Position numbers and translations under genes: made by a program. This document shows positions 1 to 64,000 of a DNA stretch of 64,000 bases, piece by piece. The notes beneath the pieces are model-generated. The model ran no database searches. It saw only the letters and a list, made by a program, of their open reading frames with translations, and was not told where the DNA came from. The DNA lies in the NCBI RefSeq assembly GCF_014230085.1, contig NZ_JACHVB010000020.1, positions 186,001-250,000 on the forward strand. Direction: 5' to 3'. The stretch comes from Ruficoccus amylovorans (GTDB lineage: Bacteria > Verrucomicrobiota > Verrucomicrobiia > Opitutales > Cerasicoccaceae). Each line of letters opens with the position of its first letter. Position 1 is the first letter of the stretch.

Positions 1-521
1 TGCTCAAGATCGTCCAGGCCCTCCCCAACGCCCGCTGCCTGCTCGGCAACCACGAGCTGCGCCTCCTGCGCTACCGGCACGAGGGCAACCCCTCCATCCT
101 CAAGGACTACGACTGGGATACGCTCAAGCAGATCGACCCCGAGGACTGGTCCTTTCTCGAAAGCCTGGAGCTGACCATCTCCTACCCCGAGGATGAAACC
201 GTCTTCGTCCACGGGGGCTTTCTGCCGGACCGTGCCTGGACCGAGCAGGGAGCCGACATCGTGACCTCCATCCAGGTCATCGACCCGGCCTCGCCCGGTA
301 CCTACGGCAAGCGCGGCAAGATGACCAACGGCATCAGCTGGGCCGAACGCTGGAAAGGCCCGCCCTTTGTCGTCTGCGGACACACCCCGCGCCCCGAGAT
401 TTTCCGCCGCCCCTGGTCGCTGTGCATTGACACCGGCTGCGTCTATGGCGGCAAGCTGACCGCCTACGACGTGCGGGAGGAGAAATACCTCCAGATCGCC
501 GCCCGCAAAGCCTACATCTGA
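1..521 (+). CDS. PPP-type metallophosphoesterase, 3' part
   Basis: The reading frame is open from base 3, so the N-terminus lies outside the window; about 172 residues are visible. It shows the later metal-binding blocks of calcineurin-like or bis(5'-nucleosyl)-tetraphosphatase/serine-threonine phosphatases: GNHE near the left edge, VHGG around base 210, and CGHTPRPE followed by IDTGCVYGG near base 380-440. The first two metal motifs (GDxH, GDxxDRG) would be upstream and cannot be checked. The family hydrolyses phosphoesters with a dinuclear metal centre in the cytoplasm; the substrate cannot be named. The gene ends 16 bases before the isochorismatase-like gene, so co-transcription is likely. 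Confidence 0.85.
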   Translation, partial: LKIVQALPNARCLLGNHELRLLRYRHEGNPSILKDYDWDTLKQIDPEDWSFLESLELTISYPEDETVFVHGGFLPDRAWTEQGADIVTSIQVIDPASPGTYGKRGKMTNGISWAERWKGPPFVVCGHTPRPEIFRRPWSLCIDTGCVYGGKLTAYDVREEKYLQIAARKAYI

Positions 522-536
522 CAAGACTTTACTGCC

Positions 537-1100
537 ATGAACGAAGAATCCGGCCAACCCACCCGTAAAATCGTCCTGCTCGTCCTCGACATGCAGGAAA
601 CCTTCCTCAAGGTCATGCCTGAACGGGAACAGGTGGTCGGACGATGTTCGTTCGCCATCAGTGCCGCCCGCCTGCTGGGCATCGACGTGGCATTCACCGA
701 GCAGATGCCGGACAAACTCGGCCCCACCCTGCCCGAACTTCGCGCGCTGGCCCCCGAGGCTCCCGTTTTCCCCAAGCACGCCTTTTCCGGCCTCGACGCA
801 GACGGCATGGAGGCCTACCTCTCCGAGGGCGAGACCGAGGGCCTCCTCATCGCCGGGCTGGAAACTCCGGTCTGCGTTTACCAGACGGCCCTCGCCGCCC
901 ACAACCAGAACCTCGTCGTGACGCTGCTTTCGGACGCGCTCACCTGCCGCCGCGCCGGGGACGGGGGCACTGTCCTGAAGGCCCTGCGACATTCCGGTTG
1001 CCATGTGTTGCCAACGGAGACGATTTTCTACAGCCTGCTCGCCGACGCCCGTCATCCGGCCTTCCGCGCCTACACCCAACTGGTAAAGAAGTATGGCTGA
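537..1100 (+). CDS. isochorismatase-like cysteine hydrolase
   Basis: A 187-aa single-domain protein of the isochorismatase-like (cysteine hydrolase) superfamily. The catalytic triad is visible as Asp18 in LVLDMQ, Lys80 in FPKHAF and Cys113 in ETPVCVYQT. Members hydrolyse amides, nicotinamide, isochorismate or carbamoylated substrates. The specificity here is unknown, and the protein resembles the short YcaC-like group more than pyrazinamidase, whose metal-binding His cluster I do not see. The last 8 bases overlap the start of mgtE, which suggests translational coupling. Confidence 0.85.
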   Translation: MNEESGQPTRKIVLLVLDMQETFLKVMPEREQVVGRCSFAISAARLLGIDVAFTEQMPDKLGPTLPELRALAPEAPVFPKHAFSGLDADGMEAYLSEGETEGLLIAGLETPVCVYQTALAAHNQNLVVTLLSDALTCRRAGDGGTVLKALRHSGCHVLPTETIFYSLLADARHPAFRAYTQLVKKYG

Positions 1101-2472
1101 AGTCAACGACACCCCGGCTCCCGCTGCCGACGCCGAAGCCTACACCCTCGACGAACTGCGCGAAATCTACACCGAGAAAGGCGTGGAGGCCCTCGACGCA
1201 GGCCGCCTGGAGGCGACTTCTCCCTACACGGTGGGCAGCTTCCTCTCCCGCCTTGACGTGGACGGGCGGCGCGAGGTCCTGCGCCTGATCCCGCTGGAGC
1301 ACACCACGAGCATTCTGTCCGAAATGGACGCCGAGGACGCCGCTGACGTGGTTGAGGCCATGCGCGAGCCGCGCGCCGTCCAGATCCTGGAGGAACTCGA
1401 CCCCGACGACAGCGCCGACATTTTCAACGAAATGGAGGCCGCCGACCGCGAACGCCTCCTGGGCAAGGTGGACGACGAGACCGCCGCCACCATGCGCGAA
1501 CTGATCTCCTACGGCCCCGACACGGCCGGGGGGATCATGACGACCGAGATCGCCACCGCCCGCCCCTCGATGACCGTCATCCAGACCGTGCGGCACATCC
1601 AGCGTCTCAACGACGAGCTGGAGCACATTTTCTACGTCTATGTGGTCGATGAGGAAAACCGCCTGCTGGGCGTCGTCTCCATGCGCGACCTGGTCATGCA
1701 CGGCCCACTGGACTACCTGCGCGACTTCATGACCCGCGATCTCAAGGGGGTGTGCCGCGTCGATATGGACCAGGAGCAGGTGGCCCGGCTTATGGCCGAG
1801 CTGAACCTTAATGCCGTACCCGTGGTGGACGCCGACAACCGCCTCGTCGGGATGGTCACGCACGACGACGTGCTCGACATCGTGCAGTCCGAGGCCACGG
1901 AAGACATCCAGAAGCTCATGGGTGCCGGCGGTGACGAAGCGGTCAACGACCCGGTTTTCCAGAGTATCCGCCGCCGCACGCCGTGGCTTTTAATCAATCT
2001 GGTCACAGCGATGATCGCGGGCAGCGTCGTCTATGCCTTTGAGGACCAGATCAGCAAAATGGCCATCCTGGCCGCGTGCATGCCCGTCGTGGCGGGGCTC
2101 AGCGGCAACACAGGCGCCCAGACCCTGGCGATCCTTATTCGCAGTATCGCCCTTGGGGACATTCATAGCGGGGAAGATCGCCGCGTGTGCATAAGGGAAA
2201 TGTTCAAGGGCCTGATGAACGGCCTGCTCATCGGCCTGACTGCCGCCGTCACGGTAGGAGCGCTCACCGGCAACCCAATGATCTCGGTCGTGATTTTCAC
2301 CGCCATGGTCATGGCGATGTGTTTCGCGGGCATGGCCGGGGCGTTCATCCCGCTTATGCTGAACAAGCTCGGCTTCGACCCCGCCCAGTCCAGCAATATC
2401 TTCCTCACCGCCTCGACCGACATTTTCAGCTTCGCCGTCTTCCTCGGCCTCGGCAGTTGGATCCTCCTCTAG
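1093..2472 (+). CDS. mgtE: magnesium transporter MgtE
   Basis: A 459-aa MgtE with the full family architecture. An N-terminal helical superhelix (roughly residues 25-135) has repeated acidic helices, two CBS domains follow (about 140-260), and the last 170 residues form five membrane helices. The channel signatures MPVVAGLSGNTGAQTLAI and FDPAQSSNIFLTASTD are intact. It imports Mg2+ through the inner membrane and is gated by Mg2+ bound between the cytosolic domains. The start overlaps the upstream hydrolase by 8 bases. The stop TAG lies in a CTAG and is followed at once by a chain of hairpins that may end transcription. Confidence 0.97.
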   Translation: MAEVNDTPAPAADAEAYTLDELREIYTEKGVEALDAGRLEATSPYTVGSFLSRLDVDGRREVLRLIPLEHTTSILSEMDAEDAADVVEAMREPRAVQILEELDPDDSADIFNEMEAADRERLLGKVDDETAATMRELISYGPDTAGGIMTTEIATARPSMTVIQTVRHIQRLNDELEHIFYVYVVDEENRLLGVVSMRDLVMHGPLDYLRDFMTRDLKGVCRVDMDQEQVARLMAELNLNAVPVVDADNRLVGMVTHDDVLDIVQSEATEDIQKLMGAGGDEAVNDPVFQSIRRRTPWLLINLVTAMIAGSVVYAFEDQISKMAILAACMPVVAGLSGNTGAQTLAILIRSIALGDIHSGEDRRVCIREMFKGLMNGLLIGLTAAVTVGALTGNPMISVVIFTAMVMAMCFAGMAGAFIPLMLNKLGFDPAQSSNIFLTASTDIFSFAVFLGLGSWILL

Positions 2473-2692
2473 GCAGGGCATGCCCTGCACCCTCGGTGCT
2501 TCGCACCGTGATGGGGCGCTGCCCCATCGGAGCCAGAAAGGCTCCTGCCCCGTATGCGGAGGGGATGATGTTGGACTGTTCGGAAATCCGTCCGGGAGGG
2601 TGCGTGACATACGGGGCGTCAGCTCAAAGACCGAACGCTCCCGCCCCGCTCCGGGGTAGCCGCCTTTTTGGCGGCGTAGGGGCAGCGCCCCT
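2473..2692 (+). repeat. chain of short GC-rich hairpins after mgtE
   Basis: Four inverted repeats follow the stop without a gap. They are the 16-bp palindrome GCAGGGCATGCCCTGC (2473-2488), CGGTGC-TTC-GCACCG (2494-2508), GATGGGGC-GCT-GCCCCATC (2510-2528) and GGAGCC-AGAAA-GGCTCC (2529-2545). A second group sits at 2644-2692: CCCCG-CTC-CGGGG, GCCGCC-TTTTT-GGCGGC and AGGGGC-AGC-GCCCCT. No reading frame here looks coding. The AGAAA-loop hairpin recurs at 41780-41796. The role is unknown; RNA 3'-end protection, termination or a repeat family are all possible. Confidence 0.6.
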
Positions 2693-2715
2693 TAATGTCC
2701 TGTGCGGCCACGCAC

Positions 2716-3264
2716 TTATTTTTTGCCGACGGCTTTGAAGATGGCCTTGAGGCGGTTGCCCCAGTTGGCTTTTTCGGCTTCGGTGGGCTTGGGGGCGTCG
2801 AGGGAGACCTCGTCCCACCATTGCGGGCTTTCGGTTTTGAAGCCGGTTGCCTTGCGCAGGCTGAAAAGAAGCATGGGGACGACTTCGCGCAGGTCGAGGT
2901 CCTTGTCCTTGGGGAAAATCAGGTCCATCTGGTGGACGTAGTTCTCGGAGTGGCGCATGCTGGCCGGAACCGAAGTCAGCGACTGGAGGCTGGGCAATTG
3001 TTCGCGCAGCGCCTTGAGGTCGAACTTGGCCAGCAGGCGTTCAATCTGCTTTTCGGCCTCGTCATTGGGCGTGTCCACCACGAAGGTCAGACAGAGGTAG
3101 TTGACGGAGTGGCCGTCGGCCGGGCGTGCGACCTTACAGAGGCCGTTGAGCATCTTGCCACCGGAGCCTGGCAAGTAGAAATCAAAGAAGGCGATAAACT
3201 CCTCCTGAGAGAAGAAAGCGTTGAGTTCCTGTTGGATGTCGGGATTGGGGAATGAGTCGCTCAC
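2716..3264 (-). CDS. hypothetical protein, 182 aa
   Basis: A soluble, charged 182-aa protein starting with GTG and ending in a lysine-rich segment. I do not recognise a family. It has no signal peptide and no membrane segment. The C-terminal third carries WWDEVSLDAP and a basic tail. Codon use matches neighbouring genes and the frame is uninterrupted, so it is probably real. It is transcribed divergently from the DUF456 gene. On its strand TAATAA lies seven bases before the GTG, so a short or absent 5' leader is possible. Confidence 0.65.
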   Translation of the reverse strand: MSDSFPNPDIQQELNAFFSQEEFIAFFDFYLPGSGGKMLNGLCKVARPADGHSVNYLCLTFVVDTPNDEAEKQIERLLAKFDLKALREQLPSLQSLTSVPASMRHSENYVHQMDLIFPKDKDLDLREVVPMLLFSLRKATGFKTESPQWWDEVSLDAPKPTEAEKANWGNRLKAIFKAVGKK

Positions 3265-3357
3265 GATATTTTTATTAGGGTACGGAAGAACAACTTAGCG
3301 CTCCGAGGCGTTTTGACTAGCAAAAACGCCCCCGTCGGCCAAACTCGCCCTGATTTT

Positions 3358-3855
3358 ATGGAGCACGAAGGCATTCATTGGCTGCCCTTTCTGGTCACGG
3401 CGCTGATTATTTTCATCGGCGTGGTCGGGTCGATCATCCCTATCCTGCCTGGTTGCGTAATCATCTGGAGCGGCATCGTTATTTATAAAATCTGGGTGCC
3501 GGGCGATATTTCGTGGAAGGTCGTCATCATCACCGGAGCGCTGGCCGCGCTGGCGCAGGTGCTGGACTTCATCGCCGGATACTGGGGGGCGAAAAAGTTC
3601 GGTGGCACCACCCGGGGGGCTGTCGGAGCCGTGCTTGGGGGCATTATCGGGCCATTTGTGTTCTCGCCGTTCATCGGGCTGGTCGTGGGGCCGGTACTGG
3701 GCGCGATCATTGGCGAACTCACCGCCCGGCGCACGATCAAGGAGTCCGGCAAGGCCGGGGTCGGCACCCTTGTCGGCGGCATTGCCTCGTTCATCATCAA
3801 GATCGGCATCTCCTTCTTCATGACCGCGCTGTTCTACTACGCGATGTTCACCTAG
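3358..3855 (+). CDS. DUF456 family membrane protein
   Basis: A 165-aa membrane protein matching the DUF456 (YqgC-like) family: WLPFLVTALIIFIGVVGSIIPILPG at the start, a glycine-rich middle (GAVGAVLGGIIGPFV) with the short conserved TARRTIKESGKAG turn, and four or so membrane helices. The function of the family is not established. I give the ATG at 3358 as the start because it begins just before the first membrane helix; an in-frame TTG at 3313 preceded by GAGG would add 15 residues. The stop is TAG in CCTAGG. A long AT-rich inverted repeat lies directly downstream. Confidence 0.8.
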   Translation: MEHEGIHWLPFLVTALIIFIGVVGSIIPILPGCVIIWSGIVIYKIWVPGDISWKVVIITGALAALAQVLDFIAGYWGAKKFGGTTRGAVGAVLGGIIGPFVFSPFIGLVVGPVLGAIIGELTARRTIKESGKAGVGTLVGGIASFIIKIGISFFMTALFYYAMFT

Positions 3856-3860
3856 GAGAC

Positions 3861-3987
3861 ATTCGTAGATTGGTAGATTTTTAAATTCGTAAATTCAATA
3901 ACGCTATGCGGCGTACAAAACGGCGAACCTGCGATTTTACCAACCTGCGAATCTATGAATTTTTATAAATTTATAAATTTACGAACC
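3861..3987. repeat. AT-rich imperfect inverted repeat upstream of lipB
   Basis: About 125 bases that are far more AT-rich than the surroundings. The left arm (3861-3896) and right arm (about 3948-3985) are imperfect reverse complements built from TTCGTAGATT and TTCGTAAATT units of about 10-11 bases. The middle carries the direct repeat CCTGCGA. It fills the whole space between the DUF456 stop and lipB, so the lipB promoter must lie in it or be absent. Confidence 0.5.
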
Positions 3988-3995
3988 CATTTCCC

Positions 3996-4652
3996 ATGCC
4001 ATTGACAATCGAAGACTGGGGCCGAACGGCTTACGAGGACGCCTTTGCGCGGCAACTGGAGCGCGTCGAGCAGCGCCTCGACGGCGAAATCGGCGACACC
4101 CTCATCCTGACCGAGCACGAATCCGTTTACACCATCGGGGCGCGCCACGGGGCGGAAAAACACCTGCTGCTCGCTCCAGACGCCCTCGCCTCGCGCGGCA
4201 TCCAGCTCGCCAAAACCAACCGTGGCGGCGATATCACCTGGCACGGGCCCGGACAGATCGTGGGCTACCCCGTCATTTCGCTGGCGCGGACCCGCGACCT
4301 GCACGCATACCTGCGAAAGATCGAGCAGCTCATCATCAATGTCCTCGGCTCGCTCGGCCTGGCCGCCAGCCGCCGCGACGGGCTGACGGGCATCTGGCTG
4401 GACAGGCGCAAAATCGCCGCCATCGGCGTCGCCGTGAAGCGCTGGGTCACTTACCACGGCTTCGCGCTCAACGTGAACTGCGACCTGGGTAACTTCGGCG
4501 GTATCGTTCCCTGCGGGATCACGCCCGCCGAGGGCACGGTGACCTCGATTTCCGCCGAACTGGGCTGCGAGGCCGACCTGGCCGAGGTCAAGCAACTGCT
4601 GGCCGCCGAGGCGCAGGAGCTGTTCCGGGCGAACGACCAGAGCGAAGACTGA
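3996..4652 (+). CDS. lipB: octanoyltransferase LipB
   Basis: A 218-aa lipoyl(octanoyl) transferase. It moves the octanoyl group from octanoyl-ACP to lipoyl domains of 2-oxoacid dehydrogenases and GcvH in the cytoplasm. The family blocks RGGDITWHGPGQIVGYP, KIAAIGVAVKRWVTYHG (invariant Lys) and GIVPCGI (acyl-carrying Cys) are present in the right order and spacing. The length is typical. It is followed 64 bases later by lipA, which completes the two-step lipoate pathway. Confidence 0.97.
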   Translation: MPLTIEDWGRTAYEDAFARQLERVEQRLDGEIGDTLILTEHESVYTIGARHGAEKHLLLAPDALASRGIQLAKTNRGGDITWHGPGQIVGYPVISLARTRDLHAYLRKIEQLIINVLGSLGLAASRRDGLTGIWLDRRKIAAIGVAVKRWVTYHGFALNVNCDLGNFGGIVPCGITPAEGTVTSISAELGCEADLAEVKQLLAAEAQELFRANDQSED

Positions 4653-4675
4653 GCCGCAGAAATCCCCTTCCACCT

Positions 4676-4703
4676 TTGACAAACGGCGGGACCCCCGCAT
4701 GAT
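4676..4703 (+). promoter_or_regulatory. possible lipA promoter
   Basis: A perfect TTGACA (4676-4681) is followed after 16 bases by CATGAT (4698-4703, four of six consensus bases). Transcription would begin near 4710, seven bases before the ATG at 4717 and after the alternative ATG at 4699. Sequence match only. Confidence 0.4.
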
Positions 4704-4716
4704 TGTCCGACAATCC

Positions 4717-5604
4717 ATGAGCGATATCCAACGCAAACCCTCCTGGCTGCGGGCCAAACTCCCGAATGGTCCCGGCTACATGGAAACCCGCCGCAACGTT
4801 GACAGCCATCAGCTTCACACCGTCTGCCAGAGCGCCCAGTGCCCGAACATGGGCGAATGCTGGAGCCGGGGCACCGCCACGGTCATGATCCTGGGCAACA
4901 CCTGCACCCGCTCCTGCACCTTTTGCGCGATCCAGACCGGACGCCCGACCGAGCTCGATCTGGGCGAACCGGCCCGCGTGGCCGACAGCGTGGCTCGCAT
5001 GGGGCTCAAGCACGTCGTGGTCACCTCCGTGGCCCGCGACGACCTCAAGGACGGTGGCGCCAGCGTCTGGGCCGCCACCATCCGCGCCATCCGCTACCGC
5101 TGCCCGCAGACCGCGATCGAGGTGCTTCCGGCCGACTTCCGCGGCCAGCAGGAGCATCTCGACACTCTGCTCGACGCCAAGCCCGACATTCTCAACCACA
5201 ACATGGAGACCGTCAAACGCCTCCAGCGCCCCATCCGCAAGACCGCCAACTACGAGCGTTCGCTGTGGGTGCTCACCCACGCCAAGAGCCGGGGCTTTGT
5301 CACCAAGAGCGGCATCATGCTCGGCATCGGTGAGAAGGAACACGAGATGGTTGAGCTGCTGAAGGACTTGCGTGCCATCGGGGTCAACATCCTGACCATC
5401 GGCCAGTATCTCCAGCCGACCAAGAACCACGAGCCGATTGACCGCTGGGTCACGCCCGAGGAGTTCGCGCACTGGAAAAGCTTCGGCCTGGGTATGGGCT
5501 TCGACGTGATCGAAAGTGGTCCGCTCGTGCGCTCCTCCTACCACGCCGACGAGCAGAGCGACGGCTTCAAGCTGGTCGAGCGCCGCAACGCCGCCACCGC
5601 CTAG
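4717..5604 (+). CDS. lipA: lipoyl synthase LipA
   Basis: A 295-aa radical SAM enzyme that inserts two sulfur atoms into protein-bound octanoyl groups. Both iron-sulfur sites are visible. The auxiliary cluster motif CQSAQCPNMGECW (CX4CX5C) lies near the N-terminus, the radical SAM motif CTRSCTFC (CX3CX2C) follows, and the RSSYHA serine ligand motif is at the C-terminus. I prefer the ATG at 4717 to the one at 4699, because a TTGACA-type promoter has its -10 over the earlier codon; the earlier start would add six residues. It forms a unit with lipB. Confidence 0.97.
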   Translation: MSDIQRKPSWLRAKLPNGPGYMETRRNVDSHQLHTVCQSAQCPNMGECWSRGTATVMILGNTCTRSCTFCAIQTGRPTELDLGEPARVADSVARMGLKHVVVTSVARDDLKDGGASVWAATIRAIRYRCPQTAIEVLPADFRGQQEHLDTLLDAKPDILNHNMETVKRLQRPIRKTANYERSLWVLTHAKSRGFVTKSGIMLGIGEKEHEMVELLKDLRAIGVNILTIGQYLQPTKNHEPIDRWVTPEEFAHWKSFGLGMGFDVIESGPLVRSSYHADEQSDGFKLVERRNAATA

Positions 5605-5831
5605 ATTGATTTTTCGCGTTTTGGGGACGGGGATTCTCTCCCCCATGCCTGCCCTCCTCAGTGCCCGTGCAAAGTTAATGACGGGGATGCGTCTATGCCG
5701 TTCCTCTCTCCGGGGTGAAGGTTCGCGTCCAATCGAATCAGAGCGATAAAATTCCGGCTAAGCCCCTAGAAACAAACCATTTAACAATCGCAAAGCATCG
5801 TTGTCCGAGCGTTTCCGCCTGAGGGAATAGC

Positions 5832-5859
5832 TTTACAATCAGGACAGCCGGGGTATATT
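5832..5859 (+). promoter_or_regulatory. promoter of the PP2C gene, leaderless arrangement
   Basis: TTTACA (5832-5837), a 16-base spacer and TATATT (5854-5859) each match the sigma-70 consensus at five of six positions. The expected first transcribed base is about 5866-5867, and the ATG of the downstream gene is at 5867. The mRNA would therefore begin at or next to the start codon. Confidence 0.55.
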
Positions 5860-5866
5860 TACCCGA

Positions 5867-6637
5867 ATGCCCGGAAAGTCCGACAGATCACCGGCCACTA
5901 TGACAGCTCCCGCCCGCCTGACACTGCAAACCTACGGCCAGACCGACCGCGGGCTCATGCGCAGCGACAACGAAGACGGCCTCCTCGTTGATCCTGCCAA
6001 GGGCGTTTTCGCGGTGGCCGACGGGCTGGGCGGACTCCCCGAAGGAGCCATGGCCAGCGAAGTCGCCATCGAAGTACTCGGCGAATGGGCCGCGCAGCTT
6101 AATCCCGGCACGGTGGTGGATTTCGCCCCGGTCTTTGCCCGCATCAATGAAGAGGTTTGCAAGCGGGGGCGAGAGATCAGTTCCGACCTCGGGATCGGCA
6201 CGACCCTGACCGCCGTCCACGTTGTCGGTGACCGGCTCGATGTCGGGCACATCGGCGATACCGCGCTCGTTGTCTTCAAGCCTGGGCAATGGCACCAGCT
6301 CACCAGCGACCACACCATGGCGCAGGAGATGCTCAACCAGCTAAACCCCGGCGAGAACGCCTACATCCCGGACTATTTCAACCACACCCTGACCCGCTGC
6401 CTCGGCCAACTCGGTAAGGTCAAGACGGACACCTTCACCGCCCGGATCGAACCGGGGGACCGCCTGCTTATTTGCAGCGATGGCGTTTCCAAAACGATGA
6501 CGATGGACGAAGTTCACACGCTGATCCTCGCCGCCAACTCCCCCAAGAGCTTCGTCCGACGCCTGATCGCCCTCGCCAATGAGCGCGGAGGCCCCGACAA
6601 CACCACCGCCATCGCAATTTTTGCCGAATCCGCCTGA
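5867..6637 (+). CDS. PP2C-family serine/threonine phosphatase
   Basis: A 256-aa stand-alone PP2C (Stp1/PrpC-like) phosphatase. The metal-binding and fold motifs are present: DRGLMRSDNEDG, VFAVADGLGG, GTTLTAVHVVGDRLDVGHIGDT, RLLICSDGVS and GGPDNTTAI. It would dephosphorylate Ser/Thr residues in the cytosol using Mn2+ or Mg2+. No partner Ser/Thr kinase is visible in the window. The promoter placement supports the ATG at 5867 over the in-frame ATG at 5900. A small TPR protein gene begins 13 bases after the stop and is probably co-transcribed. Confidence 0.93.
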   Translation: MPGKSDRSPATMTAPARLTLQTYGQTDRGLMRSDNEDGLLVDPAKGVFAVADGLGGLPEGAMASEVAIEVLGEWAAQLNPGTVVDFAPVFARINEEVCKRGREISSDLGIGTTLTAVHVVGDRLDVGHIGDTALVVFKPGQWHQLTSDHTMAQEMLNQLNPGENAYIPDYFNHTLTRCLGQLGKVKTDTFTARIEPGDRLLICSDGVSKTMTMDEVHTLILAANSPKSFVRRLIALANERGGPDNTTAIAIFAESA

Positions 6638-6650
6638 ACTCGCTTCTCTC

Positions 6651-6962
6651 ATGAAAACCGACCTTTTGCGCCAGCGCCTGGCCGCCGACCCGCATAACCC
6701 GCTCTTCCACTTCAGCCTGGCTCAGGCTCTTTCTCAGGATGCCCAGTGGCAGGAAGCCGTCGAGCATCTGCAATTTTGCAGCGAGAGCCGCGACGACTGG
6801 ATGCTGCCACGCATCATGCTGGGCAAGGCCCTGATGGAGTCCGGCCGCCACGAGGAGGCTCTCCCCTGGCTGCGAGAAGGCTTGCGTCTGGCCATTGAAC
6901 AACACCATGACGACCCGGCCGAGGAAGCCCGTCGCCTGCTGGCCGAATTAGGCAAGGACTGA
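6651..6962 (+). CDS. small TPR-like protein
   Basis: A 103-aa all-helical protein with tetratricopeptide character: the units PHNPLFHFSLAQALSQDAQW, DDWMLPRIMLGKALMESGR and HEEALPWLREGLRLA show the small/large residue spacing of TPR helices. No signal peptide is present. I chose the ATG at 6651, which follows the phosphatase stop by 13 bases. Such proteins normally scaffold protein-protein contacts; its partner may be the phosphatase, but that is inference from position. Confidence 0.8.
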   Translation: MKTDLLRQRLAADPHNPLFHFSLAQALSQDAQWQEAVEHLQFCSESRDDWMLPRIMLGKALMESGRHEEALPWLREGLRLAIEQHHDDPAEEARRLLAELGKD

Positions 6963-7272
6963 GTCCTTGACCTGTGATCCTGCGGATCACTGATGCCTCC
7001 GCCAACGCGGAGTCATGGGCAACGGCGTTTGTCGCCGACTCTTACGAACTCCGTGCGTTCATACGAACCTCGATTGGCTTCACTTGCACAGGGCCGGGCA
7101 GGCGAATTGCCGACTGCGGCGAGGTTAACCAAAGTCACCTCGCGCTTACTGCGTGTGGGGAAAAGATACCTTTTAGAAATGAGGAGGCCTGGCGGAACCC
7201 CAACCGCCAGGCCTCTCTAGCTTATCCCATGAGCCCAACTTGTAACACTCATTAAAATTATTAGCACCAACC
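6963..7272. other. non-coding gap with hairpin chain
   Basis: This 310-base gap has no convincing gene. Directly after the TPR gene stop are three short hairpins: GTGATCC-TGC-GGATCAC (6974-6990), CTCCGC-CAAC-GCGGAG (6997-7012) and GGCG-TTTGT-CGCC (7024-7036). A strong isolated hairpin at 7184-7215 is listed separately. The rest shows nothing I can assign, and no tRNA fold is apparent. Confidence 0.5.
7184..7215 (+). terminator. strong 12-bp hairpin upstream of the hybrid kinase
   Basis: GAGGCCTGGCGG and CCGCCAGGCCTC form a perfect 12-bp stem with an 8-base loop (AACCCCAA). No run of T follows (TCTAGCTT), so it is not a textbook intrinsic terminator. It lies 57 bases before the histidine kinase start and could be a terminator-like element, an attenuator or a protein-binding palindrome. 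Confidence 0.45.
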
Positions 7273-10173
7273 ATGCCAGAGCTTGCCAACGGCGCAAGAA
7301 AGCCCATATTTTTACGCACCTGTTCGAAAGCGCACCCATTTGAAGTAATGCCTAAAAAATATACGGAAAATGTCCGCATCCTGGCCGTCGGCTTGCGGGA
7401 GAGCGAATACCAGTCGATCGCCCGAAGCCTGAAAGACTTTTCCACCGATGCTGAATTCGTGGTCGCTTCCGATTGGACCGAGGCAAAAGCAGTCCTGAAC
7501 GCCAGGAGCGCGCGATTCGATGTCGTCCTCGTCGATGCGGACAGAGACCGTGGCGCAGGCTGGGAGGAGTGCCGTACACTTCTCCATCGCGAGCACACCA
7601 CCCCCACTATCCTGCTTGACCGTACTCCCTCCCGCGAGCGTGCCCAGGACGCCTTCAAGTCTGGCATTCAGGACTATATCGAGATCGACTCCGATGGCCG
7701 CTACCTGGTTTACCTGCCGCACACAATTGTCCGGATCGTGGATCACTATCAGGCCAAGTGGGCGCGTAAATCTGCCGAACGGGCGATGGAGCGGATTGCT
7801 GTTTCCATTACTGCTCTCTCCGGTTCGGCCTTTTTTCGGGAGTTGACCCGTTACATTACCGAAACGCTCAATCTCGACTACGCGCTTGTCGGTGAGTTCA
7901 CCAGCCCGGATAAGACGCGCGTCCGTACCCTCTCCTTTTCCAGTACCCAGCCCGGTGCAGTAGCGGAGTATCCCGTCGCGGGCGCTCCCTGCGAACGCCT
8001 GCTCAATGGCGAACCCTTTATCCAGGAAAGCGGGATCTGCCAGGCGTTCCCCGAGGACAAACAACTGACCGAACTGGAGGCCGAATCCTACATCGGCCTG
8101 CCGCTGCTCAATCAGGACAAGCAGGTCAGCGGCCTGCTCTGCGTGCTCCACCGCGAGCGCATCGACAATCTTGACTTTGTCCTGCTGGCACTACGGGCCT
8201 TCGCCACCCGCGCGGAGATGGAGCTCGAACGCGAACGCACTCAGGACGCGCTCCAGCGTCAGGCCCGCATCCTGGAACAGCTGGGCGAGGCCATTATCGG
8301 GGCCGACATCAACGGCAATATCAAGTTCTGGAACCTTCAGGCCGAATCACTGTTTGGTCTCAAGGCCGGGGATGTCCTGGGCAGCAAGCTGTATCGCCTC
8401 CTGCCCGAGCCCGACGAGCAGTTCGTCAGCCGCCATTTTCTGGAGCCGCTCCTGATCCACGGCAACCATGTCGTCGAAACCCGACTCCGGCACAATGACG
8501 GCCACGTTTTCCACGGGCACCTGTCCCTTAGCCAGGAGAAAAACCAGCGCGGAGAAGTCGTCGGCGTCATCGCCTGTTGCCGGGATATCAGCGTGCGCAT
8601 GCAGGCCGAAAAGCAGCGACAGGAAGCACAGCAACGGCTGGAATTTCACGTTCAGCGCACCCCGCTGGCGTTCATTGAGTGGGACTTGAAATGCCGCATC
8701 ACCTCCTGGAATCCAGCAGCAGAGCGCATCTTTGGCTACCACTCCGAGGAGATCGTCGGACAGTCTTTCGCCTGGCTTGTGCATGAGAATTTCCTCCCCG
8801 CCGGCAGCGAGATTTTCACCAACCTGCTTTCCAATACCGGAGGCTTCAGCAGCACAAACGAAAACGTCACCCGCGACGGGCGAATCATCACCTGCGAATG
8901 GTACAACACTCCGCTCATGAACGAGGCGGGCAAGATCGTCGGTATCGCCTCACTGGTCAACGACATCACCGACCGCATCCGCTACGAGCAGGAACTGAAA
9001 AAGTCCAAAGAGGCCGCCGACTCTGCCAACCGCAGCAAGGACGAGTTTCTCGCTGTCATGAGCCACGAAATCCGCACCCCGATGAACTCCATCATCGGCT
9101 TCGCCGACCTCCTGCGCGAACAGACGCAGGACGAGGATCAACTGGAGTCCATCGATATCATCAAGGCCAACGCTTACACCCTGCTCGAACTCATTAACAA
9201 CGTCCTCAACTACAGCCGCCTTGACTCCGGGCGAATTGTATTGGAAAACCGCGACACGGAACTTCCGCTGCTCCTTAACGAGATCGAGGAAGCGATGGGG
9301 GCCGAGGCCAGCCAGAAGAACCTGGAGCTGACTTGCGAGATCGAGGAGCACACGCCGCACCTGGTTAAGACCGATTACCTGGAACTGCGCCAGATACTGC
9401 TCAACGTTGTCGGCAACGCGATCAAGTTCACCCACCAAGGGTCCATTCGCATCACCGTGTCCGCCCGCCCCACCGCCGACAAGCCCGGCTACTGGACCTA
9501 CATTTTTGCCGTGCGTGACACCGGCGTCGGTATTCCTAAAGACAAGCTCAGCACACTTTTCAAAAGCTTCAGTCAGGTCGATTCCTCCTCTACGCGCAAG
9601 TTCGGGGGGACGGGGCTGGGCTTGGCCATCTGCCGGAAAATCTGCCACCTGCTCGGGGGCGATATCTGGGCCGAGAGTCACGAAAACCGCGGGACGACTT
9701 TTTACTTCACCATTTCGGGCGAAGTCATTGCGCATAGCTCGGAGCACCCTTCGCTCGACAGTCATATGCAGCCGGACGAGCCCTTACGGATACTGCTTGT
9801 CGAGGACGAGGCCCAGACCCGCCAGCTTCTGCACGAGATCATCAGGCAAATGGGGCATGAATGCACGACCGCTTCGTGCGGCGAGGAAGCCATCGACATA
9901 CTCCGCCAGCGCAGGTTCGACCTTATTTTTATGGATGTGGAAATGTCAGGCATGAGCGGGCTCGAAACCACCCACTCGATCCGCCAGGGCGACGCTGGAC
10001 CGGAGAATCAGGGCGTTTTTATCTGCGCCCTCACAGCTTACACCCACGGCGACGACAAGCAGGATTGTCTCGATGCGGGCATGAATGAGCACTTGGGCAA
10101 GCCCATCCTGACCAAAAGCCTGAAATCCATTCTGTCAAAAGCCAACCAACACAAGGCGCAGGCCCGAGCGTGA
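7273..10173 (+). CDS. hybrid sensor histidine kinase (REC-like, GAF, PAS-PAS, HK, REC)
   Basis: A 966-aa soluble hybrid kinase. In order it has a degenerate receiver-like domain (about 33-160, with Asp88 but no recognisable KP motif), a GAF-like domain (175-325), two PAS domains (330-445 and 455-575) and a dimerisation domain with the phospho-acceptor His598 in VMSHEIRTPMN. An ATPase domain follows with the N box around 711-720, DTGVGIP at 749-755 and GTGLGL at 779-784, then a C-terminal receiver with Asp888 and Lys943. No membrane helix is seen, so it senses an internal signal. The next partner in the relay is not encoded nearby. An ATG at 7348 is an alternative start. Confidence 0.93.
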   Translation: MPELANGARKPIFLRTCSKAHPFEVMPKKYTENVRILAVGLRESEYQSIARSLKDFSTDAEFVVASDWTEAKAVLNARSARFDVVLVDADRDRGAGWEECRTLLHREHTTPTILLDRTPSRERAQDAFKSGIQDYIEIDSDGRYLVYLPHTIVRIVDHYQAKWARKSAERAMERIAVSITALSGSAFFRELTRYITETLNLDYALVGEFTSPDKTRVRTLSFSSTQPGAVAEYPVAGAPCERLLNGEPFIQESGICQAFPEDKQLTELEAESYIGLPLLNQDKQVSGLLCVLHRERIDNLDFVLLALRAFATRAEMELERERTQDALQRQARILEQLGEAIIGADINGNIKFWNLQAESLFGLKAGDVLGSKLYRLLPEPDEQFVSRHFLEPLLIHGNHVVETRLRHNDGHVFHGHLSLSQEKNQRGEVVGVIACCRDISVRMQAEKQRQEAQQRLEFHVQRTPLAFIEWDLKCRITSWNPAAERIFGYHSEEIVGQSFAWLVHENFLPAGSEIFTNLLSNTGGFSSTNENVTRDGRIITCEWYNTPLMNEAGKIVGIASLVNDITDRIRYEQELKKSKEAADSANRSKDEFLAVMSHEIRTPMNSIIGFADLLREQTQDEDQLESIDIIKANAYTLLELINNVLNYSRLDSGRIVLENRDTELPLLLNEIEEAMGAEASQKNLELTCEIEEHTPHLVKTDYLELRQILLNVVGNAIKFTHQGSIRITVSARPTADKPGYWTYIFAVRDTGVGIPKDKLSTLFKSFSQVDSSSTRKFGGTGLGLAICRKICHLLGGDIWAESHENRGTTFYFTISGEVIAHSSEHPSLDSHMQPDEPLRILLVEDEAQTRQLLHEIIRQMGHECTTASCGEEAIDILRQRRFDLIFMDVEMSGMSGLETTHSIRQGDAGPENQGVFICALTAYTHGDDKQDCLDAGMNEHLGKPILTKSLKSILSKANQHKAQARA

Positions 10174-10238
10174 CAAGCAACCGGCACGACGTATCCGATT
10201 TTGGATACATGCCTGGCTGCCCCCATTGAACGGTCCCG

Positions 10239-11510
10239 CTACTGCGCGGACGAACCAACCAGGTCCAGCAAGCTGATAGCCGCGATGTAGGAAATGATCA
10301 GAGCGAAGGCGAAAGCCACCGCCAGCCCGGTATTAAGCAACCATCCGGCCCGGTGACGTCCCATGAGGGATTGTTTATTCACGAGCGCCGCGAAGATGAC
10401 GATGACCAGTGGCAGTATGAAGACCTGCGCGATCTGGGTGAGTATTTGGGCAACAATCGGGTTCGCACCGAGAATCGGTACTGTCAATCCCAGCAGGCAA
10501 GCCACCGCGCACAGCGTGCGAAACATCGGACTGCGGCTGTCGAAGCTTCCGTTCCGGTAATCGCTGATTAGCAGCGGAGCGACCATGCAGATCGGAAAAA
10601 TCGAGGAGAGCCCGGCGCTCAACGTACCCAGCAAAAAGAGCGCCACGGCAAAGCGTCCGGCAATCGGCTCCAGCGTGCGTACCATGTCGAGCACGTTGTT
10701 TATCTCCAGCCCACGACTGTGCAGCGCGCCCGCCGCGCAGGCCATGATCGAGCCGCTGAGCACGAACATCAGAGTCACCCCGGTAATGGCGTCCAGCCGC
10801 TGATGCGAGAGGTCTTTTTGCGTCCACCCCTTCGCCTTGACCAACAACGGGCGCACGACGAAAGTCGGTGCCGCCATGGTCGTACCGACGAAGGCGGCAA
10901 TCATCAGCGTGGCCCCCGGCACCTGCGGCACGCTCGGAATCAGCCCGCCAACGAACTCCTCCGCCGGCGGCAGCACCACAAACATTGACAGCAGGAAAGA
11001 CAGCCCAAGCAGCGCGACGAAGAGTACCAGGATTTTTTCAAAAAAACCATACCCGCCATGCCAGAGCAGGCCGTACATCACGAGCATGACCGCAGCTGCT
11101 ATTCCCAGCACCGGCCAGTAAAACTCATCCCCCAGCCCCGGCATGAACAGGCGCGCGCCCTCATACACGGCACTCGATGAGAGCCCAACCAGTCCCGAGA
11201 GGCAGAACCACTGCCCGGTCACCACACCGATAACCATCAGGATGGCCAGCCACTTGCCGCCGGGTAGGTGTTTTTTGCACCCGTAGGCGGCAGTCTCTCC
11301 CGTCACAAGGGCATAGCGACCGGCAGCCTCCATCAATATTCCGGAAAAGATGCAGCTCAACGCGAGCACCCAGAGCAGTTCCATGCCGAACTGGCTACCC
11401 GCTTTGGCCATCGAGGTTACGCTACCGGTCCCGAGCGTATAACCGATGGCGAAGATGCCGGGGCCGACAGACAGGAGGATTTTACCGAGACGGCTGAATA
11501 CGCTTGGCAT
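10239..11510 (-). CDS. Nramp-like permease lacking the metal-binding motifs
   Basis: A 423-aa polytopic protein with about 11 membrane helices that aligns with the Nramp (SLC11) fold: GPGIFAIGY at the start, SQFGMELLWVL in the second helix, and family glycine patterns later. The canonical helix-1 motif DPGN is replaced by LGTG at about residues 26-29, and the helix-6 motif with its metal-binding Met (MPH) is replaced by AAP in GTTMAAPTF (209-217). The usual Asp, Asn and Met ligands for transition metals are therefore missing, so manganese or iron transport is unlikely. It is the last gene of a leftward run with KDG catabolism genes and a sialidase-like protein, which hints at an organic or sugar-acid substrate (inference). 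Confidence 0.85.
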   Translation of the reverse strand: MPSVFSRLGKILLSVGPGIFAIGYTLGTGSVTSMAKAGSQFGMELLWVLALSCIFSGILMEAAGRYALVTGETAAYGCKKHLPGGKWLAILMVIGVVTGQWFCLSGLVGLSSSAVYEGARLFMPGLGDEFYWPVLGIAAAVMLVMYGLLWHGGYGFFEKILVLFVALLGLSFLLSMFVVLPPAEEFVGGLIPSVPQVPGATLMIAAFVGTTMAAPTFVVRPLLVKAKGWTQKDLSHQRLDAITGVTLMFVLSGSIMACAAGALHSRGLEINNVLDMVRTLEPIAGRFAVALFLLGTLSAGLSSIFPICMVAPLLISDYRNGSFDSRSPMFRTLCAVACLLGLTVPILGANPIVAQILTQIAQVFILPLVIVIFAALVNKQSLMGRHRAGWLLNTGLAVAFAFALIISYIAAISLLDLVGSSAQ

Positions 11511-11549
11511 AATGGGATAGTTCAGGGGTTGGGGTAATATCCGGCAGAC

Positions 11550-13124
11550 TTATTCGGCCAGAAAGAGCGGGACGGCCCACGCGCCGATGTTGATTTTTTC
11601 TCCTGCCTCGCAGTGTTTCTGGTAGAGCGTGCAGTAGTTCTGGGCCAACTTCGGACCAAAAAGCTGGAACTCCGGCAAGGCGACGGCCTTAAAGCCCTGC
11701 GCCTCCAGCGTGGCACTCTGGCTGTCTTTGTTTCGGTTCGGCCGCGGAGTCAGAAAGTAAAGCATGCCGGCCTGCTCGCAGACGAGCTCCTTGCGTCCCC
11801 CCAGTGGCACGCGAACAAGCTGAAACCCCCGAAGCGCGTCGGGTGTATCCATCATTGGATACGCGCGGTCGGTAAATATCTTTATCCCCGGGGCACATTC
11901 CGCCGTTTCAAGGCCGCCCAGTGCAAACGTACCCGCCGGAGCTTTTATCAAGGCCGCGCCTCCGGCGTTGGAGGAAGGCTGTTCGCCAGGAGCAGGTTTC
12001 TTCGGCTGGCCACCGCTGCCCTTGCTGATGAGCTGGCGCAGCTTGACCTCACCGCTGACATTTTCACCAGCCATCGCGTCTTCTTCACGGAATGAGGCTA
12101 AGAGAATTTCACGCTCCCCGGTGCGGCTGAAGTCGTAGGTGATGGTGATCGTGCCGTCCGGCCCCTGCTGTCCGTCCGGATAAGAAATGGTCTCGCGCTC
12201 GTCGAGCAGGAGCCCGTCTGACCAGGTGCGGCCGTCATCGGTGGAGATGAAGGCCATGAGGTGCGAGCGACCGGTCTTTTCACTGATCGGGCCGTGTTTG
12301 ACCAGCAGGAGATTTCCGGAGTCAAGCCGGTGGATAAAGAAGCGCGAAGAGGTGTGAGCGATGGCGGAGGGGGTCAGCTCCGGCCAGGTCTCACCGCGAT
12401 CCGTCGAGATGCTTTCGCCCATCCCGTACTTTGTCCGGGCGAGCAGCCAGAGGCTGCCATCCTCGCGCTCGACAAACATGTGCTCATCAAATGAGCGAAC
12501 ATCCTTGGGCACGTTGCACGCACCGCGTACAGACCAGGTCTTGCCCCCGTCGGTCGAGACAACCATGCGCGCGCTGTCGTCCTGCGTGCGCCAGGTGGAA
12601 ACTGGCAGCACCCACTCGCCGGTCGAAAGCACGAGCGGCTTACACATCATGACCCCGTCTGTCCAGCGGACGGGCTGTTCGTACGAGGGCTCGGGATCTT
12701 CGGGGTTGGTGATTTTCAGCGCCCACACGCCGCTGATCGCACCATTGTGCCCGAGGGTCTGCGCCCATATCCAGTAAAGGTTGCCGTCGGGGGCGAGCCA
12801 GATCTCCGGATCAAAGGCGCGCACCGGGCCTTCGGCGTCCGGATCAGCCACAAGGACTTCCTTCCAGGTGGCACCGTCATCACCGCTGGTCGCAAGCACG
12901 ACATAATTATTATCATCCTCAGCCGGAGTCACTCCCGCGTACCAGGTGGCCCAGAGCCGCCCGCCCGGCGTGACAGCCAAACTGGAAACCATTGTCACGG
13001 CCCGGTTGTTTACCGCCCGCGAGGCATCCGGTGCTCCGAGAAATTGTGGCGGATCATCCTGCTGACCTGAAGAAATATGGGTGGCAACGAGCATTAGGGC
13101 AATGGGAACAAGAGTACGGATCAT
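11550..13124 (-). CDS. secreted Asp-box (sialidase-like) propeller protein
   Basis: A 524-aa exported protein with a signal peptide (about 1-20, ending THISSGQ). The catalytic-type domain is a six-bladed sialidase-like propeller with four Asp boxes: SGDDGATW (80-87), STDGGKTW (190-197), STDRGETW (240-247) and STDDGRTW (294-301). After a low-complexity linker (about 365-390) a second segment of roughly 130 residues has no family I recognise. Proteins of this fold cleave sialic or other acidic sugars, but many are not sialidases, and I cannot place the Arg triad and nucleophilic Tyr with certainty. The link to KDG kinase and aldolase suggests acidic-polysaccharide breakdown. Confidence 0.85.
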   Translation of the reverse strand: MIRTLVPIALMLVATHISSGQQDDPPQFLGAPDASRAVNNRAVTMVSSLAVTPGGRLWATWYAGVTPAEDDNNYVVLATSGDDGATWKEVLVADPDAEGPVRAFDPEIWLAPDGNLYWIWAQTLGHNGAISGVWALKITNPEDPEPSYEQPVRWTDGVMMCKPLVLSTGEWVLPVSTWRTQDDSARMVVSTDGGKTWSVRGACNVPKDVRSFDEHMFVEREDGSLWLLARTKYGMGESISTDRGETWPELTPSAIAHTSSRFFIHRLDSGNLLLVKHGPISEKTGRSHLMAFISTDDGRTWSDGLLLDERETISYPDGQQGPDGTITITYDFSRTGEREILLASFREEDAMAGENVSGEVKLRQLISKGSGGQPKKPAPGEQPSSNAGGAALIKAPAGTFALGGLETAECAPGIKIFTDRAYPMMDTPDALRGFQLVRVPLGGRKELVCEQAGMLYFLTPRPNRNKDSQSATLEAQGFKAVALPEFQLFGPKLAQNYCTLYQKHCEAGEKINIGAWAVPLFLAE

Positions 13125-13236
13125 AGGTGGGATTTATCTCGGAGGGTTAGGACTTGGTTATTAGTCTCCAGCTCTGTTCAGCGGGATGATGGAGGAAGTT
13201 TTCAGGGATGGCAAATACACGAAATGAAAGGAGCTG

Positions 13237-13390
13237 CTGGTGTCCCGTTAGCTTAGTTCCTGATAAAAATATTTTCACCGCAGAGGCGCAAAGACGCAGA
13301 GTGACCTCTGTATCCACGAAGTTTTTTGTGCTTCATGTGCCTTTTTGTGGCCATTAACATTTGTTAAGAACTTGGCTAACACGACACTAG
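13237..13390 (+). mobile_element. CTAG-ended hairpin element, copy A
   Basis: A full copy, 154 bp, of a repeated element without coding capacity. The left end is CTGGTGTCCCGTTAGC (the first CTAG mutated to CTGG). The right end is GGCTAACACGACACTAG. The core contains GCAGAGGCGCAAAGACGCAG and a GTGCC-type arm that can pair with it. The right-hand CTAG contains the stop codon of kdgK, which reads leftward. It separates kdgK from the downstream sialidase-like gene. Confidence 0.8.
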
Positions 13391-14478
13391 CGGACGACAC
13401 GGCCCGATCCATTGCCTTTCATCAGAGCTTCAACTTCGGACCGAGTGGTGTAATTAAAATCTCCCTTGATTGAATGGGCCAGGCAAGACGCGGCTACGGC
13501 AAAGGCGATGGCATCGGCGTCCTCGGGGAAGTCACCCGAATGCAAGGCATAGACCAGACCGGCGGCGAAAGAGTCTCCCCCACCCACGCGGTCCACGATG
13601 TCGCGGATCTCGTAAGGACGGTAAGCTCCATCCCTGACAGGGGAAAAACTGGCCCGCTGGCTCGCGGTATCGTAGAGCATCGCGCCCCAGTTGTTATGGC
13701 TGGCGGAGATGCTTTCGCGGAGGGTGATGGCGATTTTCTTGATATTCGTGAATTCGGCGGCTATGGCGGCGGCGACTTGCGGGTACTTGTCGGCGGCGAC
13801 TTCGCCAGACTCGACATCTGTATCCGCGGCATGGATACAAAGCACATTGGCAGCGTCTTCCTCGTTGCCGATGAGCACGTCCACATAAGGCAGGATCGAG
13901 CGCATGGTTTTCTCTGCCAACTCACGGGCCGGGCAACCCGGCTCCCACTGCCAGAGCTTCTTACGGAAGTTCAAATCACACGACACGGTAAGTCCGGCGG
14001 AGCTGGCCTGCTGCGCGGCAAAGCGGGCCGCCTCCGCCGCCTGGGCCGAGAGTGCCGGGGTGATGCCGGAAATGTGCAGCCAGCCCGCGCCCGTTAAAAT
14101 ATCTTCCCACGCATAGCTCGAACCGGGTGTGAGCGAGACCGATGAATACCCCCGATCGTAAATGACGTTGCTTGGACGCTGGTTCGCCCCGGTCTCGACG
14201 AAGTACAGCCCCAGCCGCCCCTCGTCGGTGCGCAAGACATGTTCCACGCCCACTCCGAGTCCGCGCAAGGTGCGCAGGCAGGCATCGGCGATCGCGTGCC
14301 TCGGCAGGGCCGACACAAAGGCGCTCCTGCCGCCCAGCAGGCTGATGGACGCCGCCACATTGGCCTCGGCTCCGGCGAAGGTCAGGTCCAGCTTACCCGG
14401 ACAGGCCTGGCTGAAACGGTAAAACTGCTCCGGGGCCAGACGCCCCATGATTTCTCCAAAACAAACAACGGTCTTCAT
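13387..14478 (-). CDS. kdgK: 2-dehydro-3-deoxygluconate kinase (PfkB family)
   Basis: A 363-aa PfkB-family sugar kinase, starting VVCFGEIMGRLAPEQF as 2-keto-3-deoxygluconate kinases do. The C-terminal signature DRVGGGDSFAAG carries the catalytic Asp; the usual GAGD is GGGD here. It phosphorylates KDG to KDPG, which the aldolase encoded just upstream splits to pyruvate and glyceraldehyde 3-phosphate. Its ATG shares a base with the eda stop (TAATG), indicating translational coupling. The stop TAG is part of the CTAG end of repeat copy A. Specificity rests on family resemblance and on the partner gene. Confidence 0.9.
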   Translation of the reverse strand: MKTVVCFGEIMGRLAPEQFYRFSQACPGKLDLTFAGAEANVAASISLLGGRSAFVSALPRHAIADACLRTLRGLGVGVEHVLRTDEGRLGLYFVETGANQRPSNVIYDRGYSSVSLTPGSSYAWEDILTGAGWLHISGITPALSAQAAEAARFAAQQASSAGLTVSCDLNFRKKLWQWEPGCPARELAEKTMRSILPYVDVLIGNEEDAANVLCIHAADTDVESGEVAADKYPQVAAAIAAEFTNIKKIAITLRESISASHNNWGAMLYDTASQRASFSPVRDGAYRPYEIRDIVDRVGGGDSFAAGLVYALHSGDFPEDADAIAFAVAASCLAHSIKGDFNYTTRSEVEALMKGNGSGRVVR

Positions 14479-15140
14479 TATGATTGGCGATTCTGTTTAA
14501 CGGTATCTACGGCTACCCGGGCACGAGCGGTGATTTCGGTCCAGTCTTCCGCCTCGATCAGGACCTTCGGCGCTATCCACGAGCCCCCGATGGCGAGCAC
14601 ATTCGGGTCGGCAGCGTAGGGGGAAATATTGTCCGCCGCCAAGCCTCCGAGCGGTATGTATCGCAGCCCCAAATGCTGGTACGGTGCAATCATGTTGCGC
14701 AGGTACTTCAGGCCACCCGAAGGCTCGGCGGGGAAAAACTTCAGCACGTTGCAGCCAAACTCCAGCGCCGCCTCGATGTCGCTCGGCGTGACAATGCCCG
14801 GCCCGAAAGGTAAATCAACCCCGGCGGCGGCTTCTAGCACACGGCGGTTTGTCCCCGGAGCAACGGCAAAGTCCGCTCCGGCTTCGCGCACCCGGGCGAC
14901 CTGTTCGGGGAGCAGGACAGTTCCGGCACCGACCAGCATCTCGGGCGCGTGACGGCGAAGCACCCGAAGCGCTTCCAGGGATCGGGGCGTACGCAGGGCC
15001 AGTTCCACCGCATTCACTCCGCCTTCACGCAAGGCATCAGCCAGCGGGGCGACGTGATTTTCGCTTTCGAGCACGATCACGGCGACAATGCCGGTGCGGG
15101 TTATTTTAGCCGACAGTTCAGGGCTGAATACGGAACTCAT
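14478..15140 (-). CDS. eda: KHG/KDPG aldolase
   Basis: A 220-aa class I aldolase of the Eda family. The motifs VELALRTPRS, GAGTVLLPEQ, APGTN and NVLKFFPAEPSGG (Schiff-base Lys in KFFPAE) are present. It cleaves KDPG and probably 4-hydroxy-2-oxoglutarate in the Entner-Doudoroff and hexuronate routes. It is the first gene of the leftward unit eda-kdgK and lies divergently from a LacI-type regulator, with the shared intergenic region holding a palindromic operator candidate. No strong Shine-Dalgarno sequence precedes its ATG. Confidence 0.95.
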   Translation of the reverse strand: MSSVFSPELSAKITRTGIVAVIVLESENHVAPLADALREGGVNAVELALRTPRSLEALRVLRRHAPEMLVGAGTVLLPEQVARVREAGADFAVAPGTNRRVLEAAAGVDLPFGPGIVTPSDIEAALEFGCNVLKFFPAEPSGGLKYLRNMIAPYQHLGLRYIPLGGLAADNISPYAADPNVLAIGGSWIAPKVLIEAEDWTEITARARVAVDTVKQNRQS

Positions 15141-15225
15141 AAATTTTCAGAGGTAAGGCAAAGCCAACATTGTGAAAACACTGACAGATAACGACTCCGA
15201 CGTTGACGGGACAAAGCCTATTGCA

Positions 15226-15238
15226 TGTTATGATAACA
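15226..15238. promoter_or_regulatory. LacI-type operator overlapping an extended -10
   Basis: TGTTATGATAACA is a perfect 6-1-6 palindrome. Its left half also reads as an extended -10 promoter (TGtTATGAT, 15226-15234) for the rightward regulator gene. Transcription would start near 15241, three bases before the ATG. A repressor bound here would block its own promoter and could control the divergent eda-kdgK unit. Confidence 0.5.
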
Positions 15239-15243
15239 GAAGC

Positions 15244-16278
15244 ATGCCGGAATCTCCCCCAATCAGCCTGAAGCAAATCGCCGACGAAGCCGGTGTTTCC
15301 GCCATGACGGTATCGCGTGTATTGCGAAAATCACCACAGGTTAGCCCCGACACACGGCAACGTGTCCTCCAGGCAGCCGAACGCCTGGGCTACAGACCCG
15401 ATCCGCATGTGACGCAGTTGATGGAGCATGTGCGACGCAGACGACTGACCGGCCAACGTGCCACGCTCGCCCATGTCTATGACCATCCGGCGGCGGCCAC
15501 CGACATCCACAACTACGTCTCACTGGAGCACATCCGCGCACGCGCCGACGGGCACGGCTATCGGGTGGATTCTTTTCGGCTCGGGCCGGGCGGAGTCAGC
15601 GCCCGGCGGCTGAGGGATATCCTGCGCACGCGGGGCATCCGTGGCGTGCTGCTCTCCGTCAACGCCTTGGCTCGCACGAGCACGGAGCTTGACTACTCGG
15701 AACTGGCCACGGTGACATTTGGCTTTGGGCTGGACGGGCCTTCCCTGCACCGCGCGAGCACGAATGTCACACAAGGCATGCTCGATATTTTCGTCCAACT
15801 GGAAAGCCGCGGTTATCGCCGGATTGGTATGGCGATAACGCCCTGGGCGGACCAACGTGCCGGTCACACTTATTCAGGTGCCCTGCTCCACCACCAGCAA
15901 TCCCTGCCCGTCTCTCGCCGCCTGCCCATGCTGCTGCTGTCCTCTCCCGAGCAGGAACAGAACCGCTTGAGCTTCGAAGCTTGGATGCGCAAGCACCGAC
16001 CGGACGTACTCATCAGCGTGCATGAACCGGTCGTGCACTGGCTGCAAAACCTCGGGCTAAACCTGCCCAAAGACATCGGACTGCTCGTGCATGACTGGCT
16101 GCCGGCCATGCAGGGGCTGGCAGGGATGGATCACCGTCGCCCGGAAGTCGCCGCCGCAGCCGTGGATTTATTGGCCGCGCATCTCCAGCACCACGAATAT
16201 GGCCTGCCCGAAGTCCCGCGGCAGATTTTGATTCCGCCCGCCTTTATTGAGGGCGCCAGCCTGCGCCCGGTCACTTGA
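15244..16278 (+). CDS. LacI-family transcriptional regulator
   Basis: A 344-aa regulator with the LacI helix-turn-helix and hinge at the N-terminus (ISLKQIADEAGVSAMTVSRV through RPDPHV), followed by a periplasmic-binding-protein-like ligand domain. I chose the ATG at 15244, just before the DNA-binding domain; a GTG at 15172 is in frame but would add an unrelated leader. It is divergent from eda-kdgK, so the simplest reading is a repressor of KDG/uronate catabolism that responds to a sugar acid. The ligand is not known from sequence. Confidence 0.93.
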   Translation: MPESPPISLKQIADEAGVSAMTVSRVLRKSPQVSPDTRQRVLQAAERLGYRPDPHVTQLMEHVRRRRLTGQRATLAHVYDHPAAATDIHNYVSLEHIRARADGHGYRVDSFRLGPGGVSARRLRDILRTRGIRGVLLSVNALARTSTELDYSELATVTFGFGLDGPSLHRASTNVTQGMLDIFVQLESRGYRRIGMAITPWADQRAGHTYSGALLHHQQSLPVSRRLPMLLLSSPEQEQNRLSFEAWMRKHRPDVLISVHEPVVHWLQNLGLNLPKDIGLLVHDWLPAMQGLAGMDHRRPEVAAAAVDLLAAHLQHHEYGLPEVPRQILIPPAFIEGASLRPVT

Positions 16279-16402
16279 TGCTCGGTCGTCTTTTACAGGT
16301 GAAGTGATTGCCTTGGGGCTGGAGGCCTGCATCTTCTCGCGCTCTTTACTGGCCTCGGGATCGATGTCGCAATGAACACGCATTCGCTCCACTGACACGG
16401 AT

Positions 16403-18679
16403 TCAGACGGTTTTATCTGTCTTGTCTGTATCCGTGTTGTCGTCAGGCTTCTGCTCCGGGTTGGCCGGGGCTGATTTGTCCACCAACTCGGCCACGACGG
16501 TTTCTTTTTTGCCGCTGACCGGAGTCTTGTGCTCCTCACCTGAGGGGATCTTTTCCGCGTGTTTGGGATGGCCCTTCTTATCCTTCTCATGGTTCCCGGC
16601 CTTGGGGGCGTAGGAGCGGTAGGAGTAGTAATCGTAGTACTTGTAGTAGTAGTGATTGGGCTCGCGGTTATCGACGAAGTTCAGGACAAAGCCCCGGATC
16701 TTGGTGCCGCGCAGCTCCAGCGTGTCCACGGCGGACTTGATCTGGCGCGTGCGGGTGTAGGTCGAGCGGATGATGAACAACACGGCATCGGCCTTGGTGG
16801 CGAGCGAGGGCGTGTCGTCCGTGGCAAGCACGGGCGGGCAGTCCAGGATGATGTAGTCGTAGCGCTTTTTCAGTTCGTCCATGATCTGGTCGAAGCGCGT
16901 GCTCATGAGCAGTTCGCCCGGGCGCTCGGGGTACTCCCCGGTGGCAATCAGGTCGAGCCCTTCATAGGAGGTCTGCTGGATAACGTCCTCGGGCTTGAGC
17001 TCCGTGTCGTTGAGCAGTTCCGAGAGGCCGACATTGGCGTTCAGGCCAAAGGCGCGGTGGGCCTTGCCGCGGCGCAGGTCGGCGTCGATGATGAGTGTCT
17101 TGGACGAGGCAAAGGCGAGCGTGATGGCGAGATTTGACGAGAGCGTGGACTTGCCCTCGGCCGGGATCGAGCTGGTGACCAGAATCGTCTGCGGGCGCGG
17201 TCCCTGGCGGTCCATGAACAGGAGCGAGGAGCGGATGTTACGGCAGGACTCCGCGAACATGAGCCGGTCGTCATTGGGCTGGAGCAGCGTGACTTCACCC
17301 TGACGCTGTTTTTGCAGTGGGATAATCCCAAGGACCGGAGCGTGGAAACGCTGGGTCACGTCCTCAACCGAGGTCAGACGGTTATCCGTCATGGCGAAGG
17401 CGAAAAGGATACCGACGCCCAGGGCCAGGCCGACCAGACCGCCCGAGGTCACCTGCTTGAACATGTTAACCGGGATCGTGGTCGGGGTCGTCGCGGGCTC
17501 AAGGATGGTGACAGGTTCCTGATGGATGTTCTCGCTCTGGTGGAGCGACTCCATCATTTTCAGGTACGAGTCGTGCCGGGCGCTGTAGCTGGCCAGCCGC
17601 GATTTGATGCGGTCAAACTCGGCGTTGAGCGTGCTGTACTTGAGGGCCTTCTGCTCGGACTCCTGAATGACGACGTTGAGGTTCGCCAGTTCGCCAGCGA
17701 GGATCTTCTTCTTGTTAACCACCTGATTAAGAGTCTGGCGGCGGATGATTTTTAAAAGGTTTTCCTGACGCTCGATTTCCCGCTTGAGGTCGATGATCTT
17801 CGGGTGCTTCGGCTTCATGTAGATGGAGAACTCATCCATCTCGGCCCGGAGGCGCTCAAGGTTGCGGCGGGCCTGCCCGTACTCGGTATCGGTCTCGGTC
17901 AGGACGGACTCGACCAGCGCCTGCTCGTCACCAGGGGGCAACCCCTGATCGACGAAACGGTCCAGGTCGATCTCTTCGAGCAGGCGGAGCTGGGTCTTGA
18001 GTTGGGCCTGCTGGTCCTTCAGGGAGGCAAGTTGCGCGCCGGCGGTATTGCCCTGTTCCTGCACGAAAATGATGTTGTTCTTTTTCTGGAAATCAAGCTT
18101 CTGCTGTTCGAGTTCCTCGATCTGGCGCTGGTACTCAAGCAGGTTCTCCTGAAGCGAGTAAACCGTGTCCTTGGCCTTGCTCTCGCGGCGGTCGCGCTTG
18201 AAGTTGAGGTATTCCTCCATGACCGCGTCGAGGTAGGCCTGGGTGTAGTTCTGCTCCGCGCCCCAGGCGGAGAGATTAAAGATGTTGGCGTCCTTGGATT
18301 GGGTGACGTTGAGGGTGACCTGACAGGGAAGGTATTCCGGGTGCAGCGCGCGCACGCGGTCGGCGGCCTTCTGGCGCACGAGGCTGCTCGTCATCAACTG
18401 CACCTGGGTGCCGTAAAAGTTCGCGTAAACCTCGCTGTACTGGGCGGCGGACTTGTCGGTGAGCACGATCTGGCCGTCCACGATCATCTTGGCCCGGGAC
18501 TGATAGACGGGTTTCTGCTGCCAGCCCTTGTAAGCCTGGAACGAGACCCCGAGGCCGACGGTCAGGAGAAACACCCACCACATGCGCTGAAATGCGATCC
18601 GCCCCTTGAAAAACCAGGAGTGGAGCATTTCCGACCAGTCAAAGTCGCCCTCAGATTGCTGTGTGCCAAATTCCGCCAT
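16403..18679 (-). CDS. Wzc/GumC-type exopolysaccharide chain-length tyrosine kinase
   Basis: A 758-aa inner-membrane protein: a Wzz segment with one membrane helix near residue 40, a long coiled-coil region (about 170-370), a second membrane helix near 420, and a bacterial tyrosine kinase domain. Walker A (SSIPAEGKST, near residue 500), Walker A' (LIIDADLRRG) and Walker B (YIILDCPPV) are intact. A cluster with nine tyrosines (YYYKYYDYYSYRSY, 677-690) is the expected autophosphorylation site. Unusually it is followed by a 68-residue hydrophilic tail. It controls polymer length and export together with the Wza-like protein encoded upstream on the same strand. Confidence 0.93.
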   Translation of the reverse strand: MAEFGTQQSEGDFDWSEMLHSWFFKGRIAFQRMWWVFLLTVGLGVSFQAYKGWQQKPVYQSRAKMIVDGQIVLTDKSAAQYSEVYANFYGTQVQLMTSSLVRQKAADRVRALHPEYLPCQVTLNVTQSKDANIFNLSAWGAEQNYTQAYLDAVMEEYLNFKRDRRESKAKDTVYSLQENLLEYQRQIEELEQQKLDFQKKNNIIFVQEQGNTAGAQLASLKDQQAQLKTQLRLLEEIDLDRFVDQGLPPGDEQALVESVLTETDTEYGQARRNLERLRAEMDEFSIYMKPKHPKIIDLKREIERQENLLKIIRRQTLNQVVNKKKILAGELANLNVVIQESEQKALKYSTLNAEFDRIKSRLASYSARHDSYLKMMESLHQSENIHQEPVTILEPATTPTTIPVNMFKQVTSGGLVGLALGVGILFAFAMTDNRLTSVEDVTQRFHAPVLGIIPLQKQRQGEVTLLQPNDDRLMFAESCRNIRSSLLFMDRQGPRPQTILVTSSIPAEGKSTLSSNLAITLAFASSKTLIIDADLRRGKAHRAFGLNANVGLSELLNDTELKPEDVIQQTSYEGLDLIATGEYPERPGELLMSTRFDQIMDELKKRYDYIILDCPPVLATDDTPSLATKADAVLFIIRSTYTRTRQIKSAVDTLELRGTKIRGFVLNFVDNREPNHYYYKYYDYYSYRSYAPKAGNHEKDKKGHPKHAEKIPSGEEHKTPVSGKKETVVAELVDKSAPANPEQKPDDNTDTDKTDKTV

Positions 18680-18732
18680 GTCGTTGTCGCTGGATAGTCA
18701 GACCGTATTCGTTCGTTTTTATTCCCTGCCGC

Positions 18733-19647
18733 CTAGAACTTGACCCAAGCCTCGGGCACGATCACGCGGTCATCCGGCTGAAGCAGGATGTCGTTGTCGC
18801 GCAGACCGTCTTCGAGAATCTCGCCCACATCAACCTGAAATTCCTTGCGCTCGCCGTTCTCGTCGTAACGGATGATCTTGACCGAACTTTCGGAGGCGAA
18901 CTCGGTGAAACCGCCGGCCTTGAGAATCGCCTGGCTGAGCGTGATCTGGGTGCCCATCGGCAGCGGGTAGATGCCGGGGCCGCGCACCGCGCCGGTGACG
19001 GTGTATTCGCCGCTGGAGTCCCCGGCCTGCGCCACAAAGATGAAGTCGTCAGGCTGCACGATCAGGTCGTCTTCCAGGCGGCCGGTTTCGAGGATACGGG
19101 CCACGTTGATCTCGGTTTTGACCTCCTTGTCGCCGGGGCCGCTCTGGCGGATCAGGCTGACACGGGTCGGGTCGGCCTGTTGGGTAAAGCCGCCCGCACG
19201 CAAAATGGCCTTGCTGACGGTAAGCACTTCGCCGGGGGGGATGGTCATCGCACCCTGCCGGGCCACCTGGCCGAGCAGGAATATCTGCCCGCGGTTACTC
19301 AGGTCCTTGTACTCGGAGACGTGTACGGTCGCCTGATAATAGTAATCGACCTCCAGCGCGTCGCTGATCTTTTGGGCCAGCTCGCGCGGGGTGAGCCCGG
19401 AGGCCTCGATCTTGCCGATCAGGGGTACGTCGATCTTGCCGGATTCGTCCACCAGCACGATATTGGCCGCTTCGCGATCCTCAGCCACCATGTAGCTGAG
19501 CTTGTCGCCGACCTTGATCGGCGTGGTGTCGTCAAGCAGCTCCATCGTGTTGACGCTCGCACCCGTGTCGAACGGGGCGGCTCCGGAAAAACCGAAAGCT
19601 GCCTGACTGATCAGGAGGGCGCATATGAACAGGAAAAGTTGTGGCAT
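18733..19647 (-). CDS. Wza-like polysaccharide export protein with SLBB domains
   Basis: About 304 aa when started at the Met before the signal peptide (MPQLFLFICALLISQAAFG); an upstream in-frame Met at 19710 adds 21 residues. A polysaccharide export domain (IKVGDKLSYMVAEDREAANI, through HVSEYKDL) is followed by two SLBB domains (FLLGQVARQGAM and VTGAVRGPGIYPLP), each ending in the QPDD motif. It forms the periplasmic and outer-membrane channel for exopolysaccharide. No lipobox Cys is visible, unlike E. coli Wza. It lies between the outer-membrane barrel gene and the Wzc-like kinase gene. Confidence 0.92.
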   Translation of the reverse strand: MPQLFLFICALLISQAAFGFSGAAPFDTGASVNTMELLDDTTPIKVGDKLSYMVAEDREAANIVLVDESGKIDVPLIGKIEASGLTPRELAQKISDALEVDYYYQATVHVSEYKDLSNRGQIFLLGQVARQGAMTIPPGEVLTVSKAILRAGGFTQQADPTRVSLIRQSGPGDKEVKTEINVARILETGRLEDDLIVQPDDFIFVAQAGDSSGEYTVTGAVRGPGIYPLPMGTQITLSQAILKAGGFTEFASESSVKIIRYDENGERKEFQVDVGEILEDGLRDNDILLQPDDRVIVPEAWVKF

Positions 19648-19713
19648 GGTCAGACTCGACGGGAAATCATTATACCTAATCTTCGGGTAAAAAGGACGTA
19701 AATTAAGCAAAAA

Positions 19714-20988
19714 TTAGAAATCGTAGCGCAGATCGAGGATGACCTGGTTACGATTAAAGGTACGTTCGGGCAGGTTTGAAGTCCGGTGCGTCCGCACATA
19801 GGCGAAGGTGCTGCTGAGCTGGCGGGAGAAACGGTAATCGAAGCCGAAGCTGATCAGGTACCCGCTAAAAACTTCCGGAGCCGGGCCGCCGGAGTCTTCG
19901 CCCCAGTCATAGACGATGGAAAAGTTTGGTACCAGCCGCTGCGAAAGCTGATAGGAGGCGGCGTAGCCGATGGTGTCCGTGGTGGTGGCGTTGCTCAGGT
20001 AGCCGTTCTGGATCACGCGGGTGTAACTGAGGGAATGCTGGTAGCGCTCGCTCAGGCGGTGCGTGAAGACGATATTGGCCTGAATGCCCGAGGGCTCGGA
20101 CAGGTCCCCCGTCGTCCCGGTCTGCTGCACATTGTAAAAGGTATAGTTCATGCTGGCCTGGACGTTGACCAGCGGGCTCATCTGCCAGACGACCATCGGC
20201 CCGAGAAAGTAAGTCCATTCGTCGTTGTTGACGTTTTCGGCATAGTCGATGTACGAGAATCCCCCCGTGAAGCCCGCCGTCAACTGCGGCGAAATGAGAA
20301 AACGCGGCCCGGCGGAAAAGGTGTAGGTCGTGCTTTGGGTAAAATTGAAGTCCTGCTGCGTGGGCAAGATGTCCGTGCGCGAGAAACTGCCGAAAACGAC
20401 CACATCGTTGTAGTCAGCCTCCACATTGATCCCGGCGATGTTGGTAAAGCGGCCGTAGCGCATGGAGTTGGGGACGAGCTGGCCGTTGGCGTCCAGACGG
20501 AGCGCGTCAGTCGGATCAATCGAGTACGAGATCCGGTCGAACAACTCGATCTCCCAGTTTTCGATGAAAAAGGAAAAAGCCAGCTTGGTATCCGGCGAAA
20601 TCGAGACGAAGTTGTTGATCGAGCTCAGTTCCGGGTTGTTCGTGTACCACTCATAAAAGAGGCCGAGATTGATGCTGATGGTGTTATAGTCGCTCACCCG
20701 CCAGCGGCTGCCCAGCGTCACCCCGGGGCTGATGATAAAGTCCGAAACCGGGAAATTGGTCGAGCCGGTGATGTTGTCGTTGTACTCGAAGCCCAACTGA
20801 GCCGACAGGTCGAAATACACCGGTCCGGCCCGCAGGTTCTCCCCTTGCCCGTAGGCCCGGCCCACCATCGCCGCCAGCCCAAGCAAGCACAGCGACAGCC
20901 AAATCGCGGACACACGACCACCCCGGAGGCTTTTTGAGAAAGGTATCCGGCCCATTGACAGCAGACTGGCGCGCAGAAAGTGTGGCAT
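19714..20988 (-). CDS. outer-membrane beta-barrel protein of the export cluster
   Basis: A 424-aa protein with an N-terminal export signal (hydrophobic stretch AIWLSLCLLGLAAMVGRAYG) followed by alternating amphipathic strands and a C-terminal aromatic end (VILDLRYDF), typical of outer-membrane barrels. It resembles the barrel proteins in exopolysaccharide operons of Verrucomicrobiota and Proteobacteria (EpsL-like), but I cannot fix a named family. It is the first gene of the leftward unit barrel-Wza-Wzc and may form or stabilise the exit pore. A start 11 codons later (MGRIPFSKS) is equally possible. Confidence 0.8.
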   Translation of the reverse strand: MPHFLRASLLSMGRIPFSKSLRGGRVSAIWLSLCLLGLAAMVGRAYGQGENLRAGPVYFDLSAQLGFEYNDNITGSTNFPVSDFIISPGVTLGSRWRVSDYNTISINLGLFYEWYTNNPELSSINNFVSISPDTKLAFSFFIENWEIELFDRISYSIDPTDALRLDANGQLVPNSMRYGRFTNIAGINVEADYNDVVVFGSFSRTDILPTQQDFNFTQSTTYTFSAGPRFLISPQLTAGFTGGFSYIDYAENVNNDEWTYFLGPMVVWQMSPLVNVQASMNYTFYNVQQTGTTGDLSEPSGIQANIVFTHRLSERYQHSLSYTRVIQNGYLSNATTTDTIGYAASYQLSQRLVPNFSIVYDWGEDSGGPAPEVFSGYLISFGFDYRFSRQLSSTFAYVRTHRTSNLPERTFNRNQVILDLRYDF

Positions 20989-21160
20989 CCCCCGGGAGTT
21001 CCTAATAACTAAGGGTTTTCCCCATCAGAGGGCATGCGCGGGCATGCTGGCGACTGTAAAATTGATCAACCATTTCACAATTTTCGGCGCACCGGGAATT
21101 TTCTTAATTGTTTTGCTTATAAGCCGAAAGAATATTATAGAGGAAACCCTCACCAATCAC

Positions 21161-22906
21161 ATGCAGTTTTCCACCAGAAGTTCCCTGTTTCGATGCATGA
21201 GCGCCCTGGCCATCATGCTCGCGCCGGCTCTTAGCCTGGCCCAGACCTCCGCCCTTCCGGATGTCTCCACGGCCCCCGTCCTCGCGGCGGACAGCACCGC
21301 CCCGGCCACCGGCATGCCCTCCGTGATGGACCTTCCCGCCATGATCGGCCCCAAGGAAGAGTACGAAGAGGATTCCTACGCCATGATCGAGGTGGAGGAA
21401 ATCGACCGCGAAGAACTGCTCGACAAGCCCATGAACCTGGCCCGCTGGATCATGGGCGCGCGCCTCTACACCTACGAAACCGGCCACCTCGAACCCGTCA
21501 AGGAGGACTACTCCGACAATACCAGCCCGGCCTCGCTCCTGACCAAGGATGCCGACGCCCGCTACCCGATGTACCTGGATTCGTACAAATTCGTCATCGA
21601 CCTGGGCGACTACTGGATGATCAACATGTTCGAGTTCATGAACTACGGTGCCCGTGGACGAGCCCAGGTCTTTTACTCGGACGTGCTTCAGGACCCCAAC
21701 TCGGGCCAGTGGAAAGCCGCTTCGCCCATCGTGCCTTTTTCCTCTGACGGCAAGGTCTCGCTCTACCTCGGGGCGCTCGACACACGCTTTGTCATGCTCG
21801 TGATCGACAACATGGCCCACGGCGACATCGGGCCGTTCTCGGTCTACGGCGACTTGAAAATCTCCCAGATGCGCCTCGCCGGCGGCAGCCTTTCCCAGAA
21901 GGAACTCGACGCCCTCCCCCTCAAGGAGCGCGAGAAGTACCGCCCCATGCGCTACGACTGGGCCACCCTGCACAGCGGCTGCCGCGTGAGCTACGTCAGC
22001 TCCGGCGACCCACGCTACAGCAACGCCATGATCGACGACGACATGGAGACGATTTGCCAATTCAAGCAGGAGCCCGAAACCGTCGTCATCATGGACCTGA
22101 TGGAAGAGCGCAACATCAACCGCATGTCCATGCTCTTCAGTTCCGATCCGGGGCTGTTCGAAATCTATTTTGTCCACAAGCTCCCGGAGGGCCTCAAAAC
22201 CGAAAGCGACAGCGGTGCGCCCCCGGCGCAGATTATTGGCGAGTCTCCGGAGACCATTATCGACGGCGAAAGCGCCTATTATTCACCCGGCACCGGGCCC
22301 AGTCCCGAAATTTATCTGCCGTCAGCCCCCGGCTCCTTCGGGCAATGGCTGGCGCTGGCCCAGCTCGGACAGGTTTCGGACAACACCACGGACGAAATCC
22401 CGATCAAGATCACCCGACTGCCCAAAGAATTTTTCCGCGACACCAAGCCCAACCTGACCTACGTCTCCGATGGCGGCATGAACTCCTTCCGCATCGAGTT
22501 TCAGGAAATAACGGGGCGCTGGTGCATTATCCGCTTCCGTCGCAACTTCAACAGCCCCGAACAGGGCGTCAAAATTGACAAGCCCGCCGCTGGCACCCAG
22601 AGCATGCTCATGCCGATCAAGGTCGGTCCGCACGCCTACGCTCCCGCCCCCCTGAGCCTTCTCGGCCAGACCAGTGACGACGACAGCGGAATCCCCAGCG
22701 GCCTGCGCATTTACGAGGTCAGCATTTTCGGGGACATCTACGTCATCGGCAACGCCCTCGAACCGGTCAGCGGGGTACAATTCGGCAGCAACAGCCAGAC
22801 CTCAAATCCCGGCGGCGTGCCGGGCGGCGGGGGCACCCCCGGCGGCCCAACCGTGCCGCCCGTGGACCCACCCCCGCCCTACGTCCCCGACCCGGTCAGC
22901 CCGTAG
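21161..22906 (+). CDS. secreted protein of unknown function, 581 aa
   Basis: I chose the ATG at 21161, where a signal peptide begins (MQFSTRSSLFRCMSALAIML, cleavage after ALSLAQ); a Shine-Dalgarno-like AGAGGAAA lies 13-20 bases before it and TATTAT at 21133. An earlier in-frame ATG at 21044 adds an unlikely leader. The body contains a segment that looks like a carbohydrate-binding jelly roll (DYWMINMFEFMNYG, VFYSD). The C-terminus is a glycine- and proline-rich tail. I recognise no enzyme family. It is divergent from the export genes, so a matrix or polymer-binding role is plausible. Its TAG stop adjoins a remnant of the CTAG-ended repeat. Confidence 0.75.
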   Translation: MQFSTRSSLFRCMSALAIMLAPALSLAQTSALPDVSTAPVLAADSTAPATGMPSVMDLPAMIGPKEEYEEDSYAMIEVEEIDREELLDKPMNLARWIMGARLYTYETGHLEPVKEDYSDNTSPASLLTKDADARYPMYLDSYKFVIDLGDYWMINMFEFMNYGARGRAQVFYSDVLQDPNSGQWKAASPIVPFSSDGKVSLYLGALDTRFVMLVIDNMAHGDIGPFSVYGDLKISQMRLAGGSLSQKELDALPLKEREKYRPMRYDWATLHSGCRVSYVSSGDPRYSNAMIDDDMETICQFKQEPETVVIMDLMEERNINRMSMLFSSDPGLFEIYFVHKLPEGLKTESDSGAPPAQIIGESPETIIDGESAYYSPGTGPSPEIYLPSAPGSFGQWLALAQLGQVSDNTTDEIPIKITRLPKEFFRDTKPNLTYVSDGGMNSFRIEFQEITGRWCIIRFRRNFNSPEQGVKIDKPAAGTQSMLMPIKVGPHAYAPAPLSLLGQTSDDDSGIPSGLRIYEVSIFGDIYVIGNALEPVSGVQFGSNSQTSNPGGVPGGGGTPGGPTVPPVDPPPPYVPDPVSP

Positions 22907-22945
22907 AGACGTGTTAGCCAAGCTCTTGCGCTAACGGTACCCTAG
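22903..22945. repeat. remnant of the CTAG-ended element (both ends, no core)
   Basis: A 43-bp sequence that reads as the two ends of the repeat joined: ACGTGTTAGCCAAGCTCTT and then GCTAACGGTACCCTAG, the latter identical to the right end of copy B. It starts inside the stop codon of the 581-aa protein gene and shares its last CTAG with copy B. Confidence 0.6.
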
Positions 22946-23094
22946 TGTCGTGTTAGCTAAGCTCTTAATAAATGTTAATGGCCACAAAAAGGCACAAGAA
23001 GCACAAAAACTTCGTGGATACAGAGTTCGCTCTGCGTCTTTGCGCCTCTGCGGTGAAAATATTTTTATCAGAAACTAAGCTAACGGTACCCTAG
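22942..23094 (-). mobile_element. CTAG-ended hairpin element, copy B
   Basis: A full copy, 153 bp, inverted relative to the others. It runs from CTAGTGTCGTGTTAGC to GCTAACGGTACCCTAG. It fills the space between two convergent genes, and its right CTAG contains the TAG stop of the sigma-54 activator. The core is nearly the same as in the other copies. Confidence 0.8.
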
Positions 23095-24587
23095 CTCCCT
23101 GTTTTCAGTTGCAGGTACTTTTTAACCGTGCGGCGGTCGAGTTTGAGGCGGCGGCCCAGTTCCTCATAGTTGGGGATGCGGGCGTACTGCTCGGCCACGT
23201 AACGGGCCAGCAGTTCCTCGGCAGTGAATTCGCCACGGCTCCACGGACCAGCGATCCCCTCTCCGACGGCCGGCTTTTCGAGGTTTTCGGGCTGGTAGTC
23301 GCCGTGCACGGTGATGTTGCGCACGCATTGTTCCAGTTCGCGGAAGTTGCCCGGCCAGGCGTAATCGACGGGCAGCTTTTTCCCGATCCAGTCGCAGACT
23401 TCGGCCGTTACTTTTTCGCCTTCCTCCGGTCCGGCCATTTTCCGGGCGATGAAGGCGACCAGCGTTTCGAGTTCGCCGGGGGAGCCGTTGAGAATCTCCC
23501 GTAACGAGGGAGTCTGCACCCGATCGGCATTGAGCCGGAAGTAAAAGTCCTCGCGGAAGCGGCCCGCCTGGATTTCCGCCACCAGGTCTCGGTTGGTGGC
23601 GGCCATGAGCTTGCCGGTAAAAGCTTTGGGCTCGGTCTCGCCGATGGGCACGAATTGTCGCGTCTGGAGCACGCGCAGGAGTTTGATCTGAATGGCCACG
23701 TCGGTTTCCCCGATTTCATCCAGAAAGACCGTCCCGTGCGGCCCGCAGGTCTCGAAATACCCCTGACGGTTCTGAAGAGCGCCGGTAAAGGCCCCGCGCC
23801 GGTGCCCGAAAAGCTCGGACTCGATCAGCGTGGGTGAAAGGGCCGAGAGGTTGATCGGGTAAAAGGCTTTGACGAAGTCCTCGGTAAAGGCGCGTGCGTT
23901 CGGGTCGAAGGGGATGTAACGCGACAGCCCGATACCGCGGGCGACCAACTCCTTACCCGAACCGGAGGGGCCGGTAATCAGCGTGATGATGTCGCCCATG
24001 CGGTCGGCCAGCACACGCTGGTAGCGGTCCATGTCGCGGGTAAAAATCGACTGCCAGATGCGCGCCCGCAGGCGGTTGGCGGCGGGAGACTGGCCGATGA
24101 TGTAGCGATGGATATGTAAAAAAGCCCGCCGAATCTGGTCCATGACCGCGAACAGCCGCTCCAGCCCCATCCCGGCGTAACGCCCGATGAGCCCGCCTGG
24201 CAGGCCCTCCTCCACTTCGCGGACAAAGCGGTCGTAAAACCCGACCCGCTGCCCGGCGTGCCCGCGCTCGTGGGCCTGCTCGATCAAACGGTCGAACTCC
24301 GGCATGAACCGGTGGTAAATCCGCACGAAGACCATTTCCTGAAAAATCTCACGTTCGGCCTGCGTCCCCTTGCCCGAGGCGAAGCCCGGACGCGTCTGGC
24401 CGAGCAGTCGCTCCAGGTCTTCCCAAAGCGCCGACAGGCGCTCCCGCTCGCTGAGCCGCCCGTAGGCTTCGCCCAGCAGTAATTTTTCGATCTCCTCGCG
24501 CTCGGGTTCGAAGGGGTTTTGCCAGGCCAGTTGCGCGTAGCCCCGCGCGCGTTCAGCCTGTTTACCGGGGAAAAGCGTGCCTGCCAT
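23091..24587 (-). CDS. sigma-54-dependent activator with novel N-terminal domain
   Basis: A 498-aa bacterial enhancer-binding protein. The AAA+ domain has Walker A GPSGSGKE (206-213), the sigma-54 loop GAFTGA (265-270) and Walker B TVFLDE (286-291). The C-terminus carries a Fis-type helix-turn-helix (YEELGRRLKLDRRTVKKYL). The first 190 residues are helical and contain no receiver, GAF or PAS motif that I recognise, so the input signal is unknown. It lies beside the exopolysaccharide cluster, convergent with the 581-aa protein gene, and could regulate polymer production. I found no clear -24/-12 promoter nearby. Confidence 0.9.
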   Translation of the reverse strand: MAGTLFPGKQAERARGYAQLAWQNPFEPEREEIEKLLLGEAYGRLSERERLSALWEDLERLLGQTRPGFASGKGTQAEREIFQEMVFVRIYHRFMPEFDRLIEQAHERGHAGQRVGFYDRFVREVEEGLPGGLIGRYAGMGLERLFAVMDQIRRAFLHIHRYIIGQSPAANRLRARIWQSIFTRDMDRYQRVLADRMGDIITLITGPSGSGKELVARGIGLSRYIPFDPNARAFTEDFVKAFYPINLSALSPTLIESELFGHRRGAFTGALQNRQGYFETCGPHGTVFLDEIGETDVAIQIKLLRVLQTRQFVPIGETEPKAFTGKLMAATNRDLVAEIQAGRFREDFYFRLNADRVQTPSLREILNGSPGELETLVAFIARKMAGPEEGEKVTAEVCDWIGKKLPVDYAWPGNFRELEQCVRNITVHGDYQPENLEKPAVGEGIAGPWSRGEFTAEELLARYVAEQYARIPNYEELGRRLKLDRRTVKKYLQLKTGS

Positions 24588-24737
24588 ACATTTTTTGTCT
24601 ATGAATCAGGCATCAAACGTCAATCCAGAATCAAATGGCTGAATTCTTTAATTTCACAATAAAACGCATAACCCTTATATACAGCAAGTTAAGGAACAAT
24701 GAGCACAAGTTGGCATGACTCCAGTTAAGAAGAGGGC

Positions 24738-24893
24738 ATGAAAACAAAAAACACATCCTCCAAGTCCATCGACAAAAACAAGACGACTCACCACCCTGAG
24801 CGCACCCTGCGTCTGCCCGACCTGAGTATCCCGCTTTGCCTCGGAGTTTTCACCCTGGTTTACTTTCTGCTGGAATGGGGTATGAAATTCTAA
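24738..24893 (+). CDS. small membrane protein, 51 aa
   Basis: A short frame starting at an ATG preceded by the purine run AAGAAGAGGG. It has a lysine-rich, polar N-terminal half (MKTKNTSSKSIDKNKTTHHP) and a single hydrophobic segment (IPLCLGVFTLVYFLLEWG) ending at the C-terminus. The layout fits a tail-anchored single-span membrane protein. It precedes another small membrane protein gene by 44 bases. Function unknown. Confidence 0.5.
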   Translation: MKTKNTSSKSIDKNKTTHHPERTLRLPDLSIPLCLGVFTLVYFLLEWGMKF

Positions 24894-24937
24894 AGCCGCC
24901 TATCCAAATCAGACAACTTTCCTACTTTCCGCGAATC

Positions 24938-25249
24938 ATGCAACATCCCGCCACCTCCTACCCTGCCCCGCGTCCGCCCGTCTGCTCACTCCTGTCGCTG
25001 ATTATGCTGGGGCTGGCACCGCTGATCGCCCACGGGCTCTCGTATCTGCTCAAGGAACAGCGCATGCACACGCTCGAAATCGCGATATACATGATCTTCG
25101 CATTCGGCATCTTCAATCTGGCCAGCCTCGTTTTCGCGATTGTTTCCTGCGTGCGCCGCGAACGCTGGGCGCCGTTCTCATGGACCGTACTGGTCCTGAA
25201 TTTCCTCCCCGGCCTCTGGTTGTTCGGAGTTCTTGCCACTAATTTATAA
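24938..25249 (+). CDS. small DUF4190-like membrane protein, 103 aa
   Basis: A 103-aa protein with a proline-rich start (MQHPATSYPAPRPP) and three hydrophobic segments, LLSLIMLGLAPLIAHGLSYL, IYMIFAFGIFNLASLVFAIV and WTVLVLNFLPGLWLFGVLA. The proline-rich start followed by paired helices recalls DUF4190-type proteins, but the match is loose. The ATG at 24938 is preferred to an upstream in-frame ATG at 24836, which would overlap the preceding small gene in another frame. Function unknown. Confidence 0.6.
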   Translation: MQHPATSYPAPRPPVCSLLSLIMLGLAPLIAHGLSYLLKEQRMHTLEIAIYMIFAFGIFNLASLVFAIVSCVRRERWAPFSWTVLVLNFLPGLWLFGVLATNL

Positions 25250-25387
25250 GCCCACGGCCCAAGTTCCTCCGTTTTTCCACCAACCCGCTCCCCTGCCCAA
25301 TCACTGGCCCGCAACACTCCGCCGACCGATCCGATGCGCAAACCGCCTCATTAATCCCTCATAACGTTGCCAACCAATAAAATGCCT

Positions 25388-25417
25388 TTGACAAGACGGC
25401 CCGGGCTGGTGTGTATA
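25388..25417 (+). promoter_or_regulatory. mreB promoter overlapping the upstream GTG
   Basis: Perfect TTGACA (25388-25393), 18-base spacer, TGTATA (25412-25417). The predicted first base is near 25424, which falls on the GTG at 25423 and downstream of the GTG at 25411. If used, the mRNA is leaderless and the 25411 codon is not transcribed. Confidence 0.45.
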
Positions 25418-25422
25418 TCGAC

Positions 25423-26430
25423 GTGCTAGGATTCCTATCCAACGACATTGGTATCGACTTGGGCACGGCGAACTGCCTCGTCTTCGTCCGTGACAAGGGC
25501 ATCGTCCTGCGCGAGCCCAGCGTGGTCGCCGTCTACAACAACACGAAAAAAGTCCGTGCCGTTGGCATTGAGGCCAAGCGCATGCTGGGCCGGACTCCGG
25601 GCAACATCACCGCCCTGCGCCCGATGAAGGACGGGGTCATCGCCGACTTCGAGATCACTGAGGCGATGCTGCGGCACTTCATCCAGAAGGTCGCCCACAA
25701 CACGAAATTTGTCCCGCCACGCGTCGTGGTGGCCGTTCCCTCGGGCATCACCGAGGTCGAGCGCCGCGCGGTCAAGGAATCCGCCATCCACGCCGGAGCC
25801 CGCGAAGTGCTCCTGCTGGAAGAGCCGATGGCCGCCGCCATCGGCGTGGGCCTGCCCATCGAGGAGCCTTCCGCGAACATGATCGTGGACATCGGCGGGG
25901 GCACGACCGAAGTCGCCATTATTTCTCTGGCCGGTGTCGTCTTTACCCGCAGCCTGCGCGTGGGCGGCGACGAGATGGACAACTCCATCATGGCCTACAT
26001 GAAGCGCGCCTACAACCTGATGATCGGCGAACGCTCGGCCGAAGACATCAAGATGCGCATCGGCTCGGCCTACCCGCTCGAAGAGGAGCTGACCATGGAG
26101 GTCAAGGGGCGCGACTCCGTCGCCGGGCTGCCGAAAACCCTCCACATCACCTCGCAGGAGATCCGCGAGGCCCTGGCCGACGTCTTTAACTCGATCATCG
26201 AGGTCGTGCGCTCGGCCCTGGAACGCTGCCCGCCGGAACTTTCCGCCGACCTGGTGGACCGGGGCATCGTCATGGCCGGAGGCGGCTCCATGATCCGCAA
26301 CCTGGACAAGCTTCTGAGCGAAGCCACCGGCCTGCCCGTCATCATCGCCGAAGACCCGCTGAGCGCGGTGGCCAACGGCACGGGCATTGTCCTGCAGGAC
26401 CTCTCCTGGTGGCTCAAGGACGCCAGTTGA
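25423..26430 (+). CDS. mreB: rod shape-determining protein MreB
   Basis: Actin-like MreB, 335 aa from the GTG at 25423 (339 aa from the GTG at 25411). The actin-fold signatures are all present: phosphate 1 (GIDLGTANCLVFV), connect 1, phosphate 2 (MIVDIGGGTTEVAIISL) and the adenosine loop (GIVMAGGGSMIRN). With the later start the N-terminus (MLGFLSNDIGID) has the same length as in B. subtilis MreB, and the promoter favours it. It polymerises under the inner membrane and positions the elongasome. mreC, mreD and mrdA follow in the same direction. Confidence 0.97.
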   Translation: MLGFLSNDIGIDLGTANCLVFVRDKGIVLREPSVVAVYNNTKKVRAVGIEAKRMLGRTPGNITALRPMKDGVIADFEITEAMLRHFIQKVAHNTKFVPPRVVVAVPSGITEVERRAVKESAIHAGAREVLLLEEPMAAAIGVGLPIEEPSANMIVDIGGGTTEVAIISLAGVVFTRSLRVGGDEMDNSIMAYMKRAYNLMIGERSAEDIKMRIGSAYPLEEELTMEVKGRDSVAGLPKTLHITSQEIREALADVFNSIIEVVRSALERCPPELSADLVDRGIVMAGGGSMIRNLDKLLSEATGLPVIIAEDPLSAVANGTGIVLQDLSWWLKDAS

Positions 26431-26456
26431 GCCGTCCGCCGTACCGGGAAGTGTAA

Positions 26457-27344
26457 ATGGCCCTCAAACGCCTGAGCCAGTTCAAGCCGCTCGTGGTGCT
26501 GCTGGTTTTTCTGGTGGCCTGGTGGGTCATGCCGGTCATGCTCAAGCGCTGGATCCAGACCGGTTTTTATGAGTTTCAGGCTCCGATGATGTTCGCCGAG
26601 TCGCAGGTGGAGGATTTGCAGAGCTACTGGACCCTGCGCGGCCAGTCCAAGCGCGAAATGATCGAGGCCGGGCGTGACCTGGCCCGTGAAAACGCCCGGC
26701 TGACCGTGCAGCTTCAGGAGAATCGCACGCTCTCGGACGAAGCCTCGCGGCTCGAAGCCCTGCTTGAACTGCCCTCGCACCCGGATTTCCGCTACGAGGT
26801 GGCCCGCGTGGCCCGTCGCGAACTCTCCGCCTGGTGGCAGCAGATCGTCATCCGCAAAGGGGCCAACTACGGCATTCCCGTCGGGGCAGCCGTCATCTAC
26901 AAGGGCGGCGTGGTGGGCCGTGTGCGCGAGGTCCACGCCTACACCGCCGTGGTGGAGCTGATCTCCAGCAGCGGGTTTCGCATGGCGGCCAATGTGGCCG
27001 GTGAGGACCGCCCCGTCACTTATCAAGGACTGCTCAATCCCCCCTTCAGCAACCCGATGGGCGAAGTGCTCAACGTCCCGGCCTCTGTCAAGGTTTCCCC
27101 GTCGCAGCCGCTGCGGCTGGTTTCCTCGCGGCTGGGCGGTATTTTTCCCGAAGGGCTGACCATCGGCCAGGTGGTCGAGCTGACGCCGGGCTCGGATGGT
27201 TTTTTTCAACAAGGGCGCGTGCAGCTTAACCCCGATCTGGGGGCCTTGCGCGAAGTCGCGATCATCGTCCCCATCGAGCAGGAGGGAACGGCCCTCGCCG
27301 TCGAGCCTTCCGCCGCCAGCCGGGAGGGCCAAGGTGGAAATTGA
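26457..27344 (+). CDS. mreC: rod shape-determining protein MreC
   Basis: A 295-aa protein with one N-terminal membrane helix (PLVVLLVFLVAWWVMPVML), a coiled-coil region (about 60-105) and the periplasmic double beta-barrel of MreC (VARVARRELSAWWQQIVIRKG, GAAVIYKGGVVGRVREVH, GGIFPEGLTIGQV). It links MreB and MreD to the penicillin-binding protein in the elongation complex. It begins 26 bases after mreB and overlaps mreD by 11 bases. Confidence 0.95.
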   Translation: MALKRLSQFKPLVVLLVFLVAWWVMPVMLKRWIQTGFYEFQAPMMFAESQVEDLQSYWTLRGQSKREMIEAGRDLARENARLTVQLQENRTLSDEASRLEALLELPSHPDFRYEVARVARRELSAWWQQIVIRKGANYGIPVGAAVIYKGGVVGRVREVHAYTAVVELISSSGFRMAANVAGEDRPVTYQGLLNPPFSNPMGEVLNVPASVKVSPSQPLRLVSSRLGGIFPEGLTIGQVVELTPGSDGFFQQGRVQLNPDLGALREVAIIVPIEQEGTALAVEPSAASREGQGGN

Positions 27345-27858
27345 CCTGCGCGGCTGGCTCCTGATGGGCAGCAACGCGCTGCTGTACTGGCTGCTGCAAA
27401 TGCTCAACGACGTGTCCGGCGCGAGCGGGATCACCCTGAGCCTGAACGCACTCTATCTGGTCATTCCGGCGGCGTGCATGCGCCAGCGCTGGGCGCTGCT
27501 GCTGGTCTTTGCCACCGGATGGCTGATCGATGCGCCGCTGCCGGTCGCCTTTGGCTTTCATTCGATCATCTTCGCCATCGTAGTGACGCTCCTGCACGCC
27601 TTTCAGCGGGGACTCTCGCGCGCGGGACTGGGACAACTGGTTCTGGTCGCGCTCGGGGTCAATACCGTGCTCATCCTCGTGCAAAGCCTGCTCCTGGCCG
27701 GACCCCTGCTGGGCAACGGTGCCTATTGGGTCCGCATTGCCAGCGACCTGGCGTTTTCCTCGCTGGCACTGCCGCTGATCGGCTGGTGGTTTTTCAGTTG
27801 GGAGCGCTGGCTGCTCATGATCTGCGGTTCCGGCTCGGAAGCCCCTGAAACTACCTAA
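27334..27858 (+). CDS. mreD: rod shape-determining protein MreD
   Basis: A 174-aa hydrophobic protein with about five membrane helices, placed between mreC and the PBP2 gene as in most rod-shape operons. MreD is poorly conserved, so the call relies on position, length and topology. I chose the GTG at 27334 (VEIDLRGWLLMGSN), which overlaps the end of mreC by 11 bases; longer starts would lie inside mreC. A run of T follows the stop, but I see no good hairpin with it. Confidence 0.85.
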   Translation: MEIDLRGWLLMGSNALLYWLLQMLNDVSGASGITLSLNALYLVIPAACMRQRWALLLVFATGWLIDAPLPVAFGFHSIIFAIVVTLLHAFQRGLSRAGLGQLVLVALGVNTVLILVQSLLLAGPLLGNGAYWVRIASDLAFSSLALPLIGWWFFSWERWLLMICGSGSEAPETT

Positions 27859-27941
27859 GCCCGGAGTTTTTTTTCGAACTTTCGCTTCCCTGTCGTAGTC
27901 AGTAGTCGTAGGTTTACTATTTTCGGGAATCCGCCAAGCAC

Positions 27942-29870
27942 ATGAAGTTCGACCATTTCAAACTGTGGAATTCGCGACTGAATATCTTCTTTCTGGTGTT
28001 CGGGCTGATGTTCATGGTGTTGGCGGGCGGACTGGCCTGGCGGCAACTCATTCTCCAGGGCGAGTGGAAGGCCAAGGAGGAGCGGCAAAATATGCGACGT
28101 GTCATCCAGCCAGGGCCGCGCGGTGACATCCTCGACCGCCACGGCAACATCCTAGTCGGCAACCGGCCGCGCTTCTCCGCCGTGGTGTACCTGCGCGAGC
28201 TGCGCGAAGAGTTCGACAAGGAGTACTCGAAGCTCATCAACACCCTACGCGAGAAACACCGCGAGGAGAACCCCGACACGCCCTTTAGCTTCGACTGGCA
28301 GGAACTACGTTGGGAATCACGCCGGATCGTCCTCCAGCGCTACCTGGACCAGATCAACGCCATCCTTGGCACCGATGACACCGTGACCCTGCGCGACCTC
28401 CAGCGCCACTACTGGAGCAAGCTGCTCATGCCCTTCCCGCTCATGGGCGATCTCGAACCCGAGGAGTACGCCCGTCTCATCGAGCAGCTCCCGCTCGGTT
28501 CCCCCATTGACATCTACACCGACACCGCGCGGGACTATCCCTTCGGCCCCACCGCCTGCCACACGCTCGGCTACGTCGTGGCCAACCCCGAGGGCATCAA
28601 GGAAGACGCTATCCCCGGTGAGGACCTGAAAACCTTTCACTACAAAAGCGAGGTGGGCAAAAACGGTCTCGAAAAAGCCTTCGATGACCAGCTCCAGGGC
28701 ACCAGCGGGGGCGAAATCTGGGTCGTTGACCGCTTCCAGTTCCAGTACGACAAGCCGCTGGTTGAAATCCCCGCCAAGCAGGGCGCGAACGTCATCACCA
28801 GCCTCGACATCGACCTGCAACTGGCGGCCGAGGAAGCCATGAGTGACAAGACCGGGGCCGCTGTCGCCATCGACATCAAAACCGGCGAAGTCCTTGTCCT
28901 CGCCAGCAAGCCCGGTTACAATCTGAACGACTTCTCCCCCTTCATCCGGCAGGAGGCATGGAATCAGGCCGTCGAGCAGGGCGCGCTCTACAACCGCGCC
29001 ACCCAGGGGCTTTATGCGCCCGGCTCGACCTTCAAGATGATCACCGCTATCGCCGCCTTGCGCAACGGCATGGTCGGTGCCAACGAGTACCTCGAATGCG
29101 GCACCCACTTCCGCGTGGGCAACCGCCTTTTCCCCGAGCACAGCCACGCCAGTTTCGGCCAAGTGGACCTGCGCAAGGCCCTGCAAAAGAGCAGCAACGT
29201 GTACTTTTACCAAGTCGGCCTGCGGGCCGGGATCGAAAACATCGCCGCCGAAGCCAAGCGCCTCGGTCTGGGCGAGCCGACCGGCATTGAAATTCCCTAC
29301 GAGGCCACCCGCATGATCGTTCCCACCCCCGCCTGGCGCAAGGAGCGCGACGGACGCCCCTGGACTCAGGGCGACACGGCCAATGTCTCCATCGGCCAGG
29401 GCGACCTCTTCGTCACGCCGCTCCAGATGGCAGCCTTCGCGGCTTCGCTGGCCCGCCGCGAGACCCACACGCGCGTGACACTCCTGCACGACCCCGAGCA
29501 AAAGCCCGTCAACCACGGCGGCGAACCGCTCGGGCTCGACGACGCTCAGTACCGGGCCATCGTCGAGGGCATGGAAGCCGCCGCCGGCCCCGAGGGCACG
29601 GCCCGTTTTGCCATGGTGGACGGCGTGCAGATCGCCGGAAAAACCGGCACCGCCCAGGTCAAGCGCCCCAGTGGCAAGATTACCCTGGCCTGGTTCCTGG
29701 GCTTCGCCCCGGCGGAAAATCCGCAAATCGCCGTCGCGGTGGTCATGGAGGGCCTCGTCCCCGGCGACCACTACGCCGGTGGTAAAACCGCCGCCCCTGT
29801 CGCCCGCGCGATTTTCGAGACCTACTTCGCCGACAAGGATCTCTCCGATCTCCTCGCCCAGGGCGACTAA
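27942..29870 (+). CDS. mrdA: penicillin-binding protein 2 (elongation transpeptidase)
   Basis: A 642-aa class B penicillin-binding protein. It has one N-terminal membrane helix (IFFLVFGLMFMVLAGGLA), a dimerisation/pedestal domain starting at GPRGDILDRHGNILV, and a transpeptidase domain. The catalytic motifs are STFK (in YAPGSTFKMITA), SSN (KSSNVYFY) and KTGT (AGKTGTAQV). It crosslinks peptidoglycan during lateral growth with RodA and MreBCD. rodA is not in the window. Sequence IGQGDLFVTPLQMA is typical of the family. Confidence 0.95.
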   Translation: MKFDHFKLWNSRLNIFFLVFGLMFMVLAGGLAWRQLILQGEWKAKEERQNMRRVIQPGPRGDILDRHGNILVGNRPRFSAVVYLRELREEFDKEYSKLINTLREKHREENPDTPFSFDWQELRWESRRIVLQRYLDQINAILGTDDTVTLRDLQRHYWSKLLMPFPLMGDLEPEEYARLIEQLPLGSPIDIYTDTARDYPFGPTACHTLGYVVANPEGIKEDAIPGEDLKTFHYKSEVGKNGLEKAFDDQLQGTSGGEIWVVDRFQFQYDKPLVEIPAKQGANVITSLDIDLQLAAEEAMSDKTGAAVAIDIKTGEVLVLASKPGYNLNDFSPFIRQEAWNQAVEQGALYNRATQGLYAPGSTFKMITAIAALRNGMVGANEYLECGTHFRVGNRLFPEHSHASFGQVDLRKALQKSSNVYFYQVGLRAGIENIAAEAKRLGLGEPTGIEIPYEATRMIVPTPAWRKERDGRPWTQGDTANVSIGQGDLFVTPLQMAAFAASLARRETHTRVTLLHDPEQKPVNHGGEPLGLDDAQYRAIVEGMEAAAGPEGTARFAMVDGVQIAGKTGTAQVKRPSGKITLAWFLGFAPAENPQIAVAVVMEGLVPGDHYAGGKTAAPVARAIFETYFADKDLSDLLAQGD

Positions 29871-30098
29871 CGCGCAATGCGGTTTCGTCTTAAATAATAC
29901 TGTGGCCACAGCGCACACAGAGAAAGCACGGTACACACAACGTTTTTATCTTTTGAAAGCCCTTTGCGGTTAAAAACAAAAACCGTCCAGCTACAACAAC
30001 GAAGGGAGGCCGACAGTATACCTGAACAGGCTTCTCCGTCTCATCCGGCGTTATGCCATTTCCCAGTCGAATGGTATAAGCTATTGGCGGAAAGGGTC

Positions 30099-31004
30099 TT
30101 ACTTGCTTAAGAGATCCTTGGCCTGATCGAGAATTTCCCGTTCCTCAGCGGTCAGGGAAGCGAAGCCTTCGTGGTTGATCTTGTCGAGGATGCGGTCCAC
30201 TTCCTTGCGCAAGGCGGCGCGATTGCTCAGGTTGAGCTTGAATGGGCGGTGGCTTCCGGCAGCGGCCTTTTTTTTGCGGACCCAGGCGGGCGGTTCGATG
30301 CTGATCTTGCGCCGGGGCATCCAGGGCGCGCTCAGGGCGTTGAGGCCGTAGCGGAAGTACAGCCAGCCCACCAGCATGCCGCCCAGGTGGGCGGACCAGC
30401 CGACCGGCCCCATGTCCAGAATTGGGGCCAGCCCGAACAACTGCGGGATCTCATAAAACAGGAAGCCCCCGCCGTTAATCCCAACGGCGATCCACAGCAG
30501 CCACTTCGGCTGAAACGTCACCGGCAGAATAAAAAACAGCAACAGCGTGATGGGCTGGTTCGGGTGCATCAGGCAGAACAGTATCAGCAGCCCGAAGGAG
30601 GCCGCCGAAGCGCCGATCAGGAGGCTGGCTGGCGAGGTCAGGTGCACCAGCGCCCAGAGGACTCCCCCGGCCACGATCATGGCCACGCAGAGCTGGGTCA
30701 GCCGCTTGTGGCCGACATCCGGCAGCAGTGCCCGCCCGAGGAAGAAAATCCCCAGCCCGTTGCCCAGGATGTGCCAGAACCCGCCGTGAAGCAGCGCGTA
30801 GCTTGCCAGCGTCCAGACCTTGAACGAGAGGACGTTACCGACGCTGAGGGCCACCCAACCAGTCAGCAGTGGCCCCATCCCGAACCACACCCCGAGCAGG
30901 TGTTGCAGGACAAAGCCGCCCGCCAGCACCCCCAGGAACCAGTACAGATACGGAACGGCCTTTCCTGCCGGTTCCGCGCGCATGTAAGGTCTATCGTAAA
31001 GCAT
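30099..31004 (-). CDS. rhomboid-family intramembrane serine protease
   Basis: A 301-aa integral membrane protein with six or so helices and the rhomboid dyad: Ser in GASAASFGLL and His in WSAHLGGMLVGWLYF. The first-loop WR motif is not clear. After the membrane domain a basic, soluble C-terminal region of about 90 residues ends with NHEGFASLTAEEREILDQA, a short helical tail common in Verrucomicrobiota and Bacteroidota rhomboids. It cleaves membrane-spanning substrates; the target is unknown. It diverges from the ferredoxin gene. Confidence 0.9.
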   Translation of the reverse strand: MLYDRPYMRAEPAGKAVPYLYWFLGVLAGGFVLQHLLGVWFGMGPLLTGWVALSVGNVLSFKVWTLASYALLHGGFWHILGNGLGIFFLGRALLPDVGHKRLTQLCVAMIVAGGVLWALVHLTSPASLLIGASAASFGLLILFCLMHPNQPITLLLFFILPVTFQPKWLLWIAVGINGGGFLFYEIPQLFGLAPILDMGPVGWSAHLGGMLVGWLYFRYGLNALSAPWMPRRKISIEPPAWVRKKKAAAGSHRPFKLNLSNRAALRKEVDRILDKINHEGFASLTAEEREILDQAKDLLSK

Positions 31005-31106
31005 TTATTCCTTCCAGACGGCCCCGCCAACTGGGCGGATGGCTCCGTAAAAGCCGAAACAGTGCCCAAAACCTTCCGTCTGGCAAATATATATTCAAAT
31101 CATAAC

Positions 31107-31133
31107 TTGACGCCCCCCTGTCCAAAGAATTAT
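31107..31133 (+). promoter_or_regulatory. possible ferredoxin promoter
   Basis: TTGACG (31107-31112) and AATTAT (31128-31133, four of six consensus bases) are separated by 15 bases, shorter than usual. The region just upstream is AT-rich (ATATATATTCAAATCATAAC). The start codon at 31147 would lie about seven bases from the first transcribed base. Confidence 0.3.
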
Positions 31134-31146
31134 TGGATGCTCCCTT

Positions 31147-31386
31147 ATGGCTGATAAAGGTGACAAATGGCCCGAGAACATTTCCGGTAAATTCTATGTC
31201 GATGAGCAATGCATCGACTGCGATCTGTGCCGCGAGACGGCGCCGGATTTCTTCGCTCGTAATGATGACGGCGGTTATTCCTACGTCTATAAGCAACCCG
31301 AGTCCCAGGAGGACATCGACATGTGCATGGAAGCCCTCGAAGGCTGCCCGGTCGAGGCCATCGGTGACGACGGCGAGGAAGACTAG
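31147..31386 (+). CDS. 4Fe-4S single-cluster ferredoxin
   Basis: A 79-aa acidic ferredoxin of the Fer4_15 type. Three cluster ligands lie in CIDCDLC and the fourth in EGCPVEAIG; an extra cysteine occurs in DMCMEA. It carries one [4Fe-4S] cluster and would shuttle electrons in the cytoplasm; the partner enzyme is not adjacent. The length is normal for the group. Confidence 0.92.
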   Translation: MADKGDKWPENISGKFYVDEQCIDCDLCRETAPDFFARNDDGGYSYVYKQPESQEDIDMCMEALEGCPVEAIGDDGEED

Positions 31387-31449
31387 GCTCTCTCTTTTAT
31401 AACGCATTACTCTATTTGCCTTGCGGCCACCGGCCGCAGTTCATGTAGC

Positions 31450-31608
31450 ATGCCCAGGCCGAGACGTACCCGTACCAAAGTCGTCAAGACCAACGTTCGA
31501 CGCGTCGTCAAATGGAAGCGGCGGCATAACTATGCCCCCTATATCATTTTATTCCTGCTGCTGCTGATAGGCATTCTCGCGGTCATTTTTCAGGATTACC
31601 TGCGTTGA
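31450..31608 (+). CDS. small basic single-span membrane protein, 52 aa
   Basis: A short open frame with a strongly basic N-terminus (MPRPRRTRTKVVKTNVRRVV) followed by one hydrophobic helix (YAPYIILFLLLLIGILAVIF) and the end QDYLR. A good intrinsic terminator follows 45 bases after the stop. The charge pattern suits a protein anchored with its N-terminus in the cytoplasm. Function unknown; I know no family. Confidence 0.6.
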   Translation: MPRPRRTRTKVVKTNVRRVVKWKRRHNYAPYIILFLLLLIGILAVIFQDYLR

Positions 31609-31653
31609 GCGGCTTCCGAGGGCCACCCCTCGGCAGATCACATATTTTCAACG

Positions 31654-31689
31654 ATACGGAGCAGGCAGTTTGCCGCTCCGTATTTTTTT
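31654..31689 (+). terminator. intrinsic terminator
   Basis: A nine-base stem ATACGGAGC / GCTCCGTAT is extended inward by GGCA-GTT-TGCC and followed by seven T. It lies 45 bases after the 52-aa membrane protein gene and should stop transcription from the ferredoxin side. Confidence 0.85.
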
Positions 31690-31763
31690 GCCTGAGCAAA
31701 AAGAGGCTTGGGCGAAATCTAGCTATGAATTTTGGGGTTCTGCCCCAAGGCTTATGCCAGAAA

Positions 31764-31917
31764 CTAGTGTCCCGTTAGCTTAGTTCCTGATAAAAACATT
31801 TTCACCGCAGAGGCGCAAAGACGCAGAGCGAACTCTGTATCCACGAAGTTTTCTGTGCTTCTTGTGCCTTTTTGTGGCCATTAACATTTGTTAAGAACTT
31901 AGCTAACACGACACTAG
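31764..31917 (+). mobile_element. CTAG-ended hairpin element, copy C
   Basis: The cleanest isolated copy, 154 bp, with CTAG at both ends. The terminal inverted repeats begin GTGTCCCGTTAGCTTAG on the left and, as the reverse complement, GTGTCGTGTTAGCTAAG on the right. The core contains GCAGAGGCGCAAAGACGCAG and a partner arm TTCTTGTGCCTTTTTGTGG. No reading frame fits inside. Confidence 0.85.
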
Positions 31918-31968
31918 CGCGATTTAAATAGAGTCGTAGCCGGCTGCTCAAAGACCGAATGCCTACAG

Positions 31969-32003
31969 TATTTTTTGAAACGCTCTAAGCTGACAGGCCC
32001 TAG
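31969..32003 (-). repeat. degenerate element end at the trkH stop
   Basis: Read leftward from the trkH stop the sequence is CTAGGGCCTGTCAGCTTAG, which resembles the element end CTAGTGTCCCGTTAGCTTAG with several changes and one deletion. It suggests an old, decayed insertion at this stop codon. Confidence 0.4.
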
Positions 32004-33475
32004 CTGAACCGCTTCCAGAGCGAAGGGGTAAAGAGCACCAGAACGGCATACAGCTCCAAGCGTCCCATAATCATGAGCAGCGCCAGGAATATCTTGGCCG
32101 CCTCGCTGAAATACGAGTAGTTCAGGGTTGGGCCGACCTCGTTGAAGCCCGGCCCGACGTTGAACAGGCAGGCCAGCATGGCCGAAAAGCAGCCCTCGAA
32201 ACTGAGTTCGTGCTGGAGCAAGGCGAGCACCGGCAACGAGAGCAGACAGACGATGGCTAACAGTACGATGTAGTTGATAACGTTTTCCTGGTCGTCCTTG
32301 TCGAGGATGCGGCCATTCATGTGCATCGGGCGGACAACCCGCGTCCGGAATGCCCGCTCGATCTGTTGGCGGGCCACCTTCAGGGCCACGACCACACGTA
32401 CGACCTTGGTGCCGCCACCGGTCGAGCCCGAGCAACCGCCGACGATCATCGCCATCATCAGGAGCGTATGGACGACATTGGGCCACATCTGGAAGTCCGC
32501 CGTGGAAAAGCCCGTGCTCGTCATCAGCGAAACCGCCTGAAAGGTGCTCACGCGCAGGGCCTCATTGAAATCGCCCACCACACCTTCGCCCAGCAGGATG
32601 AGCGTGATCAGGATGCTGAAGGTCCCCATGATGATCAGGTAGGCAATAAACTCCGTGTTGCGCCAGACATGACGGAAGTCGCATTTGACCATGCGCAACA
32701 TGACAAAAAAGCTCGTGCCGCCCAGGGCCATAAAAAGCGTCACCATCCACTCGATCGTCGGACTCTGAAAGGCCCCTACGCTGCTGTTGTAGGTGCTGAA
32801 CCCTCCCGTCGAAACCGTGGCGAACATGTGGCAGAGCGCGTCAAACCAGTTCATCCCGCACAGGTGAAAAACCACCGCGCAGAGTGCCGACAGCCCGAGG
32901 TACACGTACATGATCTGAAGCACGCCGTGCTGCACACGCCCCGAGTCGATGTCGGTCGAGTGGCCCGAGGATTCGTTGGAAAAGAGGATTTTCGCCCCCG
33001 CGCCGAGCGAGGACAGCAGTGCCACGAAGAACACCACCACCCCGAGGCCGCCGATCCACTGGCTCAGGCAACGCCAGAATAGCAGGCTGGTCGGGATGCT
33101 CTCCAGATTGCTGAAGACCGAGGCACCCGTGGTGGTCAGGCCCGAGGCGGTTTCAAAGATCGAGTCCGCAACGGAGGCCTCCTCCAGAATGAGATAGTAC
33201 GGGAGCGCGCCGATCACGCTGGCCAGGATCCACCCCAGCCCGATCACGGCGAGGGCTTCCTTGCGCAGGAGCTTGTTACCCGCGCCACGGCCCAGCAGCA
33301 TGCAGATCAGGGCCAGCGCCACCGCCACCGCGCTGCAAATCAGCCATTCGTCAAGGACGCCGTCCTCGCGCACCGAGGTGTCAAAGGTCTGCCCCATCCC
33401 CAAGCAGATGAGGAAGGCGACGGCCAGCGTCGTCACGATGACGCTGAGCAGTTTACTAATGATCCGGTAGTTCAT
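32000..33475 (-). CDS. trkH: Trk/Ktr-type potassium uptake channel TrkH
   Basis: A 491-aa TrkH/KtrB channel subunit with four M1-P-M2 repeats. The selectivity-filter regions are visible: ASGLTTTGASVF, FATVSTGGFSTYN, AVSLMTSTGFSTADF and FNVGPGFNEVGPT. It imports K+ with the gating ring formed by TrkA, encoded immediately upstream on the same strand with a 6-base gap. The TAG stop is part of a CTAG followed by a decayed repeat end. Confidence 0.96.
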   Translation of the reverse strand: MNYRIISKLLSVIVTTLAVAFLICLGMGQTFDTSVREDGVLDEWLICSAVAVALALICMLLGRGAGNKLLRKEALAVIGLGWILASVIGALPYYLILEEASVADSIFETASGLTTTGASVFSNLESIPTSLLFWRCLSQWIGGLGVVVFFVALLSSLGAGAKILFSNESSGHSTDIDSGRVQHGVLQIMYVYLGLSALCAVVFHLCGMNWFDALCHMFATVSTGGFSTYNSSVGAFQSPTIEWMVTLFMALGGTSFFVMLRMVKCDFRHVWRNTEFIAYLIIMGTFSILITLILLGEGVVGDFNEALRVSTFQAVSLMTSTGFSTADFQMWPNVVHTLLMMAMIVGGCSGSTGGGTKVVRVVVALKVARQQIERAFRTRVVRPMHMNGRILDKDDQENVINYIVLLAIVCLLSLPVLALLQHELSFEGCFSAMLACLFNVGPGFNEVGPTLNYSYFSEAAKIFLALLMIMGRLELYAVLVLFTPSLWKRFS

Positions 33476-33481
33476 CCGCGC

Positions 33482-34831
33482 TCAGGTCAGCATATTCAGA
33501 AGGGGCTTCAGGCTGTCCTCACGGACAATCGCCACCAGTCGGTCACCGGGCAGGATCACGTCTTCGGGGCCGGGCATCTTGGCCTGAAACTTGTGCAGCA
33601 GCACGACGATGATAGCCCCGCGCGGCCAGGAAATATCGCGGATTTTCCGGCTCACGCACGGGCTGTCCGAGGAGACACGCAGCTCGATAATCTTGCCGCT
33701 GCGGTCCGGCAGGTTGGACAGTTCGGTGAATCGGTCCAGTGTCAGGTAGCGTAAAAGCTCCTCCATCGTGGCCTTGCGGGGGGCGACCGCCAGTTCGACG
33801 CCAAGGGTTTCCTTCAACTGGTCGAGCACGTCTTCGTAGTCGGGCTTATTGATGACGAGCTGGACGTGCCGGGCCCCGAGTTTGTTGGCCTGCAGGCACG
33901 TCATGATGTTGTCCTCGTCGTCCTTGGTGCAGGCCACGAAGTAGTCCACGCTGCCGACCTGCTCCTCTTCCATCAGGCGCAGGGAGGTGGCCGAACCGTT
34001 GATCACGGTCACGTGCGGGAAGCGCTCGGCCAGCGAGCGGCACAGCCGGGCGTCGTTCTCAATGATGCGGATCTTGAAACGCGGGTTTTTGAGCAGGCGC
34101 ACCAGGGCGATGGCCGTCTCGGACCCGCCGAAAAGTACCACACGGATATTATCGCCGAATTTTTCCGGCTCAAAATAGGGGCGCACCTTCATGAGCACAT
34201 CAGTGAGGCCGAAAAGGGTCAGCAGGTCGCCCGGCTCCAGCACGGAGTCCGCGTCCGGCACCTCGGTGTGCCCCTCGCGTTGGACCATGCCGATACGCAT
34301 GCCCGCGGGCAGGTGCAGCTCCTTGAGCGCTTTGCCGGTGAAGCGCGACTTGCGGGCGATGCGGAGTTGGTGCACCTCGATCTCGCCGCGGGCGAAGTTC
34401 TCCACCGCCACCCGGCCCGGATGGCGGATCGACTTGGCCAGCTCGACCGCACTGAGGGCCTCCGGATTGAGCAAAAAGTCGATCCCGAAGTGCAGTTGGT
34501 AGTTGACCAGAGAGTTGTCGCTGTAGGTCTGGTCGTGAATGCGGGCAATGGTTGAGCCCGCGCCGAGCGCCTTGGCCAGCGAGCAGGCAATGAGGTTCGT
34601 GCGGTCGTCACTGGTCATGGCCAGGAAAAAGTCGCAATCGCCCGCGCCCGCTTTTTGCAGCACGTGGGCCGAAGCGCCGTTGCCCTCGACGACCTTGACG
34701 TTGGCCGATTCGTCAACGTCCTGCGCGGTTGTCTCCGAAGTCTCGATCACCGTGACGTTGTGCCCGACATCACTCAGCGTTTGACTGAGAAAACGGCCCA
34801 CATCGCCAGCCCCTACCACCAATATCTTCAT
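33482..34831 (-). CDS. trkA: Trk potassium regulator TrkA
   Basis: A 449-aa TrkA with the duplicated layout: two RCK Rossmann domains (MKILVVGAGDVGRFLSQTL at the start and IRVVLFGGSETAIALVRLL near residue 230) each followed by a TrkA-C domain. The second Rossmann motif is GGSETA rather than GxGxxG, so the nucleotide site of the second half may be altered. It binds NAD(H) or ATP on the cytoplasmic face and gates TrkH. It is the first gene of the trkA-trkH unit. Confidence 0.96.
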   Translation of the reverse strand: MKILVVGAGDVGRFLSQTLSDVGHNVTVIETSETTAQDVDESANVKVVEGNGASAHVLQKAGAGDCDFFLAMTSDDRTNLIACSLAKALGAGSTIARIHDQTYSDNSLVNYQLHFGIDFLLNPEALSAVELAKSIRHPGRVAVENFARGEIEVHQLRIARKSRFTGKALKELHLPAGMRIGMVQREGHTEVPDADSVLEPGDLLTLFGLTDVLMKVRPYFEPEKFGDNIRVVLFGGSETAIALVRLLKNPRFKIRIIENDARLCRSLAERFPHVTVINGSATSLRLMEEEQVGSVDYFVACTKDDEDNIMTCLQANKLGARHVQLVINKPDYEDVLDQLKETLGVELAVAPRKATMEELLRYLTLDRFTELSNLPDRSGKIIELRVSSDSPCVSRKIRDISWPRGAIIVVLLHKFQAKMPGPEDVILPGDRLVAIVREDSLKPLLNMLT

Positions 34832-34996
34832 AATCGTGTCCTGACGGCTCCCCCGGTACGCATGAGCGTGGCGAGGTCATCCCTCTGCCTGGGGGCGCAG
34901 CCGCGTTGTAGCATATCCGGTTATCTTCGCCCATCCCCGGCCCTAATGAAAGCCTTTTTTACGCTCACGCCGGTGGGTTTCGGCCAGCGGATTCCA

Positions 34997-35026
34997 TCGA
35001 CAAGCGCCCCGTTTTTTACCTAAATA
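34997..35026 (+). promoter_or_regulatory. possible promoter of the purine nucleoside permease gene
   Basis: TCGACA (34997-35002) and TAAATA (35021-35026) are 18 bases apart. The first transcribed base would be at or next to the ATG at 35032. The -10 match is only three of six. Confidence 0.25.
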
Positions 35027-35031
35027 GGGCC

Positions 35032-36003
35032 ATGCCTGTTTCTCCCAAAGTCGTCCTTGTCACCATGTTTGAACCCCTTGGCCGCCCCGGCGAGATGTCG
35101 CTGTTCAAGGAGCGGCTGGACCTGTCCCCGGTCGAGCTGGCCGGGACCGGCCTGCGCGATGTCCACCTCGGGCACGACGGCCAAGTCCTCGCGCTGAGCA
35201 CCGGTGTGGGCACGGCCAACACCGCCATCTCACTCATGGCCCTGGGGCTGTGCCCGGAAATCGACACCTCGGAGAGTTTTTTCCTCATCGCGGGCATCGC
35301 CGGGGCCGACCCCACGGCGGCCACGCTCGGCACCCCGGTATGGGCCGACTGGTGTGTGGACGGCGACATCGCCTTCGAGATCGACGCCCGCGAAATCCCC
35401 GCCGGGTGGTCAACGGGCATCCTTCCGCTGGGGGCGCGTGAGCCCTTCGGCGCATCAAACTTCGCCCAGGCCGACATGGGGCGGCCCTACCAGGTTTTCG
35501 AGTTCAACCACGCGCTCGTACAGGCCGCCTTCGACCTGACCGCCGGGCTCGCGCTCGACACCTCCCCCGCCCACGCCGCCTACCTGGAAAAATTCCCCGA
35601 AAACTCCGCCGCCCGCCAAGCCCCCGGCGTCCTGCGGGGCGATTGCCTGAGCGCCGCCCGCTACTTCCACGGGGAGCGCGCCACCGCCTGGGCCCGCCAA
35701 TGGGTTTCCCACTGGACCGGCGGCCAGGGGCGTTTCGTCACCTGCGGGATGGAGGATTCGGGCACGCTCCACGCCCTCGCCGTGCTCGACGAACTCGGCC
35801 AGGCCAGCCGCAACCGTGCCCTGCTCCTGCGCACGGCCAGCAACTTTACCCAGCCCCCGCCCGGCGAACCGGCCAGCGAACATTTTTCTGACGAAAACAC
35901 CTTCCCGGCCTTCGATCTGGCCCTCGAAAACGGCACCCGTACCGCCTGCACTGTCATAGACGCCATCCTGGCCGACTGGCCCGAGTGGAACAGCCGGTTT
36001 TGA
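35032..36003 (+). CDS. purine nucleoside permease-like protein
   Basis: A 323-aa protein of the purine nucleoside permease family (NUP, related to Candida Nup), which shares its fold with nucleoside phosphorylases. It starts KVVLVTMFEPLGRPGEMSLF and contains LSTGVGTANTAISLMALG, FLIAGIAGADP and TCGMEDSGTLHALA. No membrane helix is evident, so despite the family name it looks like a soluble or periplasm-associated enzyme; no clear signal peptide is present. It lies upstream of purE-purK, which supports a link to purine metabolism. Confidence 0.85.
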   Translation: MPVSPKVVLVTMFEPLGRPGEMSLFKERLDLSPVELAGTGLRDVHLGHDGQVLALSTGVGTANTAISLMALGLCPEIDTSESFFLIAGIAGADPTAATLGTPVWADWCVDGDIAFEIDAREIPAGWSTGILPLGAREPFGASNFAQADMGRPYQVFEFNHALVQAAFDLTAGLALDTSPAHAAYLEKFPENSAARQAPGVLRGDCLSAARYFHGERATAWARQWVSHWTGGQGRFVTCGMEDSGTLHALAVLDELGQASRNRALLLRTASNFTQPPPGEPASEHFSDENTFPAFDLALENGTRTACTVIDAILADWPEWNSRF

Positions 36004-36105
36004 AGTTACTATCCCGGCCCATGTCTCACAAAAAAGCCCAGCCCTCCCCTCTGGAGCGCAAGCCGGGCTTGATAACTGCGCACAAGTGTCCACACTGACC
36101 AGCTT

Positions 36106-36621
36106 ATGGCGAAAAGTAAGCAAAGCGCGACGGCCCGGCCCGCCGTCGGAATCATCATGGGGAGCACCTCGGATTGGGAAACCATGCAGCACGCAGCCGA
36201 GACGCTGACCACGCTCGGCGTGCCCTTTGAGAAGGAAGTCGTCAGCGCCCACCGCACCCCGGAAAAACTTTACGATTACGCCAAAACCGCCGAGAAGCGC
36301 GGGCTCAATGTCATCATCGCCGGGGCCGGCGGCGCCGCCCACCTGCCCGGCATGACAGCCGCCATGACCACCCTGCCCGTCTTTGGCGTGCCCGTGCAGT
36401 CAAAGGCGCTCAGCGGTATGGACTCCCTGCTTTCCATCGTGCAGATGCCCGCCGGGATCCCGGTGCCGACGCTGGCTATCGGCCGGGCCGGGGCGATTAA
36501 TGCCGCCCTCAGCGCCGCCGCCGTCATCGCCCTTGGCGACGCCAAGGTCCGGCGCAAGCTCAAGGCCTTTCGCGACAAACAGACGGCCACCGTCATGGAA
36601 GCCGAACTGCCCGAGTCATGA
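36106..36621 (+). CDS. purE: N5-carboxyaminoimidazole ribonucleotide mutase PurE
   Basis: A 171-aa class I PurE. The motifs [48 protein letters not shown] and [12 protein letters not shown] are diagnostic and include the catalytic His in SAHR. It converts N5-CAIR to CAIR in purine synthesis. The last four bases overlap the purK start (ATGA), so the two are translationally coupled. The N-terminus ([13 protein letters not shown]) is a short polar extension. Confidence 0.97.
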
Positions 36622-37757
36622 TCGAGCCCGGAGCGACCATCGGAATCATGGGCGGCGGGCAACTCGGCCGCATGTCCATCCTGGCTGGACGGCAGCTTGG
36701 CTACCGTTTCCGCGTCTTCGAGCCTAACCCCGGCTGCGCTGCCGGGATGGTGGCCGACGCCGAGATCAACGCCCCCTATACCGATGAGGACGCACTCCTG
36801 CGCTTCACCGAGGGGCTGGAGGCGGTGACTTTCGAGTTCGAGAACGTCCCGGCCGAGCCGCTGGCTGTGCTCGCCGCCGCCGCCCCCGTACGCCCGAAGC
36901 CCGAGGTGCTCTACGTTTGCCAGAACCGCCGCCGCGAAAAGGAGTTCCTCTCCGGGCACGGCTTCCCCTGCGCCCCGTTCCGCGTGGTGGACGGACCTGA
37001 ATCGCTGGCCGAAGCCGTCGGCACGATCGGCTTTCCCTGCGTGCTCAAGACCGCTGACTTCGGCTACGACGGCAAGGGCCAGGTCAAGCTGACCGCCGAG
37101 AAAGACTGGACGCAGGTCTGGCAGGATTTTGACGCTCCGCTGGGGGTGCTGGAAAGCTGGATCCCTTTTACCGCCGAGTGCTCGATCATCGCGGCCCGGA
37201 CGCCGGAAGGGCGCATCCGGTGCTTCCCGCTGGCCGAGAATATCCACCGCAACCACATCCTGCACATGACCATCGCCCCGGCCCGCCTGAGCGAACAGGT
37301 CCACGAGCGGGCGGAGGAACTGGCCCGCGACATCGCCGAAGCCCTCGGCGTGGAGGGGCTGGTCGCGGTCGAGCTTTTTGTGACCGACAAGGACGAACTG
37401 CTCGTCAACGAGCTGGCCCCCCGCCCCCACAACAGCGGTCACCACACCATCGATGCCTGCGTGACGAGTCAGTTCGAGCAGCACATCCGCGCCGTCTGCG
37501 GGCTGCCGCTGGGGGCCACCACCCTTCACACGCCCGCTGTCATGGTTAACCTCCTTGGCGATGTCTGGCCCGAAGGCCGCTCCCCCGACTGGGATCGCCT
37601 GCTGCGCAACCCGCGCCTCAAGCTCCACCTCTACGACAAGGGCGAGCCCCGGCCCGGCCGCAAGATGGGCCACTTCACCCTCCTGGGCCAGGACGGCGAG
37701 CCCCCCGTTGACGAGGCCGAAGCCATCTTTCAGGATCTCTCGCGGGCCGGAGTATAA
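36618..37757 (+). CDS. purK: N5-carboxyaminoimidazole ribonucleotide synthase PurK
   Basis: A 379-aa ATP-grasp enzyme: biotin-carboxylase-like N domain ([21 protein letters not shown]), ATP-grasp centre ([17 protein letters not shown]) and C-terminal [18 protein letters not shown] with the metal ligands. It uses ATP and bicarbonate to make N5-CAIR from AIR, the substrate of PurE encoded just upstream. The length is typical. Confidence 0.97.
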
Positions 37758-37896
37758 ACCACAGAACGCTTTCGCCTTTGCCAGCCCATGTGGGACCAGC
37801 AACGCTCCCGGATTCCTACATGTCAGAAAGGCTGGCTAGCGCGAGAAATTGCTTTGCGTGGCGGAGATTTTTGCGGCAAGATAGTTAACTGCGACG

Positions 37897-39057
37897 ATGA
37901 CCTATTTTGACAACAACGCGACGACTCCGCTGGACCCTGTGGCCGAAAAGGCCTGGCTGGAAGCCAGCCGCGAGTCCTGGCAAAACCCGTCCAGCCCCTA
38001 CAGCTCGGCCGCCCGCGCCCACAACAGGCTGGAAGACGCCCGCGAACGGCTGGCCCGGCTGATGGACGCCGACCCGAAGCAGATCGTCTTCAACTCGGGC
38101 GCGACCGAGGGCAACAACGCACTTTTCCAGTTTTTCCAGCGCTTCGACCCACAGGGCCGGGTCGTGGTTTCCGCCGTCGAGCACCCCTGCGTGCTGGCGA
38201 GCGCCCGCTACTGCTTCCCCAATCAGTGCGAGATCCTCCCGGTCAACGCGCAGGGCGTGGTGGATATTTCCGGGCTGGAAAACCTGCTCAAAAATGGCGG
38301 CATCGCCCTGGTCTCCATCATGGCGGCCAACAACGAGACGGGCGTCCTCCAGCCTTGGCCGGAAGTGGTCAAACTCTGCCGCAAGTGGAGTGTCCCCTGC
38401 CACCTCGACGCCGCCCAGTGGATCGGCAAGCGCACCTGCGCGGGCATGGGCCGGGCGGACTTCGTGACCGGCTGCGCGCACAAGTTCGGCGGCCCCAAGG
38501 GGGTCGGATTCATTAAAATTTCCGAGACTTACAACGATTTTCAGTGCTTCCACGGGGGCGGTCAGGAGGACGGCCACCGTGCCGGGACCGAGAACGTGCC
38601 CGGCATCCTCGCCATGGTCGCACAGCTTGAGGAGCGCGAACGCCGCATGGAGGAAACCGCCACCGCCTGGGTGGTGGGCCGACAGGTCTTCGAGCACCGG
38701 ATCAAGGAACTGGTGCCCGGAACGCGCGTCGTCGGCGAAAAAGCCGATCGCCTCGGCAACACCGCCTGCCTGATCATGCCGCGCTTCCCCAACGCCCGCT
38801 GGGTTGCTCAACTCGACCGCCTCGGCTTCGCCGTCGGACGCGGTTCGGCCTGCGGCACCGGCAAGGCCGCTCCCTCGTACGTGCTGGCCGCGCTTGGGCT
38901 CAGCGGCGAAGAGGCCAAGCGTGCCGTGCGCGTCAGCGCCGGCTGGGACACCACGCCGGACGACTGGCGCGGCCTGGCCGATGCCTTTGCCACCGCCTGG
39001 AAAAAGCTCCGCGCCGAGCAGCAAACGCCCACCACCGCCACGGTGATTTCGATCTAG
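37897..39057 (+). CDS. cysteine desulfurase, NifS/IscS family
   Basis: A 386-aa class V aminotransferase-fold enzyme. It begins TYFDNNATTPLDP, has the PLP-binding Lys in CAHKFGGPKGVGF and the catalytic Cys in GRGSACGTGKAAPS. It transfers sulfur from cysteine to a protein persulfide for iron-sulfur or thio-cofactor assembly. No iscU or iscR lies beside it. The active loop GSACGTG differs from the IscS SSACTSA type, so the partner acceptor is uncertain. Confidence 0.93.
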   Translation: MTYFDNNATTPLDPVAEKAWLEASRESWQNPSSPYSSAARAHNRLEDARERLARLMDADPKQIVFNSGATEGNNALFQFFQRFDPQGRVVVSAVEHPCVLASARYCFPNQCEILPVNAQGVVDISGLENLLKNGGIALVSIMAANNETGVLQPWPEVVKLCRKWSVPCHLDAAQWIGKRTCAGMGRADFVTGCAHKFGGPKGVGFIKISETYNDFQCFHGGGQEDGHRAGTENVPGILAMVAQLEERERRMEETATAWVVGRQVFEHRIKELVPGTRVVGEKADRLGNTACLIMPRFPNARWVAQLDRLGFAVGRGSACGTGKAAPSYVLAALGLSGEEAKRAVRVSAGWDTTPDDWRGLADAFATAWKKLRAEQQTPTTATVISI

Positions 39058-39097
39058 CGCTGGTTACTCCGCTTTGAGGCACTTATGATGTTGCTCC

Positions 39098-39124
39098 CGC
39101 GAAGCCACGCGAAGGAACGCGAAG
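39098..39124. repeat. 10-bp periodic repeat CGCGAAG, three units
   Basis: CGCGAAG occurs three times at 10-base spacing (separated by CCA and GAA) in the gap between the cysteine desulfurase gene and recF. The same array is found at 55709-55735. Too short for CRISPR; it looks like a dispersed small repeat. Confidence 0.6.
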
Positions 39125-39161
39125 GCGCTTCAGAGTTCCGGCTGTTACTCCTTCCTCCGGC

Positions 39162-40397
39162 ATGAAGCTGCTTCGGCTCAACGCGGAGAATTTCCGCAAC
39201 ATCGAACTGGCGTCCCTGCGCTTCGAGAAGGCGAGCACGTTCCTGCTCGGGCGCAACGGGCAAGGCAAAACGAATCTGCTGGAAGCCGCCGGTATGGTCA
39301 CGGCGTTGCGCTCATTCCGCACCAGCGAGGCGCGTTCGCTGATCCGTCACGGGCAGCGGCAGGCACGGCTCTTTCTGGAGTGTGAACGCGAGGGCGAAGG
39401 AGCCGCCGAGATCACGCTCAGCTTCGCCAGCGCGGGCAAGCAGATCACCTGCGACGGCGAAAACGTCACCCGTCTGGCCGACTTCATCGGGCGCTTCCCC
39501 ACCGTGACGCTTTCCTCGGAGGACATCCAGCTCATCCGGGGTGGCCCCGCCCTGCGCCGCCGCTTTCTGGACCTGACGCTTTCAGCCATGCGGCCCGATT
39601 ACTTTGAGGCGCTGCGCCGCTACCACCGGGCACTGAAGGAACGCAACAGCCTGCTCAAAAGCGGGCAGGGGCCGCGCGCCGAGGCCGAGCTGTCCGCCTT
39701 TGACAAGGCCCTCGCCCCCGCTGCCGTCACCGTCTGTCACCTGCGCCGCGAGGGCGTAGAAGTCTTGACCAAACACCTGTGCGCGGCATATGCGATCATC
39801 AGCGAAGGAGCCGAGGAGCCGGAGCTGCGCTACCGCCCGGAATCCGGCATGGACTCCCCGGAAACCGCCCTGAAAACGCTTCGCGAGAGCCGGGCGGCGG
39901 ACTTCGCGCTCAAATCCACTCAACGCGGTCCCCACCGCGACGACCTCGGGCTTTACGTGGCCGGCAAGCGTGCGCGCGACTACGCCTCCGAGGGGCAGCA
40001 ACGCTCGTACGTGGTCAGCCTGCGGCTGGCGCAGATGACCTGCTTTGAGGAAAGCTCGGGCGTGGCCCCGGTCATCCTGGCCGACGACGTGCTGGGCGAA
40101 CTCGACCCCGTCCGCCGCCAGCGCTTCTGGGGCGCGGTCGGGGCGGACCGGCAGATCATCGCCACCGGAACCGAGCCGCCCCCGCCGGGTGAGCGAGAAT
40201 GGGACATCCTGCGGGTGGACGCGGGCACTTTTTCACGGGAGTCAGAGATGGCCCCGGACGCGGTTCAGGACGAAACTGCTGCCGCTTCACCCACCCGCGC
40301 AGAGCAGGCTCCTGCCCGCCAGGAAGCACCGGCCTCACAACCGCCAAGCACACCCGGCGCGGACGGCCCTGAAGCCGAGGCGAGACCCGACCGATGA
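39162..40397 (+). CDS. recF: DNA replication and repair protein RecF
   Basis: A 411-aa RecF. Walker A is LLGRNGQGKTNLLEA, the signature motif is in DYASEGQQRSYVVSLRLAQM and Walker B in APVILADDVLGELD. It loads RecA at gaps with RecO and RecR. Compared with the usual 360-370 aa it has an extra tail of about 50 residues rich in Ala, Pro and Glu (from about residue 357), probably disordered. The last four bases overlap the start of the TauE-like exporter gene. It is not beside dnaA or dnaN here. Confidence 0.93.
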   Translation: MKLLRLNAENFRNIELASLRFEKASTFLLGRNGQGKTNLLEAAGMVTALRSFRTSEARSLIRHGQRQARLFLECEREGEGAAEITLSFASAGKQITCDGENVTRLADFIGRFPTVTLSSEDIQLIRGGPALRRRFLDLTLSAMRPDYFEALRRYHRALKERNSLLKSGQGPRAEAELSAFDKALAPAAVTVCHLRREGVEVLTKHLCAAYAIISEGAEEPELRYRPESGMDSPETALKTLRESRAADFALKSTQRGPHRDDLGLYVAGKRARDYASEGQQRSYVVSLRLAQMTCFEESSGVAPVILADDVLGELDPVRRQRFWGAVGADRQIIATGTEPPPPGEREWDILRVDAGTFSRESEMAPDAVQDETAAASPTRAEQAPARQEAPASQPPSTPGADGPEAEARPDR

Positions 40398-41158
40398 GCC
40401 TGGCCGACCTGACACTTCAGCAGTGGATTTGCGGGCTGCTCGGGGCGCTGTGCATCGGCTTTGGCAAGGGTGGCCTGCCCGGCCTGGGTAATCTCGCCAT
40501 CTGGTTTTTCGCGATGGCTTTTGAGCCGAAGCAATCGGTCGGGATTCTCCTCCCGGCCCTGATCTGCGGCGATATCGTGGCCGTGCTGGTTTACCGTAAG
40601 CACGCGGACTTTCGCTATGTACGGCGGTTGCTGCCCTGGAGCATGCTCGGAGTGGTGATCGGATTTTTCCTTTTCAACCGGATTCCAGGCGATGTTTTTT
40701 CCGTCGTCATCGGCGGGATGCTGCTGGCCATGACCGGGGTGCACTTCCTGCGGCAATGGCTGCTGCGCAAACGGGCCGAAGGCGCCGAAGACCCGATCCC
40801 GCACAAGCCGTGGTTCATCGGCGGGACGGGTATCGCGGGCGGGGTGGCGACCATGCTCGCCAATGCCGCCGGGCCGATCGCCTCCTTTTACTTCATGGCT
40901 ATCCGGCTCCCGAAAATGGCCTTCATCGGGACATCGGCCTGGTTCTTTTTCCTCATCAATATTTTCAAGCTTCCGTTCCAGTCCGCTGCCGGGAACCTCA
41001 CACTGCTCTCGCTCCAGATCAGCCTGGTCTTCGGCGCAGCGGCCATCGTCTGCGGGCTGATCGCCCCGAAAGTGGTGCGCTACATCCCGCAACGCTATTA
41101 CAGCGCCTGCATCTGGACGGTCATCATCTTCGCCGCCATCTCGCTGATTGTTGGGTAG
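40394..41158 (+). CDS. TauE/SafE-family membrane exporter
   Basis: A 254-aa membrane protein with about eight helices of the TauE/SafE (DUF81) family. The paired family motifs appear as GFGKGGLPGLGNL in the first repeat and GIAGGVATMLANAAGPI in the second. Members move sulfite, sulfonates or other organic anions. The overlap with recF (ATGA) suggests only co-transcription. Nothing nearby reveals the substrate, although a cysteine desulfurase lies two genes upstream. Confidence 0.9.
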   Translation: MSLADLTLQQWICGLLGALCIGFGKGGLPGLGNLAIWFFAMAFEPKQSVGILLPALICGDIVAVLVYRKHADFRYVRRLLPWSMLGVVIGFFLFNRIPGDVFSVVIGGMLLAMTGVHFLRQWLLRKRAEGAEDPIPHKPWFIGGTGIAGGVATMLANAAGPIASFYFMAIRLPKMAFIGTSAWFFFLINIFKLPFQSAAGNLTLLSLQISLVFGAAAIVCGLIAPKVVRYIPQRYYSACIWTVIIFAAISLIVG

Positions 41159-41186
41159 TGTGGTGTCAGTTTAGTCTTTTCCATCA

Positions 41187-41212
41187 GTATTGGGGGACAT
41201 AGCCCCCAATAC
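41187..41212. terminator. bidirectional terminator between convergent genes
   Basis: GTATTGGGGG and CCCCCAATAC form a 10-bp stem with the loop ACATAG, followed by TTTTAGC on the plus strand. It sits between the rightward TauE-like gene and the leftward 150-aa gene, as expected for a shared terminator. Confidence 0.65.
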
Positions 41213-41240
41213 TTTTAGCAAGAACCAGGCGAACGGGACG

Positions 41241-41693
41241 CTAGAACTTACCGCTCGCGTCCATCGGCAGCTTGTTGTCTGTGGTGACGAGCAGAATCGG
41301 CTCCTTGGTCTTGATCCAGACGTTGTTCTCCTTGGTGAACTTCGCGGTGACGACTTCGCAGATTTCACCAATGGACTGCACCGGGATACGGCGGCCCTTG
41401 GGCGAGGCGTTGTAGGCGTAGCCAGATTTGATCAGCCGCTCGTTGGCCACGTAGGGGCTGTCCTCCTCGGGGATTTGCAGCACCCAGCCAGTCATGTTTT
41501 GCCCGGCCAGCTTGCCCTCGGGGTCGGAGACCATCATCACGAACTGCTTCTTGAGGGGCGGCGGCTTCTCCTCGTCCTCGACCATGGCGGCCATTTCCAC
41601 GTTGATATCATCAATAATCTGCGAGACCTGGCGCACGTCCAGTTCGTTGCGCTGCAGGACCAGCTTGACAAGTTCGAGATCGACTTTGGGCAT
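41241..41693 (-). CDS. hypothetical protein, 150 aa
   Basis: A soluble protein starting MPKVDLELVKLVLQRNELD. A helical N-terminal 40 residues is followed by a mixed alpha/beta region (KKQFVMMVSDPEGKLAG, TGWVLQIPEEDSPY, KTKEPILLVTTD). I do not recognise a family. The longer open frame that begins at 42026 runs through a hairpin-rich spacer and into the neighbouring oxidoreductase gene, so the ATG at 41693 is the likely start. It is downstream of the Gfo/Idh/MocA gene on the same strand. Confidence 0.7.
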   Translation of the reverse strand: MPKVDLELVKLVLQRNELDVRQVSQIIDDINVEMAAMVEDEEKPPPLKKQFVMMVSDPEGKLAGQNMTGWVLQIPEEDSPYVANERLIKSGYAYNASPKGRRIPVQSIGEICEVVTAKFTKENNVWIKTKEPILLVTTDNKLPMDASGKF

Positions 41694-41740
41694 AGCCGCC
41701 AATCCAAAGACCAAACTCCCGCCCCTGGCAAAGGTTTTTT

Positions 41741-41796
41741 GCGGAGTGCCTCCGCTGGCAGTGAGGGGGTGCCCCCTGCGCGGCCAGAAAGGCCGC
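41741..41796 (-). repeat. three-hairpin chain after the Gfo/Idh/MocA gene
   Basis: GCGGAG-TGC-CTCCGC (41741-41755), AGGGGG-TG-CCCCCT (41764-41777) and GCGGCC-AGAAA-GGCCGC (41780-41796) lie between two leftward genes. The last has the same AGAAA loop as the hairpin after mgtE at 2529-2545. Confidence 0.6.
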
Positions 41797-41878
41797 TCCC
41801 CCCGGACATGGTCAGTCAGGATTTTATCTATAAGCCCAAAATCCAGACGGAGAATAACCGTTGGCCGCCCGAGCGGCT

Positions 41879-42922
41879 TTACCAGGCCACGCGGCGACCT
41901 TCGTTCGTCCAGGACTCCCAAACACGCTCGGTGAAACGCATGTAGCGCAGGCCGTCCGCGAAGCTGGTGCGCGTCACCGGGGCGCCTTCGCGGATGGAGG
42001 CCACAAAGTCCGCCTCGACCTGCCATTTACCTTCGTTGAGCGGCGCAACGGGCGAAGTCTCCTCGCCGCCCTGCCCCACCCGGCTGCGGAAAAGGCTCTG
42101 GGTGGAAAGGTCGTAGCGCAGGCTGGCGCGGTCGCCGTCCAGGCGCATGCCCCAGTAGTTCGCGCCGGTGGCGACGGAGCTGAACGTCATGACGAGTTGA
42201 AAGCCCTCGGCGTAACCGGCCACGACATTGAGCGTGTCGGGGATATCGACCGTCTGGAGTTGGCCGGTCTCGACATTGAGGCGTTCCGAGGTGTAAATCG
42301 CGCCCGTGGCCTGCACCCAGACCGGGTCGAGGCCGCCGAGCCAGCGCTGAACCGTCTCGTAGTGGATGCCCATCGTCATGATATTTTTACCGCTGAGCTC
42401 CCCGTCCTGACGCCAGGTGATGGCTGCCGCCGGATCGGAAGCGCCCGCTGTCAGGTGGGCGACACGGATCTCGCGCAGGCTGCCGAGTTCTCCGCTGCCG
42501 AGCAGGTCAGTCACGGTGGCGTCGTACTTGAAGGAAAAGGGCGCGGGCACGATCTGGGCCACCAGTTCCGGGTGCTTGTGCGCGGCGCGAAACATCGCGG
42601 TCGCCTCCTCCAGGTCGCAGGCCATGCGGGCCTCGGTCAGGACGTGCTTGCCCGCCTCCAGCGCGGCAACCGTCACCTCGGCGTGCATATACGGCCAGGT
42701 GCCGATGCAGATGGCGTCCACTTCGGGGTCGGCCACCACGTCGCGCCAGTCAGCAGCGGTACGGGCAATGCCAAACTCCTTGGCCACCTTTTGCGAGGAG
42801 GCCGCGCTGCGGTTGCAGACGACGGCGAGTTCGACGCCTTCGATGGCCTGAAAGCCGGGAATGTGCATGGAGCGGGTGTTGCCACCCGCACCGATAAAGC
42901 CGATGCGCAGAGATTGGGTCAT
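41879..42922 (-). CDS. Gfo/Idh/MocA-family oxidoreductase
   Basis: A 347-aa NAD(P)-dependent oxidoreductase. The N-terminal Rossmann fold begins LRIGFIGAGGNTRSMHIPGF, continues with DAICIGTWPYMHAEVTVAALEAGKHVLTEARMA (the EKP-type Lys is replaced by EAR) and a C-terminal sheet domain carries the ITMGIHYETVQRW segment. Substrates of this family are sugars, inositols or their acids. The replaced catalytic Lys is worth noting and may mean altered chemistry. No partner sugar genes adjoin it. Confidence 0.9.
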   Translation of the reverse strand: MTQSLRIGFIGAGGNTRSMHIPGFQAIEGVELAVVCNRSAASSQKVAKEFGIARTAADWRDVVADPEVDAICIGTWPYMHAEVTVAALEAGKHVLTEARMACDLEEATAMFRAAHKHPELVAQIVPAPFSFKYDATVTDLLGSGELGSLREIRVAHLTAGASDPAAAITWRQDGELSGKNIMTMGIHYETVQRWLGGLDPVWVQATGAIYTSERLNVETGQLQTVDIPDTLNVVAGYAEGFQLVMTFSSVATGANYWGMRLDGDRASLRYDLSTQSLFRSRVGQGGEETSPVAPLNEGKWQVEADFVASIREGAPVTRTSFADGLRYMRFTERVWESWTNEGRRVAW

Positions 42923-42985
42923 GGGGATGGGAATAAAGGGTTAAAGTGCTGGATGGTCAAATGGTTGAGGCCAATCAGAAGAAGA

Positions 42986-43082
42986 TTAACCACAAAGACG
43001 CAAAGGCACAAAGATTTTTCAAGAGGAACGTCCGCGCACAACGCACGCAGGGTGCTTACGCCCTTCGTGCCTTTGTGGTTAA
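42986..43082. repeat. 97-bp element with 12-bp inverted ends
   Basis: TTAACCACAAAG at 42986-42997 is the exact reverse complement of CTTTGTGGTTAA at 43071-43082. Inside, CACAAAGACGCAAAGGCAC belongs to the same sequence family as the core of the CTAG-ended repeats. There is no coding capacity. It lies upstream of the leftward oxidoreductase gene. Confidence 0.55.
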
Positions 43083-43167
43083 ATGGTCAATTGCTAATAG
43101 TTGGATGCTGAACGTAATAAACAACAATTAGCCATTAACCATTTAGCCATTCGCTCTTTAAGGGGCT

Positions 43168-43635
43168 CTAAAAAGAAATAATCTCCGCCCGCGCCAAGTG
43201 CCCCTCATCATCGAAATAAACCTCCAGCCAATCTGGATGGGTGCGGTTTCCGGACCACATGCCCAGGTAGTAACGCAAAGTGCCGCCCGCCGGAAGCGTC
43301 CCGGATGCGTCCCCCGAGACTGCCCCCTCGCCAAAGCCGCCCACGCCCGTCGGGTCCGGCGGGCCGAGCAGCGCGAGCACCTCATCGCGGGCCATGCCGG
43401 GGCGTAGAACATCGGAGGTGACGGCCTCGGCCATTTTTCCGCGCGGGCTGTCGGGGACATCGCTCCCGGCGTACATGCGCCAGGTTTCGCCGTCGAAGGG
43501 GCGATCGTTAAAGGGGTTGGCCTGCTCCAAGAGCGCGTAGCCGTACGTCAGCACCAGCGCGGCGAAAAGCACCCCCAGCACCCAGCGGGACCGCTTGCCT
43601 GAAAAAAGGCCGATGCTCGGGGCTTCGTCTGTCAT
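43168..43635 (-). CDS. membrane-anchored hypothetical protein, 155 aa
   Basis: A 155-aa protein with one N-terminal membrane helix (WVLGVLFAALVLTYGYALL) and a periplasmic part. The segment LRPGMARDEVLALLGPPD is the GMxxxEVxxLLGxP motif seen in SmpA/OmlA-like and related domains, followed by LRYYLGMW and LEVYFDDEGHL. It is probably a small envelope protein; the exact role is unknown. It follows pheA on the same strand after 39 bases. Confidence 0.75.
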   Translation of the reverse strand: MTDEAPSIGLFSGKRSRWVLGVLFAALVLTYGYALLEQANPFNDRPFDGETWRMYAGSDVPDSPRGKMAEAVTSDVLRPGMARDEVLALLGPPDPTGVGGFGEGAVSGDASGTLPAGGTLRYYLGMWSGNRTHPDWLEVYFDDEGHLARAEIISF

Positions 43636-43674
43636 GAAGTGGGCGTTGGCAGAGCGTTTTTTCCTCCGGCGGCG

Positions 43675-44742
43675 TTACTTGGTGTTCGGGTAGCTGCCCA
43701 GCCACTTGACCAGGCGGCAGGCATCCTTCAGGTCGGCCACGGCGGCCTGGACTTCCGCGTCCTCCCAGTGGCCGATCACGTCCACGAAAAATAGGTAATC
43801 CCAGGCCTTGCGGCGGCTGGGGCGGGACTCGATCTTGGTCATGTTGATCCCACGCGAGCTGAAAGCCTTGACCGCGCGTTCGAGCGCGCCGACTTCGTCG
43901 TTGATGGAAAAGACCAGGCTGGTCTTGTCGCCGCCGTCCCCGGTGCGCCCGCAGGGGCGGGCCCCGATGACGAGGAAGCGCGTGACATTGTCCGAGCGGT
44001 CTTGGATGCCCTTGGCCAGCACGGGCACCCCATAACGGGTGGCCGCGAGTTCTCCGGCAATGGCGGCCATGCCCTCGTGCTCGCCGGAGAGGCGCACCGC
44101 CTGAGCCGTGCTGTCGCACTCGACCTGGCGGGCGCCGGGCAGGTGGCGGGCCAGCCAGTCGCGGCATTGGATCAGGGCCTGATCCTTGGAGTGAACTTCG
44201 GTAATGGCCTCCAGGGGCCATCGCGAGACCAGGCAATGCTCGATCGGCAGGTAAACCTGGGAAACGATTTTCAGTTCGGTCTCGGCCAGCATGTCGAGCG
44301 AGTGCAGGACGGCCCCGCCGGTCGAGTTCTCAATCGGGATGACGCCGTAGTCGGCCTCGCCCTTTTCCACCGCTGTGAAGACATCCGGAATCATCCGCTG
44401 GGGCATGGTCTCGATCTGTTGCCCGAACTGCTTGACGGCGGCCTGCTCGGTGTAGGTCGCCTCCGGCCCGAGGTAGGCGATGCGCAGCTTGCGCTGGCGG
44501 GCGCGGGTCACGGAGATGATTTCCCCGTAAATGCGGCGCAGCGTGGCCTCCTCCAGCGGGCCGGTGTTGAGCCGGGCCAGCTTCATAAATATCTGTTCCT
44601 CCCGCTCGGGCATAAAGATCGGCAACCCGGCCTCGGCCTTGGCGGCGGCGACGTCACCGGCGAGGGTGAGCCGCTCGTTCAGCTTGGCCACGATCTCGCG
44701 GTCAATTTCATCAATGCGGGTGCGGACTTTTTCCAGATCCAT
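43675..44742 (-). CDS. pheA: chorismate mutase / prephenate dehydratase (P-protein)
   Basis: A 355-aa bifunctional enzyme of phenylalanine synthesis. Residues 1-90 are an AroQ-type chorismate mutase (VRTRIDEIDREIVAKLNER). The prephenate dehydratase domain follows (IAYLGPEATYTEQAAV, PIENSTGGAVLHSLDML, TRFLVIG). The last 80 residues are an ACT domain (FSINDEVGALERAVKAF, ESRPSRRKAWDYLFFVDV) for feedback inhibition by phenylalanine. It belongs to a leftward run with scpB upstream. Confidence 0.97.
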   Translation of the reverse strand: MDLEKVRTRIDEIDREIVAKLNERLTLAGDVAAAKAEAGLPIFMPEREEQIFMKLARLNTGPLEEATLRRIYGEIISVTRARQRKLRIAYLGPEATYTEQAAVKQFGQQIETMPQRMIPDVFTAVEKGEADYGVIPIENSTGGAVLHSLDMLAETELKIVSQVYLPIEHCLVSRWPLEAITEVHSKDQALIQCRDWLARHLPGARQVECDSTAQAVRLSGEHEGMAAIAGELAATRYGVPVLAKGIQDRSDNVTRFLVIGARPCGRTGDGGDKTSLVFSINDEVGALERAVKAFSSRGINMTKIESRPSRRKAWDYLFFVDVIGHWEDAEVQAAVADLKDACRLVKWLGSYPNTK

Positions 44743-44849
44743 AGAGGGTTTTGTCTTTTACAGGAGGAAAGGGTGAAAGCAGAGACTTTTTTAGCCTGAA
44801 ATGCGCGGGTCGCTCACCAGCACGGCGCAAGCGGTCAAAGGCGCAGGGT

Positions 44850-45599
44850 TTACTGGCCGGGGGTTTCCAGTTGCTCCGCGCCGGAGCGGGGCTCTTCGGG
44901 CAGGCCCACGTCCTTGTCGGTCAGTTCCTCGTCCTCCTGGGTGGAGCGCCGGAACCACTCGGTGATCTGGCTGGGGGAAAGCACGTCGGAGGCGGGCAAC
45001 TCCTCAATAGAGCGCACGCCGATGAATTCGAGAAACTTGTCCGTGGTCCCGTACTGGATGGGACGGCCCGGCAGGTCGGCCCGGCCCGTGACGAGGACCA
45101 GCTCCAGTTCCAGCAGCTTGCTCACGGCGCTGTCCACGGAGACGCCGCGAATGGCCTCCATCTCGGCACGGGTGACGGGCTGGCGGTAGGCGATGATGGA
45201 AAGGGTCTCCAGCGCGGCCTGGGAGAGCCGGGTTGGTTTGGCCTCATTGCGCAGGAGGCGCACCCATTCGGCGTAGTCGGGCGAGGTGGCTATGCGGTAC
45301 CCGGCTGGCCCCTGCAGCAACCGGTAAACCTCGCGCTCCTCCTCCAGTTCGTGCGCGATGGCGTCCATGGCGTCGCGGATCTGGGTGGCGGTCAGGAGCG
45401 AGGGCACCTGCTCCATGATCGGCTCGATCACCCCCTGCCCGTCGGGGCCGGTGGCGGGCTCGTCGGCCTCCGGCTCGGGCGGCTCGGCCTCGGCCTGCTC
45501 GTGGTAACGCGTGATGACGGCCTGAATGTCACGGATGGACAAGGGCTCGGAGTTCGAGAGCAGCAGCGCCTTGAGGATCTTTTTCAGGTTGAATTCCAT
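44850..45599 (-). CDS. scpB: segregation and condensation protein ScpB
   Basis: A 249-aa ScpB with two winged-helix domains (LKKILKALLLSNSEPLSI near the start, LSQAALETLSIIAYRQPVTRAEMEAIRGVSVDSAV in the second). It is the kleisin-associated subunit of the SMC-ScpAB complex. I chose the ATG at 45599 because the domain begins there; an upstream in-frame start at 45650 adds a poor leader. An acidic insert (about residues 37-60, EAEPPEPEADEPATGPDG) and an acidic C-terminal tail lengthen it relative to typical 190-200 aa. scpA is not nearby. Confidence 0.92.
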   Translation of the reverse strand: MEFNLKKILKALLLSNSEPLSIRDIQAVITRYHEQAEAEPPEPEADEPATGPDGQGVIEPIMEQVPSLLTATQIRDAMDAIAHELEEEREVYRLLQGPAGYRIATSPDYAEWVRLLRNEAKPTRLSQAALETLSIIAYRQPVTRAEMEAIRGVSVDSAVSKLLELELVLVTGRADLPGRPIQYGTTDKFLEFIGVRSIEELPASDVLSPSQITEWFRRSTQEDEELTDKDVGLPEEPRSGAEQLETPGQ

Positions 45600-45728
45600 T
45601 GTGTCAAAGCCGCCATTTGAAGCACTTCCCCGCCCGATGGCAACGCGCAAACACGCCCGGCAACGCTCCCGTTGGACCGCAATTCCCGGTGGACGGCGAT
45701 TTCAGGCCTGTCCCGAAAAAAATCGACC

Positions 45729-46289
45729 TTACTTTGCCGGCTTGGCCGGCGGCAGCGTGTCGAGCGGAACGGTCTTGATCTCTCCGGCGGCGCGACGCTT
45801 GGCATAGGCGGCTTCCGCGGCCTGGAGGCGGGCGTACTGCTCGTCGGATACGGCCTTCCAGGCGTCCCAGGCGGTGATGATCCGGGTCTTGTCCGGCAGC
45901 AGGTAATCCACGTCGCCGTAATAAAAATCGAGGGCCGAGAGGTTGCGCTCCTGTCCCGGCTCCGTGCCGTGGGCGGGCGTCACGATCAGCAGGTGCTGGT
46001 GCGAGAGCCGGGTCAGGCCCCCACCCTTGCGGATGGCCTCAAACAGCGTGGCCTCCTCGGGGCGAAGTTCGACCGCAGTCCGGTTCCTGAACGCGCCGTG
46101 CAGGTAGATGGTCACTTTGCCGTGGGCGGCGGAGTTGGTCGTGGTCTGCGCGGCGGGCGTGGCGGCTGCCGGGCCGGAAGCGGGAATTTCCCGCGTCGAG
46201 CCGCTGGCCACGTCTCCGGCCAACCCCGAAGAACTCCCGGCGATGAACATGAAAAAGGCGACAAGGACGGGGGCGGCAAACGGTTTCAT
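45729..46289 (-). CDS. exported protein with possible SLBB-like domain, 186 aa
   Basis: A signal peptide (MKPFAAPVLVAFFMFIAGSS) is followed by an Ala/Thr-rich linker and a domain reading KVTIYLHGAFRNRTAVELRP, LFEAIRKGGGLTRLSHQHLL, which has the look of an SLBB or ubiquitin-like fold. A charged helix follows near the C-terminus. I chose the ATG at 46289, at the signal peptide. It may be a periplasmic polysaccharide-related protein, but evidence is thin. Confidence 0.65.
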   Translation of the reverse strand: MKPFAAPVLVAFFMFIAGSSSGLAGDVASGSTREIPASGPAAATPAAQTTTNSAAHGKVTIYLHGAFRNRTAVELRPEEATLFEAIRKGGGLTRLSHQHLLIVTPAHGTEPGQERNLSALDFYYGDVDYLLPDKTRIITAWDAWKAVSDEQYARLQAAEAAYAKRRAAGEIKTVPLDTLPPAKPAK

Positions 46290-46411
46290 CAGCGGGGGAG
46301 ATTTAAACAGGGCTAAAAACATACAGACTGCCGCGCCCGGCGGATGTTCTCAAAAAACAACCGCCGCCCCTTTTTTCCGAAGCGACAAGGCCCCGGCCCA
46401 GCCTGCCCCTC

Positions 46412-47200
46412 TCACGCGATCAGGACCGGCTCCGGCCCGCCGATGAAGTCCTGTACCGCCCGGGTGAAGGCGGCGGGGGCTTCCCAGGGGGCACGGTGCC
46501 CCCCGCCGGGGAGCACGCGGTGTGTCCACCCCGGACAGAGCCCGGCCAGCTCCTCCCCCAGGGCGCGGAATTTCGCGTCGTACTCGCCCGAGAGAAAGAG
46601 CACCGGCGGCGCGGGGGGCGTTTTTTCCACCCGGTAAAGCTCTGCCAGCACCGGGCGCAGGTCATCCTGCCGCCCGAGCGAAAAGGTGTCGAAAAGCCGG
46701 GCCACCTGCCCTTTGAAAAAATCGCCTTCGCGCGGCGGACAGGGATTTTTGACCGGCTCGCCCGCATGCTGGAAAACCGGCTGCGCGTCCCAGTCGCGAA
46801 CAACGCGCTCCCAGGGTTCGGACCGGAAACGCCCGGCCCAATTCTGGTCGTTTTTCAGGCGGGCGGCTTTTTCGGAACTGTTGGACAGGCCGGGGTTGGC
46901 GCCGGCCACGATGACACCGCACCACAGATCGGGCCGCTTCAGCAGCGCGTGCAGCGCCAGCCGTCCCCCGAGTGAGTAGCCCAGCAGCCAGGGGCGCGGG
47001 CGGCCTTTGGTTTCAAACTCCACCTGCCCGCAAAAATCCTCCGTCCAGTCGGAGAAATCCAGCTGGAGCGCCCCGCGCAAGTCCTCCATCTCCCAGTGCA
47101 CGGGCCGCCCTGCCCTGTCGCGCAACTGCTCGCGGAATTTGTCCCAGACGGTCGGTGTCTGAAGGTTTCCGTGCAGGGCGTAGAGGGTGGATTCGGGCAT
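46412..47200 (-). CDS. alpha/beta hydrolase, MenH-like
   Basis: A 262-aa alpha/beta-fold hydrolase. The oxyanion region is LYALHGNLQTPTVWDKF, the nucleophile elbow GYSLGGRLALHALL, and the catalytic His lies in LPGGGHRAPWEAP. The arrangement resembles MenH (2-succinyl-6-hydroxy-cyclohexadiene carboxylate synthase) of menaquinone synthesis, but no other men gene is in the window, so the substrate is open. The ATG at 47200 is preferred to a TTG one codon upstream. Confidence 0.85.
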   Translation of the reverse strand: MPESTLYALHGNLQTPTVWDKFREQLRDRAGRPVHWEMEDLRGALQLDFSDWTEDFCGQVEFETKGRPRPWLLGYSLGGRLALHALLKRPDLWCGVIVAGANPGLSNSSEKAARLKNDQNWAGRFRSEPWERVVRDWDAQPVFQHAGEPVKNPCPPREGDFFKGQVARLFDTFSLGRQDDLRPVLAELYRVEKTPPAPPVLFLSGEYDAKFRALGEELAGLCPGWTHRVLPGGGHRAPWEAPAAFTRAVQDFIGGPEPVLIA

Positions 47201-47388
47201 CAAAAAAAGCTGCCGTCAGATGAGGCTTTGCACAAGAACCGAAAAATTCGCCGTAGAATTTTGGGCTTACGCTCACCAAAAATAAGTGAACATTTTTTCA
47301 CTAAAACAACTTGCGCCCATTCCCGAATCAGCCAAAGTTTAAAGACATCAGAGGGATGTCGTTTCCCTTCGCCAACCCGAGAGAAGCC

Positions 47389-48615
47389 ATGCCGCTGCGT
47401 TACGTTTTCGTCGATCTGGACAGCTACTTCGCCTCCTGCGAGCAGCAGTTACAGCCGCGCCTGCGCGGACGGCCCGTCGGCGTCGTCCCCTCGCTGAACG
47501 AGGGCACCTGCTGCATTGCCGCCAGCTACGAGGCCAAGGCTTGCGGCGTCAAAACCGGCACCGGCGTGCGCGAGGCGCGTTTCTTGTGCCCCCAGATCGA
47601 GCTCGTCGAATCGCACCCGCGCGAGTACGTGGAGATCCACCACCGGATCAAGGACGCCGTCGAGCGGCATCTGCACGTGATCGAAGCCCGTTCCATCGAT
47701 GAGATGTACGGCGAACTTCCCTCCCACCACCGCAATGAAACCGACGCGCGCCGCATCGTGGAGGCCATCCGCGCGGACATCGCGGCCAATGTGGGCGCGT
47801 CGCTGACCTGCTCCTTCGGCATCGGCCCGAACATCCTCCTGAGCAAAGTCGCCAGCGGGATGAACAAACCCAGTGGCACAACCTTTATCCACGATCACAG
47901 TTGGCCGGAGTGTTTTTCCACCCTCGAACTGCGTGACTGGTACGGCATCGGCCGGAACATGGAACGCCGCCTGGCCGCGCACGGCATCCGCAGCATTGCC
48001 CAGCTCTACGCCGCCTCCTGCCGCGAACTGCGCAAGATCTGGGGCGGAATCGAGGGCGAACGCCTTTTCGCCGAACTGCGCGGGGCCGAGGTCGAGCGCC
48101 CGCCCACCCGGCGGCGGCACCTGAGCCATTCGCACATCCTTCCGCCCCGCAAGCGCACCCGCTCGGGCGCCTTCGCCGTCATCAACCGCCTCACCCAGAA
48201 GGCCGCCACCCGCCTGCGCCACGAGGGCTACTTTGCCGCGACCCTGGAGATGGGCGTGCGCTACGACTTCAGCACGAAGTGGACTGCCGAGACGCATTTT
48301 TTCGAGACCCAGGAGACGGCGGTCTTTCTGAAAATGCTCCGCAAACTCTGGGACAGCATGCCCGCCGGACTTGGCGACCCGACGCAGGTCTGGGTCGTGC
48401 TCGGGGGGCTGGTCGATGCCGAGCACGACGCCCCGCCGCTGTTTGCCGACTGGCGGGACGAGCGTCGCCTGCGGCTCGACCAGACGATGGACGCCCTCAA
48501 CCGTCGCTACGGCACGCGCTGCCTCTACTATGCCGCCGCCCACAAGGGCCGCTCCGAAGCCCCCATGCGCATTTCCTTCACCCACGTGCCCGACCTGGAA
48601 GTCGAACGCGACTGA
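47389..48615 (+). CDS. Y-family DNA polymerase (DinB/UmuC-type)
   Basis: A 408-aa translesion polymerase. The N-terminal catalytic block VFVDLDSYFASCEQQL, the SIDEMYGEL acidic pair and the SCSFGIGP-type region (LTCSFGIGPNILLSKVASG) are intact, so it should be active. The helix-hairpin-helix region (GIGRNMERRLAAHGI) and a little-finger domain follow. No beta-clamp motif is obvious at the C-terminus. I chose the ATG at 47389 because the conserved domain starts there; ATGs at 47311 and 47356 are alternatives. A structured repeat begins 29 bases after the stop. I see no LexA box that I can be sure of. Confidence 0.9.
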   Translation: MPLRYVFVDLDSYFASCEQQLQPRLRGRPVGVVPSLNEGTCCIAASYEAKACGVKTGTGVREARFLCPQIELVESHPREYVEIHHRIKDAVERHLHVIEARSIDEMYGELPSHHRNETDARRIVEAIRADIAANVGASLTCSFGIGPNILLSKVASGMNKPSGTTFIHDHSWPECFSTLELRDWYGIGRNMERRLAAHGIRSIAQLYAASCRELRKIWGGIEGERLFAELRGAEVERPPTRRRHLSHSHILPPRKRTRSGAFAVINRLTQKAATRLRHEGYFAATLEMGVRYDFSTKWTAETHFFETQETAVFLKMLRKLWDSMPAGLGDPTQVWVVLGGLVDAEHDAPPLFADWRDERRLRLDQTMDALNRRYGTRCLYYAAAHKGRSEAPMRISFTHVPDLEVERD

Positions 48616-48644
48616 TAGCGCTTATAAGTAGATTTGAGGGGTAT

Positions 48645-48906
48645 GCGAGAGGGTGTTTTTTAAAAAAAACACCCTCTCGCGCTCTCCCTGAAAAACTTTT
48701 GAAACGGAACTTCGTTCCTGCGCGAGAACGGTGCTCGAGGATATTTTAGCCAAGTTCCTGGCATAAATTGAGAGTGCAACTCAGTTTGGAGGCTCCTCTG
48801 GGATTGCTGCATTCAGCGACGCTGAAAGCAGCAATCCCAGACGCGATGCGATAGCATCGAAAGTGCAGACTTCGTCTGCCGCAGGGTTTGGGGGCGCGGA
48901 GCCCCC
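48645..48906 (+). repeat. six-hairpin structured element, copy 1
   Basis: This element follows the polymerase gene and is repeated at 63038-63286. Its hairpins are: a 17-bp stem starting GCGAGAGGGTGTTTTTT (48645-48680); GGAAC-TTC-GTTCC (48706-48718); a long stem CTGGGATTGCTGC / GCAGCAATCCCAG with inner TTCAGC / GCTGAA (48798-48840); CGATGC-GATA-GCATCG (48844-48859); GCAGAC-TTC-GTCTGC (48865-48879); and GGGGGC-GCGGA-GCCCCC (48890-48906). The region between the second and third hairpins differs between copies. No coding frame. With repeat copies D and E it accounts for the 613-base gap 48616-49228. Confidence 0.8.
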
Positions 48907-48928
48907 AAAAAAGTTTTTAAAACATGCG

Positions 48929-49082
48929 CTAGTGTCCCGTTAGCTTAGTTCCTGATAAAAATATTTTCACCGCAGAGGCGCAAAGACGCAGAGCGAACTC
49001 TGTATCCACGAAGTTTTCTGTGCTTCTTGTGCCTTTTTGTGGCCATTAACATTTGTTAAGAACTTAGCTAACACGACACTAG
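48929..49082 (+). mobile_element. CTAG-ended hairpin element, copy D
   Basis: A full 154-bp copy that begins just after the structured element and shares its right CTAG with the left CTAG of copy E, giving a head-to-tail tandem. Its sequence is almost the same as copy C. Confidence 0.85.
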
Positions 49083-49232
49083 TGTCCCGTTAGCTTAGTT
49101 CCTGATAAAAATATTTTCACCGCAGAGGCGCAAAGACGCAGAGCAACCTCTGTATCCACGAAGTTTTCTGTGCTTCTTGTGCCTTTTTGTGGCCATTAAC
49201 ATTTAGCAAGAACTTAGCTAACACAACACTAG
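49079..49232 (+). mobile_element. CTAG-ended hairpin element, copy E
   Basis: A full 154-bp copy in tandem with copy D. The right end reads ACACAACACTAG, with small changes from the other copies, including TTTAGCAAG for TTTGTTAAG. Its last CTAG contains the TAG stop of the leftward SLC13-type permease. Confidence 0.85.
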
Positions 49233-51043
49233 AAATGCCAGAACAGCGGGATGAGGATCATGCTGCCGATGAAGTAGAGCACGTTTAAGGGGATGCCGAC
49301 GCGGGCGAAATCCCCGAAGCGATAGCCGCCGACGCCATAGACGTAGGTATTCGTCTGGTAGCCGATGGGGGTGGCAAAGCTGGCTGAGGAGCCGATACAG
49401 GCCGCGATGATAAAGGGCCGGGGATCTACGCCGAGCATTTCCCCCAAGGCCAATGCCACCGGGGCCATCAGCACGACGGTGGCATTATTGGAAAGCACTT
49501 CGGTCATGATGCTCGTGGCCAGGTAAACAAAAGCCAGCATGACAATCGGCTGCCACGCCTGCGGAAAGCCGTCCACCAGGTGTACAAGCTGGGCCGAAGC
49601 CAGCTCGGTGGCCCCGGAGTCCTGCAAGGCCAGGCCGAGGCCAAGCATCCCGTAAATGAGGATGAGGATGCGCCACTCGATAGCGGAATAGGCGTCCTTG
49701 GGCTTGATCGTGCCGGTGACAAAGAGGATGGCCACGGCCAGCACCGCCATGGCGAAAATCGGCACGTCCAGAAAGGTCACCGCGCCGATCATCCCGGCGA
49801 TCACGGCGATGACGAGCGGCATCCGGCGGCGCATGTCCTGGGCGGGGAGCTGCGGACGGTCGAGCAGGATGATGTCGTCGGTGTTGTGCATGTTCTCGAT
49901 CGCCTTGTCCGTGCCCATCATCAGCAGCGTGTCACCGAAGTCCAACGGCAGGGTTTCGAGCTTTTCGCGCACATTGCGCCCGCGCCGGTGCACGGCCAGG
50001 ATAATCATGCGGTAGCGCTGCCGGAAGTTGATCTCGCGGATGGTCTTGCCGACGATGGTGGACATCGGGCCGATCACGCCCTCGACGATGGCCCCCTCGT
50101 GCGCGGAGATCGGTTCCAGGTCCAGGCCGCGTTCGCCCACGAAGTCGATGCCGGTGTTTTCGCGGGCCTGAATGATGGCCGTCGGGCGGCAGGCCAGCAC
50201 GAGCCGGTCCCCGGCCTGAAGGCTCTGATGCGGCAGGTCGCCGCCGAGGGCCACCCCGTCGCGGATGATTTCCAGCAGCCGGATGCCGCGCGTGCGCTTG
50301 AGCCCGGACTCGCTGAAGCTCTGCCCGTCCAGCTCGGTGCCCTGCTTGACGTAGGCTTCGGTGATGTACTCCTTGCGCTCCTCCTCGGAGAGGATGGCGG
50401 TCAGGGTTTCGCGCACGGGCAGGATTTTTTTACCGAAAAAAGCCAGGTAGGCGGTCCCCAGCACCATCAGGGGTATGCCGACCAGCGCCAGCTCAAACAT
50501 GCCCAACGGGGGTTGGCCGTGGTCCTTGATAATACCGCTCATGAGGATGTTTGTGCTCGTGCCCATGAGCGTACACACGCCCCCGAAAATCGACAGGTAC
50601 GAGAGCGGGATCAGCAGTTGGGAGGCGGGGGTCTTCATCTGCCGGGCCAGCGAAATGATGACCGGCATGAACACCACCACGACGGGCGTGTTATTGATAA
50701 AGGCCGAAATCCCGCCCACGCCGATGGCCAGCGCAACGATAAAAACCCCGTAGGGAAGCGCCGTCAGCTTCCCCAGTTTTTGTGCCATCAACTCGATGGC
50801 CCCGCATTTTTCCAGCGCCACGCTGATGATGAACATCGCCCCGATGGTCAAGGGGGCCGAGTTGGCAAAGACATTAACCAGCTCTCCGACCTCGGGCCAA
50901 TGGTCCGAACCGCTGACCATGCTGACAACCAGCAGGACGGCAAAGACACAGACAGCCGTCACATCGACGGAGACCTTTTCGGCGATGAAACTGGCCAGCG
51001 CGGCCAGAAGAATGAACAGGACGGCTATGATTTCCCAAGTCAT
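49229..51043 (-). CDS. SLC13-family permease with TrkA-C domains
   Basis: A roughly 604-aa transporter (from MTWEIIAVLF; an in-frame ATG at 51067 adds eight residues). It has two blocks of membrane helices of the CitT/ArsB-like permease type (INNTPVVVVFMPVI in the first, LSNNATVVLMAPVALALGEML in the second) around two soluble TrkA-C domains (about 200-370). Relatives take up sulfate or dicarboxylates with Na+; the substrate is unknown. The TAG stop is provided by the CTAG end of repeat copy E. Confidence 0.92.
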   Translation of the reverse strand: MTWEIIAVLFILLAALASFIAEKVSVDVTAVCVFAVLLVVSMVSGSDHWPEVGELVNVFANSAPLTIGAMFIISVALEKCGAIELMAQKLGKLTALPYGVFIVALAIGVGGISAFINNTPVVVVFMPVIISLARQMKTPASQLLIPLSYLSIFGGVCTLMGTSTNILMSGIIKDHGQPPLGMFELALVGIPLMVLGTAYLAFFGKKILPVRETLTAILSEEERKEYITEAYVKQGTELDGQSFSESGLKRTRGIRLLEIIRDGVALGGDLPHQSLQAGDRLVLACRPTAIIQARENTGIDFVGERGLDLEPISAHEGAIVEGVIGPMSTIVGKTIREINFRQRYRMIILAVHRRGRNVREKLETLPLDFGDTLLMMGTDKAIENMHNTDDIILLDRPQLPAQDMRRRMPLVIAVIAGMIGAVTFLDVPIFAMAVLAVAILFVTGTIKPKDAYSAIEWRILILIYGMLGLGLALQDSGATELASAQLVHLVDGFPQAWQPIVMLAFVYLATSIMTEVLSNNATVVLMAPVALALGEMLGVDPRPFIIAACIGSSASFATPIGYQTNTYVYGVGGYRFGDFARVGIPLNVLYFIGSMILIPLFWHF

Positions 51044-51247
51044 GACAGCAGGCGAAAGGCAGAACATGCGCCGATCCGCCCAAAAGCCAAGGTTTCTTTT
51101 TCTCGCGGGCGTGTTGTCCCCGCCTCCCTCTTCTTTCTGCTCGCCTGCATTTTAGTAAGGCCGCGCCGGGAGCGTGTTGAGCACAAACGCCGCTTAGCAG
51201 TTGTGTCCGCCAGGGAAAGCCGTTAGCGTCCATCACTTTCTCCGGTT

Positions 51248-52051
51248 ATGAAAATCCTCAGTCTGCTTTTGCTGGGCCTGCTGGCGGTCACCGCCCGGGC
51301 CGAAACGCTTATCTCCGAAGTCACCGCCGTGGACGACGACGCCCTGACTTTTACCCTGGCCGACGGCAAGGAGGTCAAGGTCTCGCGCGGAGACGCCCGC
51401 ATCGGCTACGTCGGGCGCAGAATCCAGGGCCAGTTCGAAGCGGGCGACCCGCTCCCCACCCTGACCCGGATCTGGCCCGCCACGCCCGCCGACCTGGCCC
51501 GGCTCATCTCCATCGATGGCGAACTGCGCGCCGACACCAAGGCACGGGGTCGCAAGGCCTTCCGCCGCATCGGGGAACAAATGCCGCCCTTCGCCCTCTG
51601 GGACCAGGACGGGCAACTGGTCACGGACGCCTCGTTTAAGGGGCACCCGCTGGTCCTGTCGTTTATTTTCACCCGCTGCAAAATGGCCAACATGTGCCCG
51701 GCCACGACGGCCAAGATGGTCTCGCTCCAGCGTCAGGCAACCGAAGCCGGACTCGACAACGCCCGCTTTGCGCTCATCACCTTCGACCCCGAGTACGACA
51801 CGCCCGGCGTCCTCAACGAGTACGGCACCCAGCGCGGGGCGGATTTCGCCACCTTTTCCCTGCTGACCGGCCCGAAGATCGCCACTGACGACCTCATGAA
51901 GCAGTTTGGCATCCTCACCATCGAGGAGGACGGTACGATCAACCACACCGCCGCGACCATCCTCGTCGGCCCCGACGGGAGCATCCTTTACCGCAGCGAG
52001 GGGCCGGGCTGGACCGCCCAGGAGTTTCTCGACAAGCTCAAGGCCGAGTAA
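51248..52051 (+). CDS. SCO-family copper chaperone-like protein
   Basis: A 267-aa exported protein. After the signal peptide (1-18, ending TARA) is a small beta domain (ISEVTAVDDDALTFTLADGK) resembling the CusF-like copper-binding domain, then a thioredoxin-fold SCO/SenC domain. The copper ligands would be Cys144 and Cys150 and His233; the spacing CX5C (CKMANMC) is longer than the usual CX3C. Such proteins deliver copper to cytochrome oxidase or act as periplasmic thiol reductases. No cox genes are in the window. Confidence 0.85.
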   Translation: MKILSLLLLGLLAVTARAETLISEVTAVDDDALTFTLADGKEVKVSRGDARIGYVGRRIQGQFEAGDPLPTLTRIWPATPADLARLISIDGELRADTKARGRKAFRRIGEQMPPFALWDQDGQLVTDASFKGHPLVLSFIFTRCKMANMCPATTAKMVSLQRQATEAGLDNARFALITFDPEYDTPGVLNEYGTQRGADFATFSLLTGPKIATDDLMKQFGILTIEEDGTINHTAATILVGPDGSILYRSEGPGWTAQEFLDKLKAE

Positions 52052-52084
52052 ACACATAGACGTGCCCGGTCGGCGAATTTTTTG

Positions 52085-52114
52085 TTGGCAGGGGCGCGGG
52101 GGGTGGCCGATACT
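52085..52114 (+). promoter_or_regulatory. possible mutS promoter
   Basis: TTGGCA (52085-52090, five of six) and GATACT (52109-52114, four of six) are 18 bases apart. The first transcribed base would be near 52121, about five bases before the mutS ATG. Confidence 0.35.
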
Positions 52115-52125
52115 CGCGGGCTTTT

Positions 52126-54708
52126 ATGGCCAAGGCATCGAAAGAAACCCCCATGATGCAGCAGTACTGGAAGTACCGCGAAGAGATTCCCGAGGACGCG
52201 CTGCTGCTGTTCCGGCTGGGGGATTTTTATGAGATGTTCCATGCCGACGCCGAGGAAGGCGCGCGGCTGCTGGGGATCACCCTGACCAAGCGCAGCAACT
52301 ACCCGATGGCGGGCATCCCCTACCACGCCAAGGACAACTACCTGCCCAAGCTCCTGGCCGCCGGGAAAAAGGTCGCTATCGTGGACCAGATCGAGACGCC
52401 CCAGCCGGGCAAGCTCGTCAAGCGCGCCCTGACGCAGATCCTCACCCCTGGCACCCTGCTGGAGGAGAACCAGCTCGACGCGCACAAGAACCATTACCTG
52501 CTCGCGCTCAGTTCGACCAAAAAGGGCTTCCACGCCGCCTGGCTCGACCTCTCGACCGGCGATTTTCAGCTCGCCAGCGACACCGACCCGCGCCGCCTGC
52601 TGCCGATTTTCAACGCCCTCGACCCCCGCGAAATCGTCCTCCCCGAAACCATTTCCCCCGGCTGGGCGCACCGCGAAGACCTCCGCGACTGGCACGAGCA
52701 GTTTGACCGCTTTTGCCTGGAGCACCCCGTCACCTTCGTGCCCGATTTCCAGTTCGAGGGCGAGGATGGGGCCCGCGTCGTCATCGAGACGCTCGGTGTG
52801 CACAACCTCAACGGCTTTGGCCTGGACAAGGACCACCCCGCGCTCGGAGCAGCCGGGGCGCTCATTACCTACGCCACGGACAACCTCTGCGCCCCGCCGA
52901 AAAACCTGCGCCGTATCCGCGAGTACCGCAGCGGGGGCACGCTCCTGCTCGACCCGGCCACCATGCGCAACCTGGAGATTTTCAAGTCCGCCCAGGGCAC
53001 CCGCAAAGGCTCGCTGTTGGCCGCGCTCGACCGCACCGTGACCGCCGCCGGGGCCCGCCTGCTGGAGCAGTGGCTGGCTGCGCCGATCCTCGATCTGGAG
53101 GAGTTGAACCGCCGTCAGTTGACCGTGAAGGCCTTTATCGAGTCGCCCGGCGTGGCCTCGCAGCTTCAGGAAAGCTTAAAACAGGTCCGCGACATCGCCC
53201 GCATCCTCGGCCGTCTGCAGAACCGCCTGCGCAACCCCCGCGAACTGGGCGGCGTGCGCGATACACTGGACCAGCTCCCGGCCATCCGCGAATTTTTAGG
53301 CAAAATCGACGAGCCGCCCGTCACACAGTTGCTGGGCAGCGTCGGGGCTTTTGACGAGTTGCGGGACTTTCTCTCCGCCTCGCTCAACGATGAACTCCCC
53401 GGCAACCTGACCGACGGCGGCATCATCCGCAACGGCTTCGACGCCGAGTTGGACCGCCTGCGCGGCCTGACCACAGACAACAAAACCTGGATCAGCGACC
53501 TCGAACGCGACGAGCAGGAAAAAACCGGGATCAAAAACCTCAAGGTCAAGTACAACGGCGCGTTCGGCTACTTTATCGAGATCACCAAGTCGAACCTCCC
53601 GAACGTCCCCGAGCACTACATCCGCCGCCAGACGATGGTCAACGCCGAGCGCTTCGTGACCGAGGAGCTGCGCCAGAAGGAAAAGGAAATCGTCCACGCC
53701 GAGGAAAAGGCCCTCGCCCGCGAAGAGGAGCTTTTCAAGGCCGTGGTGGCGCGGATTTTGGCTGAGTCCGACGCGCTCGGCTCCACCGCGCTCGCGTTGG
53801 CCGAGATCGACTTGTTCGTGGGCTGGGCGCAGCTTGCCCGCGAGTGGGACTACTGCCGCCCCACCCTCGACGAGGGCGACCAACTCGACATTCGCCAGGG
53901 ACGCCACCCCGTGGTCGAACAGATGCTCAAGGCCGACTTACGCGGTTTTTCCACCACCCAGAGCTTCGTCCCCAACGACACCCGCCTCTCCGCTTCGGGG
54001 GAGCAGATCGCCCTCATTACCGGCCCCAACATGGCGGGTAAGTCCACTTATATCCGCCAGGTCTCCCTCATCGCGCTGATGGCGCAGGTCGGCTGCTGGG
54101 TACCTGCCGCCTCGTGCCAACTCGGGCTGGTGGACCGGATATTTTCCCGCGTCGGGGCCAGCGACGAACTGGCCCGGGGGAACTCGACCTTCATGGTCGA
54201 GATGAACGAAACGGCCAACATTCTCAACAACGCCACCCCGCGCAGCCTCATCATCCTCGATGAGATCGGCCGGGGCACCAGCACCTACGACGGGTTGAGC
54301 ATCGCCTGGAGCGTAATCGAGTTCCTCCACGGCGAGTCCGAGGCTGGCCCGCGCACGCTTTTTGCCACGCACTACCACGAGATCACTCAGCTTGAGCGCA
54401 CCCTTCCGCGCCTGCGCAACTACTCGGTCAGCGTAAAGGAGTGGGCCGATGAAATTCGCTTCCTCCACACTGTGACCGAGGGCGCGGCGGACCGCAGCTA
54501 CGGCATCCAGGTGGCGCGGCTGGCGGGCCTTCCTCCCAAGGTGATCGACCGCGCCCGCACCATCCTCAACGAGTTGGAAAACGAGGGCAACGTCCTCCAG
54601 CAAACCCTCCGCGAGCCCAACGCCCGCCCCGCCCCGAAGCCAAAACGCAAGCCTGCTGCCGACCCCGTGGCGGGCGACGACGGCGCCGGGCAGCTTGACC
54701 TGTTCTGA
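52126..54708 (+). CDS. mutS: DNA mismatch repair protein MutS
   Basis: An 860-aa MutS with all five domains. The mismatch-reading motif is FRLGDFYEMF near residue 30, and the ATPase has Walker A (TGPNMAGKSTYIRQ), Walker B (LIILDEIGRGTSTYDGLS) and the ATHYHEI His. It detects mismatches and recruits MutL. The C-terminus ends in a proline- and lysine-rich linker and GQLDLF, which matches the beta-clamp-binding consensus QLxLF. mutL is not nearby. Confidence 0.98.
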   Translation: MAKASKETPMMQQYWKYREEIPEDALLLFRLGDFYEMFHADAEEGARLLGITLTKRSNYPMAGIPYHAKDNYLPKLLAAGKKVAIVDQIETPQPGKLVKRALTQILTPGTLLEENQLDAHKNHYLLALSSTKKGFHAAWLDLSTGDFQLASDTDPRRLLPIFNALDPREIVLPETISPGWAHREDLRDWHEQFDRFCLEHPVTFVPDFQFEGEDGARVVIETLGVHNLNGFGLDKDHPALGAAGALITYATDNLCAPPKNLRRIREYRSGGTLLLDPATMRNLEIFKSAQGTRKGSLLAALDRTVTAAGARLLEQWLAAPILDLEELNRRQLTVKAFIESPGVASQLQESLKQVRDIARILGRLQNRLRNPRELGGVRDTLDQLPAIREFLGKIDEPPVTQLLGSVGAFDELRDFLSASLNDELPGNLTDGGIIRNGFDAELDRLRGLTTDNKTWISDLERDEQEKTGIKNLKVKYNGAFGYFIEITKSNLPNVPEHYIRRQTMVNAERFVTEELRQKEKEIVHAEEKALAREEELFKAVVARILAESDALGSTALALAEIDLFVGWAQLAREWDYCRPTLDEGDQLDIRQGRHPVVEQMLKADLRGFSTTQSFVPNDTRLSASGEQIALITGPNMAGKSTYIRQVSLIALMAQVGCWVPAASCQLGLVDRIFSRVGASDELARGNSTFMVEMNETANILNNATPRSLIILDEIGRGTSTYDGLSIAWSVIEFLHGESEAGPRTLFATHYHEITQLERTLPRLRNYSVSVKEWADEIRFLHTVTEGAADRSYGIQVARLAGLPPKVIDRARTILNELENEGNVLQQTLREPNARPAPKPKRKPAADPVAGDDGAGQLDLF

Positions 54709-54798
54709 GTCGTCACCGGCTGAATTAAGGGGAATTTTTCCTGCATCGGGGGGAAATCCGGTTTGCCCAGCAGACGGTTTCCCTGCTAGCAAAGCGTC

Positions 54799-55581
54799 AT
54801 GAAAGCTCTGCTCGCGCTCGCGTTTCTGCTCAACATCTCCCCCTTTCAGGAAGCGGAGATGACCCAGTACTCCACCATCGACGCCTTTCTCTCCGGCGTT
54901 TACACCGGCGAACTCACCGTGGGCGAGTTGCGCCAGCACGGCGATTTTGGTATCGGGACTTTCGACTACATCGACGGCGAGCTTTTCATGCTGAACGGAG
55001 AGGTCTTCCAAATCCCGGCCTTGGGCAATGCACATAAAGCCGCGGATGAAATGACCATCCCCTTCGCCAGCTTCTGCACCTTTAAGCCGACCAAAACCGC
55101 CGGCCTTAACGGTCCCGCCGATGCCAAAGCTGTCCGCCAGATGATCGAACAGCGGATGTTTTCCAGGACGAACATTTTCTACGCGGTCAAGATCGACGGT
55201 ACGTTTAGCGAAGTCGTCGCCCGCGCACCGCGCAAGCTCAGCTCTCCCAACGCGGCCATCAGCGAGATTACGGACAAGCAGTCGGTCTTCACCTTCCAAA
55301 ACATCGAAGGCACCATGATCGGCTTCTGGTGCCCCAAATACATCAACGGGATCAACGTCGGCGGCTGGCACATGCATTTTCTCTCCCGCGACAAGACGCG
55401 CGGCGGCCACGTGCTCGATTACAAGATCGGCCAGGTCGATGTCGCCGTGATGGACATGATGAACTTTAAGGTCATCCTCCCGCGCGAGGCCAGCTACTAC
55501 CAGGCCGACCTCAACCTCGACCGGGCCGAAATCCGCACCCGTCTGGAAACCTCCGGCTACGGCCCCCGCCAGCACGAATAG
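54799..55581 (+). CDS. alpha-acetolactate decarboxylase
   Basis: A 260-aa acetolactate decarboxylase (BudA/AlsD family). The metal-binding motif GWHMHFLSRDKTRGGHVLDY with three His is intact, and TIDAFLSGVYTGELTVGEL and GTFDYIDGELFMLNG mark the N-terminal domain. It converts 2-acetolactate to acetoin, diverting pyruvate carbon to a neutral product. The N-terminus (MKALLALAFLLNISPF) is hydrophobic and could be a weak export signal, as known for some members. No acetolactate synthase gene adjoins it. Confidence 0.95.
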   Translation: MKALLALAFLLNISPFQEAEMTQYSTIDAFLSGVYTGELTVGELRQHGDFGIGTFDYIDGELFMLNGEVFQIPALGNAHKAADEMTIPFASFCTFKPTKTAGLNGPADAKAVRQMIEQRMFSRTNIFYAVKIDGTFSEVVARAPRKLSSPNAAISEITDKQSVFTFQNIEGTMIGFWCPKYINGINVGGWHMHFLSRDKTRGGHVLDYKIGQVDVAVMDMMNFKVILPREASYYQADLNLDRAEIRTRLETSGYGPRQHE

Positions 55582-55621
55582 CCCCCCGCTCGCAAGTTTT
55601 CCGTCGCAGCGGAGATTTTTG

Positions 55622-55652
55622 TTTTTCACCGCAGAGGCGCAAAGACGCAGAG
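55622..55652 (+). repeat. isolated core motif of the CTAG-ended element
   Basis: The motif GCAGAGGCGCAAAGACGCAG, preceded by TTTTTCACC, occurs here without the terminal inverted repeats. The same motif is found inverted at 57115-57144. Confidence 0.7.
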
Positions 55653-55708
55653 CGCAAACGTGGGCAAATTTCGTCCCTGGATGGGAGCATCAATAAGAAG
55701 AGGTTGCC

Positions 55709-55735
55709 CGCGAAGTCACGCGAAGGAGCGCGAAG
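55709..55735. repeat. 10-bp periodic repeat CGCGAAG, three units
   Basis: CGCGAAG three times at 10-base spacing, separated by TCA and GAG, nearly the same as at 39098-39124. Confidence 0.6.
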
Positions 55736-55890
55736 TAAGGCCACTGGCAAGCCCACAAAAGATTCCCCCCCTCGCAAGACCTTTGCGTCTTTGCGCCTTT
55801 GTGGTAAATCCAGCTCTTCACCTCCGGGGACAGGCCAGCCGCAGCCAATGCCTCCGCCCGCGCACCGGAAGCCTGGCCCGGCAAAGATAG

Positions 55891-56847
<957 letters not shown>

Positions 56848-56868
56848 GCACCATCAACAATCGTCCGC

Positions 56869-57051
56869 ATGAAAATACCCGCATTAATGTTTGGTTTCGG
56901 TGCCCTCTATTTCGCTCTCACCGTCTATTGTGCCTACATCGGCGATTATGGCAGAGCTATCCTCATCTCAATTCCCACCAACGTGTTCCTGACTGTAGGG
57001 CTGGTGGTAATCTATGTTGATCGAAAGCTTAAGAAGCCCCAACAGGACTAA
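56869..57051 (+). CDS. small two-span membrane protein, 60 aa
   Basis: A 60-aa protein with two hydrophobic segments (IPALMFGFGALYFALTVYCA and AILISIPTNVFLTVGLVVIY) joined by a short loop and ending in a basic tail (DRKLKKPQQD). It lies between hemF and hemE on the same strand, 21 bases after hemF. Function unknown. Its AT content is higher than that of its neighbours. Confidence 0.65.
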   Translation: MKIPALMFGFGALYFALTVYCAYIGDYGRAILISIPTNVFLTVGLVVIYVDRKLKKPQQD

Positions 57052-57114
57052 ACTACTCATACCTAAAGACCTTCAAAACAACCACCAACACAGCTGCCGC
57101 TCGTCCTTTTCCCC

Positions 57115-57144
57115 CTCTGCGTCTTTGCGCCTCTGCGGTAAAAA
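57115..57144 (-). repeat. isolated core motif, inverted
   Basis: CTCTGCGTCTTTGCGCCTCT and following bases are the reverse complement of the core motif of the CTAG-ended element. It lies 38 bases before the hemE start codon and lacks the terminal repeats. Confidence 0.65.
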
Positions 57145-57181
57145 CACCTCTTTCCACTTCGTATCCATTTTCCACGACACC

Positions 57182-58207
57182 ATGACCTCACGCGAACGTT
57201 TTCTCGCCGCCGTCCGGGGCGAAGTCCTCGACCGCCCGCCCATGTGGCTGATGCGCCAGGCCGGGCGTTACCTGCCCGAGTACCGCGCGCTCAAGCAGAA
57301 GCACGACTTCCTCACGCTGGCCAAGACGCCCGCGCTCGCCACCGAAGTCACGCTCCAGCCGATCCGTCGCTACGGCTTCGACGCGGCCATTATTTTTTCC
57401 GACATCCTCGTCATCCCCGAAGCCATGGGGCAGCCCTACCATTTCCGCGATCAGGGCGGGATCGGGATGGACTACGCGTTGGAGACCGCCGCGCAGATCG
57501 ACGCCCTCACCCCCGAGGCCGTGCGCGAACGCCTCAACTACGTGGCTCAGGCCCTGCGCCAGACCCGCGCCGAACTCGGCCCCGACCACGCGCTGCTGGG
57601 CTTCGGCGGCTCGCCCTGGACCCTGGCCGCGTACATGATCGAGGGCGGCTCGGCCGAGGGCTTCCCGAAGCTGCTCGCCCTCTTGGAGCACGAGCCCGTG
57701 CTCTTTGGCCGCCTGATGGAAAAGCTCTGCGCCGCGCTCGCCGAGTATTTCCAGATGCAGATCGAAGCCGGAGCCGACGCGATCCAGATTTTTGACAGTT
57801 GGGCGGCGCTGGCCCCGCAGGGGCGTTACGAGGAGGTATCCGTGCGGTGGATATGCGAGTTGATCCGGGCGCTGCCGGCGGACTTCCCCGTCATCCTCTA
57901 CGCCAAGGGCCGGGCGCACGAGCGCGACGCCCTCGTCTCCAGCGGGGCCGCCGTGCTCAGCCTGGACTGGACGGTGAACCTGCCCCGCTACCGCGACGGC
58001 CTGGCAAACCCGCCCGCGCTTCAGGGGAATCTCGACCCGGCCATCCTTGACACGACGGAGGAGGCCACCCGCTCCGCCGTGGGCGCGTTGCTGGAGTCGA
58101 TGCGCGGTCAGGGCGGCTACATTTTTAACCTCGGGCACGGCATCCACCCGCAGGCAAAGGTTGAAAACGTGGCCGCGCTCGTCGATACTGTAAAATCCTT
58201 CCGATGA
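57182..58207 (+). CDS. hemE: uroporphyrinogen decarboxylase HemE
   Basis: A 341-aa HemE. The N-terminal signature RPPMWLMRQAGRYLPEYR and FDAAIIFSDILVIPEAMG are diagnostic, with the second signature GFGGSPWTLAAYMIEGG. It decarboxylates the four acetate side chains of uroporphyrinogen III to give coproporphyrinogen III. The ATG at 57182 begins the conserved domain; the frame is open further upstream across an interspersed repeat, which is not part of the protein. The end overlaps hemN by four bases (ATGA). Confidence 0.97.
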   Translation: MTSRERFLAAVRGEVLDRPPMWLMRQAGRYLPEYRALKQKHDFLTLAKTPALATEVTLQPIRRYGFDAAIIFSDILVIPEAMGQPYHFRDQGGIGMDYALETAAQIDALTPEAVRERLNYVAQALRQTRAELGPDHALLGFGGSPWTLAAYMIEGGSAEGFPKLLALLEHEPVLFGRLMEKLCAALAEYFQMQIEAGADAIQIFDSWAALAPQGRYEEVSVRWICELIRALPADFPVILYAKGRAHERDALVSSGAAVLSLDWTVNLPRYRDGLANPPALQGNLDPAILDTTEEATRSAVGALLESMRGQGGYIFNLGHGIHPQAKVENVAALVDTVKSFR

Positions 58208-59568
58208 GCACGACCGCCTTTCCCGCCGACGACCTGATCCGTAAATACAACCGGCCCGGCCCCCGCTACACCTCCTACCCGCCCGCCACACAGTTCTCGC
58301 CGGAGGTTTCGCGGGAGGCCCTGCTCGACGAAGTCCGCTCCGGCACCGGCCCCCTCTCGCTCTACCTGCACCTGCCCTTTTGCGAAAGCCTGTGCTGGTT
58401 CTGCGGCTGCCACACGATCACGACGACGAACAACTCCCGTGCCGATGCCTATCTGGACGACCTGGAGCGCGAGCTGGCACTGTTCACGCCGCTGTTGCAA
58501 GCGGGCCGACGCGCCGGGCAACTCCACTTCGGCGGGGGCACCCCGAACTTTCTCACCCCGGCGCAACTTGACCGCCTCGGGCAAATACTGCGGGCGCGTT
58601 TTGAGTTCGAGCCGCAGGCCGAGTGCAGCGTGGAGCTTGACCCGCGCCGCCTGACCCGCGAGCACGTCGAGGCGTTTGCCCGCATGGGCGTGCGCCGGGC
58701 CTCCTTTGGCGTGCAGGACTGCGACCCGCAGGTGCAGGAGGCCATCCACCGCGTCCAGTCCGTTGGGACAAACCGCCAGTGCGTCGGCTTTCTGCGCGAG
58801 GCCGGGTTTACCTCGCTCAATATCGACCTCATCTACGGCCTGCCGCACCAGAGCCCCGAATCCTTTAAAAAGACCCTCGACGAAGTGCTTGCGCTGGAGC
58901 CGGAGCGCTTCGCTATCTTCAACTACGCGCACGTTCCCTGGATCAAGCCCGCGCAGAAGCTCCTCGAACGCGCCGGGCTGCCCTCTCCGCAGACCAAGCT
59001 CGCCCTGCTGCGCCTGATCGTGGAGACACTGACCGGGGCCGGGTACGTCTATATCGGGATGGACCACTTCGCCCGCGCTGACGACGAACTGGCCGTGGCC
59101 CAGCGCGCGGGCACGCTCCAGCGGAATTTCCAGGGCTACAGCACCCGCGCCGGGCTCGACATCTGCGGCTTCGGGCTGTCCTCGATTTCCCAGACCGCGG
59201 GCAGTTACCGCCAGAACCTCAAGGCGATGGCCGATTATTCCGCCAAACTAGCCGCCGGGGAACTGCCGCTGGAGCGCGGCTACCTGCTGAGCGGCGAGGA
59301 CCGGCTGCGGCGCGAAGTCATCACCCGCCTGATGTGCGACATGGGGCTCGACTTCACCACCTTCGGGGAAAGGCACGGCGTGTGTTTTACCGAAAAATTC
59401 GCTGACGCGCTGGCGCAACTCGCCCCCATGCAGGCCGACGGGCTGGTCGAGCTTGGGCCGGACTCCCTGCGGGTTACACCGACCGGGCGCTTTTTCATCC
59501 GTAACCTCGCGATGTGCTTCGACGCCACGTTACAGTCCTGTGAAAATCGTTACTCAAAGACGGTTTAG
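58204..59568 (+). CDS. hemN: oxygen-independent coproporphyrinogen III oxidase HemN
   Basis: A 454-aa radical SAM enzyme. The cluster motif CESLCWFCGCHT has the CX3CX2CXC pattern of true HemN rather than the HemW chaperone, and HLPFCESL, FGGGTPNFL and YGLPHQSPESF support this. The C-terminal HemN domain (LRREVITRLMCDMGLD) is present. It makes protoporphyrinogen IX without O2. It is translationally coupled to hemE and followed by hemY. Confidence 0.97.
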   Translation: MSTTAFPADDLIRKYNRPGPRYTSYPPATQFSPEVSREALLDEVRSGTGPLSLYLHLPFCESLCWFCGCHTITTTNNSRADAYLDDLERELALFTPLLQAGRRAGQLHFGGGTPNFLTPAQLDRLGQILRARFEFEPQAECSVELDPRRLTREHVEAFARMGVRRASFGVQDCDPQVQEAIHRVQSVGTNRQCVGFLREAGFTSLNIDLIYGLPHQSPESFKKTLDEVLALEPERFAIFNYAHVPWIKPAQKLLERAGLPSPQTKLALLRLIVETLTGAGYVYIGMDHFARADDELAVAQRAGTLQRNFQGYSTRAGLDICGFGLSSISQTAGSYRQNLKAMADYSAKLAAGELPLERGYLLSGEDRLRREVITRLMCDMGLDFTTFGERHGVCFTEKFADALAQLAPMQADGLVELGPDSLRVTPTGRFFIRNLAMCFDATLQSCENRYSKTV

Positions 59569-59618
59569 CCGAAGCCGGGGCTTCCCATTTGGATAAACAC
59601 AGCCTAGACTCCCTCCCT

Positions 59619-60971
59619 ATGAAGTCTGCCGTTGTGATTGGAGCCGGTGTCACCGGTCTCGCCGCCGCCACCACCCTGAAAAAGGCCGGATACGAAGTCG
59701 TCCTGCTGGAAAAGCACGACCGCACCGGAGGCTGCATCCACACCGTCCACCAGGACGGCTACCTGGTCGAGACGGGACCGAATTCGATGATGGTTAACAA
59801 TCTGCAGGCCGCCATGCTGATGGGCGAAATCGGCCTGGCCGACGAACTTCTCCTCCCTTCCGACCTCTCTAAAAATCGCTATATCTTCAAGGAAGGCGAC
59901 ATGGTGACTGTCCCCGGCGGCCCCATGAAGTTCATGAAAAGCGCCCTGCTCTCCGGCGGCGGCAAGCTGCGGCTACTCAAGGAACCCTTTATCAAAAAGC
60001 CGGACAACCTGGCCGAGGAGTCGCTGGCCAACTTCATCCTGCGCCGACTGGGCAAGGAAGTGCTCGACTTCGTCGCCGAGCCGCTGGTTTCGGGGATTTT
60101 CGCGGGCGACCCCAAGCGCCTCTCCGCCAAGCACGCCTTTCCGCAGGTGACAGAGCTTGAGCAACAACACGGTTCACTCCTGCGGGGCGCGATCAAGGGT
60201 GCCAAGGCCAAACCGCCCGGCAGCTTCAAGGCCGTCATGGCCACCTTCCGCAACGGGATGCAGTCGCTCACAGACAAGCTCGCCGCGCAACTCGGCGACT
60301 CGCTCGTGCTCAACGCAACCGTGAAAGAAATCTCCCACCGGGGCCGCTGGCAAGTCTCCTGGGAGGCCAACGGCGAGATCCGCACCACCGAGGCTAACAC
60401 CGTCGTCATCGCCGTCCCGGCCTATGTCGTACGCGACCTTCCTCTGCCCCGCGACGTGCTCGACACCCTTTTCGACCTCCATGAGATCCCCTACCCGCCG
60501 CTGACCTCGATCTCCGTCGGCTACCGCCGCGAGCAGATCCAGCACTCGCTGGAGGGCTTCGGCGTGCTCGTGCCCGGCGTCGAAGAGCGCAAGGTGCTCG
60601 GCGTGCTTTTCCCCTCCTCGGTCTATGCCGGGCGCGCCCCCGAAGGCCATGTCCTGCTGACTGTCTTCATCGGCGGTATGCGCCAGCCGGCCCTGGCCAC
60701 CCTCGACGAGCAGGAACACCTTGACCTGGTTAAATCCGAACTCAAGGCCATCCTCGGCGCCACCGGCGACCCGGCCTTTGTCCATCGCACGCTCTGGCGC
60801 AAGGCCATCCCGCAGTACAATGTCGGGCATGGCGACTTCCTGGCCATGATCGAAAAGGCTGAGGGCGACCATCCTGGCCTCCACCTGGCGGGCAACTACC
60901 GCAGCGGTATCTCTGTCGGCCAGTGCCTCGCCAACGGCATCGAGTTGGCGAAGAAAATCGCCAGCGCCTGA
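59619..60971 (+). CDS. hemY: protoporphyrinogen oxidase (HemY/HemG type)
   Basis: A 450-aa FAD-dependent oxidase. The dinucleotide fold begins AVVIGAGVTGLAAATTLKKA, continues with LEKHDRTGGCIHTVHQDGYL and the FAD-binding end PGLHLAGNYRSGISVGQCLANG. It converts protoporphyrinogen IX to protoporphyrin IX with O2. The ATG at 59619 is chosen; a TTG at 59589 is in frame. TAGACT at 59605-59610 could be a -10 with a very short leader. The final ferrochelatase gene is not in the window. Confidence 0.95.
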   Translation: MKSAVVIGAGVTGLAAATTLKKAGYEVVLLEKHDRTGGCIHTVHQDGYLVETGPNSMMVNNLQAAMLMGEIGLADELLLPSDLSKNRYIFKEGDMVTVPGGPMKFMKSALLSGGGKLRLLKEPFIKKPDNLAEESLANFILRRLGKEVLDFVAEPLVSGIFAGDPKRLSAKHAFPQVTELEQQHGSLLRGAIKGAKAKPPGSFKAVMATFRNGMQSLTDKLAAQLGDSLVLNATVKEISHRGRWQVSWEANGEIRTTEANTVVIAVPAYVVRDLPLPRDVLDTLFDLHEIPYPPLTSISVGYRREQIQHSLEGFGVLVPGVEERKVLGVLFPSSVYAGRAPEGHVLLTVFIGGMRQPALATLDEQEHLDLVKSELKAILGATGDPAFVHRTLWRKAIPQYNVGHGDFLAMIEKAEGDHPGLHLAGNYRSGISVGQCLANGIELAKKIASA

Positions 60972-61147
60972 GCCGGCCTCCTGCTCCGCACCGGCGCCCT
61001 TTCTGACCGCACGGAGCGCCTCTTCGCAGTCGGTGAACCCCTGTGCAGGCACACCCTGATACGGTTCGCCCGGCGGCAGCTTTTCCTTTTCCAGAGTTGT
61101 CTTGGCGGCTAAAATGGGCTTTTGTATCCCATTAGCCCCTTTCAAAA

Positions 61148-63001
61148 ATGCCAGCATACAGATCCCGTACCACCACCCACGGTCGCAACATGGCCGGAGC
61201 CCGCGCCCTGTGGCGCGCCACCGGCGTCAAGAACGAAGACTTTGGCAAGCCGATCATTGCCATTGCCAACTCGTTCACCCAGTTCGTGCCCGGACACGTC
61301 CACCTGAAGGATCTCGGCCAGCTCGTCGCCTCGGAAATCGCCAAGGCCGGCGGCATCGGACGCGAGTTCAACACCATTGCCGTGGACGACGGCATCGCCA
61401 TGGGCCACGACGGCATGCTCTACAGCCTGCCCAGCCGCGAAATCATCGCCGATGCGGTCGAGTACATGGTCAATGCCCACCGCGCGGACGCCCTGGTGTG
61501 TATTTCCAATTGCGATAAAATCACCCCCGGCATGCTCATGGCCGCGCTGCGCCTGAACATTCCCACGATCTTTGTCTCCGGAGGCCCGATGGAGGCCGGC
61601 GTCACCGTCATCAACGGCGAGACACGCAAGCTCGACCTGGTGGACAGCATGGTGGCAGCCGCCGACGCCAATGTCAGCGACGCCGAGATTGACGCCATCG
61701 AGCAGAACGCCTGCCCGACTTGCGGCTCGTGCTCGGGCATGTTCACCGCCAACAGCATGAACTGCCTGACCGAGGCCCTCGGCCTGAGCCTCCCCGGCAA
61801 CGGCACCGTCGTGGCCACCCACAAGGACCGCGAAGGGCTTTTCCGCGAGGCCGGACGCCGTATCGTCGAACTGGCCAAGGCCTACTACGAGCACGACGAC
61901 GAGAACGCCCTGCCGCGCAACATCGCCACCTTTGAGGCTTTCGAGAACGCCATGAGCCTCGACATCGCCATGGGCGGCTCCACCAACACCGTGCTTCACC
62001 TGCTGGCCAGCGCCCAGAGCGCGGAGGTGGACTTCACGATGGACGACATCGACCGGCTCTCGCGCAAGGTGCCGTGCCTGTGCAAAGTCGCCCCCAACAC
62101 CCAGAAGTACCACATTGAGGACGTTCACCGTGCCGGGGGCATTATGCGCCTGCTCGGGGAACTCGACCGCGGCGGCCTCCTGCACCGCGACATCCCCACC
62201 GTCCACTCGGCCAGCATCGGCCAGGCGATTGACTACTGGGACCTGCGCAGCAAGGCCACCGAGAGCGCGAAGAAATTCTACTCCGCCGCCCCCGGCCGCA
62301 AACGCACCACGAGCGCCTTTTCACAGGAAGCCCGCTGGGAATCCCTCGACACGGATCCGGCAAACGGCTGCGTGCGCGACGTGGAGCACGCCTACTCCAA
62401 GGACGGCGGGCTCGCCGTGCTCAAGGGCAACATAGCTCTCAACGGCTGCATCGTCAAAACCGCCGGGGTGGATGAATCCATTCTCAAGTTCACCGGGCGT
62501 GCCCGCGTCTTTGAAAGCCAGGACGCCGCCGTCGAGTCTATCCTCACCGATCAGGTCGTGGCCGGTGATGTCGTCGTCATCCGCTACGAAGGTCCCAAGG
62601 GCGGCCCCGGCATGCAGGAGATGCTTTACCCGACCAGCTATCTGAAGTCCAAGGGCCTCGGCAAGCAGTGCGCGCTCATCACCGACGGACGCTTCTCCGG
62701 CGGCACGAGCGGACTCTCTATCGGCCACGCCAGCCCCGAAGCCGCCGCCGGTGGTGCCATCGGGCTGATTCGCGAAGGCGACACCATCGTGATCGACATC
62801 CCGGCCCGCACGATCAACGTCGCCATCAGCGACGAGGAACTGGCCCAACGCCGCGCCGCCGAAGACGCCAAAGGCCCCGAAGGCTGGAAGCCCAAGCGCA
62901 ACCGCGTCGTCAGCACCGCGCTGCAAGCCTACGCCCTCCTGACCACCAGCGCCGACCGCGGCGGTGTGCGCGACCTCAACCAGCCCGGCCTCTCCCGGTA
63001 G
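61148..63001 (+). CDS. ilvD: dihydroxy-acid dehydratase IlvD
   Basis: A 617-aa IlvD, the iron-sulfur dehydratase that makes the 2-oxoacid precursors of valine, isoleucine, pantothenate and leucine. The cluster Cys motifs are in [14 protein letters not shown] and [20 protein letters not shown], and the later block [15 protein letters not shown] is conserved. The length is typical. It is monocistronic in appearance and is followed by copy 2 of the six-hairpin element. It shares the pathway substrate acetolactate with the acetolactate decarboxylase 5.6 kb upstream. Confidence 0.98.
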
Positions 63002-63037
63002 TCATACCGTTTTTTAAAGAGTAGTTATGAGGTTTAT

Positions 63038-63286
63038 GCGAGAGGGCGTTTTTTGGAAAAAACACCCTCTCGCGCTCTCCCCAAAAAACTTTTAAGACGG
63101 AACTTCGTTCCTTCAGAAGGACGGCAAGCCTCAAGGTCCTCGCATAAGTGCTTGGGGCAACTCTCTTTAGATGCTCTCTGGGATTGCTGCTTTCAGCACT
63201 GCTGAAAGCAGCAATCCCAGACGCGATGCGGTAGCATCGAAAGTGCAGACTTCGTCTGCCGCAGGGTTTGGGGGCGCGGAGCCCCC
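63038..63286 (+). repeat. six-hairpin structured element, copy 2
   Basis: The second copy of the element at 48645-48906, in the same position relative to an upstream gene (37 bases after the stop). The third hairpin is perfect here: a 20-bp stem beginning CTGGGATTGCTGCTTTCAGC with a 3-base loop (63178-63220). The later hairpins (63224-63239, 63245-63259, 63270-63286) are almost identical to copy 1, while the stretch between the second and third hairpins differs. The first hairpin has one C-A mismatch. It occupies most of the 320-base gap 63002-63321; I see no gene there. Confidence 0.8.
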
Positions 63287-63321
63287 AAAATATCTAGCAA
63301 GGACTCTGGGAAGGGAGGGCA

Positions 63322-64000
63322 CTAATTGCCGGTGGGCTCGTCCATGTAGTGGCCTTCGATGAGGGCGTTGTAGGCCGCGTACTTGTAGAGTTCGTGGAGG
63401 GTCGGGGTATTATAGACCCGGCTGACGATGCGCCCGAGCGTGTCCTCGTTCTGTACGAGGTCCATGCCGTAGTGGATCAGCTCGGTGGCGATTTTCCCAA
63501 AAATGTGCACGCCGAGCACCTTGCGGGTCGGGCGGTCAACGACGAGCTTGAGCAGGCCTTCCTTGGCCCCGATGATGCGGCCCCGGGGCATGTCGCGGTA
63601 GCGTGCGCGTCCGATGCAGTAGTCGATTTTTTTCTTCTGGGCCTCGTCCTCGGTCATGCCATAGACGCTGACTTCGGGGATGGTGTAAATGCCGTAGGGG
63701 AACTGCTCGCTGATCTTTTCGTCGCCCCAGAAGTTGAACATGTGCGTCACGGCCACACGGCCCTGGTCCATGCTGGTGGAGGCCAGCGCGGGGAAGCCGA
63801 TCACGTCACCGGCGGCGTAAATGCTCGGCACCTTGGTGCTGTACTTCTCATCGACCACGATGTTCTGGCGGTTGTCAATCTCGACGCCGAGGGCTTCCAG
63901 CCCGAGGTTGTGCGAAGCGCCACTGCGCCCGGCGGCATAGAGGAACATGTCCGCCTCGATGGGAGCGCCGTTGGTCAGTTTGGCGTGGACGTTGGAGGTG
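63322..64000 (-). CDS. sthA: soluble pyridine nucleotide transhydrogenase (SthA-like), C-terminal part
   Basis: The gene runs off the right edge; about 226 residues of the C-terminus are visible. AGRSGASHNLGLEALGVEID, the FAD-binding IYAAGDVIGFPALASTSMDQGRVAV and the dimerisation domain (YTIPEVSVYGMTEDEAQ, VLGVHIFGKIATELIHYGMD) match Si-specific transhydrogenases of the pyridine-disulfide oxidoreductase superfamily. The C-terminal HPT motif of glutathione reductase is replaced by YNTPTLHELYKYAAYNAL, as in SthA. It exchanges reducing equivalents between NADH and NADPH. The redox-active region is outside the window. Confidence 0.9.
   Translation of the reverse strand, partial: TSNVHAKLTNGAPIEADMFLYAAGRSGASHNLGLEALGVEIDNRQNIVVDEKYSTKVPSIYAAGDVIGFPALASTSMDQGRVAVTHMFNFWGDEKISEQFPYGIYTIPEVSVYGMTEDEAQKKKIDYCIGRARYRDMPRGRIIGAKEGLLKLVVDRPTRKVLGVHIFGKIATELIHYGMDLVQNEDTLGRIVSRVYNTPTLHELYKYAAYNALIEGHYMDEPTGN

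Follow-up and report, generated by a model that had tools for sequence, protein, structure and literature searches.

The TAG stop codons at which a 154-nt palindromic repeat ends in Ruficoccus amylovorans are, with a probability of about 0.92, landing sites of a MITE of the known IS630 family, whose target word CTAG concentrates at stops. The MITE itself is new; the IS630 family and the target word were already known. Stops as such are not preferred, and landings at them follow the supply of harmless CTAGs. Directly observed were the insertion sequence (IS), the ends that it shares with the MITE, the CTAG flanks of its homologues, the census of CTAG sites, and the agreement between observed and expected numbers of stops. 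The stretch of 64,000 nt analyzed here, called the window, is C20:186001-250000 of a 4.5 Mb genome in 64 contigs.

Repeat copies in the window and the stop codons at their ends

Five near-full copies of the repeat were found in the window, together with remnants (Table 1). Copies A, B, and E are bounded on their outer side by the CTAGs at 13387-13390, 23091-23094, and 49229-49232, and the minus-strand stops of kdgK, the sigma-54 activator gene, and the SLC13 permease gene are the first three bases of these CTAGs (CTA on the plus strand). The original prediction had placed the three stops there, and the coordinates were confirmed on the sequence. The same is true of two further stops that it had put next to element debris. 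The stop of the ORF at 21044-22906 abuts the 43-nt remnant; it is part of a GTAG, not a CTAG, and falls precisely on the remnant's tip (TAGAGACGTGTTAGCC vs. TAGTGTCGTGTTAGCT). The length of 581 aa given earlier for its product depends on the choice of start, the ORF having 620 codons from the first ATG and 570 from the start chosen by the gene caller. The trkH stop is the TAG of the CTAG at 32000-32003 beside a decayed end (CTAAGCTGACAGGCCCTAG vs. CTAAGCTAACGGGACACTAG). The distal end of copy A had to be corrected from CTAG to CTGG. A GGTACC end variant is common to the remnant and copy B, and an older history of copy B is possible because the outer flank of the remnant is GTAG. No Rfam match was found anywhere in the window.

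Table 1. Repeat copies, remnants, and adjoining genes (positions are those of the window).
Feature	Position	Strand	Remarks
MITE copy A	13237..13390	+	154 nt, 95-96% to reference; right CTAG 13387-13390 holds the kdgK stop; left end CTGG
kdgK-like PfkB, KDG kinase ORF	13387..14478	-	stop TAG 13387-13389 inside the CTAG of copy A
ORF without Pfam or NCBIfam match	21044..22906	+	stop TAG 22904-22906 at the tip of the remnant
43-nt MITE remnant, internally deleted	22903..22945	+	both terminal repeats fused; adjoins copy B
MITE copy B	22942..23094	-	outer CTAG 23091-23094 holds the sigma-54 activator stop
Sigma-54 interaction-domain activator ORF	23091..24587	-	stop TAG 23091-23093
MITE copy C	31764..31917	+	99%; both ends CTAG; no stop there
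Decayed element end	31980..32003	-	CTAG 32000-32003 holds the trkH stop
trkH ORF	32000..33475	-	stop TAG 32000-32002
Second family, truncated copy	48746..48911	+	beside copy D
MITE copy D	48929..49082	+	reference copy
MITE copy E	49079..49232	+	tandem with D, one CTAG common to both; outer CTAG holds the SLC13 stop
SLC13/DASS-type permease ORF	49229..51067	-	stop TAG 49229-49231
Second family, truncated copy	63131..63308	+	convergent gene gap

The MITE and its IS630-family partner

About 20 near-full copies of the repeat, 93-100% identical, are present genome-wide. The repeat is short and multicopy, has terminal inverted repeats, and carries no transposase gene. The same genome contains an IS of 1,148 bp (on C1, C2, C19, and C52), all four copies of which lie at contig ends, as expected because an assembly breaks at a repeat. 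The IS encodes one transposase, a 359-aa protein that matches NF033545 (1e-78, 264.8 bits vs. a cut-off of 100) and DDE_3 (3.9e-21) and contains HTH domains; by these matches it is classed as an IS630-family transposase. The termini of the IS and the MITE are 96% identical over 25 bp (24 of the 25 terminal bases), and the IS, like most MITE copies, has CTAG at either end. Since the MITE ends match those of the IS and the IS protein is assigned to the IS630 family, the repeat is a MITE of an IS630 element. The right-hand 31 nt of copy E are identical to the left end of the IS (31/31), which we read as a trace of exchange between IS and MITE. A partial match to the transposase (69%) was detected in Cerasicoccus frondis. 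No similar DNA was found in the plasmids searched, and the core 24-mer was found in one viral contig only.

CTAG as the insertion target

Homologous ISs from Verrucomicrobia, Proteobacteria, Cyanobacteria, Actinobacteria, and other groups carry CTAG on both sides in 61 of 68 cases, and nearly all start with GTGT or a close variant. In the available parts of the literature, the IS630 target is given as the TA within CTAG (Tenzen and Ohtsubo, 1991, as cited in PMC2170065, PMC6811581). IS630 elements are described there as duplicating the target TA, and cut-and-paste transposition by the transposase has been demonstrated for ISY100 (PMC2170065).

We propose that the MITE is mobilized in trans by the 1,148-bp IS630-family (Tc1/mariner-type) IS, whose transposase would insert at the TA within CTAG and duplicate this TA. 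A target N1-TA-N4 would become N1-TA-[G...C]-TA-N4, and CTAG would become C-TA-[G...C]-TA-G. With G as its first base and C as its last, the element would rebuild CTAG at both ends and leave a TAG stop preceded by C unchanged; by the same junction logic, outer CTAGs on either side imply CTAG as the target. In this genome CTAG is rare, and its occurrences are concentrated at stops and between genes. Selection would remove insertions in genes, and gaps between convergent genes would tolerate insertions best, so that stops make up ∼40% of the surviving sites without being sought. It is unlikely in our estimate that the CTAG preference of IS630 is an evolved self-restraint, in which hosts purge CTAG from genes but retain it in stops, so that the target word steers insertions to places where the protein is unharmed, and the element has conserved its terminal G and C for restoring the stop.

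Bias toward convergent gaps

A second palindromic family, CTAG-ended and about 208 nt long, was found at 32 places by profile search, 24 of them between convergent genes. It occurs on C12, C13, C20, C35, C60, and C64 (e.g., C20:375469-375678), and at C64:152125-152334 each end of the element coincides with the end of a flanking gene. An IS at C25:968-2129 has TGTGCGGTTACC ends in common with some copies and may be the partner of this family.

No insertion was found within any called gene (P about 0.001-0.002). Copies of the two families lie in convergent gaps in 35 of 49 cases vs. 19% of non-coding CTAGs (P = 2e-15). The actual bias is toward convergent gaps and away from coding sequence. Such a strong bias could mean that copies between convergent genes are kept as bidirectional terminators or as 3' mRNA stabilizers replacing the displaced 3' UTR, and both MITE strands indeed fold into a long, strong hairpin (z -4.5 and -7.1). 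However, any palindromic MITE gives such a hairpin. An intrinsic-terminator pattern was found in none of the 17 first-family copies, and the 32 second-family copies gave five strand hits vs. 2.6 in shuffles, which is not above chance. Pneumococcal RUP, SPRITE, and IS copies share the convergent bias; in the part of the source available to us it is read as a sign of parasitic elements and of weaker selection downstream of genes (PMC3049150). We consider a terminator or stabilizer role improbable.

Census of CTAG sites and stop codons

CTAG sites were counted in 2.75 Mb (61% of the genome), with genes taken from our own codon-usage caller. The tetranucleotide is depleted, with 882 observed vs. 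2,374 expected under a Markov model. Outside the copies there are 837 CTAGs: 262 coding, 191 at stops (three of which also overlap another gene), and 384 intergenic. The census thus bears out the statement that CTAG is rare in coding sequence. Stops account for 27-33% of non-coding CTAGs, the lower figure coming from a stricter gene set with all element-related sites removed. By gene orientation, this share is 54% in convergent gaps and 29% in tandem gaps, and no stops occur in divergent gaps.

Insertions were scored at 17 and 19 sites for the two families, which are small counts and exclude the IS copies at contig ends. Both flanks could be read at 17 MITE sites; seven of these coincide with stops, and 7.4 would be expected from the orientation of the surrounding genes. 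The stops of pheT, gluQRS, and two further genes likewise lie at a MITE end. For the second family the figure is nine of 19 copies with a determinable end vs. 9.2 expected given orientation. Together, 16 of 36 sites are at stops and 16.6 are expected (P = 0.64). Stop placement is therefore more than chance with respect to random positions and not with respect to CTAG availability. The original prediction suggested that stops may serve as safe docking sites and named the distribution of all CTAG sites as the yardstick. Measured against that distribution, with coding insertions set aside and orientation allowed for, placement was no different, and a preference for stops over other harmless CTAGs was not supported.

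It is very improbable, on these counts, that stop codons or gene 3' ends are actively sought by the element beyond CTAG, e.g., through a link to translation or transcription termination. With orientation ignored, stops do show a mild excess (44% of two-family sites vs. 27% of non-coding CTAGs, P = 0.02), and it vanishes once orientation is included. A further argument against active preference comes from the IS homologues in other phyla: ORFs of 110 codons or more terminate at 23 of 120 element ends, and for the other CTAGs of these flanks the figure is 24 of 122. One-sided decayed (TIR-like) ends are commoner at stop CTAGs (19/188) than at intergenic CTAGs (9/384) and could be taken in favor of such a preference. 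The evidence supports, but does not prove, that this excess reflects stops preserving CTAG together with second-family copies in convergent gaps. A plain one-sided flank count was rejected as a measure of stop preference: its excess was gone with orientation taken into account and the second family listed without requiring an intact CTAG.

A known target word and the codon landscape of the host can thus give striking stop landings without stop recognition, and numbers can now be put on this effect (27-33% of harmless CTAGs are stops, and 54% between convergent genes). This calls for caution in inferring function from such placements. For annotators, a gene whose stop codon is touched by an IS630-type element has in most cases not been truncated by it.

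Stop codons of orthologues

In the kdgK orthologues the protein stops at the same residue, with RVVR* (R[VI]VR* or equivalent) followed by TGA, TAA, or TAG. SLC13 orthologues in five relatives also end at the same residue, and two congeneric SLC13 genes represent empty sites, with an intact TTC-TAG and no element. For the sigma-54 activator, seven orthologues terminate no more than a few residues away from its own end. The kdgK and SLC13 stops were not made by the element, as their orthologues share the end residue. The idea that CTAG stops are harmless docking sites which leave the protein unchanged is upheld by these orthologue ends.

The opposite course, in which the terminal G after TA turns Tyr (TAC/TAT) or a TAA stop into TAG, is permitted by the junction logic, fits L280 (Streptomyces; gene side CTAG, other side CTAA, as a TAA changed to TAG would give), and would have cost the sigma-54 protein eight residues if the remnant and copy B were one insertion in GTAG, but it is hardly credible given that CTAG at both outer ends implies a CTAG target and that the orthologues reach the same residue (kdgK, SLC13) or within a few residues of it (sigma-54) with a TGA, TAA, or TAG of their own.

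Comparison with known elements

Tn7 and integrative elements of gene 3' ends keep the gene product intact by inserting at or just past the end of the gene. A dedicated targeting protein or integrase guides them to particular genes, whereas CTAG is the sole specificity seen for the window MITE. Gene-specific 3'-end targeting of the Tn7 kind was considered and rejected, as the genes hit are unrelated (kdgK, the sigma-54 activator gene, SLC13, pheT, gluQRS, and others) and there is one transposase.

Among the closest known elements is IS630 of Shigella sonnei (IS630/Tc1/mariner), which has a transposase of the same family (DDE) and uses the TA in CTAG (PMC2170065, PMC6811581). Host and sequence differ, and the window holds non-autonomous 154-nt copies only. 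Stop-codon landings are not among the features described for the Shigella element in the available parts of these sources.

Three short repeats invite comparison. RUP of Streptococcus pneumoniae (107 bp) shares its ends with IS630-Spn1 and is, like our MITE, short, non-autonomous, and enriched between convergent genes (PMC3049150). The likeness rests on its description, and a CTAG target is not stated for RUP in the available part of that source. BOX, from the same species, supplies the stop of 36 CDSs without strong evidence of truncation (PMC3049150). Unlike the MITE, BOX is modular and has some similarity to the ends of ISSpn2, not IS630, and the accessible text describes no CTAG mechanism for it (PMC3049150). 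MITEPsy1 of Pseudomonas syringae is a 100-nt MITE with CTAG or YTAA as its insertion site; it differs from the window MITE in its four-base duplication and probable IS5-type relation (PMC3189936). The placement had been put forward as without precedent. This no longer holds, as CTAG targeting by IS630 (PMC2170065, PMC6811581) and the 36 stops supplied by BOX (PMC3049150) are published in the parts of these sources available to us. A literature search limited to titles and abstracts returned no description of IS630 or CTAG elements placed at stop codons.

Tandem insertions, shared sites, and solitary cores

IS-MITE tandems at C1:1-1298 and C2:1-1298 and the MITE-MITE tandem at window 48929-49232 each have a single CTAG common to both members. 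In this arrangement, element ends are themselves targets of further insertions. One and the same CTAG, in two copies of a common sequence, is occupied by a MITE at C60:3456-3609 and by the full IS at C52:186512-187659 and C19:53045-54192; the left flanks are alike over ∼90 nt and the right flanks over ∼9 nt only. We take this as a sign that a single target was used repeatedly. At C35:512670-512826 an 11-nt direct repeat (CTAGGTCGTGC) stands in the flanks and the element lacks its left terminal bases, pointing to an unusual insertion or to later repair.

A small palindromic repeat (AGCGTTTYAAAAAATACTGTAGCCAC) lies beside or inside three MITE copies (window 31917-32000; C60:105845-105997; C60:130369 on). 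The MITE core TTTTCACCGCAGAGGCGCAAAGACGCAGAG also occurs on its own, at window 55623-55654, 55780-55818, and 57114-57152, as well as on C43, C34, C12, and C14. These solitary cores often form inverted pairs ∼110-170 nt apart, with identities of up to 100% in a congener.
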